From an uncultured Eubacteriaceae bacterium (GTDB lineage Bacteria > Bacillota > Clostridia > Eubacteriales > Eubacteriaceae): a stretch of 64,000 bases of DNA. Position 1 is the stretch's first letter, and each line of letters opens with the position of its first letter. Under the pieces are notes generated by a model that made no database searches, was not told the origin of the DNA, and saw only the letters and a program-made list of their open reading frames with translations. A program made the position numbers and the translations under genes. Positions 1 to 64,000 of the stretch are shown here, piece after piece. The DNA is taken from NCBI GenBank assembly GCA_945867155.1, contig CAMBHL010000006.1, forward strand, positions 62,001 to 126,000, given 5' to 3'.

Positions 1-1217
1 GTCTTTTCTTCGCGGGCCTTTAGTGCTTTGTCGTACAGGTTCTGCTGAATGGTTTCCAGCAGGTCGCCGACGGTTCCTTCGATGTCGTTGAGAGAAGCTG
101 GAGTCTTTTCGCCGTTGTCGCGGCGCGCCAAAACACACTGATTATTTTCCAGATCTCTCGGTCCGATTTCCAGACGGATCGGCACGCCCTTCATTTCCCA
201 CTGGTTGAATTTCCATCCCGGGGAATTGTCGGAATCGTCGAGCACGACTTTATACTGCTTTTCAAGACGTGCTTTCAGGGCTTTCGCCGCATCCAGCACG
301 CCAGGCTTGTGAGCAGCGATCGGAATGATGGCGACCTGAATCGGCGCGATGTGCGGCGGCAGCACCAGACCGTTGTCGTCCCCGTGGACCATGATCAGCC
401 CGCCGATGAGCCGGGTGGAAACGCCCCAGGACGTGTGATACGGATACTGCTGTTCGTTGTTCCGGTCGAGGTAGGTGATGTCGAAGGCCTTGGTGAAATG
501 CTGGCCCAGATTGTGGGAAGTCCCGGACTGGAGGGCCTGGCCGTCGTGCATCAACGCTTCCATCGTGTAAGTCGCCGATGCGCCGGCAAATTTTTCGCTT
601 TCGCTCTTGCGGCCGACCACCATTGGAATCGCCAGATCCTTTTCGGCGACTTCCCGGTAAATGCCGAGCATCCGCATGGTTTCTTCCTGCGCTTCTTCTG
701 CGGTTTCGTGCAGGGTGTGGCCTTCCTGCCACAAAAATTCAGAGGTCCGCAGAAACGGCCGGGTCGTCTTTTCCCAGCGCACGACATTCGCCCACTGGTT
801 GTACAAAAACGGCAGCTGGCGGTAGGAATGGAGCCACTTGCTGTACATCGAGCAGATGATGGTTTCAGACGTCGGCCGGATCGCCAGGCGTTCGTTGAGC
901 TTTTTGCCGCCGCCTTCGGTAACCCAGGCGACTTCCGGCGCAAAGCCTTCCACGTGTTCCGCTTCCTTCTGCAGCATGCTTTCCGGAATCAAAAGCGGGA
1001 AATACATGTTCTGATGTCCCGTCGCCTTGAACTTCGCGTCGTACAGTTTCTGGATATTTTCCCAGATGGCATACCCGTACGGGCGAATGACCATAAACCC
1101 TTTGACCGGCGCATAATCGACCATTTCCGTCTTGGAAATCACATCCGTGTACCAACGCGCGAAATCGACGTCCCGCGGTGTAATGGCCTCTACTTTTTTG
1201 CCCTTATTCTTGCCCAT
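1..1217 (-). CDS. proS: Prolyl-tRNA synthetase, 3' end cut by window edge
   Basis: This is a class II aminoacyl-tRNA synthetase that charges tRNA-Pro in the cytoplasm. About 405 N-terminal residues are visible. They begin MGKNKGKKVEAITPRD and carry the motif RPTSETIICSMYSKW and the block TEGGGKKLNERLAIRPTSE, which identify the archaeal/eukaryote-like ProS type found in many Clostridia rather than the longer bacterial type with an editing insertion. The start is the ATG at 1217, preceded by GAAAGGAAT. The C-terminal zinc-binding part is outside the window. I see no T-box leader in the short upstream region. Gene identity is secure; only its end is missing. Confidence 0.95.
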   Translation of the reverse strand, partial: MGKNKGKKVEAITPRDVDFARWYTDVISKTEMVDYAPVKGFMVIRPYGYAIWENIQKLYDAKFKATGHQNMYFPLLIPESMLQKEAEHVEGFAPEVAWVTEGGGKKLNERLAIRPTSETIICSMYSKWLHSYRQLPFLYNQWANVVRWEKTTRPFLRTSEFLWQEGHTLHETAEEAQEETMRMLGIYREVAEKDLAIPMVVGRKSESEKFAGASATYTMEALMHDGQALQSGTSHNLGQHFTKAFDITYLDRNNEQQYPYHTSWGVSTRLIGGLIMVHGDDNGLVLPPHIAPIQVAIIPIAAHKPGVLDAAKALKARLEKQYKVVLDDSDNSPGWKFNQWEMKGVPIRLEIGPRDLENNQCVLARRDNGEKTPASLNDIEGTVGDLLETIQQNLYDKALKAREEK

Positions 1218-1275
1218 AATATTCCTTTCAATCTATTTAATATTTTCTTTATCTAAGCGGCCCTATTATAGCATA

Positions 1276-1312
1276 AAATAAAAGACTGTGCTGAAAAGCA
1301 CAGCCTTTTTTT
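1276..1312 (-). terminator. Intrinsic terminator of the DUF1858 gene
   Basis: An 8-bp stem (GGCTGTGC/GCACAGTC on the minus strand, with one wobble pair) is followed by TTTTATTTTAT on the minus strand. It lies 20 bases after the DUF1858 stop and before proS, so proS probably has its own promoter. The opposite strand also ends in a T run. Confidence 0.8.
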
Positions 1313-1332
1313 AAAGCTTCAGCCCTTTTTGC

Positions 1333-1563
1333 TTATGCCTGGGCTGCTGAATCTTCGGCATCATCATTTAATTTCAAGGTATCGTTTAAATATTCGACCA
1401 CCTGGTCGCCGTCAAGGCCGTGCACCATTGACGCGTCGCCGATGGATTCCATGGCGGCTGCCGGGCAGCTGATGCAGCCCATGCCGATCATCATCAAGGC
1501 GCGTGCAGCTTCCGGGTATTTGGCGACGACGTCGCCGGTTAACATATCTTTTGTAATTTTCAT
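1333..1563 (-). CDS. DUF1858 domain-containing small protein
   Basis: This 76-residue protein starts at MKITKDMLTGDVV, chosen because GAGGAGGACTCCG precedes that ATG. It has the DUF1858 pattern: a short helical domain with GMGCISCPAAAMES, whose CxxC pair is typical of this family of presumed redox or metal-binding proteins. Members are often encoded beside Fe-S or hybrid-cluster proteins in anaerobes, but the biochemical role is unknown. It is a single-gene unit with its own terminator. A possible promoter (TTGATT, then TATATT after 16 bases) lies upstream at about 1590-1625. Confidence 0.85.
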   Translation of the reverse strand: MKITKDMLTGDVVAKYPEAARALMMIGMGCISCPAAAMESIGDASMVHGLDGDQVVEYLNDTLKLNDDAEDSAAQA

Positions 1564-1646
1564 CGGAGTCCTCCTCATTTCGTCTCTATTTTGTGACTAT
1601 TAATATATCACAGTTTGAAATGAAATCAAGACTTTTTTTGTCTAAT

Positions 1647-2510
1647 TTAAGACACCGCGAAAATTCCCATGGCCTTTTCCACGTCGGCCTGCATCGCATC
1701 CTGAGCCGCCTGGGCCATCTGGTCGAAGCGAAGACTTTCAGGGTTTTGGGTACTGTCAATCAAATTTCGGACCCCTGCGCCCCCGGCCAAGGACATATAG
1801 GTGAAATAGTTGATCTTGCAGATGCCGTTTTGAATCGCTTTCTGCATCTCGTCGTCAGTCACGCCGGACCCGCCGTGCATGACCAGGGGCAGGTGAACGG
1901 CCTCCCGCACCTCTGCCACCCGGTTCACGTCGAGGACGGGCTTCGATTCGTAAACCCCGTGGGCCGTGCCGAAGGCGATGGCCAGGCAGTCAACGCCGGT
2001 GGCGTCCACAAAGGCTTTCGCCGCTTCAGGATCGGTGTAGGCCGCTTCCGGAGGCAGGTGTTTCGGATCGTCCGTGCCGCCGCCGGAGGCCGGGCGGATC
2101 ACCCGGCCCAATTCCGCTTCGACGTCCGCCTCATAGGGCTTCGCCAACGCCACGGCCTGTTTCGTGAGCGCCACATTGTCTTCGTATGGTTTAGCTGACG
2201 CGTCGATCATCACCGACGTGAAGCCCAAATCCAGCGCTTTTTTTAAATAATCCAGATGTTCGCCGTGGTCCAGATGCACTGCCACGGGGACGCTTGCGGC
2301 CTTAGCGGCAGCCAACATCACCGGCCCGATGATCTCGAGGGGCATGAGGCTTTCGTGGAGTTCAGCGTGCTGGAGGATGACCCCTTCGCCCCGCTTTTCG
2401 GCCACGGCGATCACTGCGCGCACCGCCTCTAGGTTCGGCGTGTTGAAGGCGCCGACCCCGAAATGGCCGTCATAAGCTTTTTGAAGCAGCGTGCTGAGTC
2501 TTACAAGCAT
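1647..2510 (-). CDS. Class II (zinc) ketose-phosphate aldolase
   Basis: This 287-residue protein matches fructose/tagatose-bisphosphate aldolases of class II. The zinc-binding block VPVAVHLDHGEH is at about residues 74-85, the second metal/substrate block VEAELGRV at about 130, and the glycine-rich phosphate-binding segments AFGTAHGVY and VMHGGSGV at about 180-215. It makes or cleaves DHAP plus an aldehyde. It is the last gene of the glycerol operon, 9 bases after the DUF1667 gene, which suggests its DHAP joins the pool made from glycerol-3-phosphate. It may act on a ketose-1-phosphate or bisphosphate made by the operon's FGGY kinase. Substrate is not determinable from sequence alone. Confidence 0.88.
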   Translation of the reverse strand: MLVRLSTLLQKAYDGHFGVGAFNTPNLEAVRAVIAVAEKRGEGVILQHAELHESLMPLEIIGPVMLAAAKAASVPVAVHLDHGEHLDYLKKALDLGFTSVMIDASAKPYEDNVALTKQAVALAKPYEADVEAELGRVIRPASGGGTDDPKHLPPEAAYTDPEAAKAFVDATGVDCLAIAFGTAHGVYESKPVLDVNRVAEVREAVHLPLVMHGGSGVTDDEMQKAIQNGICKINYFTYMSLAGGAGVRNLIDSTQNPESLRFDQMAQAAQDAMQADVEKAMGIFAVS

Positions 2511-2519
2511 GACTCCTCC

Positions 2520-2885
2520 TTACATGAGAACCGTCTTGGACGCGACGATGTCGACGCCGGTGTCCGCGACGTTTTTGATTAATGCCTCGCCCATTTTCAC
2601 CGCGTGGTGGAGATGGGTTTTTGAGATGGCCTGCATCGCGTCCTGCATCGCCGCCTTGGGGATCGGCTTCGCTGAACGCACCGGCACCATCACCGCCTTG
2701 GCGCCGGTGTCGAGAATCATCGTCGAGGTCAGCACCCGGACCGGGCAGCGGTATTCGCTTTCCGCAAAGGTGACCCCTCTTTTGCACAAATTGCCTTCGA
2801 CTGCGACCACCTGATCGTTTTCGACCGTCGCCAGCAATTCGCAGCTGTTGGGGCAGGTGGTGCAGCTCATTTTGATTTTTTTCAT
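2520..2885 (-). CDS. DUF1667 cysteine-rich protein, glycerol-3-phosphate oxidation partner
   Basis: This 121-residue protein begins MKKIKMSCTTCPNSCELL. Four cysteines near the N terminus (CTTCPNSC, then C34) and one more near residue 47 suggest a metal or Fe-S site. It matches DUF1667, nearly always encoded directly after a GlpA-like dehydrogenase and an FAD/NAD oxidoreductase in Clostridia. By position it takes the place of GlpC as the small electron-transfer subunit; this is inference from conserved gene order. It lies 12 bases after the oxidoreductase stop and 9 bases before the aldolase, so it is clearly in the operon. Confidence 0.85.
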   Translation of the reverse strand: MKKIKMSCTTCPNSCELLATVENDQVVAVEGNLCKRGVTFAESEYRCPVRVLTSTMILDTGAKAVMVPVRSAKPIPKAAMQDAMQAISKTHLHHAVKMGEALIKNVADTGVDIVASKTVLM

Positions 2886-2897
2886 TCCAGTCTCCTT

Positions 2898-4151
2898 TTA
2901 TTCTTCAACGCTGACGGTCAAATCGCCGCGCACGCCTGCAATGGCACTGCATTTCAGCGTGTGGATTTCCATGTTGCTGGGCAGGAAGCGGTGGGCTTTC
3001 TTTTCCCGGTACACTTCTTTTTCGCCGGCTTTGATCACGGTGACGCCTTTTTCAATCGGCGCCCCGACTCTGAACTTGATCTTCTTGTCCGCGCCGTCTT
3101 CGGGGTCCACGAATTCCGGCACCGTGTAGCGGACCGGCCCTTCGGCGTGAACGGCCACAGAAGCGTCCGATTTCTTCAGGGCGTTTTTGGCGTACAGGGC
3201 CGCCTTTTCCCCGGCTTCTTCCGCTTCGGTGGTGACGTAGTCGACCACATCGTGAACGTGGAGGACGTTGCCGCAGGCGAAGATGCCCGGCACTTCCGTT
3301 TCGAGATTTTCATCGACCACCGGCCCCTTGGTCACTGGGTCCAAGGCCACCCCGGCCTTCCGGCTCAATTCGTTTTCCGGAATAAGCCCGACGGAGAGCA
3401 GCACCGTGTCGCACGCGATTTCCCGTTCCGTTCCCGGAATCGGCTGCCGGTGTTCGTCGACCTTCGCCACTTCCACGGAGTGTACCCGGTCTTTGCCGTT
3501 GATCCGGGTGATCGTCGTCGACAAATGCAGGGGAATGCCAAAATCGTCAAGGCAATTGATAATGTTGCGGTACAGCCCGTTGGGATATGGCATGATTTCG
3601 TAAACCCCTTCCACTTCAATGCCTTCGAGGGTCAGGCGTCTGGCCATGATCAGCCCGATATCCCCGGACCCTAAAATCACAGCTTTGGTCCCCGGCTTCA
3701 TGTTTTCCAGGTTGATGTAGCGCTGGGCAATGCCGGCGGTGAAGACCCCGGCACCGCGGTCTCCCGGAATGCGGATGGCGCCACGGGTCCGTTCCCGGCA
3801 GCCCATGGCCAAAACCACGGCGCCTGCTTCAAAATGGAGCACCCCTTCCCCACAGATTGCCGAGACGTGGCGGTCTTTGGTGATGTCCAGCACCATGGTG
3901 TTGAGAAACACGTCGATGTCCAGATCTTCGACCTGGTCGATAAACCGTTCCGCGTATTCGGGGCCGGTCAGTTCTTCTTTAAAGACGTGGAGGCCAAAAC
4001 CCGCGTGGATGCATTGTTCGAGAATGCCCCCGAGCTCGCCGTTGCGTTCCAAGATGGCCACTTTCGCCTGCTGTTTTTTGGCTGAAACCGCCGCCGCGAG
4101 GCCAGCCGGCCCGCCCCCGACGATCACCACATCGTATTTGTAAGTTTTCAC
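2898..4151 (-). CDS. FAD/NAD(P)-binding oxidoreductase (GlpB-position subunit)
   Basis: This 417-residue flavoprotein starts at the GTG at 4151, preceded by GAGGAGGATTAGC; the reading frame stays open upstream but that start is far better. The FAD site GGGPAGLAAAV is near residue 10, the NAD-binding motif GSGDIGL near residue 165, and the second FAD motif GIFACGNVLHVHD near residue 290. It belongs to the pyridine nucleotide-disulfide oxidoreductase group that accompanies clostridial GlpA-type dehydrogenases. It probably passes electrons from glycerol-3-phosphate to NAD(P)+ or another acceptor. The gene starts 14 bases after the GlpA-like gene stops. Confidence 0.88.
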   Translation of the reverse strand: MKTYKYDVVIVGGGPAGLAAAVSAKKQQAKVAILERNGELGGILEQCIHAGFGLHVFKEELTGPEYAERFIDQVEDLDIDVFLNTMVLDITKDRHVSAICGEGVLHFEAGAVVLAMGCRERTRGAIRIPGDRGAGVFTAGIAQRYINLENMKPGTKAVILGSGDIGLIMARRLTLEGIEVEGVYEIMPYPNGLYRNIINCLDDFGIPLHLSTTITRINGKDRVHSVEVAKVDEHRQPIPGTEREIACDTVLLSVGLIPENELSRKAGVALDPVTKGPVVDENLETEVPGIFACGNVLHVHDVVDYVTTEAEEAGEKAALYAKNALKKSDASVAVHAEGPVRYTVPEFVDPEDGADKKIKFRVGAPIEKGVTVIKAGEKEVYREKKAHRFLPSNMEIHTLKCSAIAGVRGDLTVSVEE

Positions 4152-4165
4152 GCTAATCCTCCTCT

Positions 4166-5626
4166 TTATTTCACATGGCCGAGCAGCACCGGCGAATGGT
4201 CTTCTTCGAACTTCACCGCTTCTTCGGGAATGCCCAGTTCCCGGGCCAGAATCTTCATGACTTTGAACTGGCAGAAACCGCTCTGGCAGCGGCCCATGCC
4301 GGCCCGGGTTCGGCGCTTGACCCCTTCGACGGTATGGGCGCCCAAAGGCTGATGAATCGCGGCCACGATTTCCCCTTCGGTCACCGTTTCGCAGCGGCAG
4401 ACGATTTGGCCGTAGCGCGGGTCCTGCGCGATGATCTGATCTTTTTCTTCGTCCGAGCATTCGCTGAAGTCCACCGGCGCCTTGCGGTACTTGTTGTACC
4501 CGGGACGGGGCTTCAAATCCAGGCCGGCGTCGGCAAGAAGATCCCGGACGTATTCGGCGATGCCCGGCGACGACGCGACGCCCGGCGACTGAATGCCTGC
4601 CGCGTGGATGAAGTGGGGCACCGTTTCCGATTCGCAGATCCAGAAATCGTTGTCGTTGTTCAGGGCGACCGGCCGCTGGCCCGCGAAGGTGCGGATCACA
4701 GAGCCGTCGTCGAAATTCGGGATCAGCTTGTGGGCGCCGTCGAGGAGGTCCTGAATCCCTTCAGCGTCGTTGCTCGTGTCTTCTTTGTTCGTCCGCATGG
4801 TCGCGGTGGAGCCGATGATGTAATTGCCATGGGGCATGGGGATCAGAGCGATGCCCTTGGTATCCGGGCTCGGGCACGGGAACATGACGGTGCGAATCGG
4901 CGTCGGCAGATGATTGTCGACGACGCACAAATTGCCGTGGCGCCCCTGGATCTTGTACTCGTGGATGCCGGCCATGGCGGCGACGTCGTCAGCGTAGATG
5001 CCTGCCGCGTCGACGATGTAGCGGGTGCGGTAGGTGTCGTGGTTCGTGGTTATCGTGAAATTGCCGTCTTCGTCTTTGGAAATGTCCTGGACTTCGGATT
5101 CGAGAAAGATATCCGTGCCGTTGAGCTTGGCATTTTCCGCAAAGGCGATGGCCACTTCAAAGGGATCGACCATCGTCGTCGTGTGGGCAAGCAGCGCCCC
5201 GAGAACCTTGTCGCTGACGTAGGGTTCCCGGTTTCTCACCTGGTCGCCGGTGATTCGTTCCACCTGTTCGACGCCATTGACCCGGGCGTTGTCGCAGAGC
5301 TCGTCAACTTTCTTTAAATCCTGTTCCGAATAGGCAAAGACCATGGTGCCCGTGTGGCGGATGTGGAAGTCCAGATCCTTGGCGAGCTGGGGGTACATCC
5401 GCGCGCCCCGGGGGTTGAGCTTCGCCTTCAGGGTGCCTGGATGGGGGTCGTAGCCCGGGTGGACGACGCCGCCGTTGCCCTTGGTCGCCATCATGGCGAT
5501 ATCGTTTTTCCGTTCCAAAAGGGCTACGTCGATATCGTATTTGGCCAGTTCGTGAATCACACCGGTGCCGGTGATCCCGCCGCCGATAACGATCACGTCG
5601 TATAATTTTTTCAACTCGTTATTCAA
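4166..5626 (-). CDS. glpA: FAD-dependent glycerol-3-phosphate dehydrogenase (GlpA-like) with [2Fe-2S] C-terminal domain
   Basis: This 486-residue enzyme oxidises sn-glycerol-3-phosphate to DHAP. The FAD dinucleotide fold (DVIVIGGGITGTGV) is at residues 9-22 and the DAO-type core runs to about residue 370, with DAAGIYADDVAAMAG and the FAGQRPV segment. A BFD-like [2Fe-2S] domain follows with cysteines in IVCRCETVTEGEIV and GMGRCQSGFCQ. This layout fits the anaerobic GlpA type. It is followed by the FAD/NAD oxidoreductase and DUF1667 genes, a conserved clostridial trio that replaces GlpB and GlpC. GlpA-like hydroxyacid oxidases share the fold, but linkage to glpK makes glycerol-3-phosphate most likely. 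Confidence 0.88.
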   Translation of the reverse strand: MNNELKKLYDVIVIGGGITGTGVIHELAKYDIDVALLERKNDIAMMATKGNGGVVHPGYDPHPGTLKAKLNPRGARMYPQLAKDLDFHIRHTGTMVFAYSEQDLKKVDELCDNARVNGVEQVERITGDQVRNREPYVSDKVLGALLAHTTTMVDPFEVAIAFAENAKLNGTDIFLESEVQDISKDEDGNFTITTNHDTYRTRYIVDAAGIYADDVAAMAGIHEYKIQGRHGNLCVVDNHLPTPIRTVMFPCPSPDTKGIALIPMPHGNYIIGSTATMRTNKEDTSNDAEGIQDLLDGAHKLIPNFDDGSVIRTFAGQRPVALNNDNDFWICESETVPHFIHAAGIQSPGVASSPGIAEYVRDLLADAGLDLKPRPGYNKYRKAPVDFSECSDEEKDQIIAQDPRYGQIVCRCETVTEGEIVAAIHQPLGAHTVEGVKRRTRAGMGRCQSGFCQFKVMKILARELGIPEEAVKFEEDHSPVLLGHVK

Positions 5627-5646
5627 TGTTCTACTCCTTTTTCACT

Positions 5647-6402
5647 TCATCGCATCAGCATGCCGCCGGTGAGGTCCACCGTCGCGCCGGTCATGTAATG
5701 GGCCGGCTCGGATGCCAGAAACACGATCACGTCCGCCACTTCTTCAGGCTTGGCCACGTGGCCGATGGGAATCCGGCTTTCGTAATAGCCCGGATGTTCG
5801 GCCATGCTCTTGGCGATCATGTCCGTTTCCACAATCCCCAGGGCCACGGCGTTCACCGTGATGCCTTTGGGCGACAGTTCCCGAGCCATGGAAATGGTCA
5901 TGGCGGCCATACCGGCCTTGGACGCCGCGTAGTGGACATGGCCTGTGGTCGAGCCGTGGAACGCCGCCTGGGAATTGACGTTGATGATTTTGCCGCCCCG
6001 GCCGGCCTTCAAATTCGCCTTGGCGAAATACTGAGACGTCAGAAACGCCGCCGTGAGGTTCACATTGAACGTCTTCTGCCAGTCTTCGAGGGAAATGTCC
6101 TGGCACCAGCCCTGGAGGAAGATCCCCGCATCATTGATGAGGATGTCCATGTGGCCGAGCGCCGCTTCCGCTTTTTCCATCATGGCCGTGACCTGGGCCG
6201 GGTCGTTGAAGTCCGCAGCCAAAGCCGTGGCCTTCACGCCGAGTGCCCGCGCCGCTTCTGCTGTCTTTTCCGCCCCTTCGATGTGGCCGGCGACGACCGC
6301 CAGGTCGACCCCTTCTTTGGCGAGGCTCAGAGCCACCGCCCGGCCGACGCCCCGGGAAGCCCCGGTGACGACGGCGGTTTTGCCTTTAAGCTTTAAATCC
6401 AT
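5647..6402 (-). CDS. Short-chain dehydrogenase/reductase
   Basis: This 251-residue SDR has the NAD(P)-binding TGASRGVGRAVALS at residues 13-26, the structural NDAG motif near 90, and the catalytic Ser and YAASKAG (Tyr, Lys) near 150-158. It resembles FabG-like and polyol/sugar dehydrogenases. It sits between a sugar kinase and a GlpA-like dehydrogenase in the glycerol operon, so it more likely oxidises a polyol to a ketose, or reduces one, than makes fatty acids. It begins 16 bases after the kinase. The C-terminal GATVDLTGG is typical of classical SDRs. Substrate unknown. Confidence 0.85.
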   Translation of the reverse strand: MDLKLKGKTAVVTGASRGVGRAVALSLAKEGVDLAVVAGHIEGAEKTAEAARALGVKATALAADFNDPAQVTAMMEKAEAALGHMDILINDAGIFLQGWCQDISLEDWQKTFNVNLTAAFLTSQYFAKANLKAGRGGKIINVNSQAAFHGSTTGHVHYAASKAGMAAMTISMARELSPKGITVNAVALGIVETDMIAKSMAEHPGYYESRIPIGHVAKPEEVADVIVFLASEPAHYMTGATVDLTGGMLMR

Positions 6403-6418
6403 ATGCTGTCCTTCTTTC

Positions 6419-7924
6419 TCATTCGTACCAGGTGTCCCACACCCCGTCCAGGGCGTCGATCACCTTTATATACCGGCGGTATTTCTTGTCGTAGCCGTCT
6501 TTTTTGGCCGGGTCGGGCTGTGCCGTGTACATGACGTCGACCATTTTTTCCGACGCTTCTTTAAAGGACGGGAACACCCCCGCCGCGACGCCGGCGTTGA
6601 TCGCCGAACCTAAAGCGCCCAGTTCCTGGCTCCTGGCCACTTCGATGGGCACTTGGAGCACGTCGGCGAACATCTGCACCCAGATCTTCGACTTGGCGAC
6701 GCCCCCGGCCATGCGGATCACGCTCGGCGCATCCCGGTACTTCAGCAACTTTTCGATGTGATACCGGTGACTGAACACGATGCCTTCGTACACGGCCCGG
6801 AGCATGTCATCCCGGGAATGCCAGGACTGCAGCCCGATGAAGGCGCCCTTGGCGTTCATGTTGACGTTACTGCCGAACAAAAACGGCAGGAAGACCAGCC
6901 CTTTGTCGTCGTCTCCGGCCCGGGCCACCGCTTCATTGGCAAACTCGTAAATGCCCCGATCGTGAAGGTCGACGCCCTTGAGCACTTCGGTCAAAAACCA
7001 TTCCTGATTCGAGGCTGAAGTGGGGCTGCCTTCGAGGATCATCCAATATCCCGGGATGGTGTCGATGGAAGTCATGAACAGATCCTTGTCGACCACCGGC
7101 TTTTTGCTGATGTACTCGTTGATGCTCCAGGTGCCGGCCACGACGCACATGGCCGATTCGTCGGTGACGCCCACGGCCATCGCTGACGCGTGGATATCCA
7201 TCGAGCCGCCAGCCACCGGCGTCCCGGCCTTCAGGCCCGTGAGCCCCGCTGCTTCTTCAGTGACCCGGCCGCAGATTTCCCCGGAATAGCGCAGGGGCGG
7301 CAACTTGTCGTAAATGCACTCGAGGCCCATGTCCGCAAGGAGTTCTTTGTCGTAGCACACGTCCCGGACATTCATCAGCGACGAACCCGAATAGTCGGTG
7401 ATTTCCCCGTAGGCTTCCCCGGTGAGTTTAAACCGAATGAAATCCTTACACATGAAGACCCAGCGGGTGCGTTCGATCACTTCCGGTTCATATTTCAAGA
7501 ACCATTTGATGAGCGTTGTCGGCTGACCGCCCCAGCACGACTGCATGGTCTTCGGCAGGATTTTTTCAAAGGTGCCGTCTTTCTGCCACTGGGCAGCGAA
7601 TTCGTTGCCCCTCGAATCCGTCGAAATAATGCCGTTATAAGCTGGGGAGCCGTCGGCCTGAGTCAGGTAGACGCCGTTGCCGTGGCCGGTCGCAGCGACG
7701 CCGACGATCTGGGCGCTGTCGATGCCCGACTCGGCGATGACCGAGCGGATGGCCCCCACATTGGCCGCCCACATTTCATCGGGGTCCCGTTCCGTAAAAC
7801 CCGGATGGGGCTGAATCAATTTCGTCTTCCGGCTGGAAACGGCGATTTCATGGCCTTCCAGGTCGTAAAGAGCCGCCTTGCTCATGGTCCCGCCGTTGTC
7901 GAGACCCAATAAATACTGTTTCAT
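6419..7924 (-). CDS. FGGY-family carbohydrate kinase (pentulose/ketose kinase-like)
   Basis: This 501-residue kinase starts at MKQYLLGLDNGGT, preceded by AGGAGAAAAAATC; 22 more codons are open upstream but lack a better signal. The N-terminal phosphate loop DNGGTMSKAALYD and the C-terminal RMAGGVAKSKIWVQMFADV segment mark the FGGY family. The block ATGHGNGVYL and IISTDSRG resemble L-xylulose kinases more than xylulokinase or glycerol kinase. It likely phosphorylates a ketose or polyol with ATP. Its place in the operon after glpK and glpP suggests a second carbon source is co-induced with glycerol. Exact substrate is unresolved. Confidence 0.85.
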   Translation of the reverse strand: MKQYLLGLDNGGTMSKAALYDLEGHEIAVSSRKTKLIQPHPGFTERDPDEMWAANVGAIRSVIAESGIDSAQIVGVAATGHGNGVYLTQADGSPAYNGIISTDSRGNEFAAQWQKDGTFEKILPKTMQSCWGGQPTTLIKWFLKYEPEVIERTRWVFMCKDFIRFKLTGEAYGEITDYSGSSLMNVRDVCYDKELLADMGLECIYDKLPPLRYSGEICGRVTEEAAGLTGLKAGTPVAGGSMDIHASAMAVGVTDESAMCVVAGTWSINEYISKKPVVDKDLFMTSIDTIPGYWMILEGSPTSASNQEWFLTEVLKGVDLHDRGIYEFANEAVARAGDDDKGLVFLPFLFGSNVNMNAKGAFIGLQSWHSRDDMLRAVYEGIVFSHRYHIEKLLKYRDAPSVIRMAGGVAKSKIWVQMFADVLQVPIEVARSQELGALGSAINAGVAAGVFPSFKEASEKMVDVMYTAQPDPAKKDGYDKKYRRYIKVIDALDGVWDTWYE

Positions 7925-7952
7925 GATTTTTTCTCCTGTTCTCCCAATCATG

Positions 7953-8522
7953 CTAAAACAAATGCTTGACGCTCGTGGTCGCCCCTTCAAAACCGGCTTT
8001 CTGCACCGCCTCTAAATCTTCTTCGCTCTGGATGAAGCCCCCGGCCAAAAGGGGAATGGCCGTCACTTTCCGGAGCTTTGGTACCACGTCCATGGCGATT
8101 TTCGCCGGCAGAATCTCGGCGGCCTGGGCCCGGCTGGTTCTTAGAATCCGCTGGGCAGTGTCCAGGGCCTTGGAATCCGAGATCAAAAAGCGCTGAATGG
8201 TGAACAGCCCGATGTTCCGGGCCATGCCCAGGCGCATCCGATCGGTGGACATGACCCCGTCCACCTTGAAATAATGCTTGAGCAGCTTGATGCCCGCTTC
8301 GTCCCGGCCAAACCCGCCGAGGAGTTCCATGTTAACGAGGACCAGTTTTCCCGCCTCGTGGACTTTCTCGGCGAGGAGCTTTAGATTGGCGATGTCCGCT
8401 CCCGTGAGCAGCACGATGTCCCGCTCGCTGTTCAGCGCCGTCTCCAGATCGCCGAGGCGCCGGATCGAAGGGATGACTTGAAATTTTTTGAGAGCTTCTG
8501 CGATGGCGTTTTCCTGGGTCAT
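7953..8522 (-). CDS. glpP: Glycerol-3-phosphate responsive antiterminator GlpP
   Basis: This 189-residue protein is of the GlpP family, RNA-binding proteins that, when bound to glycerol-3-phosphate, prevent termination in glp leaders. Recognisable parts are IPSIRRLGDLETAL, VLLTGADIANLK, MELLGGFGRDEAGI, the central VDGVMSTDRMRLGMA and ALLAGGFI-like PLLAGGFIQSEEDL near the C terminus. The ATG at 8522 overlaps the glpK stop as ATGA, so translation is coupled to glpK; this decides the start over an upstream in-frame ATG. Its presumed target is the terminator at 10037-10104 in the same operon's leader, giving positive autoregulation. Confidence 0.92.
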   Translation of the reverse strand: MTQENAIAEALKKFQVIPSIRRLGDLETALNSERDIVLLTGADIANLKLLAEKVHEAGKLVLVNMELLGGFGRDEAGIKLLKHYFKVDGVMSTDRMRLGMARNIGLFTIQRFLISDSKALDTAQRILRTSRAQAAEILPAKIAMDVVPKLRKVTAIPLLAGGFIQSEEDLEAVQKAGFEGATTSVKHLF

Positions 8523-10009
8523 GACCGCGCCCAGCTTCCCGCGCGCTTCACCGCATCCTGCCACTGTTCGTACAGGGCTTCCCGTTCGGCGTCGGCCATC
8601 TGGGGTTCAAAGACTTTTTCCGCCTGCCACAGGTCCTTGAGTTCGTTCTGGTCTTTCCAGACCCCGCAGCCGAGCCCCGCCAGGTAACAGGCGCCTTTCG
8701 CGGTGGTTTCGATGTCTTTGGGCCGCACAACCCGGCAGTTTAAGATGTCTGCCTGGAACTGCATGAGGAAGTCGTTCTGGGCCGCGCCGCCGTCGACTTT
8801 GAGTTCTTTGAGGGCGATGCCCGAGTGGGCTTCCATGTCTTCGAGAAGGTCTCTGGTCTGATAGGCCATGGATTCCAAAGCCGCCCGGGTGATCTGTTCC
8901 TGGGTCGTGTCGGCGGTGATGCCGATGATCATGCCCCGGGCCTTGGGATCGTAGTACGGCGCGCCGAGACCAGTGAAGGCCGGCACGAAGAAGATCCCGC
9001 CGTTGTCTTTAAGGCTCGCGGCCATCTTTTCCGATTCGCTGGATTTCCCGAAAAATTTCATCTTGTCCCGAAGCCACTGCACCACCTGGCCGGCGATGAG
9101 GATCGACGCCCCCATGGAATAGGACAGATGCCCGTCGATGCCCCAGGCCAACGTCATGAGGCCCGTTTCCGTGCGGGGGGCCTTGTCGCCGGTGAACATC
9201 AGCGGCACGGCCGAGGTGCCGTAGGTGTTCTTCGCGCTGCCTTCTTCAAAGCAGGCCTGGCCGAACAGGGCGGCGGACTGGTCGCCGGCGATCCCGGTGA
9301 TCGGGATTTCAGCCCCAAACCATTTCGGGTCTGCGGTGCCGAAATAGCCCACGGAATCCTTCACTTCCGGCAGGATATCCGCCGGCACGCCCAATGCCTG
9401 AAGCAAAGCGTCGTCCCATTTCCCTTCGTAGGGATTGAAGAGCAGGGTTCTGGCCGCGTTGGAGCAGTCTGTCGCGTGAACCCGCCCGCAAGTCAAATTC
9501 CAGAGGAGCCAGCAGTCGATGTTGCCGAATTTGAGCTTGCCCTGGTTCAGCTTTTCCGCCGCTTCCGGCACGTTATCAAGAATCCATCTGATCTTCGTCC
9601 CCGAATAGGTCGGGTCAAGCACCAGGCCGGTTTTGTGGTTGAACATCGCGTTGTAGCCTTCCTGGCGCAGGCGTTCGACGATGGGCGCCGTCCGGCGGCA
9701 GCCCCACACGATGTCGTGGTACACCGGCTCGCCGGTTTCGCTGTCCCAGAGCACCGTGGTTTCCCGCTGGTTCGTGATGCCGATGGCCTTGATGTCGGCG
9801 CCGGTGATGCCTGCCTTGGCAATCGCATTCTGGGACGTCTTCAATGTCACGTTCCACACGTCGTTCGCGTCCTGTTCCCACCAGCCGGATTTCGGGAAAT
9901 ACTGTTTGTATTCCGCATAATCGATGGCGACCACGTCGCCTCTCTCGTCGTAAACCACACCGCGGGAACCGGTCGTTCCCTGATCCATGACCAAAATGTA
10001 CTGTTTCAT
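8519..10009 (-). CDS. glpK: Glycerol kinase
   Basis: This 496-residue FGGY kinase phosphorylates glycerol to sn-glycerol-3-phosphate. It begins MKQYILVMDQGTTGSRGVVYD with the characteristic DQGTTGSR loop. The glycerol kinase blocks ITNQRETTVLWD and CGRVHATDCSNAARTLLF, and the C-terminal LKVDGGAAQNDFLMQFQADIL, are all present. Length is normal for GlpK. The start at 10009 has GGGGGAGGAAAAA before it. It is first in the operon behind a promoter and a regulated terminator. No glycerol facilitator gene is in this operon. Confidence 0.96.
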   Translation of the reverse strand: MKQYILVMDQGTTGSRGVVYDERGDVVAIDYAEYKQYFPKSGWWEQDANDVWNVTLKTSQNAIAKAGITGADIKAIGITNQRETTVLWDSETGEPVYHDIVWGCRRTAPIVERLRQEGYNAMFNHKTGLVLDPTYSGTKIRWILDNVPEAAEKLNQGKLKFGNIDCWLLWNLTCGRVHATDCSNAARTLLFNPYEGKWDDALLQALGVPADILPEVKDSVGYFGTADPKWFGAEIPITGIAGDQSAALFGQACFEEGSAKNTYGTSAVPLMFTGDKAPRTETGLMTLAWGIDGHLSYSMGASILIAGQVVQWLRDKMKFFGKSSESEKMAASLKDNGGIFFVPAFTGLGAPYYDPKARGMIIGITADTTQEQITRAALESMAYQTRDLLEDMEAHSGIALKELKVDGGAAQNDFLMQFQADILNCRVVRPKDIETTAKGACYLAGLGCGVWKDQNELKDLWQAEKVFEPQMADAEREALYEQWQDAVKRAGSWARS

Positions 10010-10036
10010 TTTTTCCTCCCCCAAGGTCCGATTTGG

Positions 10037-10104
10037 GAAAATAAAAGAGCCCTGCTTAACAAACCGATCCTCCTCTAAGGATCTCGTCTATTAAACAGGA
10101 CTCT
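10037..10104 (-). promoter_or_regulatory. glpK leader terminator, likely GlpP antitermination target
   Basis: On the minus strand an AGAGTCCTGTTTAA arm pairs with TTAAGCAGGGCTCT (wobbles included), enclosing a smaller GATCC/GGATC hairpin, and is followed by TTTTATTTT. It lies between the promoter and glpK, about 30 bases before the start codon. Together with glpP in the operon it fits the known Bacillus-type scheme in which GlpP plus glycerol-3-phosphate lets transcription pass. Confidence 0.8.
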
Positions 10105-10163
10105 GCATTTCCATCCCATTCTCCAATGCGCTATGGCCAAATCGGAATATTTTGTTTGCATTT

Positions 10164-10192
10164 ATTTTAGCATGTCTCGAAAACGATGTCAA
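10164..10192 (-). promoter_or_regulatory. Sigma-A promoter of the glp operon
   Basis: TTGACA (10187-10192) and TAAAAT (10164-10169) on the minus strand are separated by exactly 17 bases. Transcription would start near 10157, giving a leader of about 150 bases that contains the regulated terminator. Confidence 0.8.
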
Positions 10193-10273
10193 GATTATTT
10201 TCCTAGGCTGGTTTAAAGGGGCGCCTAATTTGATGTAAAATCGCTTTGCCGCGCACGCCTTTCTTTCAATCTA

Positions 10274-10282
10274 TGGTATGAT
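10274..10282 (+). promoter_or_regulatory. Extended -10 promoter of secA2
   Basis: TGGTATGAT (extended -10 TG plus TATGAT) ends 6 bases before the secA2 ATG. No -35 hexamer is seen at 17 bases upstream. This would place the transcript start at or within one or two bases of the ATG. Confidence 0.5.
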
Positions 10283-10288
10283 TAAAAT

Positions 10289-12613
10289 ATGAGATACGAA
10301 AAAATAGATGCGATATTCAACCAATTTCATGTCAGCCATTACCGCAGCCAAGTCGAGCAGATTCTCGCCCTCGAATCGGTGTACCACCAACTTGCAAACA
10401 AGGAATTGATGACGGTAACCGAAACGCTGAAACAGAAGCTGAGAGACGGCGCAACTGAGGATGACCTCAAAATTCATGCTTTCGCGCTGATTTGCGAAGC
10501 GGCGAGCCGAGTTCTCGGCATGCGGCCCTTCCCGGTGCAGATTCTCGGCGGCCTCGTTCTCCACGACGGCCAGGTCGCCGAGATGAAGACTGGCGAGGGC
10601 AAAACCCTGGTGGCCATTCTGCCGGCCTATTTAAATGCCCTCTCTGGGCAGGGGGTGTTCATCGTCACCGTCAATGATTATCTGGCAAAGCGCGACGCCG
10701 AACAAATGGGCCGGGTCTTCGCCTTTGCCGGACTTTCAACCGGGCTGATCGTCAGCGGCATGTCGACGGCCGAGCGCAAGGCAGCTTACCAGTGCGACAT
10801 CACCTACGGCACGAGCAGCGAATTCGGCTTCGACTACCTCCGGGACAACATCGCCGCTGATTTAGACGACCAGGTTCAGCCCCGGCGCCATTTCGCAATC
10901 ATCGACGAGGCCGATTCGATTTTGATCGACGAGGCCCGTACACCATTAATCATCTCAGGCGAACAAACGCGGGACGCTGGCGAATACGAGCGGGCGGACC
11001 GGTTCATCAAATCCCTGGATTCAGCGGATTTCGATAAGGACGAGGAAGACAGGGTCATCACCCTGACCGAATCCGGTCTCGCTAAAGCCGAAGCCTTTTA
11101 CCACCTCGACAATTTGGCTGCCGTCGAAAATGCTGCACTGGTCCACGATATCGAAAAAGCCCTCTACGCTAACGGCATGATGGAAAATGGCGTGGACTAC
11201 ATTGTCCAGAACGACAAAGTCGTCATTGTCGATCAGTACACTGGGCGCGTCATGCCCTCTCGTCAATTTGCCGATGGTCTTCATCAAGCCATCGAAGCCA
11301 AGGAAGGGGTCACCATCCAGAGCGAAACGAAAACCCTCGCGACGATTACACTCCAAAATTACTTCAGGCTTTTCGACAAAATCGCCGGCATGACTGGCAC
11401 AGCTCAGACTGTAGCCGAAGAATTCCGCAGCGTCTACCACATGGACGTCCTCTCGATTCCGACCCATTTGCCCGTCCAACGTATCGACAAGCCGGACCAG
11501 ATCTACACCACCGAAAGGGGCAAACTGCGCGCCGTCATCGCTCATGTCAAGGCCTGTCTAAAAAAAGGACAGCCGGTGCTTATCGGCACGGCGTCAGTGA
11601 ACGCATCGGAACGACTCAGTGCGGCCCTCACCCGCGCCGGCATTCCCCACACGGTGCTCAACGCCAAACATCTTGCCGAGGAAGCGGCCATCGTCGCGAA
11701 AGCCGGACAGCGAGGCGCCGTAACCATCTCGACGAACATGGCCGGCCGTGGCACCGACATCAAACTCGGGCCGGGCGTACGGGCGGTCGGCGGCCTCTGC
11801 GTCATCGGAACCGAGCGCCATGAATCCGCACGGGTCGACAATCAGCTCCGCGGCCGCGCTGGCCGTCAAGGCGACCCGGGTGAATCGCAGTTTTACCTCT
11901 CGCTCGAGGACAACTTGCTCAAGATTTACGGTGGCTCGAAGGCTGAAAAGCTCATGACGAAATACGCCGACTATCCGGCGGATACCCCCATTGTCAGCAG
12001 CAGTGCCGCACGCGTGGTAAAACTGGCCCAGGCGATGATCGAAGCCAAAAACGCCGACCAGCGCAAACAGGTGCTTCAATACGACGACATCATCAGCCGC
12101 CAGCGGGACTTAATTTACCGCGAGCGCCAAACCGTCATGGAAAGTGCTGATCTTTCCGACCAAATCGCCGCCATGGCCAGCGACGCTGCTGACGCGATCA
12201 TTGACACCTGTGTACATGACGGCCACAAAATTGATACCCAGCAGTTCATCACAACACTGAAGGTTTACAATATTCCCATTTCCCAGCGTGAACTCGTCCA
12301 GATCCGCGACCTCGACAACCTGCGGGCCGCACTGTTGCGCCAGTTCGACGCCCTTCACAACGCCCATGTTGAGGAATTCGGCGAGACCATTGCGAACAAT
12401 ATGGAACGTCTGGTGCTCCTTCGCGAGGTTGACGCGGCGTGGGTCGACCATCTGACCCTGACGGCGCAGCTGCGCCAGGGCATTGGCCTGCGCGCCTACG
12501 GACAGAACGACCCCATTGTCGAATACGGTCGGGAATCTGCTGATCTATTTGACGAAATGAATCGGCGCATTGTGCTGGAAACGGTCAAATCCCTTGCCAA
12601 TCTGACAAGTTGA
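10289..12613 (+). CDS. secA2: Accessory preprotein translocase ATPase SecA2
   Basis: This 774-residue DEAD-type ATPase drives protein export through SecYEG. Walker A (EMKTGEGKT) is near residue 98, followed by SEFGFDYLRDN, the DEAD box IIDEADSILIDEARTPL near 205, MAGRGTDIKL near 490 and the arginine-finger region QLRGRAGRQGDPGES near 520. It lacks the C-terminal linker and zinc-binding domain of housekeeping SecA (usually 830-900 residues), and the length equals known SecA2 proteins. It is a single gene, with no Asp or SecY2 genes nearby, and faces a large wall-anchored surface protein that is the obvious candidate cargo. There is no Shine-Dalgarno sequence before the ATG. Confidence 0.88.
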   Translation: MRYEKIDAIFNQFHVSHYRSQVEQILALESVYHQLANKELMTVTETLKQKLRDGATEDDLKIHAFALICEAASRVLGMRPFPVQILGGLVLHDGQVAEMKTGEGKTLVAILPAYLNALSGQGVFIVTVNDYLAKRDAEQMGRVFAFAGLSTGLIVSGMSTAERKAAYQCDITYGTSSEFGFDYLRDNIAADLDDQVQPRRHFAIIDEADSILIDEARTPLIISGEQTRDAGEYERADRFIKSLDSADFDKDEEDRVITLTESGLAKAEAFYHLDNLAAVENAALVHDIEKALYANGMMENGVDYIVQNDKVVIVDQYTGRVMPSRQFADGLHQAIEAKEGVTIQSETKTLATITLQNYFRLFDKIAGMTGTAQTVAEEFRSVYHMDVLSIPTHLPVQRIDKPDQIYTTERGKLRAVIAHVKACLKKGQPVLIGTASVNASERLSAALTRAGIPHTVLNAKHLAEEAAIVAKAGQRGAVTISTNMAGRGTDIKLGPGVRAVGGLCVIGTERHESARVDNQLRGRAGRQGDPGESQFYLSLEDNLLKIYGGSKAEKLMTKYADYPADTPIVSSSAARVVKLAQAMIEAKNADQRKQVLQYDDIISRQRDLIYRERQTVMESADLSDQIAAMASDAADAIIDTCVHDGHKIDTQQFITTLKVYNIPISQRELVQIRDLDNLRAALLRQFDALHNAHVEEFGETIANNMERLVLLREVDAAWVDHLTLTAQLRQGIGLRAYGQNDPIVEYGRESADLFDEMNRRIVLETVKSLANLTS

Positions 12614-12666
12614 TATCTGACAGGGCAGCCCTATTTTTAGAAAGCTCCTGTTTTTTTCACAATCAA

Positions 12667-12714
12667 AAAGAACTGCCGCACTAAGTTTGACGCTCTTGTG
12701 CGGCAGTTCTTTTA
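12667..12714. terminator. Bidirectional terminator between secA2 and the surface protein gene
   Basis: A 14-bp perfect stem (AAGAACTGCCGCAC and its complement) with a 16-base loop has T-rich sequence on both sides, suiting the two convergent genes. Confidence 0.88.
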
Positions 12715-12738
12715 TTAAAATGAAATAGATTATTAATT

Positions 12739-15700
12739 TTACGCGTCTTCGCGGCGGCGTTTGAGAGCCAAAGTTAAACCGGCGATGGCGGCGAGGAGCG
12801 CGACAGTTTCGGCACCGGCTGCGGTGGTGTCTCCGGTCTTCGGCGAGGCGGACGCATTGCCCTTAGCCGATTTCACTACAGCCGCATCGCGATTGCCTGT
12901 GTCTGCCGCATTAACGGCTTTCATCGCGGCGAGGAGGCGAGCCACGTCGCCGTCCGGCAACATTGCCCTGGCACTCGCGGAGAGGGCCTGATAGCGACGA
13001 TAGACGTTCAGAATCCCGGCGCGGTCTTTGGCACTCGGGTGCTTCGGCAGGGCGTTGATCATGGTGTCAACTTTCTGGGCCGCGTCGTGGTCGGCCTGTG
13101 CTTTTTCGAGGTTCTGGATGGCCTTTTCGGCGGCGTTTAATTTCGCCGGGTCAACCTGAGCTTTGGCGTCGTCAGTCAGTGCGTCGTAGGCGGCACGGGC
13201 GTCCTTTACAGCGTCCTTATCCTTCAAGGTGATCTGATCCGGCAGGGCGGCGATGGCGTCGTTGACGGCGTCTGCGGTCGCTTTGTCTGCAGCTTTCACG
13301 GCGGCGATGATTTTATTCTGCGCATCTTCCCCGACGTAATTTTTCTGCCGATCAGTCAGTTTGTTGTAGGCATCTGCTGCTTTATACACATCCTTTGCAT
13401 TATCTGCCGTGATTGTATCTGGAAGATTATTGATCTGATCTGCAACCGCTTTTGCAGGATCCTTATCTTTCTGAATCAATACAAGGTCTGCAATTTTCTG
13501 TCTGGCCTGATCTAACTTGTTCGCATCTTCTTTATTAATAAGAGATTGTGTGTCTTTGGTCATGCTGTCATAGATTTTCGCTAAAGTATCCACACTGTCT
13601 TTATCATTTAAGGTCAAGTTGTTGGTTTCTGGCAAAGCTTTGATGTGAGCACTAACAGTATCTGCCAGATTAGCTTTGCTGAGATTTAACAGGATTAAGA
13701 GCTGCTGTTCTTTCTGTTCAGCCGTTAACTTATTATTTTCAGCATCTTTTTCTTTGTTGTCCTTGGCGGTTTGATTAGAAGCCGCATCCGCTTTTTCCTG
13801 ATCAGCTTTTGTTTTCGTATTTTCAGCATCTTTAAGCGCTGCTGCTGCATTATTAAGGCTCTTTTCCTTTGCGGTCACATCAGCCTGAGCATCTTTTGCT
13901 TTCTGATCTGCTTTTTTCTGTTCAGTTTGTGCTGTGGTTAACGCTTCATTAGCTTTTGCCTGTTTAGTTTTAGCGTCAGACAGTGCCTTTTGTGCAGATT
14001 CATTTTCAGCTTTTGCCTGATCGACAACTTTCTGCTGCGCTTGGATCGCTTTAGCCAAGTTCTGTTCTGCTTCAAGGGCTTTATTGTAGTCACCCTGTGC
14101 GCTTTCAGTATTAGCTTTCGCTTCATTCAACTTAGACTGAGCGTCGGAAAGTTTCTTTGCTGCTTCGTCTGCTTTCGTCTGAGCATCTGTTACAGTAGAG
14201 GCCAGAGCATCAACCTTTGCCTGTGCGTCTTTAACCGCCTGGTCAGCTTTGGTCTTTGCATCCTGTGCCTTTGTTAAAGCGTCTTTCGCATCCGAAAGCT
14301 TCTGCTTGATGTCTTTCATGTAATTCTGAAAGGCTTCTTTTACTTTGCCAACGGTGGTAATTTCGGCTGTTGCTGTTTTAGGAATGGTACACATTTCCAT
14401 AGCAGACGTGTAAGCATAATGGTCTTCATTTGGGTTAAAGGCAATCCCGTAGTTATTGTCGGTTCCTTCCGCACTGTAGTTAATCGAATTATCATCGACA
14501 AAGCCAATACCCATTACCTTAAAGGTATCACTCTTGATGGCACCGTAGTGACCGCATCCGCCTCTTTCATCCCAGATTTCTTTTAATTTAGCAGGATCAT
14601 TTTTGTATTTTTCATTTAATTCGTGAGTTTCTTTTTCATAATCATACCATCCATAAACTGGGTCAGCTTCGCCTTTATCGTTATACCAGCCCCACGCTAA
14701 GTTTTCACCGCCAAATCTAGCATGCGCATAAGTATTATTGTCAGTATAACAAGGCGCAGGCTGTGCAATTTTATCCATATCTTTTACGGCTTCTCCCAAG
14801 GTGACGCCAAGATCATTGCCCAATGAATCGTAAAGTTCTGTTTTGCTTTCTTCTTCTGTTGGTGTTTTAGGATTTGATGTATAAAGAGACAGATAATTAT
14901 CTAAGACAACACGATTCCCATTTTTATCATAAGTTTCTGGGTATCCTTGCCCGTATAGTCCTGATGCCCAGTGGTCATAAATGCCAAATTCATTACCTAA
15001 AACAGACTGATATGCGGAATTGAAGATTGAATCAAAGAGAACGGAGTAATCGACTTGATAAGGATCTTTCCCTTCTTTTGCACGGTCAGCATTGACTTCT
15101 TCCATAAAAGCGATATCTTTTTCAATGTTGTCGGCACTAAATGCACTCTTAAGTGCGGCTTGGAAATGAGTGTTATTTAAGACATCCCATTTGGAGATGT
15201 AGCGATAAGAGTCAGTTGAATTTTCATAAGGAATATTTGTCATGATTGATGTGTCATGCACAATTCCTGTCGTTCTTGCACGTTCCATGATGGAATCAAC
15301 TGATACATCTGGTGCTGTATGAGATTCAATAAATTTCTGACCGGCATTATCATAAATATTTTTTGCCTGTTCGTATGTACTATTGGCAGTGGCAAGATCA
15401 TCTTCTGCCTGTTTTGCCACCTTCTGAGCATCCTCTAAGGCTTTCTTAGCATCAGACTGATTTGTCTTCGCTGCATCTAAGTCAGTATTCGCTTTATCTG
15501 AAACATCTTTAGCCGTATTGTAAGCCGACTGTGCTGCATTTTCTTTTTCCTGCGCTGCTTTTAACGCCTGTGCTGCCTTTTCAACTTGTGATCCAGTATT
15601 TAAAGCGTCTAAATCAGACTGTGCTTTAAGCAGATCGTTATATTTAGCATCGGCTGTTTTCTGTGCATTGATGACCGCCTGAGCAGCTTCGTCATAGGTT

Positions 15701-16617
15701 TTCTGTGCATCAGCAACTTTAGCGTCAGCTGCTGCTTTGTCCGTAACTGTTCCAGAAGCAGCCTGCTTAGCATCTGCCAGAGCTTTTTCAGCAGCGTCTT
15801 TTTTATCTTTAGCGACTTTTACTGCATTTTTTGCATCATCCGATGCTTTGTTGGCTGTTGCCACACGATCTTTCGCTGCTTTCTGTTCAGCTTTCGCCTG
15901 ATCTAATGCCTTTTGCGCGTTTTCAGTGTCTTTTTTGGCATTGTCATAATTCTTCTGTGCCGTATCAACATTTGATTTGGCGTTATTGTAATCTGCCTGA
16001 GCATCTTCTGTGATCTGCTTTGCCTGCGTTAAGTCAGATTTAGCATCATCTGCTTTCTGATTTGCGGTAGTTGAAGCTTCCTGTTTGGCGGACGCTTCAG
16101 TCTTGGCTTTCTGAACCGCTTCATATTTTTCACCAAGAGTATTGGCTGCTTTTGCAGATGGAGCGGTTGTCTTTGACGCAGATGTATCGTTACCGGAAGT
16201 CTTGACTGTATCCGAACTTGAAACTGCTGCTTTGCTTGCTGTATTGTTCGCCGCTTTAGCAGTGGTATTCCCATTTGATACCGCTGTATTATCCTGAGAA
16301 GTGGTCTGAGCTGCAGAGGAAGCGGCGGGTTTGGTCTGCGCCGCTGTATTTGCATTGCCAGCGCTTGTCTGTGTAGACTGGGCGATCGATTCTGAGGTTT
16401 TCGGCTGCGCGACGTTTGAGCCGCTAGTCGCTATACCCCCCCCTGTATCAACCGTTTGGGTCGAGACGTCAGCCGCGTCCGCCGACGGCGCCTGGGCGTT
16501 AACCGCCACCTGACCACCAGCTAAAGTCGCTGCCGCTAGTGTCAAACTGACTGCTGTACGTTTTAACGTCTGTTTAGAAGTTCTTTTTTCGCTTTTCAAT
16601 TTGAATTTCCTTTCCAT
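12739..16617 (-). CDS. Large wall-anchored CAP-domain surface protein with coiled coils
   Basis: The protein is about 1292 residues from the ATG at 16617. A basic signal peptide ends near AQA at 43. A low-complexity Ser/Thr/Ala stretch runs to about 130, and long Lys/Ala/Asp-rich coiled coils to about 430. A CAP/SCP-like domain (about 440-745) contains EVNADRAKEGKDPYQVDYS, GGENLAWGW and WYDYEKETHE. More coiled coil runs to about 1000, then four helical modules of about 60 residues, each with an ALP...L.DKD...A..AYDALT pattern. The end is a sortase signal: SPKTG, a hydrophobic helix and KRRRED. It is probably an adhesin or matrix-binding stalk. The start is uncertain: the ATG lacks a clear ribosome site, and a TTG three codons upstream is possible. 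Confidence 0.85.
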   Translation of the reverse strand: MERKFKLKSEKRTSKQTLKRTAVSLTLAAATLAGGQVAVNAQAPSADAADVSTQTVDTGGGIATSGSNVAQPKTSESIAQSTQTSAGNANTAAQTKPAASSAAQTTSQDNTAVSNGNTTAKAANNTASKAAVSSSDTVKTSGNDTSASKTTAPSAKAANTLGEKYEAVQKAKTEASAKQEASTTANQKADDAKSDLTQAKQITEDAQADYNNAKSNVDTAQKNYDNAKKDTENAQKALDQAKAEQKAAKDRVATANKASDDAKNAVKVAKDKKDAAEKALADAKQAASGTVTDKAAADAKVADAQKTYDEAAQAVINAQKTADAKYNDLLKAQSDLDALNTGSQVEKAAQALKAAQEKENAAQSAYNTAKDVSDKANTDLDAAKTNQSDAKKALEDAQKVAKQAEDDLATANSTYEQAKNIYDNAGQKFIESHTAPDVSVDSIMERARTTGIVHDTSIMTNIPYENSTDSYRYISKWDVLNNTHFQAALKSAFSADNIEKDIAFMEEVNADRAKEGKDPYQVDYSVLFDSIFNSAYQSVLGNEFGIYDHWASGLYGQGYPETYDKNGNRVVLDNYLSLYTSNPKTPTEEESKTELYDSLGNDLGVTLGEAVKDMDKIAQPAPCYTDNNTYAHARFGGENLAWGWYNDKGEADPVYGWYDYEKETHELNEKYKNDPAKLKEIWDERGGCGHYGAIKSDTFKVMGIGFVDDNSINYSAEGTDNNYGIAFNPNEDHYAYTSAMEMCTIPKTATAEITTVGKVKEAFQNYMKDIKQKLSDAKDALTKAQDAKTKADQAVKDAQAKVDALASTVTDAQTKADEAAKKLSDAQSKLNEAKANTESAQGDYNKALEAEQNLAKAIQAQQKVVDQAKAENESAQKALSDAKTKQAKANEALTTAQTEQKKADQKAKDAQADVTAKEKSLNNAAAALKDAENTKTKADQEKADAASNQTAKDNKEKDAENNKLTAEQKEQQLLILLNLSKANLADTVSAHIKALPETNNLTLNDKDSVDTLAKIYDSMTKDTQSLINKEDANKLDQARQKIADLVLIQKDKDPAKAVADQINNLPDTITADNAKDVYKAADAYNKLTDRQKNYVGEDAQNKIIAAVKAADKATADAVNDAIAALPDQITLKDKDAVKDARAAYDALTDDAKAQVDPAKLNAAEKAIQNLEKAQADHDAAQKVDTMINALPKHPSAKDRAGILNVYRRYQALSASARAMLPDGDVARLLAAMKAVNAADTGNRDAAVVKSAKGNASASPKTGDTTAAGAETVALLAAIAGLTLALKRRREDA

Positions 16618-16863
16618 TTTGATCAAGTCGAACGCATTTCTTTTCCGTAATAAACTACGTCCTCCGTAGAGATCAGAAAAATAATTAAGTTACTTTTTTA
16701 TTTAAGCAACTCTTAAATTCATTATAAAATTTTGTCACCTTACTTTCAAGATATATCGTAAATATTTGTGTCAAATAGAATATAAAGTTATTTATTATGA
16801 TAACAAATACCTACTTTCTTAAATAAATATCTTTTTTTCTGATGTTTTTTCCCTGCTCGTCAA

Positions 16864-16894
16864 ATAAAAAAAGCCTGCTCAAATGAGCAGACTT
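16864..16894 (-). terminator. Terminator of the purF-dapF-dapL operon
   Basis: Minus-strand GTCTGCTC pairs with GAGCAGGC around a 4-base loop, followed by a TTTTTTT run, 45 bases after the dapL stop. The remaining interval to the surface gene (16618-16863) is very AT-rich and must hold that gene's promoter, but I see no convincing hexamer pair and no gene there. Confidence 0.85.
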
Positions 16895-16937
16895 CTTTGA
16901 ATATAATTTTTTTATTTGATATTGATCCTTTAGCCAA

Positions 16938-18119
16938 TTATTTCAACAGCTCGACCAAGCGTTTCGCCGCTTCTTTCGTATCATCCGGATCACCGAACAT
17001 GGAGAACCGGAAATACCCTTCGCCGCAGTCGCCGAAGCCTTCGCCTGGTGTGCCGACAATTTGCGCTTCGTTGAGGAGCTTGTCGAAGAACGTCCAGCTG
17101 TCCATGCCGTCGGGGCAGGCCATCCAGATGTACGGCGAGTTCTTGCCGCCGCAGTACCACAGGCCAAGCTCGTCGAGAGCCGCCATGACGACTTTCGCGT
17201 TGTTACGGTAGACGTCGATGTTGGCCTGAATCTGTTTCTGACCTTCAGGGGTGAAGACCGCCGCGGCGCCCTTCTGGATGATGTAGGACACCCCGTTGGA
17301 GCGAGTCGTCCGGTTGCGCACCCACATGGCGTTGAGGTTCATGCCTTCCCGTTCCAGATCCTTGCAGATGACCGTATAGCCGCAACGGGTCCCGGTGAAG
17401 CCGGCAGTCTTGGAGAAGGAGCAAATTTCGATGGCACAGGTCCGCGCGCCGGGGATTTCGAAGATGCTGTGGGGCAGTTCCGGATCGGCGATGAAGCATT
17501 CGTAAGCTGCATCGAAGATGATCACAGAGTGGTGGGCATTGGCGTAGTCGACCCAGGCTTTGAGCTGGTCTTTGGAGAACACCGCGCCCGTCGGGTTGTT
17601 CGGGGAGCAGATGTAGATCAGGTCCGCTTCGAGATCGTCCGTCGGCATCGGCAGAAAACCGTTTTCCCGGGAAGAGGGCACGTGGAGGATCTTGCGCCCT
17701 TCCATGACGTTGGCGTCCACATAAGCCGGATAAGCCGGTTCCATGACCAGGGCGTTGTTCTGTTTGTCGAACAAGTTCAGAATATGGCTCAGTTCGTCGC
17801 TGGCGCCGCTGGAGACGAAGATTTCATCGGTGGACAGTTCAACGCCCCGTTCCTTGTAGTGGCCCTGAATCGCTTCTCTTAAGAAATCGGCGCCCACTTC
17901 CGGCAGATAGCCGTGGAAGGTTTCTTTCTTGGACTGATCGTCCACCCCTTCATGGAGAGCCTTGATGACCACGTCGGCGAGGGGCAGGGTCACGTCGCCG
18001 ATGCCCATTTTGTAGAGCTTCGTGCCCGGATGGGCGTCCAAATACGCGTTGACCTTCTGGTCGATGTTGTAGAACAGGTAAGACGAGACGAGCTCGTCGT
18101 AATGATGGTTTGGAATCAT
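16938..18119 (-). CDS. dapL: LL-diaminopimelate aminotransferase
   Basis: This 393-residue PLP enzyme converts tetrahydrodipicolinate and glutamate directly to LL-diaminopimelate, bypassing the succinylase and acetylase routes of lysine and wall synthesis. The PLP lysine lies in EICSFSKTAGFTGTRCGYT near residue 240, and LYKMGIGDVTLPL near the N terminus and YICSPNNPTGAVF near 170 are typical of DapL. The start ATG overlaps the dapF stop as ATGA. It is the third gene of the operon after purF and dapF. Gene identity is strong because both sequence and the dapF neighbour agree. Confidence 0.93.
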   Translation of the reverse strand: MIPNHHYDELVSSYLFYNIDQKVNAYLDAHPGTKLYKMGIGDVTLPLADVVIKALHEGVDDQSKKETFHGYLPEVGADFLREAIQGHYKERGVELSTDEIFVSSGASDELSHILNLFDKQNNALVMEPAYPAYVDANVMEGRKILHVPSSRENGFLPMPTDDLEADLIYICSPNNPTGAVFSKDQLKAWVDYANAHHSVIIFDAAYECFIADPELPHSIFEIPGARTCAIEICSFSKTAGFTGTRCGYTVICKDLEREGMNLNAMWVRNRTTRSNGVSYIIQKGAAAVFTPEGQKQIQANIDVYRNNAKVVMAALDELGLWYCGGKNSPYIWMACPDGMDSWTFFDKLLNEAQIVGTPGEGFGDCGEGYFRFSMFGDPDDTKEAAKRLVELLK

Positions 18120-18916
18120 AATGTCACTTCTCCTTTATAAACTGTTGCAGCCGGGCCGGTCATGACCGCTGCCCCGTCATCTGTAATTTTGATGTGCAGA
18201 TCACCGCCGTCGAGGGTAACCGTCACTTCTTCGTCGATCGGGCAGTATCCCGCCGCCACGGCCGCCGCCACAGAGGCGCAGGCGCCAGTGCCGCAGGCCA
18301 GGGTGACCCCGCTGCCCCGTTCCCAGACCCGCATTCTCAGGTGATGGTTGTCAATGACCTGAACGAATTCGGTGTTAACACCGCCGGGGAATGCCGGATG
18401 TTTTTCCACTTTCGGCCCGAGGGTCGTCAGGGGTGCGTTTTCCGCGTCGTCCACGAAAATGACCGCGTGGGGGTTGCCCACGGAAACCGGCCGGCAGGTC
18501 ACAGCCTCGCCGCCGGCGTCAATCGTCTTGGGTTCGAAGACGTCGACTTTCCCCATATTCACCGTCGCGCCCACGGCTACACCGTCCTTGATTTTAAGAT
18601 CCAAAGTTTTGATCCCCGACAGAGTATCGATGAGCAGGTGGTCTTTGGCCGTGTAGCCGTGATCGTACACGAATTTACCCACGCAGCGGATGCCGTTGCC
18701 GCACATCTTCGCTTCGCTGCCGTCGGCGTTGAAGATGCGCATCTTGAAGTCCGCGTTGTCCGAAGGCATGATCCAGATCATCCCGTCAGAGCCGGCGCCG
18801 AAATGGCGTTCCGACAGTTTCACCGACAGCGCCGGTGCGTCGTATTTGTCCGGGTCGTCATACACATAGAGGTAGTCGTTGCCCAGACCTTCCATTTTTG
18901 TAAATGTAAATTCCAT
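18116..18916 (-). CDS. dapF: Diaminopimelate epimerase
   Basis: This 266-residue cofactor-independent epimerase converts LL- to meso-diaminopimelate. The two catalytic cysteines lie in AKMCGNGIRCVGKF (near 75) and TLACGTGACASVAAAV (near 210). The start MEFTFTKMEGLGNDY at 18916 follows CAGGAGCACAAC and is right for the family; the frame stays open 54 codons upstream but that part resembles nothing. It begins 19 bases after purF and is translationally coupled to dapL. Confidence 0.95.
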   Translation of the reverse strand: MEFTFTKMEGLGNDYLYVYDDPDKYDAPALSVKLSERHFGAGSDGMIWIMPSDNADFKMRIFNADGSEAKMCGNGIRCVGKFVYDHGYTAKDHLLIDTLSGIKTLDLKIKDGVAVGATVNMGKVDVFEPKTIDAGGEAVTCRPVSVGNPHAVIFVDDAENAPLTTLGPKVEKHPAFPGGVNTEFVQVIDNHHLRMRVWERGSGVTLACGTGACASVAAAVAAGYCPIDEEVTVTLDGGDLHIKITDDGAAVMTGPAATVYKGEVTL

Positions 18917-18935
18917 GTTGTGCTCCTGGTTGATT

Positions 18936-20369
18936 TTATTTATTTTTCTTTTTACGCTGGGACAAGGGGGTCGAAAACCGGTCTTTCCGGTAGTGCTTCG
19001 ACACCTTCGTCGCATATTTCCCGGTAAAGCAGCCGGCGCAGTAGCCGACGCCCGGAGACAGCAGTTCCAGATCTTCAATGGGCAGGTAGCCCAGGGAATC
19101 CGCGCCGATCATCTTGCAGATTTCGTCCACGCTGTGATGGGCGGCGATGAGGTTGTCTTCGCTGTCGATGTCCACGCCGTAATAGCACGGGTGGAGGAAC
19201 GGCGGCGCCGAAATGCGCATGTGGACTTCCGTCGCGCCGGCGTTGCGCATCATCGTGACCAGGCGTCTGGACGTCGTCCCCCGGACGATGGAGTCGTCGA
19301 CGAGGACGATGCGCTTGCCCTTGACGATGGACGAGATCGGGTTGAGCTTGATATGGACCTGGTTGTCCCGTTCCCGCTGGCCCGGCGAAATGAACGTCCG
19401 GGCGATGTATTTGTTCTTGATGAGGCCGATGCTGTAGGGAATCCCCGATTCCTGGGCGTAGCCCACCGCCGCGTTGAGGCCGGAGTCCGGCACGCCGATG
19501 ACTGCGTCCGCTTCCACCGGATAAGCCTTGGCCAGGGCGCGGCCGGCCCGGACCCGGGCTTCGTGAATGGGAATGCCGTCGATGACGGAGTCGGGACGGG
19601 CGAAGTAAATCTGTTCGAAGATGCAGCTCTGGCGCGGCACTTTGCCGCAGTGTTCCTTTCGGGATTCGATCTTCCCGTCGGTGCTGAACACGAGCATTTC
19701 CCCGGGTTCCAGATCCCGGATGAAGGTGGCGCCCACGGCCTGAAGGGCGCAGCTTTCCGACGCCACGATGTAGGTGCCGTCTTCGGTTTTCCCGTAGCAC
19801 AGAGGTCTGTAGCCGTAGGGGTCCCGCACGGCCATGAGCTTGGCCGCAGACATGATGACGAGGGAGTAAGCCCCTTCGATTTCGTCCATCGCCTGGCTCA
19901 CCGCGTCTTCAATGGAGCCGCAGTGGAGCCGTTTGCCCGTGATGATGTAGGCAATGGTTTCAGTGTCGCTGGTCGTGTGGAAAATCGCACCGCTGAGTTC
20001 CAGGCGGTCCCGGAGTTTGTCGGAGTTCGTCAGATTCCCGTTGTGGGCAAGGGCCAGCTTGCCCTTCTGGTGGTTGACTTCGATCGGCTGGCAGTTGGCC
20101 CGGGTCTTTTCGCCGGTCGTCGAGTACCGGACGTGGCCCACGGCCATCGTGCTGTCCGGCAGCCGGTCCAAATCTTCTTTGGAAAAGACGTCCCCCACCA
20201 GGCCGAGATCCTTGTGGGAATAGAACAGCCCGTCGTCATCCACCACGATGCCGCAGCTTTCCTGACCCCGGTGCTGAAGCGCGTACAATCCATAATACGC
20301 GAGCCGCCCGAGATCCTTGCGCTTCGGGCTGATCGCGCCAAATACACCACATTCTTCGTGAATAGACAT
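18936..20369 (-). CDS. purF: Amidophosphoribosyltransferase
   Basis: This 477-residue enzyme catalyses the first committed step of purine synthesis, from PRPP and glutamine to phosphoribosylamine. MSIHEECGVFGA carries the N-terminal nucleophile Cys7 after a six-residue propeptide to be cleaved. The PRPP-binding segment VLVDDSIVRGTTSR is near residue 350, and YCAGCFTGKYAT near the C terminus provides cysteines of the 4Fe-4S-type PurF group. The start at 20369 is preceded by GAGGTAAGC. It is not in a pur cluster but heads an operon with dapF and dapL, which is unusual. Confidence 0.95.
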   Translation of the reverse strand: MSIHEECGVFGAISPKRKDLGRLAYYGLYALQHRGQESCGIVVDDDGLFYSHKDLGLVGDVFSKEDLDRLPDSTMAVGHVRYSTTGEKTRANCQPIEVNHQKGKLALAHNGNLTNSDKLRDRLELSGAIFHTTSDTETIAYIITGKRLHCGSIEDAVSQAMDEIEGAYSLVIMSAAKLMAVRDPYGYRPLCYGKTEDGTYIVASESCALQAVGATFIRDLEPGEMLVFSTDGKIESRKEHCGKVPRQSCIFEQIYFARPDSVIDGIPIHEARVRAGRALAKAYPVEADAVIGVPDSGLNAAVGYAQESGIPYSIGLIKNKYIARTFISPGQRERDNQVHIKLNPISSIVKGKRIVLVDDSIVRGTTSRRLVTMMRNAGATEVHMRISAPPFLHPCYYGVDIDSEDNLIAAHHSVDEICKMIGADSLGYLPIEDLELLSPGVGYCAGCFTGKYATKVSKHYRKDRFSTPLSQRKKKNK

Positions 20370-20444
20370 GCTTACCTCACAATGTTGATTATTTTTTAAT
20401 TGATTTCTTACGCTCACTTGATAGATAGCCTTATATATAGACAG

Positions 20445-20479
20445 AAAAAAGCAATGCGCACAAAAACGCCATTGCTTTT
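20445..20479 (-). promoter_or_regulatory. Hairpin at the start of the purF transcript
   Basis: GCAATG and CATTGC pair around a 13-base interior, followed on the minus strand by TTTTTTCTG. It starts only a few bases after the predicted transcript start, so it could be a very early terminator (attenuator) or a 5' stabilising hairpin. Confidence 0.5.
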
Positions 20480-20488
20480 GACGGCTTT

Positions 20489-20518
20489 ATCTTACTTCAC
20501 AGACCGCAATTTTGTCAA
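20489..20518 (-). promoter_or_regulatory. Sigma-A promoter of purF-dapF-dapL
   Basis: TTGACA (20513-20518) and TAAGAT (20489-20494) on the minus strand are 18 bases apart. I looked for a purine riboswitch fold in the 120-base leader and did not find one. Confidence 0.7.
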
Positions 20519-20684
20519 TGCCTTTTTAGAACGCTTCTTGAAAACACAAAGCATTTTGACTGCAAAAATTTCACTTCTTTTTATATTTTCTTATATTTTC
20601 TAGAAATAGTGTAGGATTTTCAGATATTTTATAATAAAATATTGTAGAATATTTTGATTAAAAACCACTGAAAGGAAAAACCGA

Positions 20685-21908
20685 ATGGATTACGATCGTT
20701 ACTCTGCCGAAGAAGTGCGGCAGTTCGTCGAAGAAGATGACGTCAAGTTCATCCGCCTCGCCTTCTGTGACATCTTCGGCCGCCAGAAAAATATTTCCCT
20801 GATGCCGTCCCAGCTGGAACACGCGTTCCAGGATGGCATCTCCATCGACGCCTCGGCCATCGACGGCTTCGACCGGGACGTGCATTCCGACCTGTTTCTC
20901 TACCCCGACCCGTCGACTTTGATGCTCTTCCCGTGGCGTCCGGAACACGGGCGGGTCGTCCGCATGTTCTGCCAGATTCGAAAGCCCGACGGCGCCATTT
21001 TCGAACACGACACCCGAAGCCTTCTGATCCAGGCGATTAAAGACGCCCGGCACGCCGGCTTGGAATTTTTCGTCGGAAGCGAAAAGGAATTCTACCTGTT
21101 CCGCCTCGACGACAACGGCGAACCGACCCACATCCCCATCGACCGCGCGACGTACATGGACATCGCCCCTGCAGACCGGGGCGTCAACATCCGCCGGGAA
21201 ATCTGCCTGACTCTCGAAGAAATGGGCATCAGCCCCACGGGCTCCCACCACGAAAGCGGCCCGGGCCAGAACGAAGTGGACTTCAATTTCGACGAAGCCC
21301 TCATCGCCGCCGACAACGCCATCGCCTTCACCACTGCGGTCCAGGCCATCGCGACCCAGAACGGCCTCTACGCCGACTTCAGCCCGAAACCCCTGTCCGA
21401 CGAAGACGGCTCCAGCTTCCACATCAACTTGTCGGTCCGCTCCGCCGACGGCAAAGACTACCTCGAAGCGGTGACTGCCGGCATCCTCGACCACATCCTC
21501 GAAATGACGGCCTTCTTGAATCCGACCGAAGCCTCTTACCACAGGCTCGGCCACCGCAAGGCACCGAAATACATCTCCTGGGACCGTCAGAACCGCTCCC
21601 AGCTCATCCGGGTGCCCGCCGCGACCAACCCGAAATACCGCCGCATCGAGCTGCGCTCTCCGGACAACGGCGCCAACCCATATCTCGCCATAGCCCTTTT
21701 GATCTACGCCGGGCTCGACGGCATCAAACGCGGCCTCACCCTGCCCGAACCCATCGAAACGAACTTGTTCACCGCGGAGCCGGAAGTGCTCGACCAGCTC
21801 CAGACCCTGCCCGCTTCCCGTTCCGAAGCGACAGGCATCGCCCGCAATTCCGCTTTTATTCAAAATCACCTGCCAGCTTCGTTAATCACCAAATTCTGTC
21901 ACCGCTAG
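20685..21908 (+). CDS. glnA: Glutamine synthetase, type I (short form)
   Basis: This 407-residue enzyme makes glutamine from glutamate, ammonia and ATP. Active-site blocks are FFVGSEKEFYLF near 128, HHESGPGQNEVDF near 190 (metal-binding acids), DGSSFHINLS near 245, and RIELRSPDNGANPYLA near 325. It is shorter than the usual 440-470 residues of type I enzymes; the adenylylation-loop region is not recognisable. GAAAGG lies before the ATG. It is followed 9 bases later by an ANTAR regulator, a pairing that suggests nitrogen-responsive antitermination. The 315-base region upstream (20370-20684) is AT-rich and also holds the purF promoter. Confidence 0.93.
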   Translation: MDYDRYSAEEVRQFVEEDDVKFIRLAFCDIFGRQKNISLMPSQLEHAFQDGISIDASAIDGFDRDVHSDLFLYPDPSTLMLFPWRPEHGRVVRMFCQIRKPDGAIFEHDTRSLLIQAIKDARHAGLEFFVGSEKEFYLFRLDDNGEPTHIPIDRATYMDIAPADRGVNIRREICLTLEEMGISPTGSHHESGPGQNEVDFNFDEALIAADNAIAFTTAVQAIATQNGLYADFSPKPLSDEDGSSFHINLSVRSADGKDYLEAVTAGILDHILEMTAFLNPTEASYHRLGHRKAPKYISWDRQNRSQLIRVPAATNPKYRRIELRSPDNGANPYLAIALLIYAGLDGIKRGLTLPEPIETNLFTAEPEVLDQLQTLPASRSEATGIARNSAFIQNHLPASLITKFCHR

Positions 21909-21917
21909 GAGGGATTT

Positions 21918-22523
21918 ATGCGCATCACGCCATCATCTCTGAAAGTTCAACGCGTTTACCGCGTGCTGCTGATTTCTTCCGCAGAGCGCTTCAACACGGC
22001 GCTGGATGCCCTGCTGCCCCGGCGCCTTTACGATCCCGTCACCGTCGTGACCAGCGCGTCCGCCGGCCGGCGGGCCCTCAACGATCAGCCCTACGACTTC
22101 ATCCTCATCAACACCCCGCTGCCCGATGAGTTCGGCACGGAAACGGCGATTCACTTTGCCCAGAACCGCGCTGCGGTGCCTTTGGTCTTTGTGGCCCGGG
22201 ATCATCTGGACGACGTCCACAACCAGGTCGCGCCCTACGGCGTCCTCACCCTGCCAAAGCCCGTCACCGGCGAACAGGTCCGCCTGGGGCTGCGCTGGAT
22301 GGCCGCTTACCGGGAACGGCTCCGCCGCCTCGAAAAGAAGTCCGTTTCCCTGGAAGACAAGATGAAGGAAATCCGCCTGGTCAACAAGGCGAAATGGCTC
22401 CTCATCGACCAGAAGAACATGAACGAAACCGACGCCCACCATTTCATCGAAAAGCAGGCCATGAACCACAGCGTCTCCAAGGGCATCATCGCTGAAGCGA
22501 TCCTCAAAAATCTTTCGATCTAA
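21918..22523 (+). CDS. ANTAR-domain response regulator (nitrogen antiterminator type)
   Basis: This 201-residue protein has an N-terminal receiver-like domain (VYRVLLISS, then DFILINTPLPDEFGTETA and TLPKPVT) and a C-terminal ANTAR helix bundle (KAKWLLIDQKNMNETDAHHFIEKQAM near 155-185). The receiver lacks a clear phosphorylatable Asp in the expected context (ILINTP instead of LLDxxMP), so it may be a pseudo-receiver. ANTAR proteins bind paired hexaloop hairpins to prevent termination. Co-transcription with glnA points to glutamine metabolism. I could not find a matching hairpin pair in front of glnA. Confidence 0.87.
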   Translation: MRITPSSLKVQRVYRVLLISSAERFNTALDALLPRRLYDPVTVVTSASAGRRALNDQPYDFILINTPLPDEFGTETAIHFAQNRAAVPLVFVARDHLDDVHNQVAPYGVLTLPKPVTGEQVRLGLRWMAAYRERLRRLEKKSVSLEDKMKEIRLVNKAKWLLIDQKNMNETDAHHFIEKQAMNHSVSKGIIAEAILKNLSI

Positions 22524-22574
22524 TTCATCTAATCAATCTCCAACTGCTATTATTTCAATTTTTCTTTATATATC

Positions 22575-22616
22575 AAAAAGCACTTTCTATTAAATTTAAA
22601 TAGAAAGTGCTTTTTT
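22575..22616. terminator. Bidirectional terminator between the ANTAR gene and the hydrogenase
   Basis: AAAAAGCACTTTCTATT and its complement form a long stem with a 6-base loop and T runs on both strands; it serves two convergent genes. Confidence 0.9.
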
Positions 22617-22619
22617 GCG

Positions 22620-24401
22620 TTAACGCTGCAATTTCACATCCGGGTCCAGATGAGGACTTAAGGGCATGTCCCACTGGTGATGGTCGGTGTGGAGATAGTG
22701 TTCGGCCTTTTCCGAAAGGGGTTCCCCGAGAAAATCCCGGTACAGCCGCTGAATCTCCGGATTTTCGTGGGAGAAGCGGATGTTGGCCATGCGGTCGAGA
22801 TTGTGGAGGCGCCGCCCCCGGACTGCTGCCAGTTCTTGTCCGTCATGGATTGGCTGGCCCCCGCCGCCGACACAGCCGCCGGGACAGGCCATGACTTCGA
22901 CGAAATCGTAGTGGACGTCCCCCCGGCGCAGGGCCCGGATCAGTTCCCGGGTATTGCCGAGACCGCTGACCACAGCGGTGCGCACCGGAATGCCTGCGAA
23001 GTCGTAAGCCGCTTCGCCCCAGGGGTGTTCTTTCGTGTTCAGGACGGTTTTGAAGGTGTCCGGATTCGGGTTTTCCCCGGCGGCGAGGTAATAGCCGGTG
23101 CGTAGGGCTGCTTCCATGACGCCGCCGGTGGTGCCGAAGATAACCCCGGCGCCAGTGCTGGTGCCCAGGGGCGAATCAAAGGGCTCTTCGGGCAGGTTCG
23201 CCACGTCGAGGTTCTGGGAGCGGATCATGGCGATCATTTCCCGGGTCGTCAGGGACACCTCGAGGTCCGCCCCGGTCCCGGCGTCGTTGAGGCTCGAAAT
23301 GGCGATTTCCGACTTTTTCGCGAGACACGGCATGATGGACACCGAAAAGATCTTGTTCGGGTCCGCGCCGATTTTTTCCGCGAAATAGGTTTTGGTCATC
23401 GTCGCCTGCATCCCCTGGGGGGATTTGGACGTCGACAAATCGTCCGTCATGTCCGGATACTGGGATTTGAGGAAGCGCACCCAGCCCGGGCAGCACGACG
23501 TGAACATCGGGTAGCGGTGTTTCGTGCCGTCGGTCATGCGCTTCAAGAATTCCGACGCTTCTTCCATCACCGTCAGGTCCGCGCCGAAATTCGTGTCGAA
23601 TACGAAGTTGAAGCCGCAGCGCCTCAGGGCCGCCGCGAGCCGGCCCGGGGTCGCCCGTTCCCGGGGCAGGCTTAAGCCCTCGCCCCAGGCCGCCCGCACC
23701 GCCGGGGCGACCTGGACGACAGTCACCGTGTCCGGATCGTTCAGGGCCCGTTCCCACGGGTAGATCTTTTTGCGGTCGAGCCTGCCGTGAAGGGCACCGG
23801 TGGGGCAGTGGGTGACGCACTGGCCGCAGACGGCGCAGTCCGCATCTTCGATGTGGCGGCCGCCGGAGACGTTCACCGTGGTCCGCCCGCCGGAGCGCAC
23901 CAGATCCCAAACCCCGAGGCTTTGGACTTTGTCGCAGATGTTGATGCAGCGCAGGCATTTGATGCACTTGGATTCTTCCCGGATCAGCGGGAAATCCTGG
24001 GGCCAGCGGTTTTCGGGAATTTCTTTATGATACAAACTTTCTTCAATACCCAGATCGAAACACGCCTGCTGGAGGGCGCAGTTGCCGTTCCGGGAGCACG
24101 TCGTGCAGTGGCTGTCGTGCTGGGACAGAATGAGCTGGAGGTTGATCCGCCTCGCTTCCTGAACCCTGGGGGAATTGGTGTAGATGACCATCCCGGGGTA
24201 GACCTTGTTGTTGCAGGCGGTGACCAGGCGTTCTTCCCCTTCCACCTCGACCACGCAGACGCGGCAGGCGCCCATTTCGTTGATATCCTCTAAAAAACAC
24301 AGGTGAGGCAGGGGCCACCCCGTCTGTTCACAAGCTTCCATGATGCTCAGTTCCGACGGGATCTGATACACGAAGCCGTTGATGGTTACGCGAATTACCA
24401 T
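22620..24401 (-). CDS. hydA: [FeFe] hydrogenase, group A, NADH-linked type
   Basis: This 593-residue iron-only hydrogenase makes or consumes H2. An N-terminal [2Fe-2S] domain (GACRVCVVEVEG) is followed by a His/Cys 4Fe-4S site (HDSHCTTCSRNGNC), two ferredoxin-like clusters (CIKCLRCINIC, CAVCGQCVTHC) and the H-cluster domain with signatures TSCCPGW, MPCLAKKSE and ACPGGCVGGGG. This is the M3-type layout of cytoplasmic electron-bifurcating or NAD(P)-linked enzymes. It overlaps the upstream flavoprotein gene by 7 bases, so the two are translated together. It probably disposes of fermentation electrons as H2. Confidence 0.95.
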   Translation of the reverse strand: MVIRVTINGFVYQIPSELSIMEACEQTGWPLPHLCFLEDINEMGACRVCVVEVEGEERLVTACNNKVYPGMVIYTNSPRVQEARRINLQLILSQHDSHCTTCSRNGNCALQQACFDLGIEESLYHKEIPENRWPQDFPLIREESKCIKCLRCINICDKVQSLGVWDLVRSGGRTTVNVSGGRHIEDADCAVCGQCVTHCPTGALHGRLDRKKIYPWERALNDPDTVTVVQVAPAVRAAWGEGLSLPRERATPGRLAAALRRCGFNFVFDTNFGADLTVMEEASEFLKRMTDGTKHRYPMFTSCCPGWVRFLKSQYPDMTDDLSTSKSPQGMQATMTKTYFAEKIGADPNKIFSVSIMPCLAKKSEIAISSLNDAGTGADLEVSLTTREMIAMIRSQNLDVANLPEEPFDSPLGTSTGAGVIFGTTGGVMEAALRTGYYLAAGENPNPDTFKTVLNTKEHPWGEAAYDFAGIPVRTAVVSGLGNTRELIRALRRGDVHYDFVEVMACPGGCVGGGGQPIHDGQELAAVRGRRLHNLDRMANIRFSHENPEIQRLYRDFLGEPLSEKAEHYLHTDHHQWDMPLSPHLDPDVKLQR

Positions 24402-26239
24402 TGTGCTTTCCTCCCTCCTCGCAGGGTGCTGATGCCGAAGTGATCACAGCGCAGGCAGCGCGCCGATTCCTGGTCGGCTTCCTGACAGGTCATGCCCATT
24501 TCCACCGGGTCGAAATCCTGGCGGCGGCTGTTGGCGTTCCGGAAGCGCAGGTTGACCCGGCCGCAGGCCGGATGATCGATAAGCGCCGGTTCCGGAATGT
24601 CCACATCCACGGAAATGGCGTGGTTGAAGCCCAGGAAGTTGTCAATGTTGGCCGCTGCCACCTTGCCGGCGCCCACGGCTTTGATCACCGTGGCCGGGCC
24701 GGTGACACAGTCCCCGCCGGCGAAGAGACCGGGGATGTTTTGAACCTTGCCGCTGTCGCCGGCCACGACGTTGCCCCAGTGAATGGGCACGCCGTTGTTT
24801 TCCAGATGCTTCGAATCGATCTGCTGGCCGATGGCGACGATGACCAGATCACAAGGCACGGCCACGTCGTCGCCGTCGGCGTTTTCAGGCCGCGGCCGGC
24901 CGCCTTTGTCGATTTTCCCGATGATTTTCGGTTCCGTGAGGAAGGCAGTCACCTTCCCGTCTCCGTCCCGGATCACGGCTTTCGGAGAATGGAGTTCCAA
25001 GATCTGAATCCCTTCCGCTTCGGCCCCTTCAATTTCTTCGGACAGGGCCGTCATGTCGGCCTTGCGTCTGCGGTAGACGACACTGACTTCCGACGCGCCG
25101 AGGCGGATGGCCGTGCGGCTCACGTCCATGGCGACGTTGCCGCCGCCGACCACCACGACCTTGCGGCCTGTGAAATCCGGGGCGTGGCCTTCGCCCACAT
25201 CCCGGAGAAGCTTGACCGCGGAGACCACATCCGGACCGTCTTCGCCGTCGATGCCGATTTTCCGGTCTTCGTGGGCACCGATGGCAATGTACACCGCGTC
25301 GTAGTCCTGCTGCAGGGTCTTGATGCTCACGTCGCCGTCGTCATCGCCGATGCCGGTTTCAAGCTTGACGTCGATGCCCGTGGACAGAATCATGTCCAGA
25401 TCCCGGTCCAGACTTTCTTCAGACAGACGGAATCGGGGAATCCCGTAGCGGAGCATCCCGCCGAGCTGGGGCCGTTTTTCGTAAACCGTCACGCTGTGGC
25501 CCATGAGGCGCAGGAAATACGCCGCGGTGAGGCCGCTGGGGCCGCCGCCGACAATGGCGACCCGCTTGCCCGTGTCGGCCTGGGGCTTCGGCGCCGGCAC
25601 GACGCCGGCCTGTTCATCGGCAAAGCGCTTGAGGCCCCGGATGTTGATGGACTGGTCGATCATGTTCCGGCGGCACCGGGCTTCGCACGGGTGTTCGCAC
25701 ACGATCCCGCAGGTGGAGCAGAACGGGTTGTCCTTGCGCACCAGGCGGACGGCGTCGGCGTAGCGCCCCGCCCGCACCAGGGCGATGTAGCCTGGAATGT
25801 CCACCCCCGCCGGGCACAAGGCGACGCAGGGAACCGGCTGTTCCAGCTGTTCGATGCAGCGGTCCCATTTGACGTGACCTTCAAAATCGTCCCGGAAACT
25901 GTCGAGACCCCGGAGCACCATGTGGGCCGCTTCGTAGCCAATGGCGCAGTCGGCGGTTTCGTAAACCACCCGGGCTGTCTGTTCCAAAACGTCGATGCTT
26001 TCCATGGTGCCTTTGCCGTCGAGAATGTCGTCCATGATGTGGACCATCTGTCCGATGCCGATGCGGCAGGGCACGCATTTCCCGCAGGTCTGGGCGTGGC
26101 ACATTCTAAGAAACGCGGCGGAAATGTCCACCGGGCACAGTCCCGGAGGGCTCGCGATGATGCGCTGTTCCAAATTACTGTACAGATGTTCGACAACTTG
26201 CTGAGCCCGGCTCTGGGTCGGCGTTCGCAGTCTGGCCAT
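24395..26239 (-). CDS. NuoF-type Fe-S / GltD-type NAD(P) flavoprotein, hydrogenase partner
   Basis: This 614-residue fusion has two parts. The first 120 residues match the C-terminal 4Fe-4S domain of NuoF/HydB (FLRMCHAQTCGKCVPCRIG). The rest is a glutamate-synthase-beta-like oxidoreductase: Fer4_20 cysteines (NPFCSTCGIVCEHPCEARC), an FAD site (VAIVGGGPSGLTAAY), an NADPH site (VVVVGGGNVAMDVSR) and AIGQQIDSKHL/FAGGDCVTGPATV. A further Cys-rich tail (CQEADQESARCLRCD) ends it. The NuoF FMN/NADH-binding part is absent. Coupled to hydA, it likely exchanges electrons between NAD(P)H, ferredoxin and the hydrogenase. The precise donor is unknown. Confidence 0.85.
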   Translation of the reverse strand: MARLRTPTQSRAQQVVEHLYSNLEQRIIASPPGLCPVDISAAFLRMCHAQTCGKCVPCRIGIGQMVHIMDDILDGKGTMESIDVLEQTARVVYETADCAIGYEAAHMVLRGLDSFRDDFEGHVKWDRCIEQLEQPVPCVALCPAGVDIPGYIALVRAGRYADAVRLVRKDNPFCSTCGIVCEHPCEARCRRNMIDQSINIRGLKRFADEQAGVVPAPKPQADTGKRVAIVGGGPSGLTAAYFLRLMGHSVTVYEKRPQLGGMLRYGIPRFRLSEESLDRDLDMILSTGIDVKLETGIGDDDGDVSIKTLQQDYDAVYIAIGAHEDRKIGIDGEDGPDVVSAVKLLRDVGEGHAPDFTGRKVVVVGGGNVAMDVSRTAIRLGASEVSVVYRRRKADMTALSEEIEGAEAEGIQILELHSPKAVIRDGDGKVTAFLTEPKIIGKIDKGGRPRPENADGDDVAVPCDLVIVAIGQQIDSKHLENNGVPIHWGNVVAGDSGKVQNIPGLFAGGDCVTGPATVIKAVGAGKVAAANIDNFLGFNHAISVDVDIPEPALIDHPACGRVNLRFRNANSRRQDFDPVEMGMTCQEADQESARCLRCDHFGISTLRGGRKAQW

Positions 26240-26324
26240 AATCTTTTCTCTCCTTCTTTGTGCAAATTTTTACCTGAATTTGATATTTTATTCTAGTTTT
26301 GCATGACGTTTACTTTTTAGTGTT

Positions 26325-26358
26325 AAAAAAAAGTCCGCAAGGATACCTTCCGGACTTC
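26325..26358 (-). terminator. Terminator after tRNA-Gly
   Basis: Minus-strand AAGTCCG pairs with CGGACTT, with an inner AAGG/CCTT stem, followed by an eight-T run directly after the tRNA. It can also end transcription before the hydrogenase pair. Confidence 0.85.
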
Positions 26359-26369
26359 ATTGTGTCAAA

Positions 26370-26443
26370 TGGAGCGGGTAAAGAGAATCGAACTCTCGCG
26401 ACTGGCTTGGGAAGCCAGGGCTCTACCACTGAGCTATACCCGC
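26370..26443 (-). tRNA. tRNA-Gly (anticodon CCC)
   Basis: A 74-base cloverleaf including an encoded CCA end: acceptor GCGGGTA/TACCCGC, D arm GCTC/GAGC, anticodon stem CTGGC/GCCAG with loop TTCCCAA (anticodon CCC), and T arm GAGAG with TTCGATT loop. It reads GGG codons. Confidence 0.95.
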
Positions 26444-26514
26444 TTTTTCAATGTAACAAGGCTATTTTAACAAAAAGCCCTGTTTTTGTAAAGCCTTATT
26501 TTCAATTTTAGGCC

Positions 26515-27201
26515 TCAGGCGTTTTGATCTGCCACCCATTTGACGATGCCGTCGGCGGTGTCGACGATGATGTCGGCACCCTGGGCTTTTAAAAATTCGG
26601 TGTCCCGGAAGCCCCAGGTGACGGAGATGCACGGCAGCCCGGAGTTTCTCGCGGTCTGGAGGTCCACTTCCGAATCCCCGACGTAGACGGCCTGTTCTCT
26701 TTCAACCCCTAAATCCTTCAGGGCCTTGTCGGTCATGTCCGGCGCCGGCTTGCGGCGGATGCCCGTCTGTTCCCCGACGGCTAAATCAAAGCAGCCCGGG
26801 AAAATATCCTTGGCCAGGGTCTGCACCGCGAAGTCCGGCTTGTTGGACACCACCGCGGTCACGATGCCGGCGGCTCTGAGCCTTTCGATGCATTCGGGAA
26901 TCCCGGCGTAGGGCTTCGTGTGATCGTTGCAGTGCTTCGCGTAATGGGGCGCGAACACTTTTCGGACCCGTTCCACTTCGGGGTCGTCTTCCTGAAGCCC
27001 CGGGGTGCCGTCTTCGGCCAGCGCCCGGCAGATGGCGACCCGGACCCCGCTGCCGAAGAAATGCTTCACTGCGTCGGGGGCGAAATCGTGGCGGTGGCCC
27101 GTCTGGCCCAGAGCGTAGTTCAAAGATCCCGTCAAATCCTCTACCGTATTTAAAATCGTGCCGTCCATGTCGAAAATCACGGCTTTTATTTTTTCAGACA
27201 T
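26515..27201 (-). CDS. gph: HAD-family phosphatase, phosphoglycolate phosphatase-like
   Basis: This 228-residue HAD hydrolase has motif I FDMDGTILNT at residues 10-19, motif II VVSNKPD near 118, motif III Lys in RKPAPD near 148 and motif IV YVGDSEVDLQTAR near 172. A helical cap of the Gph/PGP type lies between motifs I and II. It likely removes phosphate from phosphoglycolate or a similar small metabolite. The name is by family similarity only; substrate assignment in this group is weak. It is a single gene, divergent from the EutP-like GTPase. Confidence 0.85.
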   Translation of the reverse strand: MSEKIKAVIFDMDGTILNTVEDLTGSLNYALGQTGHRHDFAPDAVKHFFGSGVRVAICRALAEDGTPGLQEDDPEVERVRKVFAPHYAKHCNDHTKPYAGIPECIERLRAAGIVTAVVSNKPDFAVQTLAKDIFPGCFDLAVGEQTGIRRKPAPDMTDKALKDLGVEREQAVYVGDSEVDLQTARNSGLPCISVTWGFRDTEFLKAQGADIIVDTADGIVKWVADQNA

Positions 27202-27247
27202 AAGTCCTCCTCAAAATGCTTTTTGTATCTCTTTGATTCCGGCCCTA

Positions 27248-27277
27248 ATTATACTACTTTTTCTAAAGAGATAACAA
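27248..27277 (-). promoter_or_regulatory. Promoter of the HAD phosphatase gene
   Basis: Minus-strand TTGTTA (27272-27277) and TATAAT (27248-27253) are 18 bases apart, about 50 bases before the gene start. Confidence 0.6.
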
Positions 27278-27338
27278 TTCTTTACAGGAGATTTATAATG
27301 AAGTGTGATAAACTAAATTTAAGAATTGGAGGCCTCTT

Positions 27339-27971
27339 ATGCGAAAAATGGTTATGATGGGCCGTTCTGAATGTGGCAAGACCACATTGAAGCAGGCCCT
27401 TAAAGGAAAAAAACTACAATACGAAAAGACCCAGGCGGTCAACTACTTTGATATCATCATCGACACCCCGGGGGAATACGCCCAGTGCACGGATTTGGCC
27501 CGGGCCCTGGCCCTGTATTCCTACGAAGCGGACTACGTGGCTTTGCTCATGGCGGCAGACGAACCCTATTCCCTGTACCCGCCGAGCTGCGCCGGGGTCA
27601 GCTCCCGCCCGGTCATCGGCATCATCACCCAGATCGACAAGCCCGACGCCGACCTCGACCGCGCCCAGTACTGGCTGCGCCTCGCCGGCGCCAACCCGAT
27701 CTTCCCGGTGTCGTCCTACACCGGCAGCGGCCTGTGGGATCTTCTGACCTTCTTAAAGGACCCGGACGACCACTTCCCCTTCACCAAAGAGGAACTGGAA
27801 ACGCCCCGGGAAGTCCTGTCCACGAAGAACGAAGCCATCGCCATCGGCTCGAAAATCGAAGACATGGGCCACACTGACTTTCTCGACATCAACGACAACC
27901 TCATCGTCTCGGAAAACAAGGCCGGCTCTCTGAGAAGCAACATCAACAACATGCACAACCAGGCGCGGTAG
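27339..27971 (+). CDS. EutP/PduV-like small GTPase with C-terminal extension
   Basis: This 210-residue protein begins MRKMVMMGRSECGKTTLKQAL, with the P loop GRSECGKTT at 8-16, G3 DTPGEYAQ near 45, and a G4-like TQIDKPDAD near 100, as in EutP/PduV proteins of ethanolamine and propanediol microcompartments. After about residue 145 there is a 60-residue extension (from TPREVLSTKNEAIAIG) not found in canonical short EutP. No microcompartment shell or eut/pdu genes are in the window, so it is an orphan here. Start has TTGGAGGCCTCTT before the ATG. Function outside a microcompartment is unknown. Confidence 0.82.
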   Translation: MRKMVMMGRSECGKTTLKQALKGKKLQYEKTQAVNYFDIIIDTPGEYAQCTDLARALALYSYEADYVALLMAADEPYSLYPPSCAGVSSRPVIGIITQIDKPDADLDRAQYWLRLAGANPIFPVSSYTGSGLWDLLTFLKDPDDHFPFTKEELETPREVLSTKNEAIAIGSKIEDMGHTDFLDINDNLIVSENKAGSLRSNINNMHNQAR

Positions 27972-27987
27972 GCGCCAAAAAAAATTT

Positions 27988-28014
27988 AAGCAGCCCGAAG
28001 GCTGCTTATTTTTA
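27988..28014 (+). terminator. Terminator of the EutP-like gene
   Basis: AAGCAGCC, CGAA loop, GGCTGCTT, then ATTTTTATT, 16 bases after the stop codon. It abuts the end of the convergent DUF815 gene. Confidence 0.85.
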
Positions 28015-29325
28015 TTGCTTTTTCGGCAAGGTGCCGGCCAGATGGTCGATGAACTGCTGGGCGGTCCGGCCCGAGAAGCCGCCGTGCTGCATTTCCCAGG
28101 TCCGCGCCTGGGCCAGCAGGGTTTCCCGGTCCAGATCAATGTCCGGGCAGCGCTTCGCCAGGGCTTCGACGATGGCCTGGTATTCTTTCTGAGACGGGCT
28201 GAAGTAGCCGATGCGCACCCCGAAGCGGTTGGCCAGGGAGAGTTTTTCCTGCACCGTGTCGTTGCGGTGGATGTCTTCGCTGTCCTGATCGGCGCGGTCG
28301 GACCAGGTTTCCCGGATCAGATGGCGGCGGTTGGAAGTCGCGTAGATGAGGACGTTGTCGGGCCGGGGTTCCAGGCCCCCTTCGATGACGGCTTTTAAGT
28401 ACTTGTATTCTGTTTCAAACTCTTCGAAAGACAAATCATCCATATAAATGATAAAGCGGTAGTTGCGGTTCTTCACCGCTTCGATGATCTGGGACAGTTT
28501 CTTGAACTGGTGCTTGTAAATTTCGATCATCCTCAGCCCCGAGTCGTAATACTGGTTCAAGATCGCCTTGATGCTCGTGGATTTGCCGGTGCCCGCATCG
28601 CCGTAGAGGAGCACGTTGTTGGCCGGGCGCCGTTCGATGAAGGCTTCGGTGTTGTCGACAAGTTCCTGCTTCTGGATTTCGTAGCCCACGAGGTCGTCGA
28701 GAACCACATCGCTGGTGTTAGTGATTGGAATCAGCAGTTCCCCTTCGTCGTCATCATTGACCCGGAACGCCTTGTTGAGGCCGAGCTTGCCGACGCCATA
28801 GGCACGGTAAAAGTCCGCGACGGCTTTTGTGATCCCGTCGACACTGTCTGAATCTTCGATCTGTTTCGACAACAGCTGCACCTTTTCGCTGACGCCGCGG
28901 TTGTACAGGCGTTCTTGTTTGACCACTGCCTGATAGTGGGTGATGGTCGTGAAACAGTCGAGGTTGAGTTCATCTTCGATTTTGGAGAAGTCGAAGTCAA
29001 AGAGTTTTTTGAACACTTCAAAATCGTGTTTGGCGAAGGCGTTGACCGACCCGTCCACCAAGCCCACCTTTTCCGAAACGAGGGTAAAGGGTGTTTCGGT
29101 GGTGGCCAGGAGATAAGCCAGGTAATTGTGCCACAGGTTGTCGTTGAAGCCGTACTTCGTCGCCAGATCCAGCAGGCGGTGAATCTGGGTCAGGATGTCC
29201 GCCGTGAGGGTTTCCGGCGTGTCTTCGTCCTGGCGCCAGCGGCGGAAGATGTCCGAAAACTGCATCAAAATGCTGTTCCGGTCGATGCCGCGGTAAATGA
29301 TGAGTTGTGAAGTTAAGCGATCCAT
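28012..29325 (-). CDS. DUF815-family AAA+ ATPase
   Basis: This 437-residue protein matches the DUF815 (YifB-unrelated, DnaA/IstB-like) ATPases. A helical N-terminal half is followed by Walker [15 protein letters not shown] near residue 245, a Walker B-like [10 protein letters not shown] near 295, a sensor segment [12 protein letters not shown] near 327 and [14 protein letters not shown] near 375. Such proteins are widespread in Firmicutes, but their cellular job is not established. It is a single gene, with GGGAGAATCAT before the ATG, convergent to the EutP-like gene. Confidence 0.85.
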
Positions 29326-29400
29326 ATGATTCTCCCTTTTATTGATAAATTGAATTGATGAATTGATTGGTGAAAATTTTTCTTATTATATCACAACTCA

Positions 29401-29430
29401 AAAAGACCTGAGCGTTCTCAGGTCTTTTTT
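29401..29430. terminator. Bidirectional-looking terminator after the flavodoxin gene
   Basis: AAAAGACCTGAG, loop CGTT, and the complementary arm form a 12-bp stem with T runs in both directions. It lies between the flavodoxin stop and the DUF815 start. Confidence 0.88.
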
Positions 29431-29437
29431 TGATGCT

Positions 29438-29905
29438 TTATTTGGTTTTCATGCGCTTAAATTTCAAATTGACGAAAAAATCGATGGCGCCCTGGATTTC
29501 CGCGCCGTCCGGGTGGCCCTTGGAGACCCCGCCGAAAAGCTTGAGGGGGCCGAAAGTCGTGTAGCCCTTGCAGCCGTAGTCCCCGGCGTAAGTGCAGTGA
29601 GCCCTTTCAGCGATGCTCTTGATTTCCGCGGTATAGCCGCCGCGCTTCATGGCGCTCGTGTACAGGGCGAAAACCCGCTGGCCTTCGCACAGATGGGTTT
29701 TCAAATACTTGATCAGCGGTTTTGCAAAATGGCCGGCGTAAATGCCCGAGGCCACGCCCACCGCCGCGTACTGGGATAAATCTTCCGGTTTTGCCTTTGT
29801 CATGTCGAAGACGTCGATGTCGTCCTGGCCCATGGCGATGGCGTCCACCAGCTTGCGCGTGTTCTGGTGGTGCGTCGAATAAACTAAAATGGCGATATTT
29901 TTCAT
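29438..29905 (-). CDS. Flavodoxin-domain protein
   Basis: This 155-residue protein begins MKNIAILVYSTHHQNTRKL; the first strand and the STHHQNT phosphate-binding loop are flavodoxin-like. Further matches are AAVGVASGIYAGHFAK near 50-65 and ALYTSAMKRGGYT near 85-97. It resembles the flavodoxin family close to HemG/flavodoxin_5 and may carry FMN for electron transfer. The start at 29905 follows GGAAAGGAATTCA. The next minus-strand gene upstream is the 33-residue peptide at 29988, 82 bases away, so they may share a transcript. Confidence 0.83.
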   Translation of the reverse strand: MKNIAILVYSTHHQNTRKLVDAIAMGQDDIDVFDMTKAKPEDLSQYAAVGVASGIYAGHFAKPLIKYLKTHLCEGQRVFALYTSAMKRGGYTAEIKSIAERAHCTYAGDYGCKGYTTFGPLKLFGGVSKGHPDGAEIQGAIDFFVNLKFKRMKTK

Positions 29906-29987
29906 TGAATTCCTTTCCAAATTCATGCTTTGTTAAGATGTTTTTAGTATAGCACACAATGAAAAACATACAACCATCTGATGATTG

Positions 29988-30089
29988 TTACAATAACTGC
30001 GCCAGGCCGGCAAAGGCGCCCAGGACGCAGCCCAGGGCAATGAGTTCGCAGCCTGCTTTTTTAATCTGATGGGATAAGACGGATTTCAT
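29988..30089 (-). CDS. 33-residue membrane peptide
   Basis: This tiny ORF (MKSVLSHQIKKAGCEL, then a hydrophobic segment to LAQLL) has an excellent GGAGGCACCCATT ribosome site and a near-consensus promoter with a palindromic operator upstream, so it is likely expressed. It has a short basic N terminus and one hydrophobic helix (about residues 14-33) with two cysteines. I do not recognise the family. It could be a small membrane regulator or stress peptide. It is encoded just before the flavodoxin gene on the same strand, perhaps as its leader gene. Confidence 0.65.
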   Translation of the reverse strand: MKSVLSHQIKKAGCELIALGCVLGAFAGLAQLL

Positions 30090-30124
30090 AATGGGTGCCT
30101 CCTTTGTTTGTTTTGACTAACTTT

Positions 30125-30158
30125 AGTGTACCACGATTTGTTTGCGTTGTCAAACAAA
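30125..30158 (-). promoter_or_regulatory. Promoter with overlapping palindromic operator
   Basis: Minus-strand TTGACA (30148-30153) and TACACT (30125-30130) are 17 bases apart. A perfect palindrome at 30137-30158 with arms TTTGTTTG around a 6-base centre covers the -35 box, as expected for a TetR- or MarR-type repressor site. Confidence 0.7.
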
Positions 30159-30187
30159 AAAGCACTTGCTACAAAACAAGTGCTTTC
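30157..30187 (-). terminator. Terminator of the first SleB-like hydrolase
   Basis: Minus-strand AAGCACTTG, 8-base loop, CAAGTGCTT, then TTTTTG. It separates the hydrolase from the small-peptide promoter, which begins immediately after. Confidence 0.85.
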
Positions 30188-30201
30188 ACTTAAGATTTAA
30201 T

Positions 30202-31177
30202 TTAACGGTAGGAATTGCCGCCGCAGTTCCACACCCCGTAGCTGCTGCCGGCCCGGAAGGACTGGTACGGGTGGCTGCGCTTGCCCCCCTGCATGCAGTC
30301 GATGACGGCCTGCTTCACGTAGTCCGGGTATTTGCCGCCGAGATATTTCTTGTAGGGACCGTCGAGGTAGGCTGCGAACTGACCCGGGGCCTTGAGCACC
30401 GACACCGCATCTTTGCCGCCCCATTTGCCCGAATCCACCCGGTTCATGACACAGGAGATCACAGCCAGGGCGCCGTCATAGCTCGAGTTGCATTCCGCCG
30501 CCACCACCGCGCAGATGAAGTCGAGCTGATCCCCGGGGTCGGCGGTGCTGCCGCTCGTGGTGCTGGCCGCCGAAGACGTATTCTGAGCCGCGTAAGCTTC
30601 CAGCTGTTTCTGTTCTTCGGCGAGTTTCTGGTTGTAGGTGTTCTGCTGTTCCTGAACCTTCTGCTTTTCTTCGCTGAGCTGCTGCTTCTGAGCATTCAAA
30701 TCCGCCTGGGTCGCCTTCACCTGGGATTCAAGCTTTTCGACGTTGGCCACGGTTTTCTGGTCAGCGCTGTTCACCGCCTTGATCTGCGCCGCCTTCGTCA
30801 GGGCTTCGGTGAGGTTTTTCGACGAAAACACTGCGCTCAAAAAGCCGTCAGTGTTGAACATGTACATGACCCGTGCCCGTTCGCCCATGTTCTTTTTCGC
30901 CGTTTTCAAATCGGCCTCGGTCTGGGAGAGGGTCTGTTCGTTGTTTGAAATCTTCTGGTTGATCTGGTTGATCTGATTGTCGATCTGGGTCATCTGTTCC
31001 GCCGCCTTCGTCACCTGGTTATTGAGCTCGGTGATGGACGCGCTGAGATCCGACTGGCTTGCGGCGTGCGCCGTGGCCATCGGCAGGGCCGCGGCCAATA
31101 TCATGAGCGCCGCCAAAATCCCAGCGGCGATTCTAAAATTTTTGTTTTGGTTTAAAATGTTTAAAATAATGGGTCAC
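30202..31177 (-). CDS. SleB-type cell wall hydrolase with coiled coil, disrupted N terminus
   Basis: The long open frame gives a signal-peptide core (GILAALMILAAALPMATAHA), a coiled coil of about 165 residues like CwlO/PcsB N domains (with RARVMYMFNTDGFLSAVF), a Ser/Thr linker and a SleB/Hydrolase_2 domain (AAECNSSYDGALAVI to VWNCGGNSYR) that cleaves peptidoglycan. In this frame no ATG or GTG supplies a proper basic n-region. A GTG at 31177 in another frame encodes MTHYFKHFKPKQKF, a credible n-region, and ends at UUUUAG, one base out of register. Start choices are therefore GTG plus a +1 shift, an ATT at 31170, or the TTG at 31116. It pairs with a tandem paralogue. Confidence 0.78.
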
Positions 31178-31249
31178 CTCTCTGGCATCGTCCTTTCAGG
31201 ACAATCGTTCTGAATGGTAAAGCATAACACCTTTATCTAAAGCCTATCT

Positions 31250-31288
31250 AAAAAAAGCATTTCAAAATTCGAAGATTTCGAAATGCTT
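31250..31288 (-). terminator. Terminator of the second SleB-like hydrolase
   Basis: Minus-strand GAAGCATTTC pairs with GAAATGCTT through an imperfect inner stem and runs into TTTTTTT. Confidence 0.8.
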
Positions 31289-31309
31289 CAATGCGATTCA
31301 AAAATTAAA

Positions 31310-32197
31310 TTAACGATAGGAGTTGCCGCCGCAGTTCCACACCCCGTAGGTGCTGCCAGAGCGGAAGGACTGGTACGGGTGGCTGCGCTTGCCGCCCATC
31401 ATGCAGTCGATGACGGCCTGCTTCACGTAGTCCGGGTATTTGCCTCCGAGGTATTTCTTATACGGGCCGTCGAGATAGGCCGCGAACTGGCCCGGTGCCT
31501 TGAGCACCGACACCGCGTCTTTGCCGCCCCATTTGCCCGAGTCCACCCGGTTCATGACGCAGGAAATGACGGCGAGGGAACCTTCATAACTCGAGTTGCA
31601 TTCCGCCGCCACGACCGCGCAGATGAAGTCGAGCTGATCCCCCGGGTCCGAGGTGTTGTGGTTGGCCGCGTATTCCTGGAGTTTTTTCTGTTCTTCGGCG
31701 ACCTTGGCGTTGAGCTGGTTCTGCTGTTTGACAAGTTCCTGGCGCTGCTTTTCAATCGAATCCTTGGCGGCCTTCGCCTGGGCTGCCGTTTCGATGTACT
31801 GACTCAGGCGGTCGTTGTCCGCGCGCACGATGTTGTGCATCCCGTCCAGATTGGAGAAGATCTCCCCGATGTTGTCGCTGCCGAAGAGAAACTCCATGTA
31901 GCCGTCATTGCCCATCATGTACATGGCGCGCACCCGCTTGGCCATGGTTTTCCGCTGGGCCTTGAGCTCGGACTTCGCCTGAAGGTACTCGGCCGTCTTG
32001 TCCGCCAGTTCCTGGTTCGTTTCGTTCATCTGAGTCCCGAGCTTCCCGATCTGGTCATTGAGCTGGTTGATCGAGTCCGTGAGGGCCACGAGGTCGACGT
32101 CATCGGCGTGCACCGGCATGCTGATCATGACGAACATCGTAAGCACCGCGAGCAGACAGGCCCCCCATTTGTATTTAAAAAAGTGATGATGCTTCAA
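31310..32197 (-). CDS. SleB-type cell wall hydrolase with coiled coil (paralogue)
   Basis: This 295-residue secreted protein starts at a TTG (MKHHHFFKYKWGAC...) preceded by CAGGAGATTATT. A signal peptide ends near VHA at about 31. A coiled coil (about 35-175) has the CwlO/PcsB-like RVRAMYMMGNDGYMEFLF. The SleB domain (about 178-295) begins DPGDQLDFICAVVAAEC and ends CGGNSYR. This catalytic domain differs from the neighbouring copy at only about six positions, while the coiled coils have diverged strongly. It is likely a peptidoglycan amidase or lytic enzyme acting in the wall during growth or separation. Confidence 0.88.
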   Translation of the reverse strand: MKHHHFFKYKWGACLLAVLTMFVMISMPVHADDVDLVALTDSINQLNDQIGKLGTQMNETNQELADKTAEYLQAKSELKAQRKTMAKRVRAMYMMGNDGYMEFLFGSDNIGEIFSNLDGMHNIVRADNDRLSQYIETAAQAKAAKDSIEKQRQELVKQQNQLNAKVAEEQKKLQEYAANHNTSDPGDQLDFICAVVAAECNSSYEGSLAVISCVMNRVDSGKWGGKDAVSVLKAPGQFAAYLDGPYKKYLGGKYPDYVKQAVIDCMMGGKRSHPYQSFRSGSTYGVWNCGGNSYR

Positions 32198-32388
32198 AAT
32201 AATCTCCTGAAATCGAAAGTGTTGTTAAAATAAAAATAAATTAAAATAAATTTACAAACATTCATATTTTATCATGAATGGGCGGGATTCGCAAATTTTC
32301 GGTCTGACCTTTGAAAATTTTCAATTTTTTGAACCAAAGCCCCAGCTTTGTGATAAGATGAGGAAAAAATTTATTGGAGGCTCCCATC

Positions 32389-33612
32389 ATGACTAAACCC
32401 CTTACCATTGAAGCTTTTGAAGAAGCGAGCGAACAGGTCAAGGATGTCACCATCCCCACCGAACTCGTTTATTCTGATTATTATAGCCAGGCCAACGGCG
32501 CAAAAGTCTATTTAAAACCGGAAAACATGCAGCGCACCGGCGCTTATAAAGTCCGCGGCGCCTATTATAAGGTGTCCACCATGGCCCCTGAAGACCGGGA
32601 AAAGGGACTGATCACCGCTTCGGCGGGCAACCACGCCCAGGGCGTCGCCTACGCGGCGAAGAAATTCGGAGTCAAGGCCGTCATCGTCATGCCGACGACC
32701 ACGCCCCTGATCAAAGTGAACCGGACCAAAGCCCTCGGCGCGGAAGTCGTTCTCCACGGGGACGTGTACGACGAAGCCTGCGACTACGCCTTGAAGCTCG
32801 CCGACGAAAAAGGCTACACCTTCATCCACCCCTTTGACGACCCGACCGTCGCCACCGGCCAGGGCTCCATTGCCATGGAAATCATCAAAGAACTGCCCCT
32901 GGTCGACGTCATTCTCGTTCCCGTGGGCGGCGGCGGCCTGGCCACCGGCGTCTCGACTTTAACGAAGCTCCTCAACCCGAAAATCAAGGTCATCGGTGTA
33001 GAACCCGAAGGGGCCGCCTGCCTGACCGCATCCTTCAAGAACCATAAGGTCACCACGGTGGAACACATCAACACCATCGCCGACGGCACCGCGGTCCAGA
33101 CCCCGGGCAAGATCATCTTCCCCTACCTCGAAAAGAACCTCGACGACGTCATCACCGTTCCCGACGCGGAACTCGTCGAAGCCTTCCTCGACATGGTCGA
33201 AAATCACAAAATGATCGTCGAAAATTCCGGCCTGCTGTCCGTCGCGGCCTTAAGCCATCTGGACATCAAAGGCAAGCGCGTCGCCTGCGTGCTGTCCGGG
33301 GGCAACATGGACGTCATCACCATGTCCTCAGTCGTGCGCCAGGGCCTCATCCTCAGAGACCGGATCTTCACGATTTCCGTCCTCCTGCCCGACCGTCCGG
33401 GCGAACTGAGCCGGGTCTCCTCGGTCATCGCCAAGACCGGCGGCAATGTGGTCCGCCTCGAACACAACCAGTTCGTGTCCATCAACCGTCAGGATGCCGT
33501 GGAACTGAAGATCACCATGGAAGCCTTCGGCACCGACCACAAAAAACAGATTCTCGACACTCTGGAACAAAACGGCTTCGCACCCAAAATCACGCCGACT
33601 TTGCTGTCGTAA
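32389..33612 (+). CDS. ilvA: Threonine ammonia-lyase with ACT domain
   Basis: This 407-residue PLP enzyme deaminates threonine to 2-oxobutyrate. The PLP lysine lies in ENMQRTGAYKVRGAYY near residue 50, the SAGNHAQGVAY phosphate site near 80, and the glycine loop VPVGGGGLATG near 183. A single C-terminal ACT domain (about 325-407, ISVLLPDRPGELSRV) indicates allosteric control. The length fits the short IlvA/TdcB-like group, which can be biosynthetic or catabolic. The ATG at 32389 follows TTGGAGGCTCCC. The gene stands alone between terminators. Confidence 0.92.
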   Translation: MTKPLTIEAFEEASEQVKDVTIPTELVYSDYYSQANGAKVYLKPENMQRTGAYKVRGAYYKVSTMAPEDREKGLITASAGNHAQGVAYAAKKFGVKAVIVMPTTTPLIKVNRTKALGAEVVLHGDVYDEACDYALKLADEKGYTFIHPFDDPTVATGQGSIAMEIIKELPLVDVILVPVGGGGLATGVSTLTKLLNPKIKVIGVEPEGAACLTASFKNHKVTTVEHINTIADGTAVQTPGKIIFPYLEKNLDDVITVPDAELVEAFLDMVENHKMIVENSGLLSVAALSHLDIKGKRVACVLSGGNMDVITMSSVVRQGLILRDRIFTISVLLPDRPGELSRVSSVIAKTGGNVVRLEHNQFVSINRQDAVELKITMEAFGTDHKKQILDTLEQNGFAPKITPTLLS

Positions 33613-33623
33613 GAAGGGCTGTA

Positions 33624-33662
33624 AAAAAATCCACTGAGTACGCAATGCTCAGTGGATTTTTT
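33624..33662 (+). terminator. Terminator of threonine ammonia-lyase
   Basis: AAATCCACTGAG, 9-base loop, CTCAGTGGATTTTTT, 15 bases after the stop codon. Confidence 0.9.
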
Positions 33663-33681
33663 GATTCGACTTTACATAAAA

Positions 33682-33712
33682 TAAAAAACCCGAAGCCTTT
33701 TGACTTCGAGTT
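33682..33712 (-). terminator. Terminator after the tRNA-Val gene
   Basis: Minus-strand ACTCGAAG pairs with CTTCGGGT followed by TTTTT, directly beyond the tRNA-Val 3' end. It is the original tRNA terminator on the chromosomal side. Confidence 0.8.
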
Positions 33713-33722
33713 CTGCGTTCAA

Positions 33723-33770
33723 TGGTGATCCCTACTGGGCTTGAACCAGCGACCTCTACCGTGTGAAGGC
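33723..33770 (-). other. Prophage attachment site: 3' part of tRNA-Val (anticodon CAC)
   Basis: On the minus strand 48 bases read as the tRNA-Val 3' part: end of the anticodon stem, loop TTCACAC (anticodon CAC), GGTAG, variable loop, T arm with TTCAAGC, acceptor strand AGGGATC, then ACCA. Upstream of the anticodon stem the sequence no longer fits a tRNA. This is the expected att core when a tyrosine integrase uses a tRNA gene; a full tRNA-Val copy should flank the other prophage end beyond the window. Confidence 0.88.
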
Positions 33771-33832
33771 CTAAAGGATGCTGTAATAAGATAATTATTT
33801 TCCAAATTACGAAAAATATACGAATGAACCGT

Positions 33833-34030
33833 TCATTTCTTCCGCCAGTTCTTATATTTCCCGGACTTCACGCGGCCGTCAATGTACGGCTCATTCTTGT
33901 CGATCACCCAGTTCCGGCCGATCTTGCGGGCGGTTTTAAAGCCGCCACGCAATACCTTTTGCCGGACAGTTGCAAGTGCTCGATGGTGGAGCTTTGCATA
34001 TTCTGCCAAACTGATTAGTTCTTCTTCCAT
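33833..34030 (-). CDS. Excisionase-like helix-turn-helix protein
   Basis: This 65-residue basic protein begins MEEELISLAEYAKLHHRAL and continues with a winged-helix/MerR-like pattern (ATVRQKVLRGGFKTARKIGRNWVID). Such short DNA-binding proteins occur as phage excisionases. It is the last gene before the attachment site, 62 bases from the tRNA fragment, which fits a directionality role. Its ATG overlaps the stop of the preceding small gene (TAATG), implying coupled translation. No integrase is at this end. Confidence 0.65.
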   Translation of the reverse strand: MEEELISLAEYAKLHHRALATVRQKVLRGGFKTARKIGRNWVIDKNEPYIDGRVKSGKYKNWRKK

Positions 34031-34134
34031 TACTGCCCCTTTCTTTCTTTGAAATAAAGAATCAATGCATCAACTAAGTGATCGACGCCAATTGCGCACA
34101 ACGCTGCAGCAAACATTGTTAAAAATTCTTTCAT
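34030..34134 (-). CDS. 34-residue hydrophobic phage peptide
   Basis: The peptide MKEFLTMFAAALCAIG... ends in FKERKGQ: one hydrophobic helix with an acidic/His middle and a basic tail. The frame is open further to a GTG at 34224 inside the preceding small gene, so a 64-residue product starting MDNQALLRD is also possible. The ATG at 34134 lacks a Shine-Dalgarno sequence, so which start is used is unclear. It overlaps the excisionase-like gene by one base. Family not recognised; a small membrane protein is likely. Confidence 0.5.
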   Translation of the reverse strand: MKEFLTMFAAALCAIGVDHLVDALILYFKERKGQ

Positions 34135-34164
34135 TTGACTTTTTATGAGTAAGGTTGTAAAATA

Positions 34165-34201
34165 TTCCCAAAAGAGGGGCAAAGCCCCTCGATTGGGATC
34201 T
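34165..34201 (-). terminator. Stem-loop after the 36-residue peptide gene
   Basis: GAGGGGC and GCCCCTC form a strong stem with a 3-base loop inside an outer TCCCAA/TTGGGA stem, two bases after the peptide stop. The following sequence (AATATTTTA) is only weakly T-rich, so it may reduce rather than end transcription. Confidence 0.6.
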
Positions 34202-34202
34202 C

Positions 34203-34313
34203 TTAGAAGTGCTTGGTTATCCACGCGGCTAAGAGCGATACTAGTAAGTCCACACCAGCTTGAATTACGACTTCAAGCCATTTTGGTGTGGGCTTTTTGT
34301 TTTTCTTACCCAT
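34203..34313 (-). CDS. 36-residue hydrophobic peptide, toxin-like
   Basis: The peptide begins MGKKNKKPTPKWLEVV and ends LLAAWITKHF: a strongly basic N terminus, one membrane helix with Trp at both edges, and a basic tail. GGAGGAAACATT precedes the ATG, and a perfect-consensus promoter lies 50 bases upstream. This architecture resembles small membrane toxins of type I systems and holin-like peptides encoded in Firmicutes prophages. I see no labelled antitoxin RNA, but the strong stem-loop just after the gene could be part of one. Function is inference. Confidence 0.65.
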   Translation of the reverse strand: MGKKNKKPTPKWLEVVIQAGVDLLVSLLAAWITKHF

Positions 34314-34364
34314 AATGTTTCCTCCTTTCTTGAGTATTGAAGTCTTATCTCAACTTCTATATAT

Positions 34365-34393
34365 ATTATACTATTATATAGTAGTATTGTCAA
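34365..34393 (-). promoter_or_regulatory. Consensus promoter with palindromic spacer
   Basis: Minus-strand TTGACA (34388-34393) and TATAAT (34365-34370) have 17-base spacing, the full consensus. A palindrome TACTAT-TAT-ATAGTA at 34369-34383 fills the spacer and could be an operator. It drives the 36-residue peptide. Confidence 0.85.
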
Positions 34394-34461
34394 TAGGAAA
34401 AGAGAATTTTTTTGCAAAAATAAAGCCATCTAATTTATTGCACGTCAACTTACTCAAAAAA

Positions 34462-34500
34462 AAAATAAGCCCAGCCTGTCAATGACAGACTGAGCTTTTT
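34462..34500 (-). terminator. Terminator at the end of the phage late operon
   Basis: Minus-strand AGCTCAGTCTGTCA pairs with TGACAGGCTGGGCT and runs into TTATTTTTTTTTT, 7 bases after the endolysin stop. Confidence 0.88.
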
Positions 34501-34506
34501 AATTAA

Positions 34507-35553
34507 TTACAAACCGAGCAATTTCCGCCAAGTGTTCTTCCCAACAATGCCGTCAGCTGTTAATCCGCGTTTCTGCTGGAATACCCTCACCGCGGCCCGT
34601 GTGCCGGGGCCGAAATCGCCATCGGCGCCGGATCGGCCGCAAGGGTAGCCCCAAGCAATGAGCCGTTTTTGAATCAGCCGTGTGATGCCACCCCGGGCGC
34701 CCTGCTTGACTGTCGGGCATCCGGCCAGGGTCGCCGGGCCAGCCACCCCGTCGACCACCTGGTGTGAATAGCCTTGACGATTGCATTCTTTCTGAAGTGC
34801 TGCGATCCACGTGTCATAATGCGCCTTAGAGGCAGTGGGCTTACTCTTGCTCGACAGCAGCGCATTGATTTTACTCATCGTGTTGACCCCGGCTTCGCCG
34901 TCGGCCACCAGGCCGTGATTCTGTTGGAAGCGCTTCACTGCGTTAAGGGTATCGGTGCCAAACTCGCCATCTGCGCCGTACTTGCCACACGAGTAGCCCA
35001 GAGCGATGAGCTTGCTTTGAAGGTTCTTGACTTCCTGCCCCTTGTCGCCTTTTTGCAACCATGAGCGAGCCGCCGACGCTGTAGTCTTTCCATTTCCATG
35101 ATCATACGGAGGGTGTGCAAATCCAATGATGCCCCAGGCCCCATAAGGGTTGCCGTAAGTACGGACCCGGCGCATGACCGCGCCGCCGGCGTCGCTGGAG
35201 CTCACAGACGTATTCCCTTCAATTGTGGTGACTGAATAAGAGCCGTTCCGACGCTCAACGATGCCGACATGGCAAGCCACACCGCGGCGACCGAAAAAGA
35301 TAATGTCTCCAGGTTGCGGCTGATATTCCGGCCCGTGCCACCAGCCATTTGATTTAAAATAATTGACGTGTGAAGGGCAATAAGCAAATTTGCCAACGAT
35401 GTTTCCAACTCCCGCCTGATTGGCACACCAGGATACGAACATATCGCACCACGGGCCAATGAGACCGTACCACTGAGAATATTTGACACGATTTGACCCA
35501 GAGGGGCTTTCCTTAACTCCGATTTGGGACTGGGCCACTGATAAAATACTCAT
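34507..35553 (-). CDS. Phage endolysin: CHAP domain plus two peptidoglycan-binding domains
   Basis: This 348-residue lysin has an N-terminal CHAP-type amidase/endopeptidase domain (residues 1-155) with the catalytic Cys in GPWCDMFVSWCANQAGV near 35 and His in GVACHVGIVERRNGSYS near 95. Two PG_binding_1-like modules follow (about 165-235, GADGEFGTDTLNAVKRFQ; and about 285-348, GADGDFGPGTRAAVRVFQ). It degrades host peptidoglycan at lysis. No signal peptide is present, so it depends on the holin encoded just upstream (4-base overlap). Confidence 0.92.
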   Translation of the reverse strand: MSILSVAQSQIGVKESPSGSNRVKYSQWYGLIGPWCDMFVSWCANQAGVGNIVGKFAYCPSHVNYFKSNGWWHGPEYQPQPGDIIFFGRRGVACHVGIVERRNGSYSVTTIEGNTSVSSSDAGGAVMRRVRTYGNPYGAWGIIGFAHPPYDHGNGKTTASAARSWLQKGDKGQEVKNLQSKLIALGYSCGKYGADGEFGTDTLNAVKRFQQNHGLVADGEAGVNTMSKINALLSSKSKPTASKAHYDTWIAALQKECNRQGYSHQVVDGVAGPATLAGCPTVKQGARGGITRLIQKRLIAWGYPCGRSGADGDFGPGTRAAVRVFQQKRGLTADGIVGKNTWRKLLGL

Positions 35554-35873
35554 GCTGCACCTCCATTTTCTTTTTCTGCTGCGATATCAGCGTCAGTCGT
35601 CGGCTGATCGGTGACCATACCGGCCACCGCGTCCGCTTCATAGATCGCCGGGGCGGCTTTTTCTCCGTCGCGAATGCCCTGCGTTGTAGGGTCTACGACC
35701 ACGCCGAGACCGACGAGCAGGTTGATCACGATGCCGAGCAGCTGCGTGAGATCGCTTTGTGAAATCGCCGGTATCACCCCGACGATACCTAAAATTTGAT
35801 AAACAAAGGCCACCGCCGCGGCGATCAGCGCCGTCAACGTGGCCTTATTTTTAATTCTTAATTTGAAATTCAT
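35550..35873 (-). CDS. Phage holin, phi-LC3 type
   Basis: This 107-residue membrane protein starts MNFKLRIKNKATLTAL (the ATG after GAAGGAGGGAAAAG; an upstream in-frame extension is ignored). Two hydrophobic helices (about 13-33 and 40-60) are separated by a short turn, followed by VVDPTTQGIRDGEKA, the phi-LC3/Phage_holin_1 signature region, and an acidic tail. It permeabilises the membrane for the endolysin. The ATG overlaps the upstream XhlA-like gene by four bases and the stop overlaps the endolysin start. Confidence 0.9.
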   Translation of the reverse strand: MNFKLRIKNKATLTALIAAAVAFVYQILGIVGVIPAISQSDLTQLLGIVINLLVGLGVVVDPTTQGIRDGEKAAPAIYEADAVAGMVTDQPTTDADIAAEKENGGAA

Positions 35874-36172
35874 CTTTTCCCTCCTTCGTGGATTTCCCAT
35901 TCTTCAATGCGTTCAACTCTATCCTTGAGCTCGTCGTACCGCTTAAAGGCGGTGCTGATATCCTGCTCCGCGCGGTACGTCCGTTCAACAATTTGATTGT
36001 GTTTCTCCACTTTTTTCTCAAGCTGATCAAATCGGTAAAGCAAAAGCTGAAGCCGACTGTTAATCTGTTCCTGGTGCGCCTTGGCGGCCTTGCTGGACGC
36101 GACCAGCGCAATTACCACCGGCGCGACTGTGCCAATTAAATTCAGAACAAGATTCGGGTCAATTCGCCACAT
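35870..36172 (-). CDS. XhlA-like phage membrane protein
   Basis: This 100-residue protein has one N-terminal membrane helix (MWRIDPNLVLNLIG to VALVASSKAA) and a long coiled coil to the end (QEQINSRLQLLLYRF, then QLEKKVEKHNQIVER). It sits directly before the holin, the place of XhlA/hemolysin-like or XpaF-type accessory lysis proteins. It likely helps the holin or controls lysis timing. Assignment rests on architecture and position. Confidence 0.6.
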   Translation of the reverse strand: MWRIDPNLVLNLIGTVAPVVIALVASSKAAKAHQEQINSRLQLLLYRFDQLEKKVEKHNQIVERTYRAEQDISTAFKRYDELKDRVERIEEWEIHEGGKR

Positions 36173-36190
36173 GATGTCACCGCCTGCCCT

Positions 36191-36592
36191 TCAGTAAATG
36201 CTGGGCTGAATCGCCAGGCTGTAAATTAAGCTTGACCATCTGACCGTAGCGCTCTCCGCCGTCGGATCGTCGCCGTCACAGATCACGATCTGCACCTTGA
36301 CGGCGCCAGACTGTGACGTGGCGCTTTTGTCGATCTTCCAGCTGAAGGTATACTGAGTCACTTCCTTTGTGTCCGTGTGGTCGTCGGTAACCGTGCAGGC
36401 CTTGTACGCCACCTCACCGCCGGCCGGCTTGTACACGGCGAAGACCTTCTGCGTATCCGCATAAAAGTCGGCAATTTCCGACGCCGAAATGAGAAAGTTG
36501 GCTGCCATCGTGTTGGTGTCGTGTTGAACCTCGACCGTTCCGGCCGCATCCATCGGGACGATCTCGCGCCCGTGGTTGATACTAAAATCCAT
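36191..36592 (-). CDS. Phage structural protein, possible upper baseplate protein domain
   Basis: This 133-residue protein starts MDFSINHGREIVPMDA after GGAGGACAGACACC. It appears all-beta (HDTNTMAANFLISASE, then FAVYKPAGGEVAYKAC). It resembles the short N-terminal domain of BppU-like baseplate proteins, but I am not certain. It lies between the fibre protein and the lysis genes, the usual place for tail-tip accessories. It could be an accessory tail-tip or receptor-binding adaptor. Confidence 0.55.
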   Translation of the reverse strand: MDFSINHGREIVPMDAAGTVEVQHDTNTMAANFLISASEIADFYADTQKVFAVYKPAGGEVAYKACTVTDDHTDTKEVTQYTFSWKIDKSATSQSGAVKVQIVICDGDDPTAESATVRWSSLIYSLAIQPSIY

Positions 36593-36605
36593 GGTGTCTG
36601 TCCTC

Positions 36606-37835
36606 CTATTCGTCGATGAAATAAACCGGGGTGACCGTGAGCTGTGTCGGAGCTTGCCCGCCATTCATTATCATCATGTTGCGGTCCCCGCTGTAACCTA
36701 GGTAAATGCTGCACGAGTCATTGTCGTGCAATCTGACAAGACCGGAAAATGAGGCGGTGCACAAATTGCCATCTGGGTCAGGATAGCCGTAATTTTCCGC
36801 GACATTGGTCGCACCGTGATTTCTCAGCCCAACGTGAACGGCGTTAGCACGGTAAAGATTACGAAGATGAAGTGACCCGTCCACCCGGTACACGCCGGCC
36901 TTGCGGATGTGCACAATGCCGTCCTGATAGTAGGCATACCCGGCATCCATCGTCATCCCATCAATCGGTTGTGGATTGCTGAACTTGACCGCGTTATACC
37001 TGCCAGGCTGGACCCATTGATCTGATCCCTGATAGACGCCGAGCACCATCGTCGGCACACAGTCGCTTAACTTCCGGGTCGCTTTATTGTACCGGTCGGT
37101 GATACTGATCAGGGACGCCAGCGTGTTTGGCGAAAGCGTCTGCCACTTGCCTGATGATCGGATATTAAACGTGAACGCCTTCCCGTCCGTGCCGGTCTGA
37201 ATCCATAACGCGCCGTCGGTGACATCACTTGAAGTGGGCGCGGTGGCCTGGACATAAATCTGCCGCTTGCCCGTGTCGCCCTGGGCCTGGGCGTACCAGG
37301 TTTCATAATCGTTTTTAATGTGATTAAAATAGGTGTCGAACTCCGAGACGCCGCGCATCCGGATGCCGCCGCAGAGCGGCGTGTCCGTCCGTTCGTCGGT
37401 GACTGACATAATGCCGTTTGCCGTGACCGTGACTCGAGCTAGAGAGATTTGCCATTTCACCCAGTGATTCTGGGTCAGCGCCGGAGCGGCTGGATTGGCG
37501 CTTGCCGTTCCCTTGAGGATTTCGAGCCGGGTTTCCCTGGCCGAGAAGTCTGCCGTCACGACCACCCGGTCAATGCGCGTCAAGCTTGAGTTTTCCGCAT
37601 CGATCGTCAACGCCTTGTCGGTCTGGTTGTAATACCAGGCGCCGTCGACATGGGCGATGAACGGTGCGACGGTGACCTGCCCTGTGCCCTTAGTCACACT
37701 GCCGCCCATGGTGCCGTCGTCGTAGACATTCACGCCATTGCGGATGGACGCGTAAAACACCGCGTCCAGCTCTTCTTGTCCGTAGCTGTCGGTGCCATTC
37801 CAAAAGAAACTATTTTTGATAATTGAATCAGCCAT
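36606..37835 (-). CDS. Phage tail fibre / receptor-binding protein
   Basis: This 409-residue protein begins MADSIIKNSFFWNGTDSYGQEELD, typical of phage tail proteins that open with a beta domain around a trimer axis (VYASIRNGVNVYDDG-like segment). A short helical part (FDTYFNHIKNDYETWYAQ) near residue 170 leads to a C-terminal beta-rich domain (from about 290, VKFSNPQPIDGMTMDAGY) with a TNF/C1q-like look. This layout fits a receptor-binding fibre. Position after the tail tip genes supports it. Confidence 0.7.
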   Translation of the reverse strand: MADSIIKNSFFWNGTDSYGQEELDAVFYASIRNGVNVYDDGTMGGSVTKGTGQVTVAPFIAHVDGAWYYNQTDKALTIDAENSSLTRIDRVVVTADFSARETRLEILKGTASANPAAPALTQNHWVKWQISLARVTVTANGIMSVTDERTDTPLCGGIRMRGVSEFDTYFNHIKNDYETWYAQAQGDTGKRQIYVQATAPTSSDVTDGALWIQTGTDGKAFTFNIRSSGKWQTLSPNTLASLISITDRYNKATRKLSDCVPTMVLGVYQGSDQWVQPGRYNAVKFSNPQPIDGMTMDAGYAYYQDGIVHIRKAGVYRVDGSLHLRNLYRANAVHVGLRNHGATNVAENYGYPDPDGNLCTASFSGLVRLHDNDSCSIYLGYSGDRNMMIMNGGQAPTQLTVTPVYFIDE

Positions 37836-37837
37836 GT

Positions 37838-37957
37838 TTAACCTTCCTTGCTGGCATCAGCATCCAAAAGCGCCTGCACTTTCTTTCTCCAGAAAGCCGG
37901 TACATCGTCAATTGTCATGAGTCCTGCTAAAATGCGTTTGTAGTAAATCTTTGCCAT
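37838..37957 (-). CDS. XkdX-family phage protein
   Basis: This 39-residue protein begins MAKIYYKRILAGLMTIDDVP and continues FWRKKVQALL. The Y-K-x-I-x-x-G-x-M-T-xx-D-V-P-xx-W-R pattern is the XkdX family found in the tail-fibre region of many Firmicutes phages. It lies between the small coiled-coil protein and the fibre gene. Role unknown. Confidence 0.8.
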   Translation of the reverse strand: MAKIYYKRILAGLMTIDDVPAFWRKKVQALLDADASKEG

Positions 37958-37958
37958 C

Positions 37959-38414
37959 TTATTTCACTCCTTCCAGGTTTGAAATCCGTTCCTCTAATTC
38001 CGATACCAATGCGCCGAGATCAGCCAGCCCGTCGCCATTGTCTGAAACAGACTGAGCCAAATCGACCATCGCATCGGATAAGTCGCTGTTTGTCGGTATC
38101 AGTTCTGCCTTTTTTTGCTCTTCTTTCTGTTTTTGCTGTTCTGCCAACTCGTCGGCCGTATATGGGATGTACCGCTGGATCGTTTCCTTTTCATCCCATG
38201 CGTCCCTAGCCTCAACAGGCTCCTCGTCCCACACGGTGGCAACATCCCGTCCACCGTTGGGGTATTCTCGAAGCACCTCGATATGGGATTTTCCAGGAGA
38301 CGCTTCGACCGCGTCGTGGTGCGCGGTGACAATCGTCTCAATTTCCAGATGGCCTTTTGTCAGGTCAATCGTCGATGCTGTGATATCTTTATCATTCTGA
38401 TCTAAAATTCTCAT
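37959..38414 (-). CDS. Phage protein with C-terminal coiled coil
   Basis: This 151-residue protein starts MRILDQNDKDITASTIDLT after GAAAGGAGCAAAA. The beta-rich first half (HLEIETIVTAHHDAVEAS) is followed by a Lys/Glu/Gln helical stretch near 100 and a short coiled coil at the end (LGALVSELEERISNLEG). The neighbourhood (fibre, XkdX) suggests a tail-tip accessory or fibre chaperone. Specific family not recognised. Confidence 0.6.
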   Translation of the reverse strand: MRILDQNDKDITASTIDLTKGHLEIETIVTAHHDAVEASPGKSHIEVLREYPNGGRDVATVWDEEPVEARDAWDEKETIQRYIPYTADELAEQQKQKEEQKKAELIPTNSDLSDAMVDLAQSVSDNGDGLADLGALVSELEERISNLEGVK

Positions 38415-38425
38415 TTTTGCTCCTT

Positions 38426-40276
38426 TCAGGCGATGCGACGCCACATATAAGTGACATAGTATGGTTGCATATTGTTGTGACCTTGACCGCCTCCCGTAGT
38501 GTTTGTCAGGATCCTTGTTGATAAGCCGGATTCGTAGTTGTTTAGGCCACTGTCAATCACTCCGAGGGAATTGTGTGGTATACTGCCGCCACTAGTTTCA
38601 AACCAGTCATTTTTTATCTTAAAGCCATCATACGAGCCGGCCGTATGACTATGTGATGGCATTTCGTCAATAGTCAGAGAGTGTGTGGCTTCACCGCCTG
38701 TACTCCCAGCCTCGTATCCATCTCCAGCGGCTACAATTGTTCGGCCAGCTTCAAGCTGTTCCCAGTCCCCGCCGACAATCGATGCCGGTGACGTTGGGTC
38801 GGTTGAAATCCATAACTTACCGATTGGGAAAAACTTATCGAGAATCGTCTTCCCGTCCACATATACCTTGTCGCCTTCGACGTATGTGGGAAAGGCGATG
38901 TCCAGCCCTTCGCGTGTCGCCGTTTTGCCGAACGCAACGCCTTTTCCGCCTTTTAAGAAGTCCATCGGGACGGCACCGTTTGAAAGCGCCATGGTCGCGC
39001 CGGTGGTGACGATCTTATCTGCGATCGTAGCAGTCAAGGTGTACGCCTTTGTATCGCTTGCAGGAATAACAGTTGAGAGCGTCGAACTCGTTGTGATCGT
39101 TCCCATGTCGACAGTGTCCCAGTCCGTACCGTCGACTTCTTTATATTTGAGCGTGACCGTCGCGCTGTTGCCCGTGACGTCGGCGGTGTCGAGCGTGCAG
39201 GTGGCGGTGACTTTTGCATAAGCGCCGGTGTCGTCGGCGGTCGTGCCTGCGCTATCTGAGTACCGGCTCGCAGAAAGTGTGACCGTCGGCCGGGTATACG
39301 CGGCAACGGGGATGCTGACCGTCTGGGTGGCGGCTTTGCCCCGGCTGTCGGTGACGGTGATGGTCATGTCTGAGGTGCCGGCTGTGGAGGGTACGAAGGT
39401 GAAAGAGCCAGACGAAGCGTCATAATTTTGCCCATTGTAGTTCGCCGTGACGCTTGAGATCGTGGCAGTGTCGGTGAAGTCGTCGTCCTTATAGACGCTT
39501 GCGGTTGTGGCAACCGTAATTTTGGAGTAATTGGCCGCGAAAGCGTTTAAGACGCTGTAAGCCTTTGTCGAATCAGTGAGCGTCGGCGCGGTCAAAGACG
39601 GCTTCACGTCGTCTGGTATGGTCAGCGTGAATTTCTGCTCAGCGTATCCGATGACCGTGTCGCCGCTTTTCGTGGTGACCCGGACTCTGCCCCATGTCCC
39701 CGCCTGATTCGGAGTTTCTGTGACCCACGATTTGTCGAGCGTGACGGTGGCCGAAGTCAGACCAGCAGCAACCGCGACTTCTTTTGTCTGATTGCAGTAG
39801 TAGACGTCGATTAAATGCGAAAAAGATGAATTGTGCGCGTCTATGCTGACCGTGACATTGTCGCCGGCCGCAATGCTGTATGATGACAGCCCCATGCCTG
39901 ACGCACGGGGGATGGTATCGAGCGTGACACTCTGCCCGGACCATGAGGACGAAAAACTAGTTCCGGAGATACCACCCGTGGCACCGATAAAGCATTGCCG
40001 CGTCCCGTCTGAGTTGTGATAAACCCTTTTTGATGCGGTCTGGACTTGCACCCAGCTTGTCCCGATTGAGGTGCTGTGGCTGTATGCATAATCCGTTCCG
40101 TCAATGTTGAGGTTTCCGGCGATCGTCCCTGAGGTCGTGTAGTTGTTTGTCCGACGAAAATAGAGCTGAGCGGAAACGTCTGAATAATTCCCCTCTGTTT
40201 TTGGCGCGGACTGCCAGTTGATCAGTGATACGACATATTTGTTATTAGTTGAGCCAAAAATCTGCCCGCCTGCCAT
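38426..40276 (-). CDS. DUF859-type tail protein with collar-like C terminus
   Basis: This 616-residue protein starts MAGGQIFGSTNNKYVVSLINW. The first 210 residues match the DUF859 lectin-like module (DGTRQCFIGATGGISG, then VSIDAHNSSFSHLIDVYY). Immunoglobulin-like beta repeats follow (about 215-430, with DSRGKAATQTVSIPVAAY). The end resembles a phage tail-collar/receptor tip (VGGDWEQLEAGRTIVAAGDGY, then HSLTIDEMPSHSHTAG and MQPYYVTYMWRRIA). It probably contacts the host surface. Its N-terminal module repeats in the next gene upstream. Confidence 0.82.
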   Translation of the reverse strand: MAGGQIFGSTNNKYVVSLINWQSAPKTEGNYSDVSAQLYFRRTNNYTTSGTIAGNLNIDGTDYAYSHSTSIGTSWVQVQTASKRVYHNSDGTRQCFIGATGGISGTSFSSSWSGQSVTLDTIPRASGMGLSSYSIAAGDNVTVSIDAHNSSFSHLIDVYYCNQTKEVAVAAGLTSATVTLDKSWVTETPNQAGTWGRVRVTTKSGDTVIGYAEQKFTLTIPDDVKPSLTAPTLTDSTKAYSVLNAFAANYSKITVATTASVYKDDDFTDTATISSVTANYNGQNYDASSGSFTFVPSTAGTSDMTITVTDSRGKAATQTVSIPVAAYTRPTVTLSASRYSDSAGTTADDTGAYAKVTATCTLDTADVTGNSATVTLKYKEVDGTDWDTVDMGTITTSSTLSTVIPASDTKAYTLTATIADKIVTTGATMALSNGAVPMDFLKGGKGVAFGKTATREGLDIAFPTYVEGDKVYVDGKTILDKFFPIGKLWISTDPTSPASIVGGDWEQLEAGRTIVAAGDGYEAGSTGGEATHSLTIDEMPSHSHTAGSYDGFKIKNDWFETSGGSIPHNSLGVIDSGLNNYESGLSTRILTNTTGGGQGHNNMQPYYVTYMWRRIA

Positions 40277-43200
40277 TAACTATCACCCCCGATGTATTTA
40301 ATTGATAAGTTCCCATTTGATCGTGGCACCCATGCGAAATTGCCCATGGTAAAGGTGCCGCCATACTTGATCTTAAGGTCTTTGATTTCGACGTCTTCAC
40401 TAAAGGTTGCGGTTGCCTGTCCGGCGGCGTTCTTAAAAGTCATCTTCGTTTCGTTCAAATTGACGCTGGCGCCGTTGCCGCCGTCTGAAAGATTAAGGCC
40501 GGTTTCGTCGAACTTAAGGCTCTTTGAAATCTGGTCTAAGGTAGCGCCTTGATCAGTTGTGGTTTTCGTGAGGGAGCTGACCGAAGCGCTGAGGCCGTCT
40601 GTGGTCTGGGTCAGCGTGGTCTGGCTTTCAGTGACGGTCTTGATATTTTGCTCATTCGCAGTGATCCGGCTGTCTAAATTTTGCTGTGTTTCATATGTTC
40701 GACTGATCGAGGACGTCAATTTGTCGCTGGTCTGAGTCAACTGGTTAGTAGTAGCAAAGCCGCCGTCTTCATCGACGCGCGCCAAAAGCTCGGATAATGT
40801 TCCGTTGTCGCTGTCGAGATAGATTTTCGCCATATTGAGCGTTTTTGTGCCATTATTGATGGATTCGACCACGCTGTCTATATCGAGCTTGGAGCCCGAG
40901 ATATTGGCGTCGTCTGCCACCATCTTGTCGACGATCAGCCCGTTCGGAACTGAGGCCGGTTTGATGCCGTCAGCATCGATTAAAACTCCTTTACCCGTTG
41001 AATCATACAGAACAAAAGTAAAGTTGCCGCTCGCATCCCGGCCCAGCTGGACTCTTACGACGCTGTTTTTGTCTGAAATCTGCAGAGTCGGGCCGGAAAT
41101 TTTCAAAGCGCCGTCTGATGACTGAATCGTGACTTTAGAGGTGTCAAGGCTTCCGGCTGTGATCTTGTCTGCGGTGAGGCTTTCGATCATGGCAGAGGTG
41201 ATCCAGCCATTGATGACTTTGAGCTGGTCGGCTGTGAGGTCGTCGATATTGGCTTCGCCTGCAAGAAGGCGGTTGCTTAAAAGGGTTTTGATATTTGCGA
41301 GCGATGACCAGAGTTTCCCGACGGTGGCTTCGTCAAAGCTGGCGGTATCTGAAAAGAGCTTCGTGATGTTAGCAGTCTGGGCGCTGAGGGTTTCAATGTC
41401 TGCCTTTTTCGCGGAGACTGCTAAAATGTCGGCTTTTTCTGCAGTAAGATCATCAATATCGGCTTTTTCTGCAGCAAGTGCGGTGATATCCGCAGATTTA
41501 GCAGCGAGGGCGTCGATGTTCGCTTGTTTCGCAGTGAGATCGTCGATGCTGGCTTTTTTTGCAACAAGATCGGTGATCGACGCCTCGTTGGCGATGAGCT
41601 TATTCGTGGAGACGCGCCGGGCAGTCATGTTCGTAAAGTCGGCCATTTCAGCCTCTAAGACCTTTGTTGTGAGCTCGTCGACGTCTAAGCCCATGATATA
41701 GGCATGTTTGGCGAAAAGCTCGTTGGTGTTCATGACGTTGGCGTTGATCTGAGAAAGCTCTTTTGAAACGCCGGTGCGCTCCGTGGTGCTGGCTTCCTGT
41801 GCGCTGGTCAGCGCGCCGGATACGGTGGTTTCGGTATAACCGAAAGTTGGAGTAACGGTGATATCGCCGCCTTCATAGGTTTCTTCTACGGCGGTGACTT
41901 GCTTTTCGAGGGTAAGATTATTTTCTTTGTCGATATAGGTACAGGTATCGCCTAAATCCCAATAAAGCCGATAATCGGTCGTAAAAACATTATATTCGTA
42001 TGAACTGACGTCTCGGTGTTCGGTTTGGAGTTTGGTATTGCCCCGGTCTTGCATAAGCTGCGTGACTTCTGCATCGGTGCGCTCTTTTTCCTGAGAGTCG
42101 CCGGTGGTGCTTGAAGTTTCGTCACTGCCTGAGGTCAAGTAGCCGGTGACCACGTCTGTGGTCGATGAGTATTTCTTTTGAATGTCCCTTGCATCGACGA
42201 GGACTTCCCGCCGGTCAAGGTCGGTCATGTCGTCGCCGACTTTGACGATCTTCCGCTTGGCGCCGTCCCCTTCCCCCGCGACGTAGGCCATGCTTTTATA
42301 CGCGCTTGCGTCGTGAGTGTAGGCGTGCTTTTTGACGGTTTTGTTGTTGAGCGAAAAGATATACGCATTGGGGTTAATCGTGGCAGACTCAACGCCGGTG
42401 GCACTGTACGTTTCGATATGCTGCGTGCGGTCTGTGCCGTGGAGCACGGTGAAGACGAGCTTTCCGGTGTCGAAGTCTGGAATGAGACCAAAACCTAATC
42501 CGGAATTGACGCTCAAGGTGTTCAGGTCTGCGGTTATCAGTTTAAACCGGCTTTGAAAAGAAAGCTCATGCCCGGAGGGTTCATCATGCGCGGCGAGGGT
42601 AATCAATGGAATTTTTCGCTTGCTGTCGGGCGGGTTGATGACCTGCTTGTCAACAATATCGTACATGATGGTTTCTGCGGGGGTTTTGTCGTAGACCATA
42701 TAACCGTCATGGTTGGCGTTGTCGCTGTCTGACGGAATGGTAATGCGGTAAGAAAGCAGAAAGTCGGCGGTGTAGCCGTAGACGGTGAAGTCCTGGGTAG
42801 AGTTGTAAAGATACCCGTCGGAGTCGTCGACCACTTTTTCAATGATGCCGAACTTCCTGACATCGTTGTTGACCATGACAAAACGCCCAGCCTTTAAAAG
42901 ATCGTCAGGGGCGCCCATGTGGATTTCAAAATCGCCGTAATTGGACCATGACCGCTTCCAGATGATTGAGGTGGTGGTGTTGACAATGCCGATGAGTTCC
43001 AATTTATCGTCTTTCACGTCATAGACGCGAACGGTGGGTCTTCTTAAGAACCGGCTGTCGTAGAGGGCCGCGGCGTTTTCGTCGACCTTCACATCAACGG
43101 GGACGTCTTTCGGCTTGTCCGGGGCTTTGACGGTGATATTCTGACTGACGACGCCGAGCTTCGTGTCATGACCGGAGCCGGTCTTGGTATTGAGCCACAC

Positions 43201-43794
43201 GGTGGCGGTGAGCTGGTTTCCGCTTTTAAAAGTGCTCTGCCTTGACGTTGGAATGGTACAGTCGCAAGAGGTGGTTCCTGCGGCGACTTCGTAAGTGATC
43301 TGGTCACCTATACCTGTAATGTCTATCCAATGCGAAAAAGATGAATTATGGGCATTAATCGTGACGGTGAAAGTGTCGCCGAGGTTGACCTCTGTCTTGG
43401 ATAAGCTCATGCCTGAAATGCGCTGTATGGTGTCGAGAGAGACAGTGGCGCCAATGCTTGTGCTTTTTAAAGAAGTGCCATTGATTGACCCGCTTGCGCC
43501 GATCCAGCACGCTTTGCTCCCGCTTGAATCGTGATCAACTCTGACAGTCCTGCTCCAAGCGGTGACCCAGCCGGAGCCGATAGAAATGCGCTTTGAAAAG
43601 CTGGCAGTGTTGCCGTTGATATTAATGGAACTGCCGAGAGTACCATATGTGGTATAACCAGAATTGGTTCTGCAGTACTGAAGGGTCGCGGTGACGTCTG
43701 AATAGTTGCCGTTGGTGTTGGCAGTAGCAGACCAGACGAGCCGGCAGGTGATGTATTTGTTGCTGGTTGAACCTGTGATAATGCCTGATGCCAT
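40276..43794 (-). CDS. Tail-tip protein: DUF859 module fused to Gp37-like tail lysin/baseplate hub
   Basis: This 1172-residue protein begins with a DUF859-like module (1-230, again INAHNSSFSHWIDI). A large Siphovirus Gp37-like part follows (about 250-680, FLRRPTVRVYDVKDD, WSNYGDFEIHMGAPDD). About ten 11-residue helical repeats of the form A-x-K-A-D-I-x-x-L-x-A occur at about 740-840. A coiled-coil and beta C terminus (ISRTYETQQNLDSRITANE) completes it. It likely forms the central fibre or hub at the tail tip. The DUF859 head is shared with the downstream neighbour. Confidence 0.82.
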   Translation of the reverse strand: MASGIITGSTSNKYITCRLVWSATANTNGNYSDVTATLQYCRTNSGYTTYGTLGSSININGNTASFSKRISIGSGWVTAWSRTVRVDHDSSGSKACWIGASGSINGTSLKSTSIGATVSLDTIQRISGMSLSKTEVNLGDTFTVTINAHNSSFSHWIDITGIGDQITYEVAAGTTSCDCTIPTSRQSTFKSGNQLTATVWLNTKTGSGHDTKLGVVSQNITVKAPDKPKDVPVDVKVDENAAALYDSRFLRRPTVRVYDVKDDKLELIGIVNTTTSIIWKRSWSNYGDFEIHMGAPDDLLKAGRFVMVNNDVRKFGIIEKVVDDSDGYLYNSTQDFTVYGYTADFLLSYRITIPSDSDNANHDGYMVYDKTPAETIMYDIVDKQVINPPDSKRKIPLITLAAHDEPSGHELSFQSRFKLITADLNTLSVNSGLGFGLIPDFDTGKLVFTVLHGTDRTQHIETYSATGVESATINPNAYIFSLNNKTVKKHAYTHDASAYKSMAYVAGEGDGAKRKIVKVGDDMTDLDRREVLVDARDIQKKYSSTTDVVTGYLTSGSDETSSTTGDSQEKERTDAEVTQLMQDRGNTKLQTEHRDVSSYEYNVFTTDYRLYWDLGDTCTYIDKENNLTLEKQVTAVEETYEGGDITVTPTFGYTETTVSGALTSAQEASTTERTGVSKELSQINANVMNTNELFAKHAYIMGLDVDELTTKVLEAEMADFTNMTARRVSTNKLIANEASITDLVAKKASIDDLTAKQANIDALAAKSADITALAAEKADIDDLTAEKADILAVSAKKADIETLSAQTANITKLFSDTASFDEATVGKLWSSLANIKTLLSNRLLAGEANIDDLTADQLKVINGWITSAMIESLTADKITAGSLDTSKVTIQSSDGALKISGPTLQISDKNSVVRVQLGRDASGNFTFVLYDSTGKGVLIDADGIKPASVPNGLIVDKMVADDANISGSKLDIDSVVESINNGTKTLNMAKIYLDSDNGTLSELLARVDEDGGFATTNQLTQTSDKLTSSISRTYETQQNLDSRITANEQNIKTVTESQTTLTQTTDGLSASVSSLTKTTTDQGATLDQISKSLKFDETGLNLSDGGNGASVNLNETKMTFKNAAGQATATFSEDVEIKDLKIKYGGTFTMGNFAWVPRSNGNLSIKYIGGDS

Positions 43795-43795
43795 G

Positions 43796-44707
43796 TTACA
43801 CCCCCGTAAAATAACGCTTGTAGCGAATCACGACTTCGTTGATCTGTTCCGGGTCTGCGGTGGCGTAGGTGAACAAGTTGTCGCCGAGTTCAAGAAAGAA
43901 CTCAAGATCGCTGTTTCTGGTCAGATAAGGATAAGCGTTTGTCTTATTCCCTGCGCCGTCCTGAATGTAGATTCTCGGGTTGTTCATGCTAGTGATGATG
44001 TTGAGGGTTTCCCCTGCTGCAAGCTGCTTTAAAATTTGAATCTCTTTGCCTGAGGTTAAATTCTTGACTTTCGGATATTTGGCAGGCCCTTTGAAGGTGA
44101 TCCACATAGGGACGGCAGCGTGACCATCGTTGGTGATGCTTTTGTCCCCGAGAACGCGGTGCCTGAGATATACGGGCATGGCGCTCTGCGTGGTGCCTGT
44201 TGGTGAAAGACTGGAGACGGGACCAATAGAAAAGCCGCCCTCCCATTCTGAGAGATCGAATAAGTTCCATTTATCATCTTCAAAATAGCCGTTGAGGCCT
44301 TTTAATTGAAGCTCGTATTCCACGCAGTGAAAAAGATTGTCCCGCTTATCTTCTAGCTTAGAGACGTAATAGTCAATGCTCCGGATGTGGGTTTCTCCGC
44401 GGTCTTTGACGGTGACGGTGAGCCTGCCTGGTTTGTAAGGGGTAAAGAAAGACTGAATGCGGTCATGATAGGCGTAGTCATCATTCTGATAATCAAAGTG
44501 AATGCCCATCTGCCGGACGCCAATTCTTTGCTTCTTTAAGTACCCGCCGTCGAAGTTGTAGTCCTCGGTAGTCAGGTTGTAATCAGAGCCATCAAAGCCG
44601 CTGACGTCGATGATGTTGTAGCCTGTGCGGTATCCTGGGCCGGAGCCGATAATTAAATCGCGGTCAACATCGTTGTGAAAAAGCATTGTGAGATATTTAG
44701 TTGCCAA
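43796..44707 (-). CDS. Distal tail protein (Dit-like)
   Basis: This 303-residue protein has the N-terminal Sipho_tail fold (YNIIDVSGFDGSDYNLTTEDY, then RQMGIHFDYQNDD and PGRLTVTVKDRGETHIRSIDYYV) and a C-terminal beta sandwich with WITFKGPAKYPKVKN. Dit hexamers join the tail tube to the baseplate. Its place directly after the tape measure (overlap of 11 bases) and before the large tip protein is diagnostic. Confidence 0.87.
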   Translation of the reverse strand: MATKYLTMLFHNDVDRDLIIGSGPGYRTGYNIIDVSGFDGSDYNLTTEDYNFDGGYLKKQRIGVRQMGIHFDYQNDDYAYHDRIQSFFTPYKPGRLTVTVKDRGETHIRSIDYYVSKLEDKRDNLFHCVEYELQLKGLNGYFEDDKWNLFDLSEWEGGFSIGPVSSLSPTGTTQSAMPVYLRHRVLGDKSITNDGHAAVPMWITFKGPAKYPKVKNLTSGKEIQILKQLAAGETLNIITSMNNPRIYIQDGAGNKTNAYPYLTRNSDLEFFLELGDNLFTYATADPEQINEVVIRYKRYFTGV

Positions 44708-47700
44708 ATGCCAACCTCCTCCCCGCTTGTCTGAGTTCTGCCCTGAATTGTGAGGGCTGTCTCGGCGTTTCTTGGAAATAGACGTTCTGAGTCATGTCAT
44801 TGTTGTTGGTGACGATGGTTTCATTCGCGCCTGCAGCTCGAACGGCGACTTTGTTTGCGAAGTCTGCCATAACGGCGTTGACACCTTCCTGCAAGGCAGC
44901 TGTCAAGAAGCCGCCTTTGCTGTTGGCGTATGGGTTTTCAGACGCTTTGATGACAGCTTCACCGGCGTGGATCTGTGCGAACTGGTCACGGTTGATGAAC
45001 CGTGAACCGACGGCGTACCCATACCATTTTTTGGAGCGTGGTCTCAGCACGGCTTCGATTGAACCGTAGTGTTTGATCATGTACATGATGGCCGCGGCCG
45101 TGTTGTCAACTGGATTCCAAATGTTGTCATGCCCGGGTAATTTGTACGCGTTGAATGTGCCGTCAATCATTTGCATCAGCCCTTTGGACGGATGGCCCAA
45201 TTTCGCGTTGATATCCCAGTTGTTGACTGCCCGCGGGTTTCCGCCGGATTCCGATTTTGCTGCACGAATTAAACCGCTGGCCAGCGACATCGGTTGATGT
45301 GTCAATTCCAATGCCGCGCGTACCCAGTCGCCCAGGCTGCCGGACGCCGCGCCGCCTGAGTCGCCTTCTTCGTCCATAGAACCAAAACCAAACTTTTTGA
45401 AGCTGTAGGCTTCTTCGATGGCATCGGCGAGAGAGTCGCCAAAACCGTTTTTATATCTCAGGATTGCGGCCCAGCCGCCGGGATCTCTGCCGACGTAGGC
45501 TTCATGTGCCTGGTCGCCTGTTTCGGGGTGGCCGTGCGCGCTGTGGAAGCCCGCGTTGTTGCCGTTGCCCAGCGACATTTCGACGTGCGTTGCGTCGTTT
45601 AGCAAAATGTCCCCGCGTTTTGGGCTCTTGTAGGGCAGCCGTTCCCAACCGTGCTTCGTGAGCTCAGAACTCATGTTGCCGGTGTACGATGCGTTTCCGG
45701 TGTCAAACCCCGCCCATTTTAACGCGGTGATGATGGAAGATGAGCAGTCATAGTCCGGACCCCAGCGGTTAGACTGTGAGTAGCCGTGACTGTCGTCGTT
45801 GACGAGTTTCAGCATATTATTGACGAAACGTCCACCTTTGCCGCCGTCTTGACCATGGACGACAGAGCCGCCGTCGAACTTGCGCATCCACGTGACTTCT
45901 TTCATGGAGTCATCGTCCATGTAATCGACGTTGACGTTGGCGTCGAACTGGTTTTTACCGAAGGCATTCTTCATGTCGTTGGCCGTTGACCGGGTATATT
46001 TTCCAAGCTGAGACTCGTTTAAGCCGTTGATAATCCCGGCGCCAAGCATATTCCCAACATACACACCGAATCGAGCCGGCGAGTGGATGCCGAGCCCTTG
46101 AATGAACTTGTTTTTAATCGCATTGACCAGATCAGACGCCGTGCTCGTGACCGTTGCCCGTTTGCTGTTCATGCCGTTTGCGACATCCTGCATATAGGTA
46201 CTGCCGATATTCTGAAAGGCGCCGTACTGGCTGCGCATGTAATTAATCATTTGCTGGACATTCGAGCGCACAACCTGATTGGCTGCCCGTCCTCTATCAC
46301 TCGCCGCTGTTGGAACCGCGTTAAACGTCGTATATGAGGCGTTCTGATAGTTGCCTAAAGACAATCGGATAAACGCTGCTGCCGCGCTGATATCTGAATT
46401 AGAGGTCTGTTTTGCCGAAGACGTCGCGTGCTGAGCAGCTGTTGGAATTGTCGAAAAAGTCGTGCTGGCCGCTGCGTTCATATTCGGGGCCGCAGCCATG
46501 ATACTGGCCGCCTGCTGTGCCATGCTCAGCGTGACGGTTTGCTGTGCCTGCTGAGTGGCAGAAGCCGCCTGAGCCGGAATGGCGCTGTAAGACTGATCTT
46601 GTGCATCCTTATTGGCTGTTTGATCTGTCTGTCCAGTTGTCGCGGCGCTTGTCTGCGTCTTCGGCGTATCAATCTTAATATTCGACGTGTTTTTCTTGAT
46701 CGTGTTGGCGACGGCCTGAGAGGCCGTGTCTACAGTGCCGAGGTTGTCAGTCATGCCCTGCGCCAATAAATCCATCATGTCCGGCATCCAGGTGTCGATG
46801 TCTTTCAGCGGTCCTTCGTCAGGTACGGAGAAATGAAGGAAAGATTTAATTTTATTGCCGACGCCTTTGACGGCATCTTCGACGTCTTTGATCTTCGACT
46901 TAATCCCGGCGATCAGATGCTGAATCATTTCAGCACCCCATTTTTTGAAGTTCTTCGGAAGGTTTTTAAAGAACTCGATGCCGGCATGAAACCCGGCTTT
47001 GATGTTGTCCCCGGCTTTCTTTGCGCCGTTTAAGCAGTGGCTGCTGACCTGATGCCAAACAGATTGTATTTTCGCCGGAATGCTTTTAAACCAGTCAATC
47101 ACCGCTTTGAAAGCGCCGACGACTGCGTCTTTGAATCTTCCAGCTGCTGCTGTTACCTGTCCCCAGTGCTTTACCAAAAGGACGATGACGGCGATCACGG
47201 CAGCAATGGCCGCAGCGATCAGAAGATAAGGCGCCAATGCTACAAATGTTGCTGCGGCGTCGGCCATCTTCGCAGCGATCAGCCCGCCAAGTGTCGTTGT
47301 CTCGGTCGTGTTCATTGCCGCTTTGATGGCCTGTGCAGCAGACTGAATGGCAACCGCTGTCGTGACGATGCCGATCGCGATCGCAAGCCCAGGCAGAATC
47401 GCCTGATGCTGCTTCAAGAACTGCATCGTATTTTTAAGGCCGTTTACGATTGGAGGCAGAACCGCCTGGGCTATACTTGTACCTTTTGTCACCAACTGCG
47501 CGACAACGGGCATCAAGCCTTCCCCAACTTCTTTCTTGAGTGCGGCCATCTTCATTTTCGCCTGGGCGATCTGACCAGAAGGCGTCTGTGCCATTTTCTG
47601 GTTCATGTTCCCGACATTTTCGGTGATGACTTTTGCCAGTTCTGCGGCTTTTTGCTGTTCAGTACCATTCTTTAAGATTTTCTCTGAGTTCTCATCAAAC

Positions 47701-48230
47701 GAGATCCCGACACGTTTTAAGGCCCCGACTTGTCCAGTAAACACCTTGCCCATCATGTTTGAAATATTGACGAGGTCTTCACCCGTTGCGGACGTTCCTT
47801 TCTGCTGCACGGCCAGGTCATTCATCGCAGGGATTAAGGTTTTTAAAGCCTTCGTTGAATGCAAGTAAGTAGCGAGCTGCTGAGCCCCGCTTTTCTGTGC
47901 TGTTCCTCCGACAACCCCGCTTTTCGTTTCTGCCTGAATTAATTTGTTGACTTGCCCGACTTGCCCGGAAGTGGCGTGCATACGCGTCTTCATGACTTCA
48001 TTCAGCTTGGTTTCCGCTTCCTGTGCCTGTCTTGCGGCGTTTACGCACTCTTTTCCAAACGAAACGATCTTATCGACGGTAAATGCTGCAGCTACGCCTG
48101 CGGCGATCTTTTTAAACGAGCCGATGATCTTGTTGCTCGAACTGTCGGTTTGCCCCTCTAACTTCTTCAGACCCTCAGAAAAACCGGAGCTGTCGACCTT
48201 TGTGCCAATAATAAGTTTTCCTGCTGCCAT
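44697..48230 (-). CDS. Tail tape measure protein with two murein hydrolase domains
   Basis: This 1177-residue protein sets tail length. The N-terminal tape measure domain (LQQLATYLHSTKALKT-like segment, ATGEDLVNISNMMGKVFTG near 150) is followed by membrane-like helices (about 285-360, PYLLIAAAIAAVIAVIVLL). Near 793-930 lies an NlpC/P60-like peptidoglycan amidohydrolase with the catalytic Cys in GPDYDCSSSI and His in DATHVEMSLG. Near 980-1080 lies a lytic transglycosylase domain (AAKSESGGNPRAVNNWD, GLMQMIDGTF). The hydrolases would open the wall for DNA entry. Confidence 0.92.
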   Translation of the reverse strand: MAAGKLIIGTKVDSSGFSEGLKKLEGQTDSSSNKIIGSFKKIAAGVAAAFTVDKIVSFGKECVNAARQAQEAETKLNEVMKTRMHATSGQVGQVNKLIQAETKSGVVGGTAQKSGAQQLATYLHSTKALKTLIPAMNDLAVQQKGTSATGEDLVNISNMMGKVFTGQVGALKRVGISFDENSEKILKNGTEQQKAAELAKVITENVGNMNQKMAQTPSGQIAQAKMKMAALKKEVGEGLMPVVAQLVTKGTSIAQAVLPPIVNGLKNTMQFLKQHQAILPGLAIAIGIVTTAVAIQSAAQAIKAAMNTTETTTLGGLIAAKMADAAATFVALAPYLLIAAAIAAVIAVIVLLVKHWGQVTAAAGRFKDAVVGAFKAVIDWFKSIPAKIQSVWHQVSSHCLNGAKKAGDNIKAGFHAGIEFFKNLPKNFKKWGAEMIQHLIAGIKSKIKDVEDAVKGVGNKIKSFLHFSVPDEGPLKDIDTWMPDMMDLLAQGMTDNLGTVDTASQAVANTIKKNTSNIKIDTPKTQTSAATTGQTDQTANKDAQDQSYSAIPAQAASATQQAQQTVTLSMAQQAASIMAAAPNMNAAASTTFSTIPTAAQHATSSAKQTSNSDISAAAAFIRLSLGNYQNASYTTFNAVPTAASDRGRAANQVVRSNVQQMINYMRSQYGAFQNIGSTYMQDVANGMNSKRATVTSTASDLVNAIKNKFIQGLGIHSPARFGVYVGNMLGAGIINGLNESQLGKYTRSTANDMKNAFGKNQFDANVNVDYMDDDSMKEVTWMRKFDGGSVVHGQDGGKGGRFVNNMLKLVNDDSHGYSQSNRWGPDYDCSSSIITALKWAGFDTGNASYTGNMSSELTKHGWERLPYKSPKRGDILLNDATHVEMSLGNGNNAGFHSAHGHPETGDQAHEAYVGRDPGGWAAILRYKNGFGDSLADAIEEAYSFKKFGFGSMDEEGDSGGAASGSLGDWVRAALELTHQPMSLASGLIRAAKSESGGNPRAVNNWDINAKLGHPSKGLMQMIDGTFNAYKLPGHDNIWNPVDNTAAAIMYMIKHYGSIEAVLRPRSKKWYGYAVGSRFINRDQFAQIHAGEAVIKASENPYANSKGGFLTAALQEGVNAVMADFANKVAVRAAGANETIVTNNNDMTQNVYFQETPRQPSQFRAELRQAGRRLAFGN

Positions 48231-48233
48231 GAT

Positions 48234-48839
48234 TTATTCCTCTTGTAATTGTGATAAGTCGCCAGAACCCATCAATATTTCTGCAATACGGTCGTCCTGG
48301 CGCTTTTCTCTGGTGTCTTTTAATGCAAACTTTCTTTGAAGCTTGCGCATCCGCGCCGCTTCTTCTTTCGGGCATCCTTTATACGGTTTCCAAACGCGGT
48401 ATCCGATAATCTTCATGAGCTCCGTTTTCTCTGACAACCCGTCCATGAGCGCTCGAAACTGCCACCAATGCAATTTGGCTGTGGTTAAGTCGATATTGTA
48501 CTGTTCGATAAATGCCGCGTAGAGGTAGGGCGCATCCTGTGTATATGAAAAAACAGGCGGGCCTTCTGGCGCCGCCTGATCTTCTGGTTCTTCCCCGCAA
48601 CAATAAAACCACAATATCGCTTCATAAGCTGCTTCATAGTTTTCCGGAATGCCGTTGTAATAAAGCTCAAAAGCCTTCACGACGGTCTCTTCTGTCGGTG
48701 TGTCACTTTCCATCAAAACCGAAAAGGCAATACCCGTTCTAAAGTCTGAATTAATTGCATATTCATGTTCATAGTAAGGGGGCTCTGTATCACGAATGAA
48801 GACTGATTCCGGTGGATCATCAATAAGCAAGTTCATCAC
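48234..48839 (-). CDS. Phage Gp15-family protein (tail assembly chaperone partner)
   Basis: This 201-residue protein matches the Gp15 family, encoded between the short tail chaperone and the tape measure. Typical parts are MNLLIDDPPESVFI, FRTGIAFSVLMESD near 35, AILWFYCCGEEPE near 80 and LHWWQFRALMDGLSE near 130. In related phages this product is the frame-extended assembly chaperone. It overlaps the 128-residue gene by four bases. Codes for a cytoplasmic assembly factor, not a virion part, by family knowledge. Confidence 0.85.
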   Translation of the reverse strand: MMNLLIDDPPESVFIRDTEPPYYEHEYAINSDFRTGIAFSVLMESDTPTEETVVKAFELYYNGIPENYEAAYEAILWFYCCGEEPEDQAAPEGPPVFSYTQDAPYLYAAFIEQYNIDLTTAKLHWWQFRALMDGLSEKTELMKIIGYRVWKPYKGCPKEEAARMRKLQRKFALKDTREKRQDDRIAEILMGSGDLSQLQEE

Positions 48840-49222
48840 GCGTTACGCTTTGCCGGCTTCGTCTTCGGCTTTTTGCCCTGGTTTTGATACTTTTCGTATC
48901 TCGTCCCCAGCGCATTGTTGACTTCGGTCGACAGATAAAAAAGAAGCTCATTCAAGTCTTCGGAGGATAAGGCGACGTCTGAAAAGTCTTCATCGTAAGC
49001 CCCGCCGCCGAACAGTCTGTCATAAACATGTGATCTGAAAAACTGTTTATGCTTTTCGATTTGTCCCCGAGGGCTCAAGTCCTGAATGGTTTCCGGGAAT
49101 TTCTCCATGTCTTTTGCGATTTCAGACCAAATGATGAGAAAATCATCGTTTTGTTCAAGCTTGTGAATATGCCCGTTGATGTCAAACGTAATAAACTTCT
49201 TTGTAAATCGGAACTGTCCCAT
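48836..49222 (-). CDS. Tail assembly chaperone-like protein
   Basis: This 128-residue protein (MGQFRFTKKFITFDINGHIH...) lies between the major tail protein and Gp15, the position of the first tail assembly chaperone. The middle is helical (DLNELLFYLSTEVNNALGTRY) and the tail is Lys-rich (KKPKTKPAKRNA). In many phages this gene and the next are joined by a -1 frameshift; here the two overlap by ATGA and I see no clear slippery heptamer, so they may simply be coupled. Confidence 0.75.
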   Translation of the reverse strand: MGQFRFTKKFITFDINGHIHKLEQNDDFLIIWSEIAKDMEKFPETIQDLSPRGQIEKHKQFFRSHVYDRLFGGGAYDEDFSDVALSSEDLNELLFYLSTEVNNALGTRYEKYQNQGKKPKTKPAKRNA

Positions 49223-49243
49223 AGTAACCCCCTTATTGATTCA

Positions 49244-49756
49244 TTAGCCCTGAGATGATGCGGTTGTAGTGGTGTCGGCTGTAAATGTCTTTTTGGTCGT
49301 GTCGAATGTCCCCGAGATTGGATCGCCGATGACATCCAGGTTTCCAGATGAGGTCAGCTGTTCGCCGCCGTCGCCTTCGGTTGAGTCTGCCTCTACAGTG
49401 ACTTTGAACTTGCGTGCTTTGTAGACGTTGGCTGCTTCGGCCTGATCGTAGAGGTCAACACGGATGAAGTCGGTCATGGCGTCTTCGCCAGTTTTCCGGT
49501 CGCGCCCGACATTATACAAGAACATCGCCGCCGCTTCGTCCTTGATCATGTCCATGTCGTAAGCAAATTTTGATTCATACGACGTCAGCATGGTTGTCGC
49601 TGATTTTTCGTTGATGTAGGTCTTGGATTTTGTTTTAGCTCCCGGGTCTTCGTTCACCTTGGTGAAGCCTGTTCCCATGAGCGTGTAGGTTTCAGTCGTT
49701 TCTCCCGGCGTGATGTTGATATAATCTGCGACCTGATACCGCATGATGTTTTTCAT
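49244..49756 (-). CDS. Major tail protein
   Basis: This 170-residue tube protein starts MKNIMRYQVADYINITP after GAGGATTAATC. It has the beta-rich pattern of siphovirus tube subunits (YTLMGTGFTKVNEDPGAK, YESKFAYDMDMIKDEAAA, FRVDLYD-like VDLYDQAEA, and VTVEADSTEGDGGEQLT). The end has a Thr/Ser-rich tail. Its place after the connector genes and before the chaperones is the expected one. Confidence 0.85.
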   Translation of the reverse strand: MKNIMRYQVADYINITPGETTETYTLMGTGFTKVNEDPGAKTKSKTYINEKSATTMLTSYESKFAYDMDMIKDEAAAMFLYNVGRDRKTGEDAMTDFIRVDLYDQAEAANVYKARKFKVTVEADSTEGDGGEQLTSSGNLDVIGDPISGTFDTTKKTFTADTTTTASSQG

Positions 49757-49759
49757 TGA

Positions 49760-50197
49760 TTAATCCTCGCTTTCAAAATAAATAATCTGGCCCGGTATCT
49801 GATACCTTGCCAGACTCTGTGCTTCGTTTATTCCCGCTAAATTCGGCATATTCTGCAGCACTTCGATTCGCTGAACGCTGCAGTTTTCAGGAAATTTCGG
49901 GAAGTTTTCTGATTTGTTTTTTAATTCAATGGCATCCATGAAATCCTGGGCAAAGCTCATGGCCTCCAGGTTTAAATCGTCGTGATCGGTTGAATAAGCC
50001 TTTGTCCAGATAATCCGGAAGCCGTAAGCTTTAATCCCGCCGCCGTGGACATACCGCCTGACATACCGGTCTGAATATTCGGTCATCAAGGCCACGCCTT
50101 CCGGCGCCGTAGATGAGAAATTGAATTCCAGCGGCTCGCCGGTGATCTCTTCTACAATCGGCTTAAAATACGCCATCATGGCTTCGTGCTTGTTCAT
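49760..50197 (-). CDS. Minor capsid / tail completion protein
   Basis: This 145-residue protein (MNKHEAMMAYFKPIVEEITG...) matches minor capsid protein families found between the connector and the tail tube gene (fourth of the set). Recognisable pieces are FNFSSTAPEGVALMTEYSD, GGGIKAYGFRIIW and NCSVQRIEVLQNMPNLAG. It likely caps the tail end or joins the tail to the head. Start overlaps the upstream gene's stop by four bases. Confidence 0.7.
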   Translation of the reverse strand: MNKHEAMMAYFKPIVEEITGEPLEFNFSSTAPEGVALMTEYSDRYVRRYVHGGGIKAYGFRIIWTKAYSTDHDDLNLEAMSFAQDFMDAIELKNKSENFPKFPENCSVQRIEVLQNMPNLAGINEAQSLARYQIPGQIIYFESED

Positions 50198-50649
50198 TTA
50201 AGCCCCCTTAATACGTATTTGGCAATAGCATCTGCGATCGCCTGACCATGAGACTGTGCTGCAGCTTTATCCCAGTGATCAGTCGCCAGAGGATGCCGAA
50301 AGGTTTGATAAGTCAGCTTTCTTCCCGACGGTCTTTTCGGAACATTTGGTCTGCTCCAAAAACGCGTGCCGTCTGTGAATGCGCCTTTTCCCGTCTTTGG
50401 GTCAACATAAAGCTGGCCTTCGTATTGATAATGCGCATACGGGCTGTTGTAGCTGATCTTCCCGCCGCTGGCGTCCGCTGTGATCGCGACGTTCCGGCTG
50501 AGCATCAAGTTGTTGGCAGGGACGTATGGTTCCATGACGCGCTTAAACTCATTCGCCGCGAAAAGCTGGGCCTTCTGCCCGAAGGTGTCAGCCGTCAGTT
50601 TTGAGATCGGCTCGTTCCATTCGAGATGAAAGTCTTTCTTCTTTGCCAT
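50194..50649 (-). CDS. Minor capsid protein (Minor_capsid_2-like)
   Basis: This 151-residue protein starts MAKKKDFHLEWNEPISK, where GGAGGCTAAC precedes the ATG. Features are the VNMLSRNV-like NNLMLSRNVAITADASGGKIS and YAHYQYEGQLYVDPKTGKGAF segments of minor capsid protein 2 of Firmicutes phages. It belongs to the head-tail joining set and may be the tail terminator/neck protein. Confidence 0.75.
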   Translation of the reverse strand: MAKKKDFHLEWNEPISKLTADTFGQKAQLFAANEFKRVMEPYVPANNLMLSRNVAITADASGGKISYNSPYAHYQYEGQLYVDPKTGKGAFTDGTRFWSRPNVPKRPSGRKLTYQTFRHPLATDHWDKAAAQSHGQAIADAIAKYVLRGLK

Positions 50650-50650
50650 G

Positions 50651-51085
50651 TTAGCCTCCAAGCTTGTAATGCCCGCCGAAAGGATACCGGCTGTTGTCTG
50701 AAATGCTCATCACCTTGAAAGCATCCGGCTGATATTTAAGCAGAACGTCCGAGGCGCGGTGTCCTTTTGTTCCGTCTATGGTGTCATCGACCGCGCCCAG
50801 AACGACGAGATCGCCCTTTGATGCCGTGAATGTGCCAGCCTTATCCTTAAGGTCTTTCCATTCCTGATACGGCTTATAGGACGTACTCGCCGGGATTCTC
50901 AAGATATAAGTGCCTTCTGCATTAAACATGCCTTCTGAAGCAGAGACCGCTGTTCTGACATTGAAAAAGCAATTCTCTAATTGTGTGCTCGCCCAGCCTT
51001 CTTTCCCGTCATTATCAGCTGATGCGACGCGGTTGTAAATTGTCACGGTGTCGCAGTAATTAGGATTGATCCGGTGGTTCTCCAT
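50651..51085 (-). CDS. Minor capsid / head closure protein (Minor_capsid_1-like)
   Basis: This 144-residue protein starts MENHRINPNYCDTVTIYNR; GGAGGTGTACG precedes this ATG, which lies inside the upstream gene's end. It has RVASADNDGKEGWAST and ILRIPASTSYKPYQEW, the pattern of the phage minor capsid protein 1 group, thought to act at head closure. The order connector, closure, tail completion and tail tube is conserved here. Confidence 0.72.
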   Translation of the reverse strand: MENHRINPNYCDTVTIYNRVASADNDGKEGWASTQLENCFFNVRTAVSASEGMFNAEGTYILRIPASTSYKPYQEWKDLKDKAGTFTASKGDLVVLGAVDDTIDGTKGHRASDVLLKYQPDAFKVMSISDNSRYPFGGHYKLGG

Positions 51086-51509
51086 CGTACACCTCCAATT
51101 CAACAGGCTTCGCTTCACAGTTCAAAAGGCCGCTGTTCATCAGATAATCGCGGATAATACGGTCAATTTCCTTATCAAACGCGGCTTTGTCCGTTGTCGT
51201 TGCATCTGCGGCAAACGTGGCGCTCTGGCCGTCGTTGCTGTAAGACGTCATCACACCGGACGCGCCCGCTTCTTCTGCCATCGCTGTGGCCTGATCTCGC
51301 TTATAGAGTTTTTCCGCGACAGCACACACGGCGTCTTTCACGGCCTCTGGAATGTCAGAAGCCGGCATTTCGGCAACGCGTTCAAATGTCGTATTGTCGA
51401 TGTAACGCCTTGCTTGTTTCTCGTAATAATCAAGCGACGCATTCGGCACGACTTCTGACAAGCCGCACCGATACGCGTTTTTATAATATTCAAATGTCAC
51501 GTATGCCAT
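51060..51509 (-). CDS. Head-tail connector protein
   Basis: This 149-residue protein (MAYVTFEYYKNAYRCGLSE...) is mostly helical, with YYEKQARRYIDNTTFERV near 28 and EAVKDAVCAVAEKLYKRDQ near 55, as in gp6-like connectors that bind the portal ring. It lies 14 bases after the capsid gene and overlaps the closure gene by 26 bases. Position and fold pattern support the call; sequence similarity is moderate. Confidence 0.75.
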   Translation of the reverse strand: MAYVTFEYYKNAYRCGLSEVVPNASLDYYEKQARRYIDNTTFERVAEMPASDIPEAVKDAVCAVAEKLYKRDQATAMAEEAGASGVMTSYSNDGQSATFAADATTTDKAAFDKEIDRIIRDYLMNSGLLNCEAKPVELEVYDGEPPDQS

Positions 51510-51523
51510 TGTTTACACCCTTA

Positions 51524-52375
51524 TTAGCTGCCGGATACTGCCTGTGAGTGACAGTAAACGCCTGCAAGTTTATTATCCAGAACATCAGCCAGGCCGACGG
51601 TTCTGTAAGTATAAATATACGCGTCTGCGTCCTGGTTCTGATCAGGTGAGAACACTTTCGGAACAACGTGTTTCTGATACTGCTGAATTGCCTGATGATC
51701 GACAATTAAGAAGTTGATCGGTGTTGCGCCGGTAAAGCCGTCAGTTGCGCTTAAGGTCACCGTTTTATAAAAACGTGCTGCCGGTGTTTTTACGATGCTT
51801 CCGAAGCCTTCCATGACCTTTCTTGATGCATTTGTGTCCAGATCATCTACTGCGCCCATGAGTGCCGGGTTAATGAACAAGACGCACGTTGCCAGGTCGG
51901 CTTCTGCATTTTCGATCACGTCTCTGGCTTTTCTCAGTGCCGTTACAACGGATTTCCCATCTGAAAGCGTGCCGGTGGCTGAGCCGATGCCGGCTTTTGA
52001 TGCGTACTTGCTGAGACGCCATGCATCCAGTTCCGGTGCAACTTTCGTTCTGATAAATTCGCCGGCCAACTGACCGAAGGCCACGTTTGCTGTTTCCTGG
52101 TTGTCGAGATTGTCCACATAGAATTTGCGCCCGCGGTCATAATCACATTTCATTGTTTCATATCCGATTGTGACGGAGCCCTGTTTATACCCGCTGTCTT
52201 TGTCATAATTTGCCAGGCCCTGCATGCTCATCTTCGGAACTAAGATTTCGTTTGCGTTTGCCCCCTGGCGCACCAGGCTGTTGTCCCCATCCAGAACGGA
52301 AGTCACAGCTGCTTTCTGATAAACCTTATCTAAAAGCGGGACATACTGTTTCATAAGTTCAATGCTGTTTGCCAT
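51524..52375 (-). CDS. Major capsid protein
   Basis: This 283-residue protein begins MANSIELMKQYVPLLDKVYQ. Segments such as VPKMSMQGLANYDKDSGY, GQLAGEFIRTKVAPELDAW and VMEGFGSIVKTPAARFYK follow the HK97-fold coat proteins that lack a fused scaffold. It follows the scaffold gene by three bases. No N-terminal delta domain is visible, which agrees with the separate scaffold. Confidence 0.85.
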   Translation of the reverse strand: MANSIELMKQYVPLLDKVYQKAAVTSVLDGDNSLVRQGANANEILVPKMSMQGLANYDKDSGYKQGSVTIGYETMKCDYDRGRKFYVDNLDNQETANVAFGQLAGEFIRTKVAPELDAWRLSKYASKAGIGSATGTLSDGKSVVTALRKARDVIENAEADLATCVLFINPALMGAVDDLDTNASRKVMEGFGSIVKTPAARFYKTVTLSATDGFTGATPINFLIVDHQAIQQYQKHVVPKVFSPDQNQDADAYIYTYRTVGLADVLDNKLAGVYCHSQAVSGS

Positions 52376-52378
52376 GAT

Positions 52379-52942
52379 TTACTCCTTTTTTAGGTCTTTC
52401 TCTGACAGTCCCATTGCCTTGGCGACGCGATCCAGCGCTTCGTTGGATTTGCCGCCGCTCTTGCCAAGCGGTGCCGTCGGGTTGTCGATCGGCTCATCTG
52501 CGGTGAATAAGAATTTGGTTTCATCGCTTGCCTTGAGATCATCAAAGGCTTTGGCAATGTCCGCGTCCTGATTCTTAGAGGCTTTCAGCGCGTCTACGTC
52601 CATAAAGGGCATGACGGCTTTTAATGCCCGCGCTCCCGCTTTCTTGGCTGCTGCTGTCATCTTGCCGTTGAACATGACATCTTCCTGAATCTTTGTTTTT
52701 TCCGCTTCTGCCTGTTCGAACTTGGCTTTATAGTCTGCGACTTGTGATTTAATTTCGTCATAGTCCTTAAAGCCGTCAATGGTTTTATTCGCCGTCTTTA
52801 ACTGATCCTTCGTGGTTTCCAGTTCTTTCTGTACGGCTTCGAGATTACCTTTGGCTGCATTCACATCCTTGCCGTTCTCTGCCATGATCTTGTCGATCGC
52901 GTCCTGTTCCAGGCCGAGGCCTTTCAAAAATTCTGTTTTCAT
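52379..52942 (-). CDS. Capsid scaffolding protein (GP20-like)
   Basis: This 187-residue protein begins MKTEFLKGLGLEQDAIDKIM and is dominated by a coiled coil (about 20-95, GNLEAVQKELETTKDQLKT). Its C-terminal part contains FDDLKASDETKFLF and TAPLGKSGGKSNEA. It matches phage minor structural protein GP20, a scaffold. It is encoded directly before the coat gene, as expected. AAAGGATGAACAGAC precedes the ATG. Confidence 0.88.
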   Translation of the reverse strand: MKTEFLKGLGLEQDAIDKIMAENGKDVNAAKGNLEAVQKELETTKDQLKTANKTIDGFKDYDEIKSQVADYKAKFEQAEAEKTKIQEDVMFNGKMTAAAKKAGARALKAVMPFMDVDALKASKNQDADIAKAFDDLKASDETKFLFTADEPIDNPTAPLGKSGGKSNEALDRVAKAMGLSEKDLKKE

Positions 52943-53101
52943 GTCTGTTCATCCTTTCTTTCGCTTTTAGGTTGTTTTAGGGCTGTAACCACGCGCCCTG
53001 CGACGGCACTGTTTTAGGTCTGATGCCGCTGACCAAACAATAAAAAAACGCCTTTCAGCATGGTTATGTTTACTTCTATACCATTTTTCTTACTAAGTTC
53101 C

Positions 53102-53437
53102 TTATCGCCGTGGATCACAATCAAAATAATCTGCCACGTCTTCTAACCCGGCTTGTTTTAAGTACTCATATTCCCGCTCTTTCTTTAGTCGTGTATAATC
53201 TGTGATGGTGTTAAATACCTTATTCTCACGTTTTCTCTCGCAAGACTTTTGATATACATTTTGCCTCTTGAGCTTTTTAACTGTGCGTGGCTTTACGATC
53301 TTTCCTTCATCAAATACATTTTTTAATCGAGTATTGGCTTGTTTCTGCTCTAAAGCATATCCTCTCATGCCATCGGTTAATCCTTTGAACGAAAAACAAC
53401 TCATAGCAGCACAAATTCGGCCTGGGCTCAATGTCAT
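53102..53437 (-). CDS. Unrecognised basic phage protein (accessory block)
   Basis: This 111-residue protein starts MTLSPGRICAAMSCFSFKGL after AAGGAGAAAACACG. The middle is strongly basic (PRTVKKLKRQNVYQKSCERK) with a helical, charged end (TRLKKEREYEYLKQAG). I do not recognise the family. A nucleic-acid-binding role is possible from charge alone. It is the last accessory gene before the scaffold, in a stretch with several terminators and none of the dense overlaps of the structural operon. Confidence 0.6.
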   Translation of the reverse strand: MTLSPGRICAAMSCFSFKGLTDGMRGYALEQKQANTRLKNVFDEGKIVKPRTVKKLKRQNVYQKSCERKRENKVFNTITDYTRLKKEREYEYLKQAGLEDVADYFDCDPRR

Positions 53438-53461
53438 CGTGTTTTCTCCTTATTTGTAAAC

Positions 53462-53486
53462 AATAAAAAAACGCCTTTCAGCGTTG
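53462..53486 (-). terminator. Terminator inside the accessory block
   Basis: Minus-strand AACGC, 6-base loop, GCGTT, then TTTTTTATTG, just after the 33-residue peptide gene. The same TTTTTTT-ended sequence is partly repeated at about 53037-53060 after the next gene. Confidence 0.65.
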
Positions 53487-53493
53487 TGAGATT

Positions 53494-53595
53494 TCAATCT
53501 TTTAATACGGCAATTACGCCAATAATCAGTGCAATAAGCGATTTAATGGCATCAGTCGCTAGAATGGCGCCGACAATTGTAAAGAATAGTTTCAC
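53494..53595 (-). CDS. 33-residue hydrophobic peptide (accessory block)
   Basis: This small ORF starts at a GTG after GAGAGGCGTCT: MKLFFTIVGAILATDAIKSL, then LIALIIGVIAVLKD-type hydrophobic sequence. It is nearly all membrane-spanning with Lys at both ends. It ends at a terminator. It lies 9 bases after the lipoprotein gene and is likely co-transcribed with it. Family unknown; a membrane partner of the lipoprotein is a reasonable guess. Confidence 0.6.
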   Translation of the reverse strand: MKLFFTIVGAILATDAIKSLIALIIGVIAVLKD

Positions 53596-53604
53596 AGACG
53601 CCTC

Positions 53605-54000
53605 TCAATCACTCACGGTCGGCTTATACGGGATCCACAGCTTCGGATTAAAATTGATCTCGTAGTGATACTTACTGACTTCACTTCCTGAAATATCCTC
53701 AACAATGTAAGACATGTTGTCGCTGATTCCGAATAAATGCTTTTTATATTTGCCTTTGCCCGTTTCGACAATGACTTCAAGCTGATTGTCCTCAGTATCT
53801 GCTTTGATGTTCATTTTACCTTCAACGGTATAGAGTGTCTGTCCAGTGATGCAGTCGATCACCGTTAACCGACGATAAATATTAAAGTTTTCAGCTTCCT
53901 GCGTGATGTTGTAATCTGCCCGCTTTGCCTGACGGCAAGCGCACAAAGACACGGCCAGAACCGCTATCAAAGCAAATGATATTATTTTTTTCTTGTTCAT
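53605..54000 (-). CDS. Prophage lipoprotein, beta-sandwich type
   Basis: This 131-residue protein starts MNKKKIISFALIAVLAVSLC, a classic lipoprotein signal whose lipobox is VSLC (Cys20), so it would be anchored on the outside of the membrane. The mature part is beta-rich (RRLTVIDCITGQTLYTVEG, NQLEVIVETGKGKYKKHLF, YIVEDISGSEVSKYHYEINF). Such prophage lipoproteins are known to block superinfection or alter the surface of the lysogen. AAAAGGAGAGGAATT precedes the ATG. Terminators on both sides suggest separate expression in the lysogen. Confidence 0.75.
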   Translation of the reverse strand: MNKKKIISFALIAVLAVSLCACRQAKRADYNITQEAENFNIYRRLTVIDCITGQTLYTVEGKMNIKADTEDNQLEVIVETGKGKYKKHLFGISDNMSYIVEDISGSEVSKYHYEINFNPKLWIPYKPTVSD

Positions 54001-54024
54001 AATTCCTCTCCTTTTCTGGCATAG

Positions 54025-54053
54025 AAAAAGCATCGGTCTCCCGATGCTTTAAA
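54025..54053 (-). terminator. Terminator before the lipoprotein gene
   Basis: Minus-strand AAAGCATCGG, 3-base loop, CCGATGCTTTTTCTAT. It follows the 54-residue zinc-finger-like gene and insulates the lipoprotein gene from it. Confidence 0.8.
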
Positions 54054-54097
54054 GCAGCAACGCCAACAAAAAAGGCGCTCATTGCTGATCGTCTTCG

Positions 54098-54262
54098 TTA
54101 TTTATATTGATCAATGCAATCCGAACAGATATTCTCCATCCAGAAACGTCCCACAATCCCGTGATACACTTCCGCTCGCCGATATGCCTCAAGCCATATG
54201 TACCTATGGCAGTGTGAGCACATTACAGGAAGCAAGGCGAATCGGTTAAATTTCATCTTCAT
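54098..54262 (-). CDS. 54-residue zinc-finger-like phage protein
   Basis: The ORF begins MKMKFNRFALLPVMCSHCHRY and has CSHC near 15-18 and CSDC near 47-50, so two CxxC pairs that could hold zinc. The middle is WLEAYRRAEVYHGIVGRFW. Start could also be the second ATG, two codons later. It lies between terminators in the accessory block. Many phages encode such small Cys-pair proteins of unknown function. Confidence 0.55.
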   Translation of the reverse strand: MKMKFNRFALLPVMCSHCHRYIWLEAYRRAEVYHGIVGRFWMENICSDCIDQYK

Positions 54263-54285
54263 GCTTTTTCCCTATTCCTGACATA

Positions 54286-54312
54286 ACAAAACCCCGCGGT
54301 GTCCGCGAGGCT
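54286..54312 (-). terminator. Terminator after the Tad2-like gene
   Basis: Minus-strand CCTCGCGG, 3-base loop, CCGCGGGG, then TTTTGTT, 30 bases after the stop of the Tad2-like frame. Confidence 0.85.
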
Positions 54313-54341
54313 TATTCGACGTATCTTGATTTATATTTCAT

Positions 54342-54857
54342 TTATTCCACAAACACCCAATCTTCTGCAAGCATATCAGACTGCGAAGCAAGCCATCCGA
54401 TTTGAACACCAGACGTTCCAACAAATGCAATCGCTCCATTTCCAATAGCTTCATGCTCTGGATTCACAATATCTCCATCTGGATTTATATATCTGATGTT
54501 GGTTGCTAATTCAATGTACTGATTCTTGCCATTCCAACCTTTACGTTTAACTTTGAGTCCACGCTTCATATACTTGATTGCATCTCCAAAAGAAAAAGTT
54601 GTCTCTCCACCAAGTACCGGGCAATTCTTTTCATCTGCCACAATCCATTCATCCGACAGCAGTTTCATTATAGTGTACTCTACTCTCTGTGTCTCACGAA
54701 TATCAAGTAATTCACCCTGATCGCCGTCCTGTGGTCTGCACCGAATCATAATCGTTTCTTTCTCTACATCCCAGTATCAGTAACCACCCCACGATGGCAG
54801 CTTTACTTTTGCTCCTTGTTTCATCAATTTAAATGCTTCCTTAAAATTCATTCCCAT
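54342..54857 (-). pseudogene. DUF2829 / Tad2-like anti-Thoeris protein with an in-frame TGA
   Basis: Read through, the frame has two related modules. The first begins MGMNFKEAFKLMKQGAKVKL and stops at TGA (54777-54779), where the motif PSWGGY-stop-YWDVEKETIMI strongly suggests a lost Trp codon. Downstream an ATG at 54749 opens a 135-residue frame, whose last 85 residues are a good DUF2829/Tad2 domain: FGDAIKYMKRGLKVKRKGWNG, then GWLASQSDMLAEDWVFVE. Tad2 proteins bind the cyclic ADP-ribose signal of Thoeris and block that defence. The C-terminal module is intact and may still be made from an internal start, though no good ribosome site is seen there. Confidence 0.8.
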
Positions 54858-54887
54858 ATTTTTATCTTCATTTCTTAAAAATGTGTA

Positions 54888-54920
54888 TAAAAATACCACC
54901 GGTCTCTCGACTGGTGGTAA
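54888..54920 (-). terminator. Terminator after the 58-residue gene
   Basis: Minus-strand TTACCACCAGT pairs with ACCGGTGGTA, followed by TTTTTATAC. It separates the MuF unit from the Tad2-like gene. Confidence 0.85.
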
Positions 54921-55097
54921 CTAAAATCCCCTAATTCCTCCATAAATACAATCTTTGGTCTTGCATTCAACTGCTATAGAATTACCTCTTTTTTCATAAA
55001 TAATCTCATTTCCACAGCGAGGGCAAATTACTTTTTTATCTGGATGGTTCATTTTTTCGTCTAACACCTTATAATCATTCTCATTCATCGTAACCAT
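54921..55097 (-). CDS. 58-residue zinc-ribbon-like protein downstream of MuF
   Basis: The protein starts MVTMNENDYKVLDEKMNH after AAGGAGACTTATTT; it has CPRCGNEIIYEK near 25 and a second pair in ECKTKDCIYGG near 47, a small zinc ribbon. Its start lies 17 bases inside the end of the MuF-like gene, so the two are translationally coupled. Position right after a gene with a swapped C-terminal domain makes it a candidate partner or immunity protein for that domain, but this is inference. Confidence 0.6.
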   Translation of the reverse strand: MVTMNENDYKVLDEKMNHPDKKVICPRCGNEIIYEKRGNSIAVECKTKDCIYGGIRGF

Positions 55098-56757
55098 AAA
55101 TAAGTCTCCTTGCTTTTTTATTGTACCTAACGCTGACTCCGGCTTCTCTCGCCCTATCATACGCATCAAGCATTAACATTCTTCTTTCTTCATCACTTAA
55201 ATTTGGGGCGTTTAATGCAGCACAATAACTTGCTCTAAATTCATCACGCCAATCACCAACTCTAAACTGTGAAGGATGATTTTTATAGTGTCCATAATAT
55301 TCATGTGCAAGCACTGCTTTCGACGATAAAATATCTCTCAAATTATTTGATGATTTGTCCGGAAGTATGTCTCCTCGAATGTTTATTATTTCTTTTCTAT
55401 CTGAAAAACCAGTTTGATTTCCTTGATTGAATCTCAAAATATTCTCTGGTATATTTAGTTCTTTTGCAGCCTTCTTCACGCTTTTAATTTCTTCATCTGA
55501 CAAAATATGGTATGGGCTTGTTCTTAGTCCATTAGCCATACGTCTTTCAGATATATTTCTTGCCTTTATTATACCATTCTTCACTGACTTTGCAACGGTT
55601 TTCAAATTGAGCCCATTATTATATATCCGATCTCTCTGCATCGGCAGACCCATGGTTTTGCTGAACGCTTTGTACTGACTGAACTTGGTTTGGTACTTGA
55701 TGCGCTTGTTCTCGATCAGTTCATCATCAGCGCCGCCTTGTTCCAGAAGTTCAGCGTCGCGCCGGTATTTCCGCATCTGGCGTTCCATGTGCCGCTGTTC
55801 CTGAAGAGCTTCATACTTGTTGTAGCTCTTCCCATTCCATTCGTGCTCTTCGGCGTCTTCCTGGCGGAGGCGTTCCAAGTCCTCGTCGCTGTACCGTCTG
55901 ACCGATACGCCGGGAATAAATGGATCATAGCTGTGATAACAGTTGATGCCGCAGAGCCCTAGAGGATCGCCAAGACCGCAGATGGTTTCCAGTTCGTCTT
56001 TGGTGTAGATGCCGCCCTGCCATTCAGCGTGTTCCGGTCTGGCGCCGCCGTGTGCGGAAACTTCGAAATATTCCGTTCCCAATTCACTTGCGATCTGTTC
56101 CGACATGAAGCGCTGCACCTGGCCGAAGCCGGTCATTAATGCACGCCTGACGGCCACTTCTACCCGGTTGCTCCATCCGCTGGCGTAGTCGATTGTCCGA
56201 AGTCCGCTGCTGGTCATTGTGTTGATCGCCCGCTCCAGAACGGTGTTGTAATCAAAGGCGCCGGTCTGAATGTCAAGCATCGCATTGTCCAGCGTTGTGG
56301 TGTAGAAATCTCTCAAGCTCTGGTAATGCATCCGGCCTGCTGCGGTTTTAGAGGCAAACCCCATTGAACCCGTGATGTTCTGAAACGTGCCTTTGGTCTG
56401 AAGGGTTACGCTCTTGATCAAGCTCTGCAGCTGGCTGTTCTCTTTAAATGGAACTTGCGTGAGCCCTTCGATCTGATAGGCGCGCTTCTGTTTCGTGTAC
56501 TCTGAAAAGGTCGTGTCGGATAAGATGCGCTTTGCTTCTTTTTCGCTGATGCCCATCGCTTCTGCAACCCACTTGTCGATCCGCTTTTCGCTGACGCCAT
56601 ACTGTGCCAGGCGGGACAGCTCCCAGTCGGTGACTTGTGTGGATGCGCCAACTTCTTGAAGACGTGCCACAACGTCGCTCATAATCCGATTTTCAAGATC
56701 TCTAAACGCTTTCTCACTGTTTAGCGTGAGCTTTTCTGTCTGCCCTTGCGTGAGCAT
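55081..56757 (-). CDS. MuF-like minor capsid protein (Phage_min_cap2) with variable C-terminal domain
   Basis: This 558-residue protein has a helical N-terminal half and the minor capsid protein 2/MuF core at about 160-300 (YTTTLDNAMLDIQTGAFDYN, SAHGGARPEHAEWQGGIYT, GINCYHSYDPFIPGVSVR), then a charged helix to about 370. The last 150 residues are a distinct domain coded by AT-richer DNA, with NIRGDILPDKSSNNLRDI and AHEYYGHYKNHP (an HExxxH arrangement), followed by WRDEFRASYCAALNAPN. The core enters the capsid with the portal; MuF proteins often carry C-terminal effector domains delivered with DNA. Confidence 0.85.
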   Translation of the reverse strand: MLTQGQTEKLTLNSEKAFRDLENRIMSDVVARLQEVGASTQVTDWELSRLAQYGVSEKRIDKWVAEAMGISEKEAKRILSDTTFSEYTKQKRAYQIEGLTQVPFKENSQLQSLIKSVTLQTKGTFQNITGSMGFASKTAAGRMHYQSLRDFYTTTLDNAMLDIQTGAFDYNTVLERAINTMTSSGLRTIDYASGWSNRVEVAVRRALMTGFGQVQRFMSEQIASELGTEYFEVSAHGGARPEHAEWQGGIYTKDELETICGLGDPLGLCGINCYHSYDPFIPGVSVRRYSDEDLERLRQEDAEEHEWNGKSYNKYEALQEQRHMERQMRKYRRDAELLEQGGADDELIENKRIKYQTKFSQYKAFSKTMGLPMQRDRIYNNGLNLKTVAKSVKNGIIKARNISERRMANGLRTSPYHILSDEEIKSVKKAAKELNIPENILRFNQGNQTGFSDRKEIINIRGDILPDKSSNNLRDILSSKAVLAHEYYGHYKNHPSQFRVGDWRDEFRASYCAALNAPNLSDEERRMLMLDAYDRAREAGVSVRYNKKARRLIYGYDE

Positions 56758-56761
56758 GATC

Positions 56762-58111
56762 TTAGTCCTCGATCACATCGTCATCCGGCGTGTTGACCAT
56801 TTTCTTTGCTGTGGCTTCGTCTTCGTTGTACCACTTCATACGGTATTCATAAGGCTGCATGATGCCCGCCGCCAGATCAGCGCGGTCTTGACCGCGTTCT
56901 GTCTCTTCATCAGTCAGGACGTTGTCGCCAAATGATATGGTGAGATCATACCCGCTGTGATACAAGCCATTGTAAAAAGCCAGAGCATTCACGTAATCCG
57001 TCAGGCAGTCCTTTAGCCGGTCTTCAATTCCGGCGACGCGGTTGTACTTTCTGAACCGTGCCGCTTTAATTTCGGTCGCTGTTTTTTCAACCATGTTGGC
57101 ATCGGATAAGTCACCGTAAGAAAGGCCGACTGAAAATTCAATCTGTCTTAAATAGCGTTCCAAGCCGTTGATAAAGTTGGTGTCTCTGATATCCGGGCTG
57201 TATTCCTTGAAAAAGTCGCCGTCTTCGCTTCCGGTTCGAAGTCCTCTATAAAGCCGTTTATTGAGCTTCGGCATGCTGTAATGGCCTTTGCCCTGAGTTC
57301 TTAGCATTCTGTCATCGGCGTGAATCGCCCGCTCGGCTGATTCAAATTCCCAGTCAAGCCGAGCTCCTTGAATGTCCGCCTTTCGGATCATGTCGATCGC
57401 AGACTCATAAATGGAAACGCCGCAAGGGCTTCCGTCGATATCGTTCTGGATCGGATTCTTGTAATAGCCGAAGTCCATCTCCGTCATACCCGGATACCGG
57501 ATGCCAGGTGTCAGGTTTTCCCAATCCGGAAGAACAGATAAAGGAATCACTCGGTCAAACCCAAAGCGCGTTGATGACTCATAAGCCGTGTTGGTGATTT
57601 CAAGGGCACCCTCTACCAGTTTATGCCGTTCCAAGCGGATATAATACTTGTCGTCGTCGATATGCCGTGTGTCAATAAACGCGATGTCAATCGGCTTTGC
57701 GTTTGCATCAAAGCGAATCGGTACAAACCGGTCTGCTGGTACAAATTCCGTCAGGCCGGTATTGGATAAAGGCTTGATGCAGAAAGCCCCGACCGCAAGC
57801 CCCAGCTGCATGTTCTGAAGCAAGTCCCGGGTTCCGGCGTTGTATAATTCCAAAAGATTATCATTTGTGACATTGACTTCCAGTTCAGAGAGCACAACGT
57901 CTGCAAACTCGCGGCAAATCCCTTTTTCAATGCCCAGTGAAGTCACATAATCCGAACCGGCGCACCATGGCGCATTTCCTGACCACATGTTTTCCCACTC
58001 ACTGATTTTGTCGATCATGGCGGTTGTGATTTCCGGTGCTTCAGATAATACCCGCGTGATTGTTATTCGATCAAACATCTTTTTTAAAAAACCTCTCAGT
58101 TTCTCAAACAT
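56762..58111 (-). CDS. Phage portal protein (SPP1 type)
   Basis: This 449-residue protein starts MFEKLRGFLKKMFDRITITR after GAGGAATTGCG; an upstream in-frame ATG lies in the terminase end. Portal features are the wing/clip regions with IREFADVVLSELEV-like CREFADVVLSELEVNV near 70 and FNFAGGVSIYE-like SPCGVSIYESAIDMIRKAD near 230. LSYGDLSDANMVEKTATEI near 345 is typical of SPP1 Gp6-type portals. It forms the dodecameric DNA channel at one capsid vertex. It lies 10 bases after the terminase. Confidence 0.92.
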   Translation of the reverse strand: MFEKLRGFLKKMFDRITITRVLSEAPEITTAMIDKISEWENMWSGNAPWCAGSDYVTSLGIEKGICREFADVVLSELEVNVTNDNLLELYNAGTRDLLQNMQLGLAVGAFCIKPLSNTGLTEFVPADRFVPIRFDANAKPIDIAFIDTRHIDDDKYYIRLERHKLVEGALEITNTAYESSTRFGFDRVIPLSVLPDWENLTPGIRYPGMTEMDFGYYKNPIQNDIDGSPCGVSIYESAIDMIRKADIQGARLDWEFESAERAIHADDRMLRTQGKGHYSMPKLNKRLYRGLRTGSEDGDFFKEYSPDIRDTNFINGLERYLRQIEFSVGLSYGDLSDANMVEKTATEIKAARFRKYNRVAGIEDRLKDCLTDYVNALAFYNGLYHSGYDLTISFGDNVLTDEETERGQDRADLAAGIMQPYEYRMKWYNEDEATAKKMVNTPDDDVIED

Positions 58112-58121
58112 CGCAATTCCT

Positions 58122-59360
58122 CTATAAAAGCAAATCCAAAACGCGCTCGATCGTGTACTCAAACGCATCAAGGCTGTCTATGTCCGTAGACCCATCATCA
58201 AGTCGCTCATCGTCTTTACTATCTTTGTCCCACACCGCGTCCTGCATGGCATGTGATAGGCTCTCGCAGTCCGTAGTTATTGAAAACCGTCCGGCGCCTT
58301 GAAGACGAACCGTGGCGGCGATTCGATCATTGATTCTTCTTTTCTTCGCAGGATATACGCCAATCATCGGGTCGTATTCTTCAACCGCATTTCTTATCCC
58401 GTTTCCCAATACGGTTTCGGCGTTGTCCCAGTAGACTTCCGAAACATCGCCATACTTTTTCTGAACCGCTTTGATAAATGACACCGCGTACTGATCCAAC
58501 CTGTTGGAGTCGATCGGCGCGTCGACATCGCCTGCCATAATGCGCTGGCTCATTAAAACGGTGATGCGCTCATAATCTCCGACAATGCCCGTCGCGACAA
58601 ACGCGTGGCCGGACTGATTCCCGCCGAAGTCAATGCCAACATTAATTGCGGTGATATTCCTGACTTCTTCCGGCTTTATCGTAAAGGCCTGCGGATTGTC
58701 TGCAAACTTTCTGTAAATGGCCCCATCCGCCCGTTTCCAAAGCCCTTCAATCAGTCGGTCGTAATAGACCGTCCCGGCGTATTCTTTGCAAAGATTGTCC
58801 ACAAACGCCTTCGGCAGATATGGATTGTCAAACAGCGTGTAATGCTGCACATAGATATCCACATCGCTGTCGATAAACTGCTTGAGCCAGTGTGTTGGGC
58901 TCTCGGGGTTGCACGCCCCGTCAAAGCAACTGTATTCTTTATCAAGACGCGACTTAAGCATCTCGAAGACATCCGGATGCCACTTTGCGATTTCGTCGCC
59001 ATAGACGTATTTCATCGACGCCCCTTGAATTTTGGCGACCTGCGATACTTTCTCTGCGCCCAGACAGTAAACTTTCTCGCCGAAAATAACAGCAATGTTT
59101 TGAGAATTGATCGTGCCAATCCGGCGCGGCCCGTAGATTTCCCGCATCGGCTCTAAGACGTTGCGCTCGATCGTCGATTTTGAAACGCCCAGGATCGCAG
59201 AAAGTCCAGGCTTGTTTTTCCGGCTTAAGATTCGGTCTGGAATGACGCATGCCGTATCAACAAAAGACTTTCCTGAACGAACGGCTCCGGTTTTGATGTT
59301 CCATCTTCGGGCTGCCTTCTGCGTGTATTCCTTTTGCTTGTCCGTTAAAACCGGGATCAT
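58122..59360 (-). CDS. terL: Terminase large subunit (PBSX type)
   Basis: This 412-residue DNA-packaging motor has Walker A TGAVRSGKSFVDTA near residue 25, a Walker B-like MKYVYGDEIAKW near 115, and the C-terminal nuclease with INVGIDFGGNQSGHAFVA near 230 and VYWDNAETVL near 305. It cuts and pumps phage DNA into the head. The start overlaps the small subunit stop by four bases. Complete. Confidence 0.95.
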   Translation of the reverse strand: MIPVLTDKQKEYTQKAARRWNIKTGAVRSGKSFVDTACVIPDRILSRKNKPGLSAILGVSKSTIERNVLEPMREIYGPRRIGTINSQNIAVIFGEKVYCLGAEKVSQVAKIQGASMKYVYGDEIAKWHPDVFEMLKSRLDKEYSCFDGACNPESPTHWLKQFIDSDVDIYVQHYTLFDNPYLPKAFVDNLCKEYAGTVYYDRLIEGLWKRADGAIYRKFADNPQAFTIKPEEVRNITAINVGIDFGGNQSGHAFVATGIVGDYERITVLMSQRIMAGDVDAPIDSNRLDQYAVSFIKAVQKKYGDVSEVYWDNAETVLGNGIRNAVEEYDPMIGVYPAKKRRINDRIAATVRLQGAGRFSITTDCESLSHAMQDAVWDKDSKDDERLDDGSTDIDSLDAFEYTIERVLDLLL

Positions 59361-59713
59361 TTCTTCATCGCCTCTACGAATGTTCTTACGTTGTCATCGT
59401 CGTTGTCCTGGACTTCAACATGATCGCGCCATTGCTTGGGCTTTCTGTTCTTTAGCCAGAAGATCTGCGCCGTCGTGTTACCGGACAATGCGTTTTCAAG
59501 AAGTGCGTTTTCGACTTCGCGATCCACAACGTCTTTATTCTCTTTTAGGGACTCCGAAATCTCCGAATACTTATTTTTCCATGAGTACAAAGTGGAACAA
59601 GTAATCCCCATATTCTTTGCAATCTGCTTGTCTGTCAGTCCGTCTCTCGCCCATCCTTGAATGCGAATAAGGCCTTCATCGGTGAGCCAGTATTGATATT
59701 TACCTTTCGCCAC
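59357..59713 (-). CDS. terS: Terminase small subunit
   Basis: This 118-residue DNA-binding protein starts at a GTG (MAKGKYQYWLTDEGLIRIQ) with GAAAGGAGTCTTCAT before it. The frame is open 48 codons further up but that stretch crosses a terminator. A helix-turn-helix (GLTDKQIAKNMGITCSTLYS) lies near 26-46, then a helical oligomer domain and NTTAQIFWLKNRKPKQW near 90. It recognises the packaging site, which should lie in or near this gene. Confidence 0.9.
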   Translation of the reverse strand: MAKGKYQYWLTDEGLIRIQGWARDGLTDKQIAKNMGITCSTLYSWKNKYSEISESLKENKDVVDREVENALLENALSGNTTAQIFWLKNRKPKQWRDHVEVQDNDDDNVRTFVEAMKK

Positions 59714-59743
59714 ATGAAGACTCCTTTCGGTTAATTTCAGGCG

Positions 59744-59770
59744 TAAAAAAAGGACCTTTCGGCCCTTGCT
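59744..59770 (-). terminator. Terminator upstream of the terminase genes
   Basis: Minus-strand AAGGGCC, GAAA loop, GGTCCTT, then TTTTTTACG, about 30 bases before terS. Late gene expression may need antitermination through it. Confidence 0.8.
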
Positions 59771-59875
59771 AATCTTCATATGCTGCACTATTTTTGTTAA
59801 GCATTTGAAATATTTGAAATTAATTAATTGACTTTTGCCGATGGAATAAAAGCACATGAAGTATTAGTTCGTAAA

Positions 59876-59912
59876 ACAAAAGCGCCCCCGTGTTTACCCA
59901 AGAGCGCTAATG
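59876..59912 (-). terminator. Possible terminator in the pre-terminase gap
   Basis: Minus-strand AGCGCTC and GGGCGCT pair around a long imperfect interior, followed by TTTTGTTTT. The whole interval 59714-60086 holds this and the previous hairpin; I see no gene in it, and no clear late promoter. Confidence 0.5.
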
Positions 59913-60086
59913 AAAGAGAATTAAGAGAGATGCTTCACAAGAAAGAAGACAATATGTGTGCTTTGGTGATGCCGTTCTAAGCTACATTATGCCAAAAAAT
60001 GTTCTGTCTTTGTATTTATCAATGGAGATTTCTAAATATGACTTATATGATTTTCTTCATTCTCTTATATTATCATTATAGCCTCT

Positions 60087-60554
60087 TCATGTGTGCCAGT
60101 GTGTGCCATCTTTTATTTCTTTCACGGCATCCAGTGCTTCTTTGTGCAGCCGGTGGATCTGCCGCCATGAGTATCCCATCTTGCAGCAGATGTATTCCCA
60201 GGAGTGCGGCCTGCTGTCCTTTCCGCTTTCGAGATAACGCATCTCAAGAAGACGTCTTAGAGTTGGTTTTTTCACTTTCTTGATGATGCCGTTGATTTTG
60301 TCGCGCTTGTCTTTCAGTTCTTCAAGTTCTCTTACAATCTCGTCCTCTATCTGGTCGAGCTTATCAAGGATTTTCTCCACACGGTCTGATCGGCTGAAAC
60401 CCGGCGCTTTTGGCATCCCGTCCAAATTTTGAGCGGTGAGTCCCTCTAACCGGCTTTCCAGCTCTTTTATTTCTTGCTCTAGCTCGTTTATCCGCTCTTT
60501 CGTCGTGATGTAGCATTTTAGTTCTTGACTCGTTTTATATTGATCTTGATTCAT
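60087..60554 (-). CDS. Phage late-gene regulator, DUF1492/ArpU-like (sigma-4-like)
   Basis: This 155-residue protein starts MNQDQYKTSQELKCYIT and has a coiled coil (NELEQEIKELESRLEG, then LDKLDQIEDEIVRELEEL) and a C-terminal helix-turn-helix (SWEYICCKMGYSWRQIHRLH). Such proteins sit just before the terminase operon in many Firmicutes phages and are thought to activate late genes. Function is inferred from place and domain order. Confidence 0.8.
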   Translation of the reverse strand: MNQDQYKTSQELKCYITTKERINELEQEIKELESRLEGLTAQNLDGMPKAPGFSRSDRVEKILDKLDQIEDEIVRELEELKDKRDKINGIIKKVKKPTLRRLLEMRYLESGKDSRPHSWEYICCKMGYSWRQIHRLHKEALDAVKEIKDGTHWHT

Positions 60555-60557
60555 TTC

Positions 60558-60731
60558 TTACTTTAGCAGCTTCCTTCTGACCTTCTGCGTGAAGATTCTC
60601 TCGTCTTCCAACGCTTTCCGTCTGGCTGCGTTCTCTTTCTCTTTTTCGTCTTTGTAGAGGATATACAGCTGGCAGTCTTCGTGGCAGCCAAGATATCTTT
60701 CCTTGCAATTTCTACACGGCGCTTTTATCAT
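60558..60731 (-). CDS. 57-residue phage protein with Cys pairs
   Basis: The ORF starts MIKAPCRNCKERYLGCHEDC: four cysteines and a His in a CxxC...CHxxC arrangement, probably zinc-binding, followed by a long charged helix (LYKDEKEKENAARRKALE). It lies 3 bases before the late regulator start, so the two share a transcript. GGACGGAGAGAAA precedes the ATG. Similar short proteins occur in this position in other Firmicutes phages; role unknown. Confidence 0.68.
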   Translation of the reverse strand: MIKAPCRNCKERYLGCHEDCQLYILYKDEKEKENAARRKALEDERIFTQKVRRKLLK

Positions 60732-60805
60732 TTTCTCTCCGTCCTATTTAAAAATTCATTGTTATCTGCTTGCCATCTTCTTTTTTCAGTCTGTAACCAA
60801 TCCTT

Positions 60806-61018
60806 CTATACTCGCCTGTTCCAGAATTCCGGTGTGTACTTCTCACTGTTGCTATCGCATTTCTCATTGTTAAAGCTGACGATCGCGCCGCATTCGCTGT
60901 AATTTGTGCAGCACACCCCAGTCAACCCGCCAATCATTTCTAAGGTTTCCACCTTACTCCCACAAAAAGGGCAGGTTTTCAGCTTAATCTTTTGACGCTT
61001 TATTTTTATCCTCGACAT
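60806..61018 (-). CDS. Lar-family restriction alleviation-like protein
   Basis: This 70-residue protein has the Lar pattern: CPFCGSKVETLEM at residues 16-28, CCTNYSECGAIVSF near 36-49 and the ending PEFWNRRV. Lar-type proteins are small zinc-binding phage proteins named after the Rac prophage factor that reduces type I restriction. The start lies inside the resolvase end (35-base overlap). The restriction-alleviation role is by family name only. Confidence 0.8.
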   Translation of the reverse strand: MSRIKIKRQKIKLKTCPFCGSKVETLEMIGGLTGVCCTNYSECGAIVSFNNEKCDSNSEKYTPEFWNRRV

Positions 61019-61379
61019 CTTTTCCTGCCTCCCATTTGTGATACAACTTAAACCAATCCTCTAATTTCATGGTTACCAATGTCTTGCAATTGTTTTTTCG
61101 ATGAAACACAACGGGAATTTCGCCCTCTCTGGCATCTCTGACAGCCTGATCCATCGCACGATAGAGGTTCAGCCGTTCCACGCGCTTCGCCTCAACGTGA
61201 ATGCCAGGAAGACCGACCACGTCCGCGTCGCCGTTGGCGCCTGAATATTGCTGGCCGCGCCGGGCATCGTGGTATCCTTTGGCGCGGAATGCACTGGCCA
61301 GCTCACGCTCATAACGGGCGCCCTTCGCTCGGCTGTTTACAGGCCCATCAAAATCATCTTTGCTAAAGCTTCTTTTCAT
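60984..61379 (-). CDS. Holliday junction resolvase-like PD-(D/E)XK nuclease
   Basis: This 131-residue protein has the Hjc-like nuclease pattern: Glu in RYERELASAFRAKGY near 24, GDADVVGLPG with the metal Asp near 51, and the E-x-K pair in HVEAKRVERL near 62. It would resolve branched DNA during phage replication or recombination before packaging. The start overlaps the stop of the 30-residue membrane peptide (CGATGA). Alternative: a VRR-type nuclease of the same fold. Confidence 0.8.
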   Translation of the reverse strand: MKRSFSKDDFDGPVNSRAKGARYERELASAFRAKGYHDARRGQQYSGANGDADVVGLPGIHVEAKRVERLNLYRAMDQAVRDAREGEIPVVFHRKNNCKTLVTMKLEDWFKLYHKWEAGKDVEDKNKASKD

Positions 61380-61468
61380 CGTTTATCCTTTTCCATCTCA
61401 CAGATCAAAAGCGACGTTGCCAGCGAAATCAATGCTGGCAGCACCACACAAAATAAAATAAAAATCAT
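61376..61468 (-). CDS. 30-residue membrane peptide
   Basis: The ORF begins MIFILFCVVLPALISLATSL and ends EMEKDKR: one hydrophobic helix and a charged tail. GAGAGGAGATAAT is an excellent ribosome site, and the stop overlaps the resolvase ATG, so translation is coupled. It is the first gene after the noncoding inverted-repeat element. It may be a leader peptide or a small membrane protein; family unknown. Confidence 0.6.
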   Translation of the reverse strand: MIFILFCVVLPALISLATSLLICEMEKDKR

Positions 61469-61481
61469 ATTATCTCCTCTC

Positions 61482-61749
61482 AACCGCCGTCAGTGCTAGG
61501 CGCTGTGCAAATCATTTTATATACAAAACCATCACGAAATTTTAATAGAGGTCATATCTTTCCGCTTCCCTGTATTTCTCCATCACCAATTAATGAATTA
61601 GTTGTGGCCAGATTCGCTCGCTGCCCTATTTGATAACTGTTCGGAAATACCGAACAGTTGAAACTGACTCAAAAAACTGCTGAAATGTTAAATTCTTCCC
61701 CCCCTTCCTGTATAGGGCCCGCTTTCAGCGCCCAGCATTGACGGCGGTT
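61482..61749. repeat. 268-base noncoding element with terminal inverted repeats
   Basis: The ends 61482-61505 and 61726-61749 are inverted copies of each other (22 of 24 bases match; sequence AACCGCCGTCA...TGCT...GGCGCTG). The interior has no gene, a perfect palindrome at 61635-61659 and a C-rich run near 61700. No target duplication is evident. It could be a MITE-like insertion, a structured RNA, or a phage control region. Confidence 0.6.
61635..61659. promoter_or_regulatory. Perfect palindrome in the phage intergenic region
   Basis: Two 10-base arms (AACTGTTCGG and its exact complement) flank the centre AAATA. No T run follows on either strand, so it looks more like a dimeric repressor site than a terminator. 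It does not resemble the usual Firmicutes LexA box. Confidence 0.6.
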
Positions 61750-61754
61750 TAAAT

Positions 61755-62585
61755 TTAACCAATCAATTGATCAACTATCCCGATCTGTCCGGTGATCTGA
61801 TCTTCTTGATAGCCATACGCATTTTCTTCTGACAAAATCATCTTTGCTTTGGCTAATCGATAAAAATGCTTTGAAACTTCAAACCCGTAAGCGTCGCGGC
61901 CAATCTCCTGGCATGCCCTTAACGTTGAACCTGATCCAGCAACTGGATCAATAACCACATCGCCCGGGTCCGTAAATAATCGGATCAGGTTCTTTAAAAG
62001 CTTAATCGGCTTCTGCGTTGGATGGATTTTTGGGTATTCTTTCCCATCACGCTCCCACATGATCCAATCGAATATCATCTTGCCTTCGTTGTTAAACTTC
62101 GGAAGCTTATCTCGATAAAGCAGCAGCGCATGCTCTGTAGCGCCGACAATCCGCATATTTGCCTTTAAGACCTGGGCGGAATAATTTTTACAGAATGTGA
62201 GGTGCTGATAGTTGGTGAAGCCGTGCTTCTTCGCGTACTTTAAAACCATTTGGATTTGCTGAAAAGCACAGAACACAATCATACATGGTGCTTTTCCCCG
62301 CTCTTTTGGTTCTTTTTTCAAAAGTCGATTGCAAAAGTGGAAGTACTCGGCAATGTTGAAATTAAAATCCGTATTAAACGCGCTCTTTCCGGCCTTCTTA
62401 CTCTCTCCGTTCTTGTTGTCTCCGCCCACGTACCATTCCGGGCTGGAGCCGTAAAAATTACTGCCGATGTTATACGGGATATCGGCAATCACCAGCTGCG
62501 CTCTTGGGATACCATAGCATTTGAAGTTCTGAAAATTGTCATTGATCAAAATACATTTAGACGCATGTTTGCGTTGTGGATCCAT
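61755..62585 (-). CDS. Phage DNA methyltransferase (N6-adenine or N4-cytosine, beta class)
   Basis: This 276-residue enzyme has the catalytic motif IV as IADIPYNIGSNF near residue 33 (DIPY variant of DPPY) and the S-adenosylmethionine-binding motif I DPVAGSGSTLRACQ near 215, preceded by HPTQKPIKLLKNLIR. Motif IV before motif I defines the beta class. No restriction endonuclease is next to it, so it is an orphan, likely protecting phage DNA from host restriction or marking it. Recognition site unknown. It starts 1 base after the 71-residue gene. Confidence 0.88.
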   Translation of the reverse strand: MDPQRKHASKCILINDNFQNFKCYGIPRAQLVIADIPYNIGSNFYGSSPEWYVGGDNKNGESKKAGKSAFNTDFNFNIAEYFHFCNRLLKKEPKERGKAPCMIVFCAFQQIQMVLKYAKKHGFTNYQHLTFCKNYSAQVLKANMRIVGATEHALLLYRDKLPKFNNEGKMIFDWIMWERDGKEYPKIHPTQKPIKLLKNLIRLFTDPGDVVIDPVAGSGSTLRACQEIGRDAYGFEVSKHFYRLAKAKMILSEENAYGYQEDQITGQIGIVDQLIG

Positions 62586-62586
62586 A

Positions 62587-62802
62587 TCACGCCCTCGCTT
62601 TCTTTCTCATCTTCGGCCTGTACGGCAGCACCGTCTCATCATCATCAATGTGCTCAAAGTTTGCCGACACCAGGCGCATATCAAAGGCGTTGAGCGCCCC
62701 GCCTTTCGGTCTGGCCCGCTCATAGGTCTTCATCCAGATCACGCCGTCAAACTCAAATAAATCGTTAATTTCCAAATCCTTAAATTTCATTAAGTTATCC
62801 AC
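62587..62802 (-). CDS. Small phage protein, unrecognised
   Basis: This 71-residue protein starts at a GTG (MDNLMKFKDLEINDLFEFDG) preceded by GAGAGGATTAATT, or at an ATG four codons later. It appears beta-rich with a basic end (RPKMRKKARA). The FEFDGVIWMKTYERARPKGG pattern resembles small phage proteins found next to methylases, of unknown role. It starts 2 bases after the 139-residue gene. Confidence 0.6.
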   Translation of the reverse strand: MDNLMKFKDLEINDLFEFDGVIWMKTYERARPKGGALNAFDMRLVSANFEHIDDDETVLPYRPKMRKKARA

Positions 62803-62804
62803 AA

Positions 62805-63224
62805 TTAATCCTCTCTGTCCACATACATGTAATCAATATCCAATAGCTCAGAGATAAATGCGGGCAGCCGGTCAAAGTCAATTTCAAGGGCGCCGCATTT
62901 TCCTGCAGAAATGCCGATATAGCCGTCTTCTCGGTTAACGAAGAAGCTCAGCCAAGTGATCGTCTCAGAATCGTAATAGAGGCCCTTTTCTGGATTTTTA
63001 GTATTAAAGGACCGTGAGAGTCTATTCGGCATCAGCGGAATGATGAGCCCATTGATCATCAGCTTCGGTCCGCGGGCTCGCTTGATCTGGTCCAGAAATT
63101 CCAAGACCTTCACGGCCTGGTCGATCGATTCCGCTGTATAAGGGTGTCGAGCCTTGATACCTCTTAAGTCACGGCTTACGGCTCTTAAGTTCGTGGCTTG
63201 GATCGGGTTCTTTTGCTTGCTCAT
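62805..63224 (-). CDS. Phage protein of unknown function
   Basis: This 139-residue protein begins MSKQKNPIQATNLRAVSRDL. It has a helical first part (SIDQAVKVLEFLDQIKRAR near 34) and a beta-rich second part (ITWLSFFVNREDGYIGISAG near 88). I recognise no domain. Its start overlaps the DUF4373 gene's stop by four bases, so it belongs to the early replication unit. It could be a replication accessory. Confidence 0.6.
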   Translation of the reverse strand: MSKQKNPIQATNLRAVSRDLRGIKARHPYTAESIDQAVKVLEFLDQIKRARGPKLMINGLIIPLMPNRLSRSFNTKNPEKGLYYDSETITWLSFFVNREDGYIGISAGKCGALEIDFDRLPAFISELLDIDYMYVDRED

Positions 63225-63838
63225 GGTTCTCCTTCTTGATCATTCACTAATGCCATGACCGATTGTGTATCCGCTTCAGCTAAGGCATCGATTAATATTT
63301 CTCTTTTTTGTGTATCGGCGTCAGCCGCGTCCGCGTAAGCGGACTTATTATTATTTACTTTTATTTTATTTACTTTACTTTGTGTATTATTGCGCGCATT
63401 TTTGGAGTTATTGTTAACATTAACGCCGTTATTGTTTGCATTTACTTTTTTTAGGACACCATGAATCAGAAGATACTCTTTCTTGATTTCTAAACCCTGG
63501 CGCCGTTTGGTCATTTCAAAATAGCGTTTTTGAATGCCTCGCGACGTCAGGATGTGATGCTTTTTAAACATCGATGCATCGAAGAGTCCTCTTCTAATAG
63601 CAGCTTGGACGATATCTGACACGAGTGTGCGATCTTCACCGATCGAGCGGGAAAACAACATACCAATATCCTCTGACCATTCGCCGTAATATCCATGTGA
63701 TCCGTAAATGTATTGCAAAAGTTTTACGAACACGGCGAATGCTTTGACACCAAACTGCGCTTCCAATAACTGAACATTGGTGTCCATGGTGACGTCAAGG
63801 GGAAAGTAATCAACCCCTTCTTTTTGTGGTCTAGCCAT
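63221..63838 (-). CDS. DUF4373 (Lin1244-like) phage replication protein
   Basis: This 205-residue protein begins MARPQKEGVDYFPLDVTMDT, the standard opening of Lin1244/DUF4373 proteins, followed by FGVKAFAVFVKLLQYIYGSHG and the winged-helix-like part to about 115. Then comes an Asn/Lys-rich linker (about 130-170, NANNNGVNVNNNSKNARNN) and an acidic end. These proteins act in phage replication initiation, often as the N-terminal domain of a DnaD-like protein; here the DnaD part is absent. Confidence 0.82.
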   Translation of the reverse strand: MARPQKEGVDYFPLDVTMDTNVQLLEAQFGVKAFAVFVKLLQYIYGSHGYYGEWSEDIGMLFSRSIGEDRTLVSDIVQAAIRRGLFDASMFKKHHILTSRGIQKRYFEMTKRRQGLEIKKEYLLIHGVLKKVNANNNGVNVNNNSKNARNNTQSKVNKIKVNNNKSAYADAADADTQKREILIDALAEADTQSVMALVNDQEGEP

Positions 63839-63888
63839 GGCAACCTCGAAAATTTATTTATGAGACAGCGGCTTCTTCCTGGCTGCTT

Positions 63889-64000
63889 TCAGCCGAGGAA
63901 TCCTCTTCTTCCTCCATACTGTGTTTCATCCGGCAGATCAACCATATTGGCGTCCAGCGTCGTCTTGATCGTTTCGTCGGCGCTGACTTCTTTGACGAAC
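63889..64000 (-). CDS. C-terminal fragment of an early phage gene, cut by window edge
   Basis: The last 36 residues of a frame that enters from beyond the window end EVSADETIKTTLDANMVDLP, then a short tail. The acidic, helical look recalls the C terminus of phage recombinases or ssDNA-binding proteins, but the piece is too short to assign. A second frame from an ATG at 63929 to 63858 encodes the acidic MKHSMEEEEDSSAESS..., which would be a more typical tail if joined by a one-base shift. Confidence 0.35.
   Translation of the reverse strand, partial: FVKEVSADETIKTTLDANMVDLPDETQYGGRRGFLG

Follow-up and report, generated by a model that had tools for sequence, protein, structure and literature searches.

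This locus raises the question of whether a Tad2-like gene that is cut by an in-frame TGA has been lost, is still translated in part or in full, or owes its stop codon to an error. The gene belongs to a prophage and lies in a window of 64,000 nucleotides, which is the whole stretch of DNA analysed, from an uncultured anaerobic Eubacteriaceae bacterium. The frame runs on the minus strand (the preliminary description gave no strand), starts with ATG at 54857 (MGMNF) or 54851 (MNF) and ends with TAA at 54344–54342. It joins two Tad2-like modules, here called the N-module and the C-module, and is cut by TGA at 54779–54777. Counted from the second ATG (54851), the protein obtained by reading through the TGA has 169 residues. 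Coordinates of the features are collected in Table 1.

Table 1. Features of the interrupted Tad2-like gene and its surroundings (positions in the window).
Feature	Position	Strand	Remark
Interrupted two-module Tad2-like gene (PHROG 1048 relative)	54342..54857	−	ATG 54857 or 54851, stop TAA
In-frame TGA	54777..54779	−	Codon 25 from ATG 54851; TGG in 82/82 covering relatives
N-terminal Tad2-like module, residues 1–73	54633..54851	−	Alone Z 8.6 to 9eib_A, 61 residues, rmsd 1.8
C-terminal Tad2 module, residues 84–169, intact	54345..54602	−	PF11195 70.9 bits; Z 12.6 to SPO1 Tad2
135-residue frame after the TGA, from ATG 54749, holding the whole C-module	54342..54749	−	Anti-SD pairing −5.7 kcal/mol, weak
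Stretch in common with the unrelated phage contig L087	54320..54852	−	96.1% DNA identity; gene and ~20 bases after, nothing else
Minor head protein gene (phrog_581), upstream of the cassette	55081..56757	−	
Head scaffolding protein gene (phrog_194), downstream of the cassette	52379..52942	−	
Terminator-like hairpin downstream of the gene	54289..54313	−	
Hairpin and T-run just upstream of the gene	54894..54919	−	Found by eye; missing from the terminator scan list

The motif around the stop is PSWGGY-TGA-YWD, and the expectation that Trp belongs at the TGA was borne out: all 82 fetched relatives that cover the codon have TGG there, namely 41/41 viral loci and 41/41 genome or phage loci. The viral loci come from a contig search that gave 133 relatives, with 41 of the best 80 reaching the codon; a search of bacterial genomes added further relatives, mainly from Lachnospiraceae and other Clostridia. 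Since TGG is present in every covering relative, the change from TGG to TGA is, among these sequences, private to the window copy. The whole-genome sequence, taken from the same assembly, has this TGA as well, and a search of it found no second copy of the gene. Two forms of recoding were rejected. Specifically, TGA recoded as Trp is ruled out by the use of TGA in the window, where it terminates 16 of 49 chosen genes and is internal in none, and selenocysteine is ruled out by the Trp at this codon in relatives. Low-level read-through by tRNA-Trp has to be considered separately, since UGA is the leakiest stop codon and can be misread by this tRNA. With UGA standing at a Trp codon, such misreading would restore the conserved residue and yield some full-length protein. 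We find this very improbable: TGA occurs at the codon in no relative, it is a normal stop in the window, and the ribosome-binding site is weak, pairing with the 16S tail at −3.3 or −4.3 kcal/mol as compared to about −11 in most relatives.

Membership of the C-module in DUF2829/Tad2, as claimed in the preliminary description, agrees with its score of 70.9 bits to Pfam PF11195 (Tad2-like; curated cut-off 25 bits). Its AlphaFold2 model matches SPO1 Tad2 (8wje_A) with Z 12.6 and an rmsd of 3.4 over 80 residues. The further Tad2-like module claimed ahead of it stays below the Pfam cut-off (21.3 bits with the one TGA inside, 22.8 bits alone) but is recognised by its fold: modelled alone, it matches ModTad2 (9eib_A) with Z 8.6 and an rmsd of 1.8 over 61 residues, and its structure list has ten Tad2 entries on top, the first unrelated row being at Z 4.2. 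These single-chain models are confident, with a mean pLDDT of 86.4 for the whole protein and 94.1 for the N-module alone. From the structure matches of the C-module and of the N-module alone it follows that both halves are, as modelled, Tad2-like domains. Profile-profile comparison of the N- and C-module alignments gives a probability of 94.6 (E 7e-8), with the first helix, the conserved Trp and the DxW motif at the end all aligned. The joining of the two modules by read-through, also part of the first account, is seen in a single minus-strand frame whose full product scores 89.5 bits to PF11195 in two matching stretches. Searches of NCBIfam and PADLOC with the protein gave no match.

A double-module Tad2 had been thought unusual, and in this point the preliminary description was mistaken. 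The read-through protein matches PHROG 1048 (E 1e-58), with almost the whole profile covered. When relatives were searched for the full double protein, as had been advised, 81 single frames with N-C architecture were found among the fetched loci, together with 82 of C alone, 4 of N alone and 1 of N-N-C; the set is query-biased and a few of its loci overlap. Most of the N-C relatives belong to phages and prophages whose hosts are Lachnospiraceae and other Clostridia. By these matches the two-module architecture is a large family and an ordinary form in Clostridia phages. The window frame, being broken by the TGA, is not an uninterrupted PHROG 1048 gene; judged by its profile match it is a PHROG 1048 relative by descent and pseudogene-like in form. 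Among the other genomes of the host genus 0/4 have the gene, and a search of the host family returned only two relatives, both of the N-module type. In a prophage from another genus of this family (L169:970-1728) a Tad2-like module is followed by an N-type module, seemingly in reversed order, and the gene directly precedes a scaffold-like gene. Among the papers searched there was no experimental work on two-module Tad2 proteins.

The closest relative of the window gene is the uninterrupted copy in phage contig L087. Outgroup comparison places 3 synonymous and 3 amino-acid changes, besides the stop, on the window side. A few of the changes on this branch are uncommon, e.g. Lys for Asn at residue 66, and as counted they are too few to show decay. 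After the TGA there is neither a second stop nor a frameshift, and the C-module is intact. The dN/dS ratio is about 0.07 between the window copy and more distant relatives and 0.2 against the nearest one; in close pairs the N-module has a median of 0.22 and the C-module one of 0.12. Low dN/dS in both modules argues that the family is under constraint and that full length matters in its other members. Loss recurs in the family, as can be seen from other broken copies: L027 and L102 have TAG at Trp codons, L042 contains a stop, and in L040 the frame is broken. These data bear on the possibility that the TGA arose as an error in sequencing or assembly, in an ordinary two-module Tad2-family gene that is in truth intact. 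The stop is one base off an invariant codon, the frame behind it is undamaged with a fully intact C-module, and there is one assembly only. However, the ribosome-binding site is weak as well, the window branch carries a few more uncommon changes such as the one at residue 66, and the nonsense changes in other members mean that such losses occur. We regard an error as unlikely. Another explanation, in line with the C-terminal product considered in the preliminary description, accepts the stop and has ribosomes restart at ATG 54749; the resulting protein of 135 residues would contain the complete C-terminal Tad2 module and still work as a single-module sponge. This ATG is 27 bases past the TGA with a weak GAGAAAG ahead of it; free-standing single C-modules are common (the 82 fetched frames mentioned above) and SPO1 Tad2 has one module. 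On the other hand, pairing at the restart (−5.7 kcal/mol) is weak, the product would keep about half of the N-module without its first helix, and the N-module is constrained in other members. A productive restart appears rather improbable to us.

The stretch 54320–54852 alone is common to the window and L087, contigs that are otherwise unrelated in that the DNA and the head proteins of the window phage have no match in L087. It follows that the window gene is, as judged by this shared DNA, a single-gene mobile cassette. In both contigs the gene comes after a minor-head-type gene and before scaffold and capsid genes (in L087 judged from translated frames). The same position is found in L088, L091, L094, L105 and L109, judged by the upstream gene, and in other relatives the gene is beside a holin or endolysin gene. 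G+C content of the gene is 41% versus 52% in the window, and a low-G+C stretch from about 52750 to 55750 includes the gene. A sequence resembling the upstream hairpin and T-run also precedes the gene in L005, L012, L016 and L020; this element may travel with the cassette. Near the gene, at 53605–54033, there is a small predicted lipoprotein whose matching PHROG bears the label recombination directionality factor, a doubtful label because a secreted lipoprotein sits in the head-gene region. Elsewhere in the window (30202–32197, minus strand) two adjacent frames each begin with a coiled-coil-like part and are nearly identical in their C-terminal halves (VAAECNSSYDG... motif), as if they had arisen by tandem duplication.

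Genes for integrase, CI-like repressor, exonuclease, terminase, portal, capsid, tail and endolysin are present, and by gene content the prophage looks complete. In its lysogeny region an abortive-infection type gene (phrog_2158; L172:4952-5896) adjoins the repressor. Regarding the host, the preliminary description had suggested a nonsense mutant in a cell that lacks Thoeris and a check for thsA and thsB. The mutant part stands, the TGA being private to this copy. Searches of the host genome for ThsB_TIR, TIR_2 and SMODS gave no match; in the STALD search of the same genome no control matched, and its result carries no weight either way. The host does have a SIR2 protein of 719 residues (L171:1177-3336), related through its N-terminal SIR2 domain to the ThsA and Dsr2 models. 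As a standard ThsA it is ruled out, since only its SIR2 part matches ThsA models, and it is a candidate defence gene. The suggested absence of Thoeris is thus only partly shown; it is likely, not proven.

On balance, this locus probably lost its function recently. It is a copy of an accessory gene that is widespread in Clostridia phages and encodes a two-module Tad2-family protein; as a single-gene cassette, it sits between the genes for the minor head protein and the scaffold in a prophage that looks complete. In Tad2 tetramers, gcADPR is held in pockets formed between the subunits, and a separate site of some Tad2 proteins takes cyclic dinucleotides (review PMC12043709); MoTad2 binds His-ADPR (PMC13299392). 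In intact relatives, the C-module would bind and sequester a nucleotide-type immune signal in the way of single-module Tad2, and the N-module would be a covalently attached second Tad2-like subunit. Two chains could then together make an assembly of four modules resembling the Tad2 tetramer, with each chain supplying two of the four subunits. In the window copy, TGG to TGA at the invariant Trp of the N-module would halt translation after 24 or 26 residues, and the loss would be tolerated because the host offers nothing for this counter-defence gene to act on. Several points were counted against inactivation. The sequence comes from a single assembly, and a miscalled base may account for the TGA. 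No decay is visible after the TGA, which fits a recent loss and also a C-module that is still in use. The host has the SIR2 protein with a ThsA-like N-terminal domain, and no two-module member with shown sponge activity was found.

Comparison of relatives points to exchange within the C-module. L018 and L038 are 99.1% identical before the GWNGK motif, where homology ends. DNA homology stops at the same motif in the pairs L006/L029, L026/L036 and L023/L036, and slightly ahead of it in two further pairs; in some pairs it returns at the closing ASQxDMLxEDW motif or beyond it. Close relatives thus have the N-module in common and different C-module cores, which suggests that the core sets the choice of ligand. 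We tentatively propose a constant N-terminal subunit with an exchangeable C-terminal specificity core that recombination swaps at RKGWNGK, retargeting the sponge to other host signals; the window copy would be one such cassette, silenced or reduced to its C-module. This is possible rather than probable. Two-module Tad2 pairs with a swapped C-module core are natural pairs for telling which part sets ligand choice. The window locus itself is likely an ordinary decayed accessory gene, and the surrounding family is more useful.

Among known PHROG 1048 proteins, gp19 of Ruminococcus phage phiRg507T2_3 (73% identity) and 00011 of Dorea phage DO134P1 (67% identity) have the same N-C order over the full length and a similar size, and both are uninterrupted, unlike the window gene. 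The former is encoded between holin and endolysin, which is different from the window; the latter is in the head-gene region downstream of terminase, like the window gene. Ruminococcus phage RG-TP1 gp24 corresponds to the N-module only (70% identity over 77 residues, without a C-module) and stands before the scaffold gene, as the window gene does. SPO1 Tad2 (gp34.65) shares PF11195 with the window C-module, with 34% identity over 80 residues and Z 12.6, and matches the N-module alone with Z 8.4. SPO1 Tad2, HgmTad2/AcrIIA7, ModTad2 and SptTad2 are single-module proteins, to which the window copy adds an N-module and a stop codon.
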